In this document: positions 1 to 25,345 of the stretch, in pieces
Numbering within the stretch: position 1 is the stretch's first letter
Layout of the letters: the number at the start of each line of letters is the position of its first letter
IMG/VR virus record: IMGVR_UViG_3300030103_001291
Span: 1 to 25,345 of that record
Direction: 5' to 3' (one strand)
Length of the DNA: 25,345 bases
Source of the DNA: a virus
The notes under the pieces: model-generated
Database searches by the model: none
What the model was told of the DNA's origin: nothing
What the model saw: the letters and a program-made list of their open reading frames with translations, nothing else
Program-made: the position numbers and the translations under genes

Positions 1-311
1 AGCTTTGCGGTTGTCACACTACCATCAACAGGCGTAACAGCAGAGCCTGTATCACCCAGCGCAATGATGAAGTCTATCACATCGCCAGTGACCAAGTTCT
101 CTGTAAACGTGATTGTTGATCCACTAATCGTAAACGCATCTCCAGCCGCCTGTATCACACCGTTTACGCTGACCAGAAGAGCATTGGCAGTCGCTGGCTT
201 GTAAGCCGCACTGTTGTAGTTCAGCGTGTATGCCGCTTGACCATTGACTACAGTGATTGCGTCTAGTTTTTTAAACTGGCCTGTTAGGGGCTGAGTTCCT
301 ATATAAGGCAT
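1..311 (-). CDS. Tail fibre/adhesin protein, N-terminal part (cut by window edge)
   Basis: The reading frame starts at the ATG whose first base is 311 and stays open for about 103 residues to the window edge, so the C-terminus is missing. It begins MPYIGTQPLTGQ and forms a compact beta-rich module that ends in a DGSVTTAKL linker. The same module (start, a VNGVIQ/VNNVRQ strand, a short hydrophobic strand, then D-x-SVTTA-(K/R)-(L/I)) opens the gene at 871-1707, so the two are modular paralogues. Such N-terminal modules are common in fibre and adhesin proteins of marine phages and probably dock the adhesin to the tail. It is the last visible gene of the leftward virion operon, 4 bases after the preceding stop. 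Receptor specificity would lie in the unseen C-terminal part. The fibre role is inferred from the module and position. Confidence 0.75.
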   Translation of the reverse strand, partial: MPYIGTQPLTGQFKKLDAITVVNGQAAYTLNYNSAAYKPATANALLVSVNGVIQAAGDAFTISGSTITFTENLVTGDVIDFIIALGDTGSAVTPVDGSVTTAK

Positions 312-315
312 TTGA

Positions 316-861
316 TTACCCCGCTATCTCTGTTGCACTAATAAATGAAATACCACGCTCATAAACTTTATCGTCTGTGTCGGTAACTGTTCTATTCGTG
401 TACCAAATATAAGTTGCGCTATTACCTTGATTTACTCCCACTTTATAGGTTATTGCGCTGGTTGTGGAAGGCGTATCAAAGTAACTATAAAACACACCTT
501 CGGGGGTGCTGGCTTGATCTACTGAGTCATAAGAAGTATGTGTACTCATAAAAACACCAACATTTCTACTGCCTGCTGTAGCATGGCCTAGCTTTGTTGA
601 GTCTCTATAAAAAAACCAATTCGAATTGTAAGAGACATTTTGGTTATTCCACTCACCAACTAATTGCGCTTCAAGTCTAATAATGCTGTTAGTTGATGTA
701 GGAGTAATACTTACAGCTAAATGGTCCAATGACACATTACTTGCATCTGCACAAGAGGTGCTGGTTGTGCTTGTGTACTGTGTACGTTGAATTTGAATTA
801 TGCCGCCCGATGGAATACCGCTTGCCGCAACGCCACCATTTACAATTTTTGATAATGCCAT
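316..861 (-). CDS. Putative tail-fibre accessory/adhesin protein, 181 aa
   Basis: This 181-residue protein is rich in Ser, Thr and Asn and has no signal peptide or membrane segment. It opens with MALSKIVNGGVAASGIPSGG, followed by a Thr/Ser-rich stretch and a block containing AVSITPTSTNSIIRL. An S-x-SITP-x-S core is frequent in small fibre-associated proteins of marine phages. The rest alternates hydrophobic strands with polar loops and looks like a beta-sandwich. It lies between two genes that share a fibre N-terminal module and belongs to the adhesin cassette at the end of the virion operon. I do not recognise a named family with certainty. A role in host recognition is inferred from composition and neighbours. 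Confidence 0.7.
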   Translation of the reverse strand: MALSKIVNGGVAASGIPSGGIIQIQRTQYTSTTSTSCADASNVSLDHLAVSITPTSTNSIIRLEAQLVGEWNNQNVSYNSNWFFYRDSTKLGHATAGSRNVGVFMSTHTSYDSVDQASTPEGVFYSYFDTPSTTSAITYKVGVNQGNSATYIWYTNRTVTDTDDKVYERGISFISATEIAG

Positions 862-870
862 TGCTTGCTC

Positions 871-1707
871 CTATGTATCCGCTATTTTCATAAATGAAAA
901 ATGTGTTCTTAAACTACTTGCGTTACCCCGAATTAAAGCTCCCGTATGCGTTTGATAAGAAAAAAACAATCTAAAAGTTGACGAATTAGTAACATCAAAA
1001 AAAGCAGTATGAACTAGATGAAAGTATGCTCCATTCCCTTTAGCGTTGGCATAAGCATTTGTGCGAGTGGTATAGTTAGAGCCACTATCAGTGCTTGTAT
1101 TTATAAACAGCCCCATATAATCAGCATTTCCACTTGAATACGCAGACCATTCTGCATGAACTTGCCACTTACCTGTGCTTGGAAAAGTAAAAACACCAGA
1201 ACTTTCAGTCATTCCAGTGCCAATTTTTTCCCACTCTGTAGCCCACCTCGCAAGATTAGAACTAAATGTACCAGATGAACTTCCTGAAATTGTTTCATTG
1301 TCAGTTTTATACCAAATATCTAGCTCTGTTATACCGTTGGCAAAGCCGCTAAACATCTTAGGTGAAGTTATATTAGCATCAGCAATTTTTGCTGTGGTTA
1401 CAGCCCCATCATTAATACGAGCAGTGGTCACGCTGTCATCAGGCGGCACCACAGTTTGCAAAGCCTTGCCTTGATAGATAACGTAAAAGGAATCTGATGA
1501 CGCCACGTTGCCTGTCATGGTCAGTGCATTGTCTGACACTGTGTAGGCTACACCAGCTTCCTGTCTGACGTTGTTTACAAACACCTCAATCTCTTGGGCG
1601 TTGGCTACAGCGTGTGCAAGTGTGTAACTTGCACCACCGTTACCAGTGATAACTTGCTTGTCCATAGAGGAGTAGCTGTTTGTTGTTTGATTACCTACAT
1701 AACCCAT
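871..1707 (-). CDS. Tail fibre/adhesin protein with C-terminal jelly-roll-like domain, 278 aa
   Basis: Residues 1 to about 90 form the same N-terminal module seen in the truncated gene at 1-311. Residues 91-115 are a linker with two copies of a short repeat, DSVTTARI and GAVTTAKI. Residues about 125-278 alternate aromatic and hydrophobic strands (GVFTFPSTGKWQVHAEW, the FRLFFSYQTH region, and the closing THFSFMKI). This pattern resembles C1q/TNF-like jelly-roll heads of phage and bacterial surface proteins, which usually trimerise. The likely role is a receptor-binding spike or short fibre on the tail. The domain assignment rests on pattern only and needs a profile or structure search. Confidence 0.75.
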   Translation of the reverse strand: MGYVGNQTTNSYSSMDKQVITGNGGASYTLAHAVANAQEIEVFVNNVRQEAGVAYTVSDNALTMTGNVASSDSFYVIYQGKALQTVVPPDDSVTTARINDGAVTTAKIADANITSPKMFSGFANGITELDIWYKTDNETISGSSSGTFSSNLARWATEWEKIGTGMTESSGVFTFPSTGKWQVHAEWSAYSSGNADYMGLFINTSTDSGSNYTTRTNAYANAKGNGAYFHLVHTAFFDVTNSSTFRLFFSYQTHTGALIRGNASSLRTHFSFMKIADT

Positions 1708-1714
1708 GTGTCAC

Positions 1715-2392
1715 CTATGTGCTAATCGCATCCACAGCAGACACCCACACATCGAGTGAGCTTGCTGTTGATGACCGAACAAACAATCTATCACCGCTTT
1801 GCACCACAAACTTTGCACCGCCATCAAGCAGTTGTAGCGCACCGCCAGCAGCAATGGGTGCGTCCTTAATAAGATAGTGTGCGCTGTCCATTGTTATGGT
1901 GTTGCCCATACCTTCACCATGCGCCACGCAGTAATAAATCAAAGAATCTGGTGTTGTGGATGATATAACAATAGTTGTCTTTGCCCCAGCCTGACCAGGG
2001 GTGCCAGTAGTCGTTACACCAGTTGTATAGCTTGAGCCACCAGCACCTGTTTTGAAAGCAAGCGTATGACCGCTGTTTGACGCATCAGACTGATCAAACA
2101 CATATGTAAAGCCTCTATACAAAGTTATAGCTGGCTTGTTATTGCCACCAAGAACAAAAACATTAGAGCCGCCAACACTCGCCACAGTCACAGCGTAGGT
2201 GAAGTAATCACCAGTACCCCTGTCGATTGCGCTATCAGTTATAAACGCATCTACAGTTATTGCATTGGCGTTGGTGTTTGCCATATGAATGCCAACAATA
2301 GTATCAAAACTATCAAAATCTGAACCATCTGGTATATCTTGGGCTGTAGACCCAACCCCTGTCAGTTTGTATCTTCTAAAATTTTGTGCCAT
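1715..2392 (-). CDS. Tail-fibre-associated protein with cupredoxin-like copper-site motif, 225 aa
   Basis: The middle of this protein, residues about 88-170, reads like a single cupredoxin domain. A strand YRGFTYVFDQ is followed by SGHTLAF (His109), a Gly/Thr-rich loop, and then YYCVAHGEGMG, which supplies Cys155, His158 and Met162. Plastocyanin-type blue copper sites use the same order: a distant His, then Cys, His and Met close together. Similar FDQSD...GHxL...YYC..H domains are known to me from marine myovirus and podovirus tail proteins, usually of unknown function. The N-terminus (MAQNFRRYKLTG) and the C-terminal strand-rich tail look like virion attachment or assembly parts. It sits between the gp17-type fibre and the adhesin genes. 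Copper binding is not shown, and the domain may be only a fold module. Confidence 0.7.
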   Translation of the reverse strand: MAQNFRRYKLTGVGSTAQDIPDGSDFDSFDTIVGIHMANTNANAITVDAFITDSAIDRGTGDYFTYAVTVASVGGSNVFVLGGNNKPAITLYRGFTYVFDQSDASNSGHTLAFKTGAGGSSYTTGVTTTGTPGQAGAKTTIVISSTTPDSLIYYCVAHGEGMGNTITMDSAHYLIKDAPIAAGGALQLLDGGAKFVVQSGDRLFVRSSTASSLDVWVSAVDAIST

Positions 2393-2401
2393 CTCAATCT
2401 C

Positions 2402-3685
2402 CTATAATGCGATAGCCATTGCGATAGCAAAGCCAGCAGAAGCTCCTGCCTCTATTGCTGTCCATTGTGTGTTTCCAAGGTCATAAACCTTGAGCTTGTT
2501 GTTGGTGGTGTCGTAATATAACGCCCCATCTATAAGCGCATTACCGTCATTATCAACAGTAGGATCAGATGACTTGCTGCCAAGATACTTGTCATCCAGA
2601 CTATCAAAACTAGCAGCAGCTTGTTCTGCGTAATATTTGGCAGAAAATAAACTGCCATCTACTGTACCAGATGTATATGTTGCCCAGTCTTTTGCTGAAT
2701 GTGCGCCAGATGAGCCACGATTAAGAGAGCCTACAGCATAACCCTTTGCAGAAAACTCACCGCCACTATCTACAGCAGTAGTAGCATTTGGTGATGAACC
2801 GCCACCTATTGCCCACTCTCTTGCAGAACCTGTTACAGATGTAACTCCTGTACCACCAACAGCCTGTGCTTTTGCAGAAAAGTCAGAAGTATTAGGCACT
2901 GGCCCATCTACTTTTATGGCATAGTTCTGTGCTTTAGTTGCATTGTCGGCAGCAGCACCAATAGCTGTTATGTTGGTTGCTACTGTATTGACATTACCAA
3001 TAGAACCGCCAACCAAGTTAATGTTTGGTGCAGCAGTAGCAACTGTAGATAAATTGTTTGTAGGGGATATCTGACCAGCAACTAAATTTATATTAGTAAC
3101 AGCAGCAGCAACACTGTTTATGCTTGTAACATTAGTAGAAACAGTACCAACACTTGCTATACTAGGTCCGGCTTCTGGCAATCCACTTGTAGCATTGAAA
3201 GCCAAAGTAGTACCTTTTCTTGTATCAAGATTAGGCAAGGTAAGAGAGGCTGCTGTATCAGAATCAGCAAGCTTCATAGTACGTCCAATTTTTGTTTCAA
3301 GCTCTTGCTCAATAGCAAAAATCTTATCTAGCTCAGTGTTTAAAGCAGATACATTGAAAGGACCAGAAGTAGGAAAGTCTGTTGTTCTTTCTACTGTAAT
3401 GTCACGAAAGATAGTGTACTTAGTAGAAGAGTCACTATAAGTATCGCCAAGAGTGACATGACCACCAGAGAAACCATCATCAACAGAAACTCCTGTAACC
3501 GCAAAAGTTCCTGTGCCAGTTCCTCTAGTAAGCGTAGTATCCACACCTGATGTATTGGTAACAATAACATTTATGTCATCTAAGCTAAAAAAGGGGAAGT
3601 CTATAGTAAGCTGTGTGCTATTCGCAGTAACAGCTTGCGTATATTGCTTTCTCGCATCATTGTCTGCTATCGATATAGTAGCCAT
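2402..3685 (-). CDS. Tail fibre protein with T7 gp17-type N-terminal domain, 427 aa
   Basis: Residues 1 to about 135 match the pattern of the T7 gp17 N-terminal domain, which attaches the fibre to the tail-tube/nozzle complex: QLTIDFPFFSLDDINVIV, a Gly-rich turn, a TIFRDITVERTTDFP strand, and an LNTELDKIFAIEQELETKIG helix. Residues 175-245 hold NIN-V/VAT-type short repeats that suggest a fibrous shaft. Residues 250-360 carry about five repeats around SA(K/R)-x-x-A, seen near residues 270, 287, 312, 330 and 348. A DDKYLGSKSSDP...GALYYDTTNNKLKVYD module follows near 364-402, and the C-terminus is short and hydrophobic. T7 gp17 is longer (553 aa) and has its own receptor tip. Here the adhesin role seems to be shared with the four downstream proteins. 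It follows the gp16-like gene by 23 bases, with an AAGAAGGGA ribosome site. Confidence 0.88.
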   Translation of the reverse strand: MATISIADNDARKQYTQAVTANSTQLTIDFPFFSLDDINVIVTNTSGVDTTLTRGTGTGTFAVTGVSVDDGFSGGHVTLGDTYSDSSTKYTIFRDITVERTTDFPTSGPFNVSALNTELDKIFAIEQELETKIGRTMKLADSDTAASLTLPNLDTRKGTTLAFNATSGLPEAGPSIASVGTVSTNVTSINSVAAAVTNINLVAGQISPTNNLSTVATAAPNINLVGGSIGNVNTVATNITAIGAAADNATKAQNYAIKVDGPVPNTSDFSAKAQAVGGTGVTSVTGSAREWAIGGGSSPNATTAVDSGGEFSAKGYAVGSLNRGSSGAHSAKDWATYTSGTVDGSLFSAKYYAEQAAASFDSLDDKYLGSKSSDPTVDNDGNALIDGALYYDTTNNKLKVYDLGNTQWTAIEAGASAGFAIAMAIAL

Positions 3686-3708
3686 GCTATATTGTATCCC
3701 TTCTTAAC

Positions 3709-6700
3709 TTACTGCTGTCTATTCACATTACCACCAAAAACCCCATCATATATTGGGTCTAGGTAGAACAAATTACCAGTTGGAAAGAAAAACCTAGCAT
3801 TTTGCAGGGTGTCAGAACCTACATTAAAGTTTACAACATCACCCATAACATTAGCCATATTAAACAAATTACTGCCAGTAGGACCTGCTACAGCACCAGC
3901 TTTGGCTCCCATTGGTAATTGATACTGAGGCTGGTCTGTTAAAAATGGCCTCATACCTAGTTTATGATCACTAATTTTTTCCACCGCATTGTTTACGTCT
4001 GTAAACCAACCGCCAATACCAGACCTGTCAATCGCATTAATAAGCTTAGTTCCAGCATCTTCATTGGAATCTATACCGTATTGCGCTCTTTTAACTTCGT
4101 TAATAATACCAGCAAGACCAACAATTAAAAAAGCACCTTGCCAAAACGCACCATCTTTTTCCTGTAGACCAGCAGTAAGTAGACGAACCATAGCCCCCTG
4201 ACCATAAGACTTAAACTGCGTCAACATTGAGCCAAACTCTGTAGATGTCCACAATGCTCTGTCACCAGCCCCAGGAGTGATAATAATACGTTCTACGTTT
4301 TGATTTAGAGCATTTCTAAATTTCAGACGCATAGTTGGATCAGTCCACGCTTCTGTATTAGGCAACCACTCTTTTCCTTCTTTTTGACCAAACTGACGTA
4401 TAAGTTGTTGCATACGCATGTGGTCTTGCTCACCAATGCCATTTTTTAGAAACTTTTCTTGATCTGCTTTTTTCAGCTTAGACCACGGCTTCATTAGCCC
4501 TTCTGTCATTCTGAGCATAGTCATATTGCCAGCCATCTCTTTGAGAGCCTGATTCCATATATTTAGGCCATTAAACAAAAAGAACATTCCTGTTGCTTGG
4601 TTAAGCTTTCTTTCTAATGTAAAGCGAGAACCAAACAAATCACCTAAATCAGACATAGCATGGCTTCGTAAGCCAAGTGTTGCATCAACAGCAATAGCAG
4701 CTTGGTCTAACTCTTTTCTTCCCATCTGCTTAATAAGCTGTGCTTGATCATTGAATAATGTCTTAAACCCTTTGCCATAAGCATTTTCAAAACCTTCTAC
4801 CATTACAAGTCTTGCAACATCAGGAACAGATGAGATGACCGCACTGCCCATACCAGCAAGTGTGTTGATAGACTTCATTACCCTTACAAATCGACTAGAT
4901 AGAGCATGTGGGTCTTTGGATGCACCGTATGTACCACGAAGCCTGTCACGCAAACCACGAACATCACGAAGGTCAGCTTCCATAGCTTTTTCTAATCTAT
5001 CAATATCGGCTTGATTTCTTGTTACACCCACTTTGCCGTAATCATCAAAATTTTTGTTAAAAACAACCACTTGGTCATGAGAAAAGGTTTCTTCTAATAT
5101 TTGGTGCTTGCCACCCTTTCCCGTAACATTGGCGTATTCATCCATTATTTTTAGTGGTGAAAGCTTGCCTTTTGTAACTTGGTCAAAATCATCTAAGCCA
5201 AAGTTTATTGATATAGAATCATGCCCATTAGACTCTGCCCATTGGCGTAATTGCTTCATATATGACTGTCTTAAAGAGGCATATCTTCCGGCAACCTTAT
5301 TGTACCCAGAGTCAAACTCAGCAAACCATTCATCTGTAAGTTTTTTGTTTTCAGATAAACTCTTGCCTGTGCCAAGGTTTTTTCTTTTTTCTGCCATAGA
5401 AGACATAAAATCATCATATGCTTTTTTTGCTGCCTTTAGCTCATCTGCGTTCAAACCTGCTTGCCTAAACAAAGCAATAAGTTCGTCATCAGATGTTATT
5501 TTTAGAGGATTCTTTAATGTAATATCTACTTCATCTACTTGGCGTCCAAACCTAGATGCAGTCTTTGCATTTGTAGCAAAGTAAAGCCCATCCCCTAATG
5601 CTGATTCCTCAAAGCTTACTTTACCTTTACCACCGCTACCTCTGTGTACTTTTATAGAAATACCTTGACCAGTAACTATACTGTCTATCTTTTCAGCAAC
5701 CTTACCCATTAGCCTATTGTACTCTTGGGTAATGTCATCTATTACACCAGACATACTTACATCGCCATACTTACGAGTAAGCTCAATATCCATGCCCATA
5801 GTCTTTACATGGTGACGCAACAGTGTTTCTACATCATTCTCAAGAAACTCTTCAATTAACTCATCTGGTATTGCAAGAGTTCTAGCTTGTGCGCCTGATG
5901 GCGTTTTAACCCAATCAAGGCTATCAGCAGCACCATCTAAGTCTACATAAGGTCTTCTATGCGTTACTGTATCAAGAACATCATTAGCATAAGACTTTGC
6001 TGCACTAGCATCTAATCGCAGTGTAGTTCTGCCGTAAGTCTCAATGATTGATAAAAACCCTTGCTGATTATCCATAATCTTATCAATGCGATATATTCTT
6101 GGCAGATAACTATTTGCATTATTTGCTGTTACACCTTCTTCACGAAGTTTCTTTAACTTGGCTTGTAGCTCTGCTTTGACAGCTGGCTCTACAGCTTCAT
6201 CTATTTGCTTTTGAAGTTCACGTTCAAATAGCCTAACTGACTCAGCTTCTTTCTTAATAAAATCAAATGTTTCTCTATATTTTTTCGCAGCTTGTGTTAC
6301 AAAAGGGGATGCAGCGTCACCCATGTCATCTACATCACCTCTACGCATAGCCATAGCAACACGGTTTCTAAACTGAACTTCTCCTAATGCTTCATTACCA
6401 CGAAGTTTGTCCTGAACTTTAGTTCTCATCATTGTTATTGCACGACCAGCATCTGACTTGGATATAGGTATATTTCTGTAAGCAAGATAAGCTTCATCAG
6501 AAGCTCTTACAGAATCAAGAAGCTTAGATAAATATGTAGTTCTAAAGGTTGTTTCTACAGATTGATCCATCTCAATGCCAAGGTCTCTAACCTTCTTCTG
6601 CATCATACCGCCAACATCAACCATGCCTACAGCTAAATTACGCACAAAAGGGTTCTCACTCTGAAGCATACGAATGGTTGGGTTCCATCCTAGTTTTTCT

Positions 6701-8304
6701 AAGCCAATACCAGTTTCTTCAAGTGCTTCTGTTTCCATTTGTGCATAAGCAGCTTGTCTTGCTCTTTCTGGGCTGACATTAGCACCAGCAGCACGATAGA
6801 TACCTGTGTCTGGTTCTATAGGTACAAGTGATGAAGATGCTCTTAGTGGCTTACCAAAAGCAACAGCCAAAGAACCACCAAGCAAACTTGCTCCTGTAAG
6901 AATCAAAGCACTATGACTTGCATCTCTTTGTGTGTTTTGACTGTCAATTAACATTTGCTCTGGTGCTGTTAATGCGGCTGTAAATGTAGCACCACCTACA
7001 AATCTTCTGCTTCTATTTGCAGCTTGCATTATTTTGTAAGGAGCAATAGGGGCAAAAGTAGTAGGCGTTGCAAGGCCAGCAATGACTTGTTTGCTGACTG
7101 ATGCTGTAGAAGATAATAAAGCCATATCTTCTGCGTCTTGCTGCATACGCTCATACATCATCATTGATTCTGCTGGTGATCCAGATTGACGGAATCTCCA
7201 TAATCCATCACCACCGACCTTTTTCTTTAGCTCGTCATCTTCATAAGAACTATAACCTTCTACTGGCTTATACTTTGGGTCACTAGCTTCAATCATACGC
7301 ATTAGAGATGGAACAAAGTTATTCTGCCTAAATGCAGCACCCCATATATCCCAGCCATCTTCATCAAATACATGATATTCATACTCTTCTGGGTCAGTAA
7401 GCTGTGAAGGGATACGCTCACCGTAAGTTTCCTGACCATTGCCATATAGCCCTGTGTAACCACCATATATCTCATCTGTAGAAGGCAGTGCCATTTCAGA
7501 TTTTGTTGCTCTTGGTGGCTCAACAATAGGCTGTTTTTCTATTATTTCTTCTATAACAGGAAGAGTATTTGTTACTTCAGGTAGTATTGTTACTTCAGGT
7601 TCTGTTGGCATATCAACATCCCTGATAATTTCTTGAGGAGGTTGTGCTGGGTCTCTAGTGGGAACAGAACCTAAACCACCCTCTTCACCAGATATCATAG
7701 CTTCTTGTATGCCGTATTGTTTGTCTCTAGCTAACTCTCGTTCAAATTTTTTTTTTGATTCCACTTCTTCAGTGGTTAATCCAGCAACATAATAATTAGC
7801 TTCTAACTTTCGTCTAGAGTCATAATTATCTTTAAAATCTCTAAGGTTTTTTTCTGCTGCTGCCCAATCGTCATTTGTTACTTGACGCCAAAAATTAGGT
7901 GTTTCTGTTTCTAAGTTTCCATACTGGAAAGCTACAGATGCAATAACAGTTGCTTTATTTTTAGGAAGTTCAGAAAACTCTGAGCCAGTAGCATTTTTCC
8001 ATCTTTTTGACAGTAATTCTGTAGCTTCTTTTTTTGAGAAGTCATTAATAATTTTGGATTCATCATTAGTAATTGTAAGGTTAGAAGCCATCTCATCTGC
8101 TTCAGCACCCTTGAAGCCAAGGAAAGGTTTGAGTTTTTCTACAATATTATCAGGCAGACCATCAAGGTCTGATAATCGTCTTGCACCTAAATCAAAACCA
8201 CTAGCTATAGTAACTCCAGAATCACTTCCTGTTGGGTCAGGAACATACCCCTTTAATTTGTTGCCTTCACGTTCAGCAATAAAATCCCAATCAATATTAC
8301 TCAT
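3709..8304 (-). CDS. Giant internal virion/ejection protein (T7 gp16-like) with lysozyme and ADP-ribosyltransferase-like domains, 1531 aa
   Basis: By position (after gp14- and gp15-like genes, before the fibre) and size this is the counterpart of T7 gp16, the large core protein ejected into the cell ahead of DNA. Residues 1-175 look like a pesticin/T4-type muramidase: EREGNKLKGY gives candidate Glu13, SGVTIASGFDLG gives Thr32 and Asp38, and ASVAFQYG lies at 122-129. A Pro/Glu-rich linker spans about 205-265, followed by a long helical region with hydrophobic stretches around 395-480. Residues about 880-1085 resemble ADP-ribosyltransferase domains of phage polyvalent proteins: VHRGS (His887, Arg888), GDGLYFAT (Tyr908), LKNPLKI, DSISINF and DQVVVFN (Asp1077). 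The rest is helical, with a hydrophobic stretch (FLIVGLAGII) typical of membrane-spanning ejection proteins. T7 gp16 uses a different lytic transglycosylase and has no transferase domain. Enzyme activities are inferred. Confidence 0.88.
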   Translation of the reverse strand: MSNIDWDFIAEREGNKLKGYVPDPTGSDSGVTIASGFDLGARRLSDLDGLPDNIVEKLKPFLGFKGAEADEMASNLTITNDESKIINDFSKKEATELLSKRWKNATGSEFSELPKNKATVIASVAFQYGNLETETPNFWRQVTNDDWAAAEKNLRDFKDNYDSRRKLEANYYVAGLTTEEVESKKKFERELARDKQYGIQEAMISGEEGGLGSVPTRDPAQPPQEIIRDVDMPTEPEVTILPEVTNTLPVIEEIIEKQPIVEPPRATKSEMALPSTDEIYGGYTGLYGNGQETYGERIPSQLTDPEEYEYHVFDEDGWDIWGAAFRQNNFVPSLMRMIEASDPKYKPVEGYSSYEDDELKKKVGGDGLWRFRQSGSPAESMMMYERMQQDAEDMALLSSTASVSKQVIAGLATPTTFAPIAPYKIMQAANRSRRFVGGATFTAALTAPEQMLIDSQNTQRDASHSALILTGASLLGGSLAVAFGKPLRASSSLVPIEPDTGIYRAAGANVSPERARQAAYAQMETEALEETGIGLEKLGWNPTIRMLQSENPFVRNLAVGMVDVGGMMQKKVRDLGIEMDQSVETTFRTTYLSKLLDSVRASDEAYLAYRNIPISKSDAGRAITMMRTKVQDKLRGNEALGEVQFRNRVAMAMRRGDVDDMGDAASPFVTQAAKKYRETFDFIKKEAESVRLFERELQKQIDEAVEPAVKAELQAKLKKLREEGVTANNANSYLPRIYRIDKIMDNQQGFLSIIETYGRTTLRLDASAAKSYANDVLDTVTHRRPYVDLDGAADSLDWVKTPSGAQARTLAIPDELIEEFLENDVETLLRHHVKTMGMDIELTRKYGDVSMSGVIDDITQEYNRLMGKVAEKIDSIVTGQGISIKVHRGSGGKGKVSFEESALGDGLYFATNAKTASRFGRQVDEVDITLKNPLKITSDDELIALFRQAGLNADELKAAKKAYDDFMSSMAEKRKNLGTGKSLSENKKLTDEWFAEFDSGYNKVAGRYASLRQSYMKQLRQWAESNGHDSISINFGLDDFDQVTKGKLSPLKIMDEYANVTGKGGKHQILEETFSHDQVVVFNKNFDDYGKVGVTRNQADIDRLEKAMEADLRDVRGLRDRLRGTYGASKDPHALSSRFVRVMKSINTLAGMGSAVISSVPDVARLVMVEGFENAYGKGFKTLFNDQAQLIKQMGRKELDQAAIAVDATLGLRSHAMSDLGDLFGSRFTLERKLNQATGMFFLFNGLNIWNQALKEMAGNMTMLRMTEGLMKPWSKLKKADQEKFLKNGIGEQDHMRMQQLIRQFGQKEGKEWLPNTEAWTDPTMRLKFRNALNQNVERIIITPGAGDRALWTSTEFGSMLTQFKSYGQGAMVRLLTAGLQEKDGAFWQGAFLIVGLAGIINEVKRAQYGIDSNEDAGTKLINAIDRSGIGGWFTDVNNAVEKISDHKLGMRPFLTDQPQYQLPMGAKAGAVAGPTGSNLFNMANVMGDVVNFNVGSDTLQNARFFFPTGNLFYLDPIYDGVFGGNVNRQQ

Positions 8305-8305
8305 A

Positions 8306-11300
8306 CTACCATCCTAGCTGTCGCCAAACGTCAATCATACCCAAAAACTCTTTAGCCTCTTGTTCAGTAAGAGGAGCTTCGTTCATGTAGTTCATTCTAT
8401 AACCACCAAAGATGTTGTTATATAAATTAACTAACCCCTGCAAACTAACATCTTTACGTCCACTTTCTATTCTTCTAAATGTAGAGTTTAAAATAGTTTG
8501 ATCCATGATGCCTACAGCAGACCAAAACTTTTTGGCTCTATCAGTTTCAAGGGCAGTTAATGCTTGTGAATAAGCAGACTGACCAAGATTTATTCCATAA
8601 GCTTTTGTTTGCTTAAAATCATAAGTGTATGAATCTGTAAGATTATGAAGCTTACCGTAACTGTCTTTCATAACAACTGTATATGAAGGAGTTGCCCCAT
8701 AGTTTTCATTAGCAATATAATGAAGAGTTGGAGCTGGACGTCCACCTGGAATTATTCCAGAAGGTGTTCCAACTAAAGCAAGCTCTTCTTTTACCCTAGC
8801 ACCCATGCCGTCTAATAAATTACGATTATCAATTAAAAACCTGTCTTTAATGTCGTTATCAATATCTGCTGCTATTAAAGTAATTCCAGCATTGCCAACA
8901 GTGGCTTGTGCTTGTTTAAGAATAGGGTCTTGAACAAATTCTAACTCACCAGTTTCTGGATTTTCCTGAACACCCATTCTTTTGCCAATTTGACCCAAGA
9001 CAGAACGCATAGTAGCTACTGGTTCAGCTTGTGGATACTTCATCAAATGACTTTTCCAAGCACCTTCTACAGCCATCTTAATATAAGGGTCTGCTATAAA
9101 TGCACCTTCGATATTTCTTTGTCCAGCCCTAGCTGCCATTTGGTAAAGCATCTGATTATCTTCTGGGGATATATTTGGCTGAAAGAATTTGAAGAAACCC
9201 TTACCTTCTATAGCTTGAGCAAAAGTATCGTTAAACAAAGTATCTGCATCTGTTGCGCCATACTTGTCTGCGGCAAAGTTTGCTGTAGCACCACGATTCA
9301 TGTTCTTTGTAAGCTGTGCAGCTTCTAGGGCAGTCTCAATTCCAACTCTATCTGCGCTACGCAAAAACTCTATAGTGTCCATATCAAGCTGTTGGTAAAA
9401 TCTTGCTTGTATAAAATCTTCACGTTCTTCTGGAAACTTGGAACGGATAGCTGACATAGCTTGACCCATAACACGCATAGCTCTGTCTGCTGTTTCTGGT
9501 GTAGCAATAGCATTTTTAAATATAAGCTTGGCTTCTGGATGCAGTAAGCCATCTGTCATTACAGCAAAACCAGCTACCGCATCCATGCTTGCTTGAAATA
9601 CAGACTCATCACTTGTTGTAAGGCTAAAGTCAAAAGCCTGACCATTAACAAATACTTTATCAAAACCCTTTGCTTCAGAAAGAGCATCAAGCTCTGCTGC
9701 ATCTGGCATATAGCCGTTCATTGCTTTTTCTTCTGCTGTAGTAGCAAGACGCAACTTATCTTTACGTTCTGTATAAAGTTTGTCGTAAGCTTCTACTGCA
9801 TTGATGTACTCTTTGCGAGTTGAGTAATATCCGTTTTCACCAATAATTCCATTTTTTTCCAGACCAGACATAAACATCTCATTAGAATAATATGCTGGTG
9901 TTTTGGCAAAACTGGACATAGGGCCAAGAGACATTTGTATAAACGCACCAGCTTGACCAATATCTTTGGTAAGATAATAGTTTTCTGCTTTGAGATAAGA
10001 TGCTTGCGCTTCTCTTAACAACTTATGACTTTCTGGTCCTAACTGTCTTAATTCGGCTAATCTTGTAATCTCTTGCATAGCCGATAAAGTATTTTCTGCT
10101 GAAGTTACTTCTGGATTGTCAAGTTCAGCTTTGAGATTTGCATAAATGTCTTTATTTGAATTTGTAATTCTTTCGTTAAGAGATTTACTTGTGTCTCTTG
10201 ATGTAGTGTATAAAGTGGCTTGCTGTGTACCATCTAAAGTATGTATTGCAGATTCAGGGTTAGAAAACTCTTGATTTATATCATAACCATCCATAATTAT
10301 GGAACGATAAAAACCGCTATATACACTTGACCTAAACTTACGCTCTTCTTCGTTTTGTGCGCTTTGAATAGAAATTAACCCACTCATTGTAGAGTTGAGC
10401 AAAGCATCTACTTTTGATGCATCAATACCTTCTGTTTGTGAAGCTTGCAATTTTAAATCACGAATTAACTGGTAAGTAGCTGCTTCTCCATTAGCTGTAA
10501 AAGAACGCTCAACTGCGGCTTGTGCTGTACGAGACATAACTACAGTATTTTGCATATTTTCAAGCTGTAGAATTTGCTGGTCTGAGTAACCGTCTGCTTT
10601 AAGAGCTTCTTTTATCTGCTCCTGTTCAGCAGCTAACTCAGATATAAAAAGCTGCTGCCCTTCTTCTGGTAGATAATCATCATTAACTTTGCCAGCTACA
10701 CCATGAACTCCAAGTTTAACTGCATTGGCTTTAAATGCGTCTAAGTTTTGCTGTATGTTATATTGCTTTGTTTCTAGCTGTTGTTGAGCCAAAGCTTTAT
10801 TTTCAGCTATGGTATATTCAGCTACAGCTTTAGGAGCAAGAGAGGCATAAATATCTGGATCAAGTTTTTTTAAACTTTCCATATAGCCAGCCAGAGAACC
10901 TCTTATTGGGTCAGGGTCGTTTGGACTTTCAGATAACGCTTTTGCAGCAGCTATACGAATATCATTAGATGCGGCAGATGTATAACTTGTGACTGCGGCT
11001 CTTTTATAAGCATCTCTTACGCCTTGCTGTTCACCAGATGAATAAAGAGATATCTCTTTGCCGTAATTAAGATTTGTTAAAGGTACAAGGTTGTTATCTT
11101 GATCATAGGTAACACCAGCCGTTTTACCATCAATCTCTGCCTGACGAATTGCATCATTATATTCACGCTTTCTTATATCTGTTCCAATGCTCATAGCAGT
11201 CTGAGCAAGTTGGTCGTAAGAAGCAGCAGCTTGTTTAAAACCAGAAAGATTAGGTATTCCTGTTGGCTGCGCAAAAACTCTTTGTCCAGATGCTTTCTTA

Positions 11301-11308
11301 AAAGCCAT
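8306..11308 (-). CDS. Internal virion protein, T7 gp15-like by position, 1000 aa
   Basis: This is a 1000-residue, mostly helical, soluble-looking protein rich in Ala, Gln and Glu, without signal peptide or obvious membrane segment. It starts MAFKKASGQRVFAQPTGIPN and contains long heptad-like helical runs (around the LAQQQLETKQYNIQQNL and ELAAEQEQIKEALKADG segments). I see no enzyme motif. It lies exactly where T7 gp15 would be, between the gp14-like gene (overlapping in a TAATG junction at 11308-11310) and the gp16-like gene (1 base apart). T7 gp15 (747 aa) forms a periplasmic tunnel with gp16 during DNA ejection. The assignment rests on synteny, size and composition rather than on a recognised motif. 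Confidence 0.78.
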   Translation of the reverse strand: MAFKKASGQRVFAQPTGIPNLSGFKQAAASYDQLAQTAMSIGTDIRKREYNDAIRQAEIDGKTAGVTYDQDNNLVPLTNLNYGKEISLYSSGEQQGVRDAYKRAAVTSYTSAASNDIRIAAAKALSESPNDPDPIRGSLAGYMESLKKLDPDIYASLAPKAVAEYTIAENKALAQQQLETKQYNIQQNLDAFKANAVKLGVHGVAGKVNDDYLPEEGQQLFISELAAEQEQIKEALKADGYSDQQILQLENMQNTVVMSRTAQAAVERSFTANGEAATYQLIRDLKLQASQTEGIDASKVDALLNSTMSGLISIQSAQNEEERKFRSSVYSGFYRSIIMDGYDINQEFSNPESAIHTLDGTQQATLYTTSRDTSKSLNERITNSNKDIYANLKAELDNPEVTSAENTLSAMQEITRLAELRQLGPESHKLLREAQASYLKAENYYLTKDIGQAGAFIQMSLGPMSSFAKTPAYYSNEMFMSGLEKNGIIGENGYYSTRKEYINAVEAYDKLYTERKDKLRLATTAEEKAMNGYMPDAAELDALSEAKGFDKVFVNGQAFDFSLTTSDESVFQASMDAVAGFAVMTDGLLHPEAKLIFKNAIATPETADRAMRVMGQAMSAIRSKFPEEREDFIQARFYQQLDMDTIEFLRSADRVGIETALEAAQLTKNMNRGATANFAADKYGATDADTLFNDTFAQAIEGKGFFKFFQPNISPEDNQMLYQMAARAGQRNIEGAFIADPYIKMAVEGAWKSHLMKYPQAEPVATMRSVLGQIGKRMGVQENPETGELEFVQDPILKQAQATVGNAGITLIAADIDNDIKDRFLIDNRNLLDGMGARVKEELALVGTPSGIIPGGRPAPTLHYIANENYGATPSYTVVMKDSYGKLHNLTDSYTYDFKQTKAYGINLGQSAYSQALTALETDRAKKFWSAVGIMDQTILNSTFRRIESGRKDVSLQGLVNLYNNIFGGYRMNYMNEAPLTEQEAKEFLGMIDVWRQLGW

Positions 11309-11730
11309 TATGCTACACCTTTATTAATTGAATAAGCTGCGCCTGCTGTTTTTGCAAAACCTCCAAGCATAGCTGCCTTACCAGCGACCTTAGAACCAGC
11401 TGCACTAATCTCATATTTTCTGCGATTTGATTGTCCCATTAACCTAATATTAGAAATATCAGTTTTTGCTATTTTTATTTCATCAGTACGCAAAGCACTA
11501 ACTGAAGCTGATGTGCCTAGAGCAACGCCCTGAGATGACATAGACGTTCCAAGAGAAGCAAGTTGTCTTCTTAGCTGTCTATTACGCTCTGCTTCTTGTT
11601 GATCTGCTTGAAGAGAGGCCATTTCAGCTTGTTCTTTGTAAGCTTCTGCTTCCATATCATAAGCGGCTTTTTGCTGTCTTGCGGCAGCAAGTCCTATAAT
11701 GGCTGAAGCTACTTGCATTTCTACGCCCAT
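11308..11730 (-). CDS. Internal virion protein, T7 gp14-like, 140 aa
   Basis: This 140-residue protein begins with a mildly hydrophobic Ala-rich segment (VASAIIGLAAARQQ), continues as a long charged helix (residues about 25-60, AEAYKEQAEMASLQADQQEAE), and ends in an Ala/Gly-rich segment (GKAAMLGGFAKTAGAAY). T7 gp14-type core proteins, which insert in the outer membrane during ejection, have this helix/Gly-Ala architecture and a similar size (T7 gp14 is 196 aa). It is coupled on both sides by TAATG overlaps: its start overlaps the stop of tail tube B at 11730, and its stop overlaps the start of the gp15-like gene at 11308. Confidence 0.82.
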   Translation of the reverse strand: MGVEMQVASAIIGLAAARQQKAAYDMEAEAYKEQAEMASLQADQQEAERNRQLRRQLASLGTSMSSQGVALGTSASVSALRTDEIKIAKTDISNIRLMGQSNRRKYEISAAGSKVAGKAAMLGGFAKTAGAAYSINKGVA

Positions 11731-13658
11731 TACACTTCTACCTCTAGCAATAGGCCATTGATTGTTAGCGGCAATGGCTGGTCTTGTGTTATTGTTACTG
11801 TACCTTCTTTACCCCAACCCAGTAAATACACTTCCTTACGCTCAGTAATTGGAGTTGGCTCAAGAGAAAAATCATCTGTAACTCGCCTTATAAGAATGCT
11901 TGTACCCTTTGTCTTAACATCAAGAGTTTCATTTAGATCAAGAACAGCACGAACCACTCTGCGCTTTTGACCTACAGATATACCGTCATTCAACTGAAAC
12001 TCAGGAGGCAGTGTTGTAAGTTCTGGGGTATAGTTAAGCCCTATCTCAACGCTAGTTACAGCATCTGTTAAAGTAAGCTCACCACTTCCATTTGTTGTAT
12101 AAGTACCCATAGAATAGTTACCAGACTTAACAACAACTTCAGTGTTGGGCAAATGAGCAACTGTCCAGTTCTTTGTTGCTGAACCAGTTTGCTTAGATGC
12201 AGAATCAGTGTGATATGTATTATCCAAAAGCTCTAAGGTTGTAACTGTAGAGCTATTTATAGTTCTTTCAACAATGGAATAAACTTGTCGGTTTACATTA
12301 ACCAAATTCTTAAAACTGCCTTGTGTTGACCACTCACACCAACCCTGTAGCTGTTCTTTGCGAATCGACATAAACACAGGCATTTTGCCATCACTATTTA
12401 AAAGATAAAGATAAGCTTCTACTTGGTCCTGTGCTTCACGCTGAGAAACCATTTGAGACGGTACACCTATTATGTGTGGTGAAAGTAAAGTAAGTGCATC
12501 AGCATTATATGCTTGGCTTACATCAGAATAGACAAACTCTCTAACTGCTCCTTTAGACTTAGTAAGAAAAACCAAAGCACCGTCAAAGTCAGCAGCAACA
12601 ACTTCTCCGCTACCATAAGAAGTTTGTTTTTTAACTGATATAGTAGACGGAGTAAGCGGTCTGTTTTCTGAAGTGGGGACAAATAATTCTTGCTCCGATG
12701 TAAATATAACTAGATGTCTAAATGAAGCCAAAGATTTGATTTCTGATATTTGATTTTCAGCTATTTGCACTTGTATTGATTCATCATCTAAACCAGTGCC
12801 AACATCAAAATTAAAAAACTCTCCGGCTTTAGACATAAATAAATGGTTAGGTAAGTCTTTTGAGCCACCAAATATTAATCTTTGATCATGAAATGTAACA
12901 GAACGAGCAAAACCTCTTTGACTGCAAAATACTTGCTCTTTCCATGTGTCTCTAGCATTAGTATTAGCTACGGCTGCACTAAAAGTTCCAGTTATCTGTG
13001 TACCTGATGTAAAGCCAGTAATATTAATATTAACAACAGTTCCGGCAGAATCTGTAAATTCTAGCTTATCACCAACGTCATTAGCTGTAAAAACAGAAGA
13101 GCTTGCTGTAAATGTTTGTGAGTTTGTATTCGAGTTTTGCGGAGTAATTGTAATAGATGGTGCAGAGAATCTATGATAAGGCTGTAAAGTTTTGCCATTA
13201 GATACATCAAAGGCATAATCAGTTCGAGAAAAAGTATCGACTGCTGTACGAGTAAGCTTTTGAATAGCCATGTCTTTATGAACAACAATCATTGTATCAC
13301 CAGACTGAGATACTCTTAGCTCACCAATCATGGCAGTTGTCCAAGGACATCCTGTTATTGTCTGAGTAATTACTGTTGGTGCCGTGACATCTATTACTTC
13401 AAGTTTTGTATTTGAAAAAAGAATTATGTAAGCTTCATCTTCATCAAAGATATAAGCTTCAGACTGATAGGTTGTATTGGTTAATGTTTGAAGAAAACGA
13501 AAACCACCTCTACGCCTTATACCGCCCTGAGATAGCATACGAAAGTTACGGAGCTTCTTAGTTCCGTTTTTGTAAGCATTAGAGTCAACTCTTGAAGACA
13601 GTAAGGGCGTTAGCTCTCCTGACGTAAAGTTGGTATAGAACTGACGAAGCAGTGCCAT
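11730..13658 (-). CDS. Tail tubular protein B (nozzle), 642 aa
   Basis: The N-terminus (MALLRQFYTNFTSGELTPLLSSRVDSNAYKNGTKKLRNF) followed by GGIRRRGGFRFL is characteristic of podovirus nozzle proteins of the T7 gp12 class and related stabilisation proteins. The body is beta-rich, with FHDQRLIFGGSKDLPNHLFMSKAGEFFNF, a signature stretch of the family, near residues 255-285. In T7, gp12 forms the hexameric nozzle under tail tube A and carries the fibre binding site. The length is below T7 gp12 (794 aa) but within the family range. It is 3 bases downstream of tail tube A and overlaps the gp14-like gene by a TAATG junction. Confidence 0.92.
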   Translation of the reverse strand: MALLRQFYTNFTSGELTPLLSSRVDSNAYKNGTKKLRNFRMLSQGGIRRRGGFRFLQTLTNTTYQSEAYIFDEDEAYIILFSNTKLEVIDVTAPTVITQTITGCPWTTAMIGELRVSQSGDTMIVVHKDMAIQKLTRTAVDTFSRTDYAFDVSNGKTLQPYHRFSAPSITITPQNSNTNSQTFTASSSVFTANDVGDKLEFTDSAGTVVNINITGFTSGTQITGTFSAAVANTNARDTWKEQVFCSQRGFARSVTFHDQRLIFGGSKDLPNHLFMSKAGEFFNFDVGTGLDDESIQVQIAENQISEIKSLASFRHLVIFTSEQELFVPTSENRPLTPSTISVKKQTSYGSGEVVAADFDGALVFLTKSKGAVREFVYSDVSQAYNADALTLLSPHIIGVPSQMVSQREAQDQVEAYLYLLNSDGKMPVFMSIRKEQLQGWCEWSTQGSFKNLVNVNRQVYSIVERTINSSTVTTLELLDNTYHTDSASKQTGSATKNWTVAHLPNTEVVVKSGNYSMGTYTTNGSGELTLTDAVTSVEIGLNYTPELTTLPPEFQLNDGISVGQKRRVVRAVLDLNETLDVKTKGTSILIRRVTDDFSLEPTPITERKEVYLLGWGKEGTVTITQDQPLPLTINGLLLEVEV

Positions 13659-13661
13659 TCA

Positions 13662-14282
13662 TTATGTGCCTTCTATGTTTTGATAAATACCGTTACCAAG
13701 TCTGGCACGATGGTATCTGCTTAACCTTAGATTCTGGTTAGTTACCTGCTGTGAATCTCTGGCTTTTGCTCTTCTAAATTGGCCTTCTGCAAGCTGTGTA
13801 TAAGACTGAGCAATATCTCCCTTTCGAGTAACAGATAAGGCAAAAACAGAAGCCAATCTAAATATAACCCACATAGTAAATGTAGGAGGCCAATGCTGAG
13901 TTTCTGGTCTAAACACATAATTCAAAACAACTGTGTCATCAACTTCTGCATTTATAAAAACATTTCTTTCATAAATATCATACTGTTGAGGGACATCTTC
14001 TATTGTAACAGTTTGAACCTGTATAACAGCAGGGCTAGTAGGCAATGCGTAAGCAGCATCCCATCTGTCTACGGGAACATCTGTAAGCCTAGATAATGTT
14101 TTTTGGCCTGTTGCAAAGTTCCATGTGTGCTGACCAAGGCAATCACTAACAACATCTTCAAATATTGTATTAGCAACAAGTGCTTCATCAGTATTATCTG
14201 TAAATGAAGTCAAAGGCTCTAGCCCGATCATGACCATAGCCTTTTGTGCAACTTCAATATCTGTAGATGGAGTTGTTGGCAT
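13662..14282 (-). CDS. Tail tubular protein A (adaptor/gatekeeper), 206 aa
   Basis: This is a helical 206-residue protein with the T7 gp11-type pattern: an N-terminal helix (TDIEVAQKAMVMIGLEPLTSF), a hydrophobic FEDVVSDCLGQHTWNFAT segment, a central DRWDAAYALP stretch, and a C-terminal ALSVTRKGDIAQSYTQLAE helix followed by an Arg-rich tail. T7 gp11 is 196 aa and forms the dodecameric ring joining portal to nozzle, and the size matches. It lies directly upstream of tail tube B, as in T7. The starting ATG is 18 bases after the stop of the small basic gene. Confidence 0.9.
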   Translation of the reverse strand: MPTTPSTDIEVAQKAMVMIGLEPLTSFTDNTDEALVANTIFEDVVSDCLGQHTWNFATGQKTLSRLTDVPVDRWDAAYALPTSPAVIQVQTVTIEDVPQQYDIYERNVFINAEVDDTVVLNYVFRPETQHWPPTFTMWVIFRLASVFALSVTRKGDIAQSYTQLAEGQFRRAKARDSQQVTNQNLRLSRYHRARLGNGIYQNIEGT

Positions 14283-14300
14283 TAGTAACCTCTACCGCCT

Positions 14301-14483
14301 TTACGCCCTTTTTTCTTTGTCTTCATTTTTCTTTCCTTTCTTAGCAGCTAGGATTTTCTTTTGAAGTGCTGGTGGAAGAGTCTTCTGTTGTTTGGTTAAA
14401 CCATTGCCACCATTTTTACCCATTGTTTTTGACTCAGGGGGTCTTCCTTTTTTTGAACCGTAAGTTCCAGGACCCATAGGCAT
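14301..14483 (-). CDS. Small Lys/Gly-rich basic protein, 60 aa
   Basis: This 60-residue protein is strongly basic and probably disordered. It starts MPMGPGTYGSKKGRPP, has a helical middle (KQQKTLPPALQKKILAAKKG), and ends with a charged Lys/Glu/Asp tail. Similar MPMGxGTYGSKxGRPPK-type small proteins are common next to structural genes in marine phages and have no assigned function that I know. The ATG overlaps the stop of the preceding 42-aa gene in a TAATG junction, which favours translation as part of the operon. A nucleic-acid-binding or capsid-internal role is possible but only a guess from charge. Confidence 0.75.
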   Translation of the reverse strand: MPMGPGTYGSKKGRPPESKTMGKNGGNGLTKQQKTLPPALQKKILAAKKGKKNEDKEKRA

Positions 14484-14611
14484 TATGTAACTCCCTTTCC
14501 AAGAGTGACACCCTTACCAAAAGTTACTTTATGGCCTTTGACCATTTTCGTTTTTAGTTTGGGTGAAGGGGCAGCTTTCACTGCCTCCTTCTTTGTAGGT
14601 TTCTTAGCCAT
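14483..14611 (-). CDS. Very small basic protein, 42 aa
   Basis: This short gene encodes 42 residues: an MAKKPTKKEAVKAAPSPKLK start, then KMVKGHKVTFGKGVTLGKGVT. The C-terminal half contains two copies of an F/L-GKGVT motif. Both ends overlap the neighbours by a TAATG junction (its start with the stop of the 86-aa gene, its stop with the start of the 60-aa gene). This arrangement would be unlikely if the frame were not translated. It is basic and probably disordered. No family is recognised. Confidence 0.65.
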   Translation of the reverse strand: MAKKPTKKEAVKAAPSPKLKTKMVKGHKVTFGKGVTLGKGVT

Positions 14612-14871
14612 TATCGGCTATCTGTTGCCAAGCTGACGACATCGCCTGTATCAACTGTGCCACCTGAGTTGCTCAAAACATTAACAATGCCAAAACCATT
14701 TGATGAGTTTACGAAGATAACATCTCCTACATTCATCTCTGATGAGGCTTCATTAAAGTAACCAGCAGTATCAATAGTGTTGCTATTGTCTGCTGTTGAG
14801 ACATAGTGCCAAATGTGAAAGCCGTTGCCGCTGTAATTGACAAGAGAAAGATTTGCTTTTGCGAATGCCAT
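14611..14871 (-). CDS. Putative capsid decoration / head-associated protein, 86 aa
   Basis: This is an 86-residue, beta-rich, Gly/Ser/Asn-rich protein directly downstream of the major capsid gene. The sequence runs through NYSGNGFHIWHYVSTADN, IDTAGYFN and NVGDVIFVNSS. The IDTAGYF...VGDVI pattern is shared by small proteins found next to capsid genes in many marine phages and is usually considered a capsid decoration or fibre-like protein. It starts 9 bases after the capsid stop, with a GGAGAG ribosome site in the gap. Position and fold type support a head role, but I cannot prove capsid binding. Confidence 0.75.
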   Translation of the reverse strand: MAFAKANLSLVNYSGNGFHIWHYVSTADNSNTIDTAGYFNEASSEMNVGDVIFVNSSNGFGIVNVLSNSGGTVDTGDVVSLATDSR

Positions 14872-14880
14872 AATTCTCTC

Positions 14881-15720
14881 CTAATTTTTCAGCTCAAGTT
14901 CAAAGCAACCTTCAGCATCGATTAAGGTCGCATTCATTTGCATTTTGTTCAATACAAAGTATGAATCCTTATCGTTGTGATATTGCATATTGGAACTTAC
15001 ATCTGCGCCAATAGCGTGACCAACAGAACCAGAATGATAAGCAAAACACTTCTTATGTGTTGTACCAGCAGCACCTGATCCATTTGTGCCATCTAAACCT
15101 GAGAACGGCATCCACATAAAGCCAAGCCAGTTTTTAGCTGTCATAGCATTTTTGAATGGCAGTTCAGCTTCTCCGACATAGTTTGTTCTTGAGAACTCAT
15201 CAATGTCTAGTAGCTGTGACCACTGTTCCCAGCCGACAACAACATAACGCTGACCATCATCAGGAACACTGTTATTGCCAAAAAGCTCCATAAGACCGAA
15301 AGCCCAAGCCAATGTAATGCCATTAGATGTTTCGTTATGTGTTGAGGTTGTTGCATCCATAGCCGCAAGAATCAGGTCATCTGTCTTACGACCAAGTGCA
15401 TAAGCACCTGACTGTTGAGCAACAAGCATTTCGTCATGGTTAATGCGTAGCTGATCTAAATCATCTATCCATTCACCTGCGAAAAAATCCTCAACGGTTA
15501 CGGAAACATTTGTGTGTGCAATGTTCATAGGAGCGACATTACCGTGTCTCGCCTTGGACGTTGCAAAACCTTTACCGATTTTTTGAAACGTGGTTTTGTT
15601 CTTAACACCGTTCACTGTGCGAACAGTATTGCGAAGCTTTGACCCCATGCGCTGATACGCCATGTGGACACCAGATTCAAACTCCTCGATAAAGGAGGTA
15701 GAGATAGTTGGTGAAGCCAT
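14881..15720 (-). CDS. Major capsid protein, HK97-fold type, 279 aa
   Basis: This 279-residue protein has the expected place after the scaffold and a strong ribosome site (AGGAGG, 6 bases before ATG), fitting its high expression. Recognisable parts are the N-terminal helix with FIEEFESGVHMAYQRMGSKL, the EDFFAGEWIDDLDQLRINHDEM segment (residues about 77-98) followed by an ALGRKTDDLILAAMD helix, and VVGWEQWSQLLDIDEFSRTN near residues 170-189. These are typical of short HK97-fold capsid proteins of podoviruses. It is shorter than T7 gp10A (345 aa). No programmed frameshift extension is obvious at the end. Confidence 0.9.
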   Translation of the reverse strand: MASPTISTSFIEEFESGVHMAYQRMGSKLRNTVRTVNGVKNKTTFQKIGKGFATSKARHGNVAPMNIAHTNVSVTVEDFFAGEWIDDLDQLRINHDEMLVAQQSGAYALGRKTDDLILAAMDATTSTHNETSNGITLAWAFGLMELFGNNSVPDDGQRYVVVGWEQWSQLLDIDEFSRTNYVGEAELPFKNAMTAKNWLGFMWMPFSGLDGTNGSGAAGTTHKKCFAYHSGSVGHAIGADVSSNMQYHNDKDSYFVLNKMQMNATLIDAEGCFELELKN

Positions 15721-15855
15721 TTCACCCTCCTGTTAAGTTAAGTTTAGACTGTTCTATCTGGTTATCCATCAACGCAGGGTCCTAAGATTATCCATTGCTT
15801 TTGGGCCTTCTAGTAACATTACATTTTCACAACTTACCGCTTTAGAAAATTCACA
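15721..15855 (-). other. Scaffold-capsid intergenic spacer with repeated fragments
   Basis: This 135-bp gap is the largest within the virion operon. It holds the capsid ribosome site at its left end. A 12-mer, ATTATCCATTGC, occurs at 15787-15798 and again at 15855-15866 (the end of the scaffold gene). An 11-mer, AACGCAGGGTC, occurs at 15771-15781 and again at 15908-15918 inside the scaffold gene. The spacer therefore looks partly derived from a rearranged copy of the scaffold 3' end. I see no clear terminator or sigma70-type promoter in it. Confidence 0.5.
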
Positions 15856-16611
15856 TTATCCATTGCGTCTGCTGTACTGAGCAAAACCCTGACGAACTCT
15901 TCCAATAAACGCAGGGTCTTTATCCTTCCAGTATTTCGGGTCGTTCTGCATTGCCCTTAAATCATCAAGGCTAAGAGCTTCCTGAAATTCTGTATCGGAA
16001 GTCATGTTGAACTGAGGCTGACCATTCAGTTCCATCAGTTCTTCAAATAGTTGAACCATACCAGCAGAAGCCGGGATATTAGCAAATACCTGATAAGCAT
16101 CTTCACTGAGATTTTGATGCGCCCATGAATCTGCCCTTTCTAAACGCTTGTCAGCATACTCGCCAAGAGCTTCTGACTCCACATTCCAATCAGGGCCACG
16201 GGTAGCATCTACTTGTATATATTCATTCATAAGCCCATCAAATTCTTCTTGAGATAAACCGTATGAATGTGCTGTAGAGCGAAACCAATCTACCATAGGA
16301 TCATCATCTGCTACAGAATACTCTATGCCTTCTGGGGCATTGAAGTTCAATTCATAGTCAGCAGGGCTAATAGGCGCACTGCTAGTAGCTTCCTCATTTA
16401 GTTCACCTACAATTTGATTTCGTAATTCTTCTTTGCGTGTATAAAACTTACGCTCTAGTTCCTGATAGCTATTTGCTAGTTCTTCTGGACGCTCAAACTT
16501 TTCTGGAAGCCAATCAGGTCTTTCTTGAGTAACTTCTTGAGGTTGCTCCGACTCTCCAGCCTGAACCTCTTCAGTTTGTACTTCTGCGTTTTCTTGTAGT
16601 TCTTCTGACAT
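15856..16611 (-). CDS. Capsid assembly scaffold protein, 251 aa
   Basis: This is an acidic protein rich in Glu and Gln with a disordered N-terminus (MSEELQENAEVQTEEVQAGE), a WLPEKFERPEELANSYQELERK motif near residues 34-55 that is typical of T7 gp9-type scaffolds, and a helical C-terminal half ending with basic residues (VRQGFAQYSRRNG), which in scaffolds often contact the capsid. I chose the ATG at 16611 because it overlaps the stop of the preceding gene in a TAATG junction, as at five other junctions in this operon. A GTG four codons upstream lies within its own potential ribosome site. The position just before the capsid gene fits. Confidence 0.88.
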   Translation of the reverse strand: MSEELQENAEVQTEEVQAGESEQPQEVTQERPDWLPEKFERPEELANSYQELERKFYTRKEELRNQIVGELNEEATSSAPISPADYELNFNAPEGIEYSVADDDPMVDWFRSTAHSYGLSQEEFDGLMNEYIQVDATRGPDWNVESEALGEYADKRLERADSWAHQNLSEDAYQVFANIPASAGMVQLFEELMELNGQPQFNMTSDTEFQEALSLDDLRAMQNDPKYWKDKDPAFIGRVRQGFAQYSRRNG

Positions 16612-16880
16612 TAACAATCCCACTTCCTTAGTGCTTTGTTGATACGGCTGTTAGGGTCATTAGCCGTCTTTTTGGATGTAAGCTTCTTTTTCATACCCAT
16701 CATACGCTTACAAAAACTCTTTCGTCTAGCTGCGGCTTTTGGCGAACGCTTTGCTTCTTTAGCAGATACAGGTCTCTTGATGTTCTTCCCCTGCCTACGA
16801 AGGCTTGCTCGGCCTTTTGCATTAAGACCTCCTTTTGGGTCTTTGCCTTCTTTACGTTGCCATGCTGGTGATTTAGCCAT
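16611..16880 (-). CDS. Small basic conserved phage protein, 89 aa
   Basis: This 89-residue, very basic protein has a regular layout: AWQRKEGKDPKGGLNAKGR, then Lys/Arg-rich segments with RRKSFCKRMMGMKKKLTSKK, and a C-terminus TANDPNSRINKALRKWDC. I recognise this as a widespread small phage family (an AW-x-RKEGK-x-PKGGLNAKGRAS start and a SFC-x-RM-x-GMKKK...NSRINKALRKW-x-C end). It is catalogued as a domain of unknown function. The two conserved Cys residues and the basic character suggest nucleic-acid contact, but this is inference. Its start directly follows the stop of the 77-aa gene and its stop overlaps the scaffold start. Confidence 0.8.
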   Translation of the reverse strand: MAKSPAWQRKEGKDPKGGLNAKGRASLRRQGKNIKRPVSAKEAKRSPKAAARRKSFCKRMMGMKKKLTSKKTANDPNSRINKALRKWDC

Positions 16881-17114
16881 CTACGTTCTCGCATAAGTAG
16901 GTTTTTTGCCACCACCGCTAGGATTGGTAGCACGTTTACGTCTAACCGCTGCTGTCTTCTGTGCTTTAGTCATAGATGATGCTTTAGATGCTGGTACACA
17001 TTTTGGGTACTTCCTACCATCACCCATTTTTCTACCGCACTTTGGATGACTTCCATCCTTGTTCTTGGTAGATATATCACGCCAATCTTCATTAAACCAC
17101 TTGGTTAGACTCAT
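16881..17114 (-). CDS. Small basic Cys-containing protein, 77 aa
   Basis: The sequence MSLTKWFNEDWRDISTKNKDGSHPKCGRKMGD followed by YPKCVPASKASSMTKAQKTAAVRRKRA matches a small family common in marine phages: KWF-x-E-x-W-x-DI at the start, two Cys in CGRK and YPKC, and an M-T-x-x-Q-(K/R)-x-x-AVRRKR helix. The family has no established function that I know. The two Cys and nearby His could form a metal-binding knuckle, but there are too few ligands in one chain to be sure. It overlaps the 46-aa gene by ATGA at 17111-17114 and abuts the 89-aa gene with no spacer. Confidence 0.78.
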   Translation of the reverse strand: MSLTKWFNEDWRDISTKNKDGSHPKCGRKMGDGRKYPKCVPASKASSMTKAQKTAAVRRKRATNPSGGGKKPTYART

Positions 17115-17251
17115 GCGTATCTGCCGCCCATTTTCTTATACTGCTGAACAAGCTGGCCTGATGCGTATGCGCTAGGCCATTTCTTCACTCTTGCTTTTAC
17201 CATAGCTTTTGCTTTTGCATATAACTTTGGGTTAGTTGGTTTACCAGCCAT
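17111..17251 (-). CDS. Very small basic protein, 46 aa
   Basis: This 46-residue protein reads MAGKPTNPKLYAKAKAMVKA, a KKWPSAYASGQLVQQYKKMGG stretch, and a short end. The layout (a K-P-x-L helix, a W-P-S-A-Y-A-S turn, then LVQQYKKMGGRY) recurs in small phage proteins of unknown role. It begins at an ATG overlapping the stop of the 51-aa gene (TAATG at 17251) and ends in an ATGA overlap with the 77-aa gene. This supports genuine translation despite the size. Confidence 0.7.
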   Translation of the reverse strand: MAGKPTNPKLYAKAKAMVKARVKKWPSAYASGQLVQQYKKMGGRYA

Positions 17252-17406
17252 TACTTACCTACCTTCTTCATAGCCAACTTATGTGCTTGTGTGAATGTAC
17301 TACCATCCATCATTTTCTTTGTCATAAATTCCATATGCTTCTTAGTATGATGCTCAGAGTGACGCTTCATTGTAGCTTTCTGTCTTTTTGTAAGTTCTTT
17401 AGTCAT
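17251..17406 (-). CDS. Very small His/Lys/Met-rich protein, 51 aa
   Basis: This 51-residue protein starts MTKELTKRQKATMKRHSEHH and continues as one charged helix with several Met, His and Lys residues (KKHMEFMTKKMMDGSTFTQAH), ending in KKVGK. It overlaps the 85-aa gene by 8 bases at its start and the 46-aa gene by TAATG at its end. The TFTQAHKLAMKKVG end is reminiscent of short helix-turn segments in other small phage proteins. No function can be assigned. Confidence 0.68.
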   Translation of the reverse strand: MTKELTKRQKATMKRHSEHHTKKHMEFMTKKMMDGSTFTQAHKLAMKKVGK

Positions 17407-17656
17407 GTTGCTTTCTACCCTTTTCACATCTGGCCTTCATAACTGCAACTACCCATCTAGCACCTTCAGCGTGGGCTAGAGTTTCGATTCCAGTTCCCGC
17501 AGGATATATGTTATTCGTTGTGATCGACTCCAAGTATTGTAAAAAATCTTTTCCGATACCGCTGCCGAACAGACCATAGGCTTTACTATTAAGGTCTTCG
17601 TCAACTTCTTTGCGATACCCACGACCATCGATTGAGACATTTATTTTCTCCTTCAT
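17399..17656 (-). CDS. Small protein downstream of portal, possible Bbp19-like, 85 aa
   Basis: This 85-residue protein has a GSGIGKDFLQYLESIT helix near residues 31-46, then a loop, then LAHAEGARWVVAVMKARCEKG near 61-80. The layout (helix with FL-x-YL, spacer, A/E-G-x-R followed by a hydrophobic helix and basic tail) is like the Bbp19-type small proteins encoded next to the portal in many podoviruses. This match is tentative. The start overlaps the portal stop in an ATGA junction at 17653-17656, so translation is probably coupled to the portal. Confidence 0.72.
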   Translation of the reverse strand: MKEKINVSIDGRGYRKEVDEDLNSKAYGLFGSGIGKDFLQYLESITTNNIYPAGTGIETLAHAEGARWVVAVMKARCEKGRKQHD

Positions 17657-19224
17657 TGCGGCATTTGTCCTTGCTGCATTAATTGTTGCAACATTTGTAC
17701 ATTGTCTTTTACTTGGCTTTGTTCCGCTAGAAGCTCTTCTTTAATGCCAAACTTTTGTGCCAAGAAACGTATAACCATTTCCTGATTATACAGCACAGGA
17801 GTAATCTCAGGCCCGAAAGTGGATGCAACAGTTTGTTGGAATCTTACAAAGTCAGAAACGTCTTGTTGGTCTTGCGCTCTGAGCAGGGGAGAGACTGGCA
17901 CAATACGCAATTCACGACCATCCACCTTCGGAATGTCCAACAGTCCCTGCTTTGTGTAGATATAAATCAGACGTTCTACCAGAGGCTGAAGGAACTCTTT
18001 TTGCATTCGACCAGCAACAGCACCCATATCACGAGCAACATCAGCAAGCCTTTCGGAAACTTCGGTGGCCGATAGTGGGGTTCGAGCATTCGGGCGAGTA
18101 TCAAGTTCATCAATGAATAATGCCTTTCTCACATTACGTCTCATATCATCAATGACAAGTTGTGCTACGTCAAAACGACCAGCACTTTGCAAACTCTCTA
18201 TGGAAGAGCCAGGGCTTCTAGGTATAAAAGTGCCGGGCTGTATCGTAATGTTATCAGGATTAAACACGCCATCATCATCGTAGACATAAGAACCAGCAAT
18301 AGCCATTTCAGCATTTTCAAGAATCAACTGTACTGTTAAGTTTAATGTTTTAATCGCTGGCATTGCTTGTAATACAGGACCACGACCCCATACTTCAAAG
18401 CCAGATTTAGACCAGCGAGTTGTAATCCAAGGTTGAGAACCACGGCCCTTTAGCTTCTCTTTAATAAGAATACAGTTGTCTGTTTCTGAGATAAGGTAAT
18501 AGGTATACTCATCCTTAAATTTGTCTTGTTCATCATAAACGGTAGCTTCAACAATTTTAGTTTTACGTTTAGGATTTCTTTTTTGCTCACTGGACATTTT
18601 CTCAGTGTACTTAGCTTTTGGATAACGGTGCTTAACCTCCGTAATATCCATATAGTCATTCCAACGAAACCAGTCTGACACACCATCCATGCGGCCCGGA
18701 AGCAAAGCCAAATTAGTAGGAGGTACAGATGAGAAGTGTAAATCACCTTGAAAGCGGCCTTCTTCACACAATAAGTTCATTGTGCCTATACCAAGGTCTT
18801 GTAAACCCTCGTGCATCTCAGCGTTAAAGTTTGAGTTACGTAAACCCTCGTGGAGTAAGTCTGTAATCTTATCTAACTCTTCTTGTAGACCAGAACCCAT
18901 CATCTCTTTGGGAAACTCGGGGCCGGGCTGTAATCTGAAAGCACGACCATTTGGAGGAAAGAAACCAAGTTGTAAGCGACTAGCAAACTTAGGCAGGCCC
19001 ACCACAGCAGTTTCGTCATAGATATTTTCTGTTCTACGAGATGCTTGAGATTCCTGATAGAAAGACTCACGATGAGGAAGAACGTAATCATATATCTCTT
19101 CCCATAAATCTGACCAAGACATCCAGCGAGACTTTGCCTTCTTGTATCGGTCCATAACCCTTTTTAATTCTTGCTCCTCATTAGAGCCAGATACTGCTGG
19201 GGCAAAGCTTGAGTCAGTGTACAT
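17653..19224 (-). CDS. Portal protein (head-to-tail connector), T7 gp8-like, 523 aa
   Basis: This protein has the size and sequence plan of the T7-type head-tail connector family (T7 gp8 is 536 aa). Residues about 20-55 give the RYKKAKSRWMSWSDLWEEIYDYVLPHRE entry helices, and LGIGTMNLLCEEG lies near 145. The C-terminal third contains RPNARTPLSATEVSERL followed by MQKEFLQPLVERLIYIYTKQG near 385-430, the conserved helix pair before the barrel/crown region. The end is Gln/Met-rich and probably flexible. Twelve copies form the portal ring through which TerL pumps DNA. It follows the 83-aa gene by 1 base. Confidence 0.94.
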   Translation of the reverse strand: MYTDSSFAPAVSGSNEEQELKRVMDRYKKAKSRWMSWSDLWEEIYDYVLPHRESFYQESQASRRTENIYDETAVVGLPKFASRLQLGFFPPNGRAFRLQPGPEFPKEMMGSGLQEELDKITDLLHEGLRNSNFNAEMHEGLQDLGIGTMNLLCEEGRFQGDLHFSSVPPTNLALLPGRMDGVSDWFRWNDYMDITEVKHRYPKAKYTEKMSSEQKRNPKRKTKIVEATVYDEQDKFKDEYTYYLISETDNCILIKEKLKGRGSQPWITTRWSKSGFEVWGRGPVLQAMPAIKTLNLTVQLILENAEMAIAGSYVYDDDGVFNPDNITIQPGTFIPRSPGSSIESLQSAGRFDVAQLVIDDMRRNVRKALFIDELDTRPNARTPLSATEVSERLADVARDMGAVAGRMQKEFLQPLVERLIYIYTKQGLLDIPKVDGRELRIVPVSPLLRAQDQQDVSDFVRFQQTVASTFGPEITPVLYNQEMVIRFLAQKFGIKEELLAEQSQVKDNVQMLQQLMQQGQMPQ

Positions 19225-19225
19225 A

Positions 19226-19477
19226 TTAATACCTTATTGATTTACCTTTAGAGGGAGTAGTTCCCATGTTTCTTCTAAAACCTGTAAAGCCTTCTAACTC
19301 TTCACTTTGTAAAGACCTAGCTCCAAGAAGGTTGCTACGCTTCTTTCTTTCTTGATCTTCAGTTCTACGTTCTGATGCAATCTTGTCTTTCTCTGCTTGC
19401 TCTTTAGCGGCTTTTTCAGCAGCAATCTGTTCTTCAGATTTTTGAGGCATTTTAGGTTTTGAGAATACTGAACCCAT
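19226..19477 (-). CDS. Small charged coiled-coil protein upstream of portal, 83 aa
   Basis: I chose the ATG at 19477 (MGSVFSKPKMPQ), because AAGGAG lies 8 bases upstream. An earlier ATG at 19534 has no such site and would overlap the previous gene further. Residues 14-48 form a charged helix (EEQIAAEKAAKEQAEKDKIA and onward), followed by KKRSNLLGARSL and a Gly/Arg-rich end. Short proteins starting MG-x-x-FS-x-PK-x-P occur beside portal genes in many phages and may be minor head or tail-assembly proteins. The first 26 bases overlap the end of the upstream gene. Confidence 0.72.
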   Translation of the reverse strand: MGSVFSKPKMPQKSEEQIAAEKAAKEQAEKDKIASERRTEDQERKKRSNLLGARSLQSEELEGFTGFRRNMGTTPSKGKSIRY

Positions 19478-19871
19478 CTGAGTCTCCTTGTTCTTTCTCG
19501 AAGATGTGCTGATGTCCTTGTCTACGCAATTCACAATAGAGTTGATAGGGTGTAATAATCCACCATTTATTTATTCCAAGAAAGTGTTTAACAAAAGAAA
19601 CACAATAAAGCCAACGTGGAAAATATATAGCAGTTTTAGCCCCTGTTGCATCTACACAAGTAGCATACTCAATTAAAGAGCCGACAAGAATGTCTGATTC
19701 CTCTTCTTTGTAGGCATTAAAAACCATACTCTTACTAGCGCATTCTGCTTTTAGCCAAACTTTGGCTTTAGGGTCATAATCTACTATATAGCAGTGGTTA
19801 AAACCCTTACGCCAAAATGTAAACAATCTCCATGTGCCGTAGTTTTGGCTTTCGCAAAAACAAACAATCAT
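19452..19871 (-). CDS. Conserved phage protein, possible permuted papain-fold enzyme, 139 aa
   Basis: This 139-residue protein is aromatic- and Cys-rich. Three blocks stand out: FWRKGFNHCYIVDYDPKAKVW (His26), a middle strand region, and LYCVSFVKHFLGINKW (Cys90) followed by ITPYQLYCELRRQG. A His in a strand before a Cys at a helix start is the order found in circularly permuted NlpC/P60-like papain folds. The G-F-x-H-V and C-V-x-x-x-K-x-x-LGI...TP-x-QL pattern recurs in phage proteins near terminase and portal genes. Their function is unknown to me, and the catalytic proposal is inference. The start overlaps the TerL stop in ATGA at 19868-19871. Confidence 0.75.
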   Translation of the reverse strand: MIVCFCESQNYGTWRLFTFWRKGFNHCYIVDYDPKAKVWLKAECASKSMVFNAYKEEESDILVGSLIEYATCVDATGAKTAIYFPRWLYCVSFVKHFLGINKWWIITPYQLYCELRRQGHQHIFEKEQGDSDGFSILKT

Positions 19872-21412
19872 AAACCAGCAACTCTTCTTCCTCTAGCTAA
19901 TCTAGCTTTTCTCTGTCTGGACAAAGGTGAGCCAACCCTTTCAACGGTTGTATGGGAAGCGGACTTCCCTAAACCGTACACCACTCTCCGTCCTTCACCA
20001 CCACCTAATAACGCATATTGTAAGGCGTCATGTATATGTGAGAACCGATTCTTGCTAGGCCGTTCATCATATCTCTCACTGCCCATATTATAAGTACGCT
20101 TGTATTGATAGCCACCCTCAAAGCCAGCAACCAGAACTGTGCAGCTAGGACTAATTTTCATTGACGGATAGCCATCTGTCATCCGATTAAGAACACCCTC
20201 AACCGCTTCAACACGCATAACAGCATCATTACTTGGTGCAGGATAAGCATTTATGCCTGCCGCCCTGAGTATCATAAAGGGCGTTTGCTCTGATGTCTGA
20301 GCCATCTGGTTACCAGCAGGATCACCTATAAACTTTAATGTGTGTTTTTCCCAGTCGTTTCTGCTGATTTCTCTTTTGAGGACTTCTGCGAACCGTCCAG
20401 CTCCCATATCTTGCCCGATGACCTCGTGGAAGACTGTCCAGCGTCCTGAGTGGAGCTGTTGTGTAAAGATTGCCGATGGCGTACGACCAAAGTCGATGCC
20501 GACAATAACTTCAATCCCATCAATCGGTTCGATTGGCGATGTAGCAACGTGACTCTCCTTTCTAAAGGATTGATAGACAGCCTTGCCATCCATAAGGGCT
20601 TGGTACTGATTTAGCACATAAACCTTAACCCATTGGGGCGTTTTGCCTAAAATTATCTTTTCATAGTAATCTGGCTGTATATTTGCTGTATTTTCTGCCT
20701 TTTTGTTCTTTTCGTAGCCTAAAAGCTGACCGTTTTCGTCTTTTTTCTCTTTCATAGCACCTTCTTGGGCATAAAACGTCCAATCATCGGGCTTTACAAG
20801 CAAAAGTTTTTCTTCTGAGGCCATATATTCGGGTGCTGGCACTTCACCAGCCATAATTCCCCACCAATGCGTCTCATCTGGGGAGTTTGTGTCCATAATT
20901 ACCCCATACCAGCTAGGCCCACCGTCTCTCATAGACGGAAAACGACCACAACGCATGGTGCAAGCATCAACTATAGACTTTGGAAGCTCTCTGGCTTCGT
21001 TAAGCCAAACACCAGTTAATTCAAGAGATAATAGCTTTTTAACATCTTCTTGCTTGTCTAAAGCCAAAAATATGACTTCACATTCAACAGATGTCTTGTC
21101 GGCAAGAGAGAAGTTGACAAGATGTGTATATGGAGGAGACCACACAAACTTGCCAACTTCATCCCCGAACCAATCCCGCCACGTCTTAATAGTCGTGGTT
21201 TTCAGCTGGGGATTGGTGTTACGAATGACTGCCCATCTTGTTCTGCGTACCCCAGCAGAATTAGGGGCTTGATTGACAGCCTTCCGCATTATTTCCATGC
21301 AACACGTTACTGACTTACCAGAACCAACTGGGCCTCGTATTCCACGGACAAACGATTCATCCTTCATAAAAGCCCTAGCTATAGGGCCAGGGGGTTTATA
21401 GTCGAGATTCAT
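19868..21412 (-). CDS. terL: Terminase large subunit, 514 aa
   Basis: This is the ATP-driven packaging motor and nuclease that docks on the portal. Residues 27-34 (GPVGSGKS) are the Walker A loop. Residues 132-141 (LTGVWLNEAR) carry the Walker B strand with catalytic Glu139. VIMDTNSPDETHWW near 171-184 is the coupling-motif region. The C-terminal RNase H-like nuclease shows VGIDFGRTPS (Asp307), KFIGDPAGNQ (Asp364) and HIHDALQYALLG (Asp462) as metal-binding acids. The length is normal. The ATG overlaps the stop of the upstream gene (ATGA). In T7 the terminase genes lie after the fibre, whereas here they lead the operon. Confidence 0.96.
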   Translation of the reverse strand: MNLDYKPPGPIARAFMKDESFVRGIRGPVGSGKSVTCCMEIMRKAVNQAPNSAGVRRTRWAVIRNTNPQLKTTTIKTWRDWFGDEVGKFVWSPPYTHLVNFSLADKTSVECEVIFLALDKQEDVKKLLSLELTGVWLNEARELPKSIVDACTMRCGRFPSMRDGGPSWYGVIMDTNSPDETHWWGIMAGEVPAPEYMASEEKLLLVKPDDWTFYAQEGAMKEKKDENGQLLGYEKNKKAENTANIQPDYYEKIILGKTPQWVKVYVLNQYQALMDGKAVYQSFRKESHVATSPIEPIDGIEVIVGIDFGRTPSAIFTQQLHSGRWTVFHEVIGQDMGAGRFAEVLKREISRNDWEKHTLKFIGDPAGNQMAQTSEQTPFMILRAAGINAYPAPSNDAVMRVEAVEGVLNRMTDGYPSMKISPSCTVLVAGFEGGYQYKRTYNMGSERYDERPSKNRFSHIHDALQYALLGGGEGRRVVYGLGKSASHTTVERVGSPLSRQRKARLARGRRVAGL

Positions 21413-21918
21413 ACTGTTCTAATAAATCTTCTTTGACCCCTGCCAACCTGACTCTGACCAGCAAGTCTTCTTGATGCCCGAGAAAGTTCAGCAGTCTGTA
21501 TTGGATCAATAATAGGCTCTTGAGGACGCTCTGCTTCAGGAGAATATGCGTCATCACCATTTTGACTAGCTGGTATAGACGGACCTTTACCTGACGATTT
21601 CCCAAACGCACTATGAGTGCCTCGGTAGGCTTGACGGTACTCATCAACAACACCTCTTCCGTATGAGCTTGTAACCCCACGACCAGAAGAAGCAGACCTT
21701 ATAATACTACCGCTTTGGCTTCGAGCATAAATAGATTTGCCAGTTTCTTCTTCCTGAGATGTAATTGCCATCTCTTCTTTTCTTATACGCTCTTGTTCTG
21801 CTTGCCTTCTAGCAGCTTCCGCTTGCTCTCTTTGTTGCCTCCTGTTTGGGCCAGAACCTCTACCCCTGTACTGCAAACCAGTTTTTGAGTCAGATGCTGA
21901 TGAACTCGACTCACCCAT
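21409..21918 (-). CDS. Hydrophilic protein between terminase subunits, 169 aa
   Basis: This is a highly charged, Ser/Gly/Arg/Gln-rich protein with low hydrophobic content. Residues 24-50 form an Arg/Glu/Gln-rich helix (RRQQREQAEAARRQAEQERI). The rest looks disordered and includes Gly/Tyr/Arg segments and a basic end (GQRRFIRTV). A strong AGGAGG site lies 6 bases before the ATG. It sits between terS and terL and overlaps terL by ATGA. I do not recognise the family. The place suggests a packaging or head-assembly accessory role, which is inference only. Confidence 0.72.
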   Translation of the reverse strand: MGESSSSASDSKTGLQYRGRGSGPNRRQQREQAEAARRQAEQERIRKEEMAITSQEEETGKSIYARSQSGSIIRSASSGRGVTSSYGRGVVDEYRQAYRGTHSAFGKSSGKGPSIPASQNGDDAYSPEAERPQEPIIDPIQTAELSRASRRLAGQSQVGRGQRRFIRTV

Positions 21919-22056
21919 AACTACCTCCTATGGTAAAAAATATTTTGGCTCGTTGATGCTGTATGAAGTCTATTGCGTGTGCAATTCACCTTCTACGGAG
22001 TCCGTGTCAGTTTTTCAAGGCGGTCAACATACAACACCTGCTTATACATGGGACCC

Positions 22057-22491
22057 CTAGTCTACGTTGAAGTTTATTTGCACAGCCGTAGACGGAGTAC
22101 GCACTACGTCCTGTCTAAATCCTGCCCTGTCCATCAGGTCCTTGGCAGCTTCCAGACGTACATACTGAGACTTGCTTCCCAGCAACTCACGCATAGTTGC
22201 CATCGCTTGTGTGGCGTCCCATCCCAAAGTCATCATAGCCAACTGCTGTCTATACTCTATAACATGCTGTTTTTTCAGCGTATTGTATGCCCAAGCTTTG
22301 TTTCTGCCCAGCTGCTGTGCTGCTTCACTCGCATTGCAACCGTTATGCAAGATAGCATGCACCAACTCTGCTTGGCTTTCCGTCAGTTTCTCGTTTCCAA
22401 CTTGTGCAGCAGGAGCATGTTTCTCGATGTCTTCCATCGGAACAATCCCTGCTTTGTACTTCTCTTGTTGTGTAACGTTTGCTTTTGTCAT
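22057..22491 (-). CDS. terS: Terminase small subunit, 144 aa
   Basis: I take the ATG at 22491 (MTKANVTQQEKYK). The frame can be extended to a TTG at 22542, but that lies inside the promoter upstream of this gene. Residues about 35-75 look like a helix-turn-helix: LTESQAELVHAILHNGCNASEAAQQLG followed by RNKAWAYNTLKKQHV, the DNA-recognition part of small terminases. A helical region follows (ATQAMATMRELLGSKSQYVRLEAAKDLMDRAGF), which is typical of the oligomerisation part and of the LEAAKDLLDRAG motif of many TerS proteins. It is the first gene of the leftward operon. Only a weak ribosome site precedes it, close to a predicted transcript start. Confidence 0.88.
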   Translation of the reverse strand: MTKANVTQQEKYKAGIVPMEDIEKHAPAAQVGNEKLTESQAELVHAILHNGCNASEAAQQLGRNKAWAYNTLKKQHVIEYRQQLAMMTLGWDATQAMATMRELLGSKSQYVRLEAAKDLMDRAGFRQDVVRTPSTAVQINFNVD

Positions 22492-22522
22492 ATCCGTGGG
22501 CCAATCACTGCGTCTACGGACG

Positions 22523-22553
22523 ATTATACATATCAATCCCAACTAGCTGTCAA
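22523..22553 (-). promoter_or_regulatory. Sigma70-type promoter for the packaging/virion operon
   Basis: On the minus strand a perfect TTGACA (22553 to 22548) and a perfect TATAAT (22528 to 22523) are separated by 19 bp. The spacing is slightly long, but both hexamers match consensus. A start near 22516 would leave a leader of about 25 nt before the terS ATG at 22491. The -35 box lies inside a palindrome, TGTC-AA-GACA on the plus strand (22548-22557), which could be an operator. This would be the only strong host-type promoter I found for the whole leftward arm. Confidence 0.72.
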
Positions 22554-23098
22554 GACACATTTTACGAAATTGGGGCTTTGTCGTCCGTTTTTCTTTTGTG
22601 TCGCTATCATTGAGCAAGCTCACGCTTGCATGTAATTCTATTGTCTCCTTCTCGGAGTGCGGCAACGTCTTGTCGTTGCATCACGCTGACTCCCTAAGCG
22701 GTCGTTGCAAGACGCGTTAGAGAAAGCCTAAGACTTGACGTGGCAAGTCTAAGTTTTCTTAGCTAACTTTGCTTGCGAGTCGTTTCTATGCACACATTGA
22801 GAACACACACACACGAGTTGTGATGATATCATGGAATGATGACTCTTCGAACACGAACCATTGCGGTAGGACGCAAGAGATGCAGTGGCTCTCTTCCGTC
22901 TGACCTTCACTATGTAAAGCATTTCTTTTGTCGTGGTTGTGCATAACCTGTCGCCGTACAGTAGTGCGGCTCTGCGTTCTGATAATCACAGTCTTTGTCT
23001 CGACAAAACAAATCCTTGACATTTCGCAACTCATAGTCGGCCCGTCTACATCATGCACAATCGTGTGTATGTGTTAGCCCTACGTCAAGGAGAACATC
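22554..23098. promoter_or_regulatory. Divergent non-coding hub between late and early arms
   Basis: This roughly 545-bp stretch has no convincing gene and separates the leftward from the rightward genes. It holds several dyads: GCAAGC-4-GCTTGC (22614-22629), GCAACG-6-CGTTGC (22662-22679), AGACTTG-6-CAAGTCT (22731-22750), palindrome ATGATATCAT (22823-22832), GGTT-6-AACC (22935-22948) and TTTGTC-TC-GACAAA (22994-23007). A 9-mer GTCGTTGCA is directly repeated at 22672-22680 and 22701-22709. A TTGACA at 23016-23021 lacks a good -10 partner. The region may hold early promoters, operators or a replication origin. The sequence alone does not decide. Confidence 0.55.
23081..23094 (+). promoter_or_regulatory. 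Repeated translation leader, copy 1
   Basis: The 14-mer TACGTCAAGGAGAA contains an AAGGAG ribosome site and occurs identically at 23315-23328 before the next gene. A shorter variant, ACGTAAGGAGAA, precedes ssb. The identity extends beyond what ribosome binding needs. Confidence 0.6.
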
Positions 23099-23278
23099 AT
23101 GGGTTATTACAAGAACTTACAAATCGAACAAGCTGAAGAACATGTACCCACATGGGATACACATTCAGAGTTTGAAGAACTAGACTTTGTACAGTCTGAG
23201 ATATCCGTAGCATTATCGAATGGTGACTATGACAGAGCAAAGCAACTAGCATCGCTCATCGACATCAACGTACAGTAA
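23099..23278 (+). CDS. Small acidic protein, 59 aa, first rightward gene
   Basis: This frame starts at an ATG 6 bases after AAGGAGAA, in a leader that is repeated before the next gene, and encodes 59 residues. It is acidic and probably helical: MGYYKNLQIEQAEEHVPTWD, then EFEELDFVQSEISVAL, and a short end DYDRAKQLASLIDINVQ. No family is recognised. Being the first gene of the rightward arm, it is a candidate early protein that might act on host or regulatory targets, but nothing in the sequence shows this. Confidence 0.72.
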   Translation: MGYYKNLQIEQAEEHVPTWDTHSEFEELDFVQSEISVALSNGDYDRAKQLASLIDINVQ

Positions 23279-23287
23279 GCCAACTTA

Positions 23288-23312
23288 GGGGTAGGTGATT
23301 GTCATCTACCCC
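23288..23312 (+). other. Strong hairpin between the first two rightward genes
   Basis: GGGGTAGGTGA (23288-23298) pairs with TCATCTACCCC (23302-23312) over 11 positions, including one G-U, with a 3-nt loop. No T tract follows, so it is not a standard intrinsic terminator. It lies 9 bases after one stop and just before the repeated leader of the next gene. It could be an RNA-processing, stability or translation-control element. Confidence 0.7.
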
Positions 23313-23314
23313 AT

Positions 23315-23328
23315 TACGTCAAGGAGAA
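23315..23328 (+). promoter_or_regulatory. Repeated translation leader, copy 2
   Basis: An identical copy of the 14-mer TACGTCAAGGAGAA found at 23081-23094. It gives an AAGGAG ribosome site for the ATG at 23333. It begins 2 bases after the strong hairpin at 23288-23312, so folding could influence access to it. Confidence 0.6.
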
Positions 23329-23332
23329 TCAA

Positions 23333-23956
23333 ATGCAATCATTATCAGAACAACTCAGAGAACAGTGCCAGCAACTACCACGGTTGCAGGACATCACGAC
23401 AGAATATCTAGATGACATTGCACGACAGTTGCAGAACGAGACATTCTCAGAGCAAGCCAAGCAGTCATACGATGAAGCATGGCAACAGCATTACGCACAG
23501 CTTGAGACTGCTGCCATCATGTTTCATGGTGACGGTAACGACTTGACGTTGTGTTGCAAGCTCATCGACAGTCGCATTCGCAACCTCGAGTACGAGATGG
23601 AGTCACTTAAAAATTACGGTCTTAAGATCAAAGACAGCATCGCTGACCACGTTATCACTGACCCAGAGATTACAGTGCTTGAGCATCGCAGGCTTGTCGA
23701 GCTTCGTGACAAGCTCAGAGACCAGTACGCTTACATCAAGAACATGCACCATGTTCTACTCAACTCGGTTCGTCCAGAGATTGAGAGGCGCACTGGCTAC
23801 ACGATGGGCGTATACAAGTCACGCAAGGCACTTGACGCAGAGAAGAAAGCTCGTCAGTGGCGTCCAGTTAACAAGCGTGTCACTGCTGACCGCTGGCTGT
23901 CAATGTCCAAGCCGGAGCAACAAGCATATCTCAATCAGCACTGCAAAGAAGTCTAA
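23333..23956 (+). CDS. Helical protein of unknown function, 207 aa
   Basis: This is a 207-residue soluble protein, almost entirely helical with coiled-coil potential. It is rich in Gln, Glu, Arg and Leu and has no membrane segment. Charged amphipathic stretches are visible around residues 1-50 and 80-150 (for example RIRNLEYEMESLKNYGLKIK and LEHRRLVELRDKLRDQYAYI). The C-terminus is basic (KSRKALDAEKKARQWRP). I see no nuclease, polymerase or helicase motif. It lies in the rightward early arm, and its transcript is probably ended by the terminator directly downstream. No family is recognised. Confidence 0.8.
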   Translation: MQSLSEQLREQCQQLPRLQDITTEYLDDIARQLQNETFSEQAKQSYDEAWQQHYAQLETAAIMFHGDGNDLTLCCKLIDSRIRNLEYEMESLKNYGLKIKDSIADHVITDPEITVLEHRRLVELRDKLRDQYAYIKNMHHVLLNSVRPEIERRTGYTMGVYKSRKALDAEKKARQWRPVNKRVTADRWLSMSKPEQQAYLNQHCKEV

Positions 23957-23964
23957 CACCAACA

Positions 23965-24003
23965 GGAGGCCTTGGCACAACGCCAGGGTCTCCACCTTTT
24001 TTT
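23965..24003 (+). terminator. Intrinsic terminator after the 207-aa gene
   Basis: GGAGGCCTTGGC (23965-23976) pairs with GCCAGGGTCTCC (23982-23993) over 12 positions, including two G-U pairs, with the loop ACAAC. Seven T residues follow at 23997-24003. This is a good Rho-independent terminator, placed 9 bases after the stop codon. Readthrough or a downstream promoter would be needed for the next genes. Confidence 0.82.
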
Positions 24004-24046
24004 GTATGCCAACCAGAGGCTGAGAACGCCTCAGACGGAGTTTGTT

Positions 24047-24331
24047 ATGATATTCTATCTTATTGCTGGCGTATTTGCAGGACTCGCCATTCTGTTTCTG
24101 TTAGCCAAGTTTGATTTCAAAAAAGTTCTTTGGCTTGATGTTCCTGTTGACATTATCTCAACCATGCTGTTGATTGTTATGTTTGCTGGCACTTTCGCTG
24201 GCATGATGGCCGCAGTGATAGGGGGGTGCTTAATTTCAGTAACTCTTCTTCTCACCAAGAAGGCTGTAGGTTACAAGAAGCCAAAGTGGAAAAAGTTTGG
24301 TTATGAATGGCAAGAAGTAAAGCCAAGATAA
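24047..24331 (+). CDS. Small integral membrane protein, 94 aa
   Basis: I chose the ATG at 24047 because GGAG lies 6 bases upstream. An earlier ATG at 23972 would place the start of the protein within the terminator. Residues 1-21 form a membrane helix (MIFYLIAGVFAGLAILFLLA). Residues 36-69 form a long hydrophobic stretch, enough for one long or two short helices, with Gly-rich turns (GTFAGMMAAVIGG). The C-terminal 25 residues are basic and soluble (KKAVGYKKPKWKKFGYEW). With an odd or even number of spans it may act as a small inner-membrane protein. A holin is possible, but lysis genes usually sit elsewhere, and no endolysin is adjacent. Function unknown. Confidence 0.75.
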   Translation: MIFYLIAGVFAGLAILFLLAKFDFKKVLWLDVPVDIISTMLLIVMFAGTFAGMMAAVIGGCLISVTLLLTKKAVGYKKPKWKKFGYEWQEVKPR

Positions 24332-24450
24332 CAAAGGAGATTGAGGTACTCACCGTCAGCTGCAGCAAGGTCGTTAGTAGTGCCACAGAGGGTCAGGTAA
24401 CGTGATACCCTCACCAACCTCAACATAGCAAACGTAAGGAGAATACAGCT
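24332..24450 (+). other. Structured leader upstream of ssb
   Basis: This 119-nt gap can fold. TTGAGGT (24341-24347) pairs with ACCTCAA (24417-24423), enclosing an inner stem of GAGGGT (24388-24393) with ACCCTC (24407-24412). ssb follows with the ribosome site AAGGAGAA. A role in controlling ssb translation is conceivable. No T tract follows the outer stem, so it is not a terminator. Confidence 0.5.
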
Positions 24451-24864
24451 ATGAATATTGCACAAATCACAGTATCAGGTAACGTGGGTGCAGACCCAGA
24501 GATTCGTATGGTCAACGACACAAAGGTTGCTAACCTGTCTGTTGCTGTCAACGAAGGATACACCAACAAGCAGGGTGAAAAGGTGGAGAAGACCCACTGG
24601 TATCGCCTCGAAGCTTGGGACGGTAGCAATGGCAAGGGCCTCGTGTCATCTGTCATTGAGCCGTATGTGAAGAAGGGCATCACTGTCTTTGCTCAAGGCT
24701 TCCCAATCATTGAGGAGTATGAGAAAGAAGGCGTGACACATCGCTCATTCAAAGTTAAACTTGCAGGCGCAGGGTCAACCTTCCGTCTTGCGGGGAAGGC
24801 TTCGGCTGAGGGTGGCTCTGCACCAGCCTCCAAGAATGACGCAGATGACGACATTCCATTCTAG
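24451..24864 (+). CDS. ssb: Single-stranded DNA-binding protein, 137 aa
   Basis: This is an OB-fold SSB that coats single-stranded DNA during phage replication. Residues 1 to about 110 form the OB domain: NIAQITVSGNVGADPEIR, VANLSVAVNEGY, the HWYRLEAWD strand and the KKGITVFAQG strand are typical bacterial/phage SSB features. A short Gly/Ser/Ala linker leads to the acidic tip DADDDIPF, which docks SSB-interacting replication and repair proteins. The start has an AAGGAGAA ribosome site 7 bases upstream. It lies in the rightward arm, consistent with a replication module continuing beyond the right edge. The end of the gene forms part of a downstream hairpin. Confidence 0.95.
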   Translation: MNIAQITVSGNVGADPEIRMVNDTKVANLSVAVNEGYTNKQGEKVEKTHWYRLEAWDGSNGKGLVSSVIEPYVKKGITVFAQGFPIIEEYEKEGVTHRSFKVKLAGAGSTFRLAGKASAEGGSAPASKNDADDDIPF

Positions 24865-24998
24865 GTCTCCAACAGTAGACACCTCTACTGCCTAGAATGG
24901 GGTACTGTGGCTGGCTGTATCGTCCTGTGCCGTTACATCGCAGGTGTCAGCCACAAACATCACAGCTCACAAAGCTCTGCAAAGTAACTGAGCTGTGA
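24856..24998 (+). ncRNA. Structured non-coding region after ssb (candidate RNA element)
   Basis: Three hairpins follow one another. First, CCATTCTAGG (24856-24865) pairs with CCTAGAATGG (24891-24900), with an inner CAGTAG/CTACTG stem. Second, GTGGCTG (24907-24913) pairs with CAGCCAC (24948-24954), enclosing a CCTG/CAGG pair of arms. Third, TCACAGCTCA (24960-24969) pairs with TGAGCTGTGA (24989-24998). The first overlaps the ssb stop codon. No T tract follows any of these. It may be a folded 3' untranslated region or a small RNA ending at the terminator at 25001-25062. Confidence 0.5.
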
Positions 24999-25000
24999 GG

Positions 25001-25062
25001 TAGCCTCATCGCTTGACCGTTTGACTTCTGCTAAGGTTAGGTTAAGTGATGGGGCTATTTTT
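25001..25062 (+). terminator. Intrinsic terminator upstream of the DUF3846-like gene
   Basis: TAGCCTCATCGCTTGACC (25001-25018) pairs with GGTTAAGTGATGGGGCTA (25040-25057) over 18 positions including three G-U pairs, with a 21-nt loop. TTTTT (25058-25062) follows directly. This is a long stem with a U tract and a strong Rho-independent terminator candidate for the ssb transcript. Confidence 0.78.
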
Positions 25063-25086
25063 GTGAAAGATTCACAGGAGGTTCAC

Positions 25087-25345
25087 ATGGAATCAATGGA
25101 CACTATCGTAAATCCCAAAAGCCAAAAGCTTGAACTGGTTAAATCAGATATAGACCCAGACGGCTATAGCCATATCAATCGCCTCATTGACGCCTCAATG
25201 TTCACATTCGTACGCCTCTACGACAATGGAGATGGTGTGTACATCGATGACGAGGGTCTCTATGCAGAGCAGCGGCACTTCTGGATTCACCGTAACTATC
25301 CTCAACCCCTTGTAAACAAAGGATTATTTATGGGTATTGACGATG
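25087..25345 (+). CDS. DUF3846-like protein, N-terminal part (cut by window edge)
   Basis: A perfect AGGAGG site lies 5 bases before the ATG at 25087. The frame is open for 86 residues to the edge, starting MESMDTIVNPKSQKLELVK. After a variable start it reads YIDDEGLYAEQRHFWI followed by YPQPLVNKGLFMGID. The D-E-G-L...F-(W/R)-I...PQPL...G motif resembles the DUF3846 group of small phage early proteins, whose function is unknown. The assignment is tentative because the C-terminus is missing. It begins the next rightward transcription unit after a terminator. Confidence 0.75.
   Translation, partial: MESMDTIVNPKSQKLELVKSDIDPDGYSHINRLIDASMFTFVRLYDNGDGVYIDDEGLYAEQRHFWIHRNYPQPLVNKGLFMGIDD

What the first reader, a model, noticed from the sequence alone, without database searches (positions are those of the whole stretch)
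5040..5670. ADP-ribosyltransferase-like domain embedded in an ejected virion protein
Inside the gp16-like protein (residues about 880-1085) lies a VHRGS...GDGLYFAT...LKNPLKI...DSISINF...DQVVVFN series, the plan of ART domains in phage polyvalent proteins. Candidate active residues are His887/Arg888, Tyr908 and an acidic residue near 1071-1077. gp16-class proteins enter the cell first, so this domain could modify host proteins before any phage gene is expressed, in the way T4 Alt does. The third catalytic residue is not the canonical Glu of the final strand (Asp1077, or Glu1071/1072, are alternatives), so activity is uncertain.
Basis: partly seen in the sequence, partly recalled or inferred. 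Interest (0 to 1): 0.82.

Follow-up and report, generated by a model that had tools for sequence, protein, structure and literature searches.

The report
Swappable ADP-ribosyltransferase cassette in phage ejection protein
A marine phage carries an enzyme-like domain (an ADP-ribosyltransferase) inside the large protein it injects first into the bacterium, and closely related phages gain, lose, replace or relocate this domain as a cassette, which suggests it is an optional weapon delivered before any phage gene is switched on.

Summary
Residues 867-1104 of the 1531-aa gp16-like protein (window 3709-8304, -) carry the described motifs. The excised domain passes Pfam ART-PolyVal (32.3 bits, cut-off 31.2), its profile aligns with N4-vRNAP ARTs (E 1e-7), and a confident AlphaFold model (pLDDT 86.6, pTM 0.82) finds phage polyvalent ARTs (E 4e-6 to 8e-5) and, first in the PDB, the anti-CRISPR ART AcrIF11 (E 2e-3). 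Residue choices need correcting: Arg888, not His887, holds the strand-1 His position. Tyr908 is kept except for one Phe. Asp1077 is the expected acid, because this family is H-Y-D, so the missing Glu is no anomaly; the His-to-Arg change is. New here: the domain is an optional cassette. Backbones about 99% identical in DNA have it or a 13-aa linker; a related domain sits at a second site in others; backbones 98% identical in protein carry ARTs only 27% identical at different sites. The tree needs at least eight changes, yet the domain is under strong purifying selection. Both sites fall in the region that in T7 gp16 is placed in the host cytoplasm. Best reading: a virion-delivered, exchangeable ART effector, more likely counter-defence than general host takeover. 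Activity and target are untested.

The parts
3709..8304 (-). gp16-like internal virion (ejection) protein, 1531 aa, carrier of the ART cassette
   Evidence: phrog_342 E 3.5e-51, phrog_16310 6.5e-95; T7 gp16 hits the same phrog_342
7864..8298 (-). N-terminal lysozyme (Pesticin-type) domain, residues 3-147
   Evidence: Pfam PF16754 E 4.4e-40
6853..7125 (-). hydrophobic region I (residues 394-484), counterpart of T7 gp16 TMH I
   Evidence: hydropathy; HMM alignment to T7 292-427 (weak)
6799..6822 (-). empty second insertion site (residues ~495-502); holds the ART in L059/L064/L112/L113/L121
4993..5706 (-). ART cassette as an insertion (residues 867-1104), replaced by a 12-13 aa linker in ART-less relatives
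5056..5664 (-). ART-PolyVal-like fold, residues 881-1083
   Evidence: Pfam PF18760 32.3 bits; AF2 pLDDT 86.6; Foldseek
5641..5643 (-). Arg888, at the place of the strand-1 His of H-Y-D ARTs
   Evidence: invariant in 12 family rows, paired with HGT His by hhalign
5581..5583 (-). Tyr908, strand 2
   Evidence: Tyr in 11 of 12 rows, Phe in L033
5074..5076 (-). Asp1077 of the invariant HDQ motif before the last strand; likely catalytic acid
   Evidence: invariant; counterpart of AcrIF11 D115/D146 by motif position, inference
5227..5454 (-). long helical insertion inside the ART (residues ~951-1026), variable among relatives; possible target-recognition part
   Evidence: AF2 helices at domain positions 84-156
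3730..4992 (-). conserved C-terminal gp16 core, residues 1105-1525, with hydrophobic region II at 1386-1404
8306..11308 (-). gp15-position protein, 1000 aa, no family match (inferred tunnel protein by gene order)
   Evidence: position only
11308..11730 (-). gp14-like internal virion protein
   Evidence: phrog_418 internal virion protein E 7.3e-8

Best explanation
The gp16-like ejection protein carries, as an in-frame cassette, an ADP-ribosyltransferase of the ART-PolyVal (N4-ART, HY-[EDQ]) kind. When the virion ejects its internal proteins, the lysozyme end opens the wall, the hydrophobic regions cross the inner membrane, and the ART, placed between them, is exposed in the host cytoplasm at the mouth of the DNA channel. 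There it most likely transfers ADP-ribose from NAD+ to a host macromolecule before phage transcription begins. Only a handful of copies enter (as for T7 gp16), so it must work catalytically or on a scarce or local target. Because it is optional, highly divergent and exchanged between near-identical backbones, its target is more likely a variable host factor such as a defence protein than a conserved one such as RNA polymerase. Shown here: fold and family, cassette behaviour, selection, position in the protein. Inferred: ejection, cytoplasmic exposure, catalysis, target.
For: ART family and fold. Invariant Arg888 and HDQ motif across ARTs down to 25% identity. Ejection protein: with T7 gp16 topology from PMC8954989 and anchors on both sides of the sites. 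Cassette: near-isogenic pairs L033/L034 and L064/L063, 59-backbone tree with at least 8 changes, two sites, 98%-identical backbones with 27%-identical ARTs. Functional constraint: dN/dS 0.03-0.13. A fold relative that disarms a defence: AcrIF11.
Against: The strand-1 His of this ART kind is Arg here, which could alter or abolish activity. No experiment. No direct evidence that this virion protein is ejected. The PDB match to AcrIF11 is modest (E 2e-3, TM 0.25-0.38, rmsd 12) and the ART profile against the AcrIF11 sequence aligns only 21 residues. T7 gp16 matches the family HMM only weakly; the link rests on phrog_342. The counter-defence part is inference from variability.
Confidence: 0.62

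Rival explanations
1. Alt-like takeover: the ejected ART modifies host RNA polymerase or the translation machinery so that phage early genes are favoured.
For: T4 Alt precedent; N4-vRNAP ARTs sit next to the virion polymerase (PMC5512222).
Against: A core takeover enzyme should be kept; here it is absent from most relatives (46 of 59 backbones), including one about 99% identical in DNA, and no other ART was found in the searched records that lack it.
Confidence: 0.2
2. Catalytically dead ART fold kept as a binding or structural module in gp16 (pseudoenzyme).
For: His to Arg in strand 1; Tyr908 is Phe in L033.
Against: Arg888 and the HDQ motif are invariant while the rest diverges to 25% identity; few copies are ejected, unsuited to a stoichiometric binder; a structural part would not be absent from near-identical proteins.
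Confidence: 0.15
3. Weapon against competing phages or for superinfection exclusion: the ART modifies targets of rival phages, or DNA.
For: Polymorphic, exchangeable effector domains are typical of conflict between elements (MuF toxins, PMC5576092, PMC11699363); DarT-like ARTs modify DNA (PMC9503650).
Against: Delivered only at entry and in few copies; no immunity gene recognised next to it (not searched in depth).
Confidence: 0.08
4. Not an ART: a chance motif series in a helical phage protein.
For: Score for the whole protein is below Pfam's cut-off; the single-sequence model was poor; no match by sequence in the PDB.
Against: Excised domain above cut-off, profile E 9.9e-8, confident model with matches to polyvalent ARTs.
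Confidence: 0.04

Closest known systems
ART-PolyVal (PF18760) / N4-ART family, prototype Roseovarius Plymouth podovirus 1 vRNAP (CBX87992)
   Same: Profile match, fold match to polyvalent ARTs, sits in a protein that enters the cell with the DNA, Tyr and Asp of the signature
   Different: Strand-1 His is Arg; carrier is a T7 gp16-type ejection protein rather than an N4 vRNAP or large polyvalent protein; optional cassette with two insertion sites
AcrIF11 anti-CRISPR ADP-ribosyltransferase (PDB 6KYF, 8DWQ)
   Same: Only good PDB fold match; short G-L-(Y/F)...T-A motif aligned; D-E pair at the place of D1077-Q1078; variable helical region
   Different: Small free protein made in the cell after infection; His not Arg; no sequence similarity beyond short motifs; its target Csy1 is not implied here
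T4 Alt
   Same: Virion-borne ART injected at infection
   Different: R-S-E class, a separate head protein acting on host RNA polymerase; not a cassette in an ejection protein
T7 gp16 (phrog_342) ejection protein
   Same: Backbone family, N-terminal wall hydrolase, two hydrophobic regions, gene order 14-15-16
   Different: T7 gp16 has no ART; the wall hydrolase is of another type
MuF polymorphic toxins, e.g. prophage Bxa ART (PMC11699363, PMC5576092)
   Same: Virion-associated protein with exchangeable effector domains including ARTs
   Different: C-terminal fusion with adjacent immunity genes in temperate phages; here an internal insertion without a recognised immunity gene

Membership tests
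ART-PolyVal / N4-ART (PF18760) | Profile score above the curated cut-off | tested here: inconclusive
   Excised domain 32.3 bits vs 31.2; whole protein 25.2 bits; relatives 17.8-29 bits, below
ART-PolyVal / N4-ART (PF18760) | Profile-profile similarity to prototype N4-vRNAP ARTs | tested here: met
   hhalign probability 94%, E 9.9e-8 over 58 columns
ART-PolyVal / N4-ART (PF18760) | ART fold | tested here: met
   AF2 pLDDT 86.6; BFVD polyvalent proteins E 3.6e-6 and 8.1e-5, probability 1.0; TM-scores modest
ART-PolyVal / N4-ART (PF18760) | His in strand 1 | tested here: not met
   Arg888 at that place in all 12 rows
ART-PolyVal / N4-ART (PF18760) | Tyr in strand 2 | tested here: met
   Tyr908; 11 of 12 rows
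ART-PolyVal / N4-ART (PF18760) | Asp in strand 5 | tested here: met
   Asp1077 invariant, just before strand 1078-1081; that it is the catalytic one is inference
ART-PolyVal / N4-ART (PF18760) | NAD-dependent ADP-ribosylation | not testable with these tools
   needs purified protein
T4 Alt / R-S-E clade | R-S-E active site with Ser in strand 2 and Glu in strand 5 | tested here: not met
   Arg present, but Tyr908 and Asp1077 in place of Ser and Glu
T7 gp16-class ejection protein | Match to the family of T7 gp16 | tested here: met
   phrog_342: window 3.5e-51, L018 1.8e-59, T7 gp16 itself 0
T7 gp16-class ejection protein | N-terminal wall hydrolase, two hydrophobic regions, gene order 14-15-16 | tested here: met
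   hydropathy only for the membrane parts, position only for gp15
T7 gp16-class ejection protein | Ejected into the host cell | not testable with these tools
   needs virion proteomics and infection experiments
AcrIF11 | Inhibits type I-F CRISPR by modifying Csy1 | not testable with these tools
   fold likeness only

The most novel reading that the evidence does not exclude
T7-type ejection proteins serve as a platform with defined docking sites for exchangeable, virion-delivered enzymatic effectors: ART cassettes with an Arg-Tyr-Asp active site are swapped between phage strains and inactivate strain-variable host defences at the mouth of the DNA channel, before any phage gene is expressed.
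Probability: 0.35. Interest if true: 0.85.

Novelty: new variant of a known kind. Interest (0 to 1): 0.64.

Why it matters
Injected ARTs are predicted for large polyvalent proteins and known for T4 Alt, but ARTs are reported in only about 3% of podoviruses (PMC9503650). Here natural near-isogenic pairs with and without the domain exist, so the effect of an effector that acts before phage gene expression could be tested directly, and the ejection protein becomes a candidate delivery platform with two natural cargo sites.

Tried and rejected
Single-sequence AlphaFold model: useless (pLDDT 53). Sequence search of the PDB with the domain or its profile: no ART. tblastn of the ART in 50,697 phage records: nothing for the window's ART or for the L059 type; weak 28% hits in Acinetobacter phages for the L056 type, not followed. 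Bacterial genomes: no relative. L013 hit: chance match inside a tape-measure-like protein. Direct hhalign of the gp16 profile to T7 gp16 alone failed; phrog_342 carried the link. Considered and rejected: intein or other mobile element (no such profile match; no terminal repeats apparent at the junctions); assembly chimera (ART-bearing alleles in 19 contigs from many metagenomes, frames intact where the contig covers the gene). PADLOC and NCBIfam: no match for the domain.

Full report
What is there. The window is a 25,345-base IMG/VR virus fragment. Its structural genes run on the minus strand: terminase, head-tail connector, tail proteins, then a gp14-like internal virion protein (phrog_418), a 1000-aa protein in the gp15 position and the 1531-aa protein 3709-8304. 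The last matches phrog_342, 'internal virion protein with endolysin domain', at E 3.5e-51; T7 gp16 is itself a full-length match to that family. Its N-terminus is a Pesticin-type lysozyme.

Is it an ART? The whole protein scores 25.2 bits with Pfam ART-PolyVal, below the cut-off of 31.2, but the excised domain scores 32.3. Relatives score 18-29 bits, so by sequence this is a borderline member. A profile of 12 relatives (A3) aligned with a profile of N4-vRNAP ARTs at probability 94%, E 9.9e-8. AlphaFold2 on A3 gave pLDDT 86.6 and pTM 0.82. Foldseek against viral models ranked a large polyvalent protein (E 3.6e-6) and a 'PolyVal ADP-Ribosyltransferase' (E 8.1e-5) on top; against the PDB the only good match was 6KYF (E 2.2e-3, probability 0.98), confirmed to be AcrF11/AcrIF11, with the second AcrIF11 structure 8DWQ at rank 7 (E 1.3). 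TM-scores are low (0.25-0.50), partly, I think, because of a long helical insert, so the fold claim rests on the three lines together.

Active site. Iyer et al. 2017 (PMC5512222) define the polyvalent ARTs as His (strand 1), Tyr (strand 2), Asp (strand 5). In A3 the invariant residues include Arg888, Gly889, Gly891-892, Thr915-Ala916, Gly920, Glu925, and His1076-Asp1077-Gln1078. The profile alignment sets Arg888 against the HGT histidine; His887 is Phe in relatives. Tyr908 is kept in 11 of 12 rows. Asp1077 fits the family's Asp and, by motif position, D115/E116 and D146/E147 of AcrIF11, where D115 and the D146/E147 pair were shown to be needed for activity (PMC12421852; numbering). So the acid is normal for the family and the unusual feature is Arg for His.

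A cassette, not a fixed part. Collecting gp16-like proteins by their C-terminal core showed that most lack the domain: residues 866 and 1105 are joined by 12-13 residues. L018 is 96-98% identical to the window protein over the middle and C-terminal parts but lacks the ART. L033 (ART) and L034 (no ART) share 98.5% and 99.6% DNA identity on either side of a 770-bp block that is 47 bp in L034. In L059, L064 and relatives a 25%-identical ART sits instead between residues about 495 and 502, and L063 is the empty version. L056 and L059 have backbones 98% identical but ARTs 27% identical at different sites; L015 and L064 96% and 31%; window and L004 the reverse, ART 95% and backbone 87%. On a tree of 59 backbones the three states need at least 8 changes, and well-supported branches alone force 6 for site 1. 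Recombination inside gp16 could distort that tree, but the near-isogenic pairs do not depend on it. Meanwhile the ART is under purifying selection about as strong as the core (dN/dS 0.03-0.13 and 0.03-0.08).

Where it would act. In T7, gp16 residues 411-1118 form a hub placed in the host cytoplasm, between two membrane regions (243-410, 1119-1290; PMC8954989). In the window protein the main hydrophobic regions are at 394-484 and 1386-1404. A family HMM aligns the first with T7 292-427 and a QFKS motif (window 1357-1368) with T7 1101-1113, weakly but in order. Both ART sites (495-502 and 867-1104) fall between, so the cargo would end in the cytoplasm, where NAD+ is. This is inference from T7.

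Mechanism. Best supported: a virion-delivered ART effector acting before phage transcription. T4 Alt is the delivery precedent, but an Alt-like core function fits poorly with a domain missing from 46 of 59 backbones. Strain-level presence and absence, replacement and high divergence under purifying selection are the marks of an arms-race accessory, so a defence-related target is favoured; AcrIF11 shows that this fold can do that. Few gp16 copies enter (T7 record: about 3; PMC8954989: 4 visible, hexamer after ejection), which favours catalysis over stoichiometric binding.

Novelty. Injected ARTs in polyvalent proteins are known, and swapping of the wall hydrolase between ejection proteins is known (PMC8954989). 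In the papers searched I found no report of an ART in a T7 gp16-type ejection protein, nor of a cassette with two docking sites; most subscription papers are not held, so this is not proof. I call it a new variant of a known kind.

Limits. All ART-bearing sequences are metagenomic; the host is unknown (terminase 55% identical to that of Pelagibacter phage Hodr, whose gp16 lacks the ART). No biochemical evidence exists.

Noticed in passing
window 7864-8298 and homologues in alignment A7: The N-terminal wall-hydrolase domain is also exchanged: only 7 of 23 diverse gp16 homologues have the Pesticin-type lysozyme; several (L041, L051, L055, L085, L086) have unrelated long N-termini.
   Followed up: partly
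window 1715-2392: 225-aa protein with a cupredoxin-like pattern (YYCVAHGEGMGNTI) beside small tail or fibre proteins.
   Followed up: no
window 24451-24864: Single-stranded DNA-binding protein (TIGR00621) on the plus strand, opposite to the structural genes; the window seems to span the junction of structural and replication modules.
   Followed up: no
window 6799-6822: The loop at the second insertion site varies from 3 to 40 residues across the family even when it holds no ART.
   Followed up: partly
L056, protein residues ~871-900: At site 1 L056 has an extra linker in front of its ART, as if joined differently from the window type.
   Followed up: no
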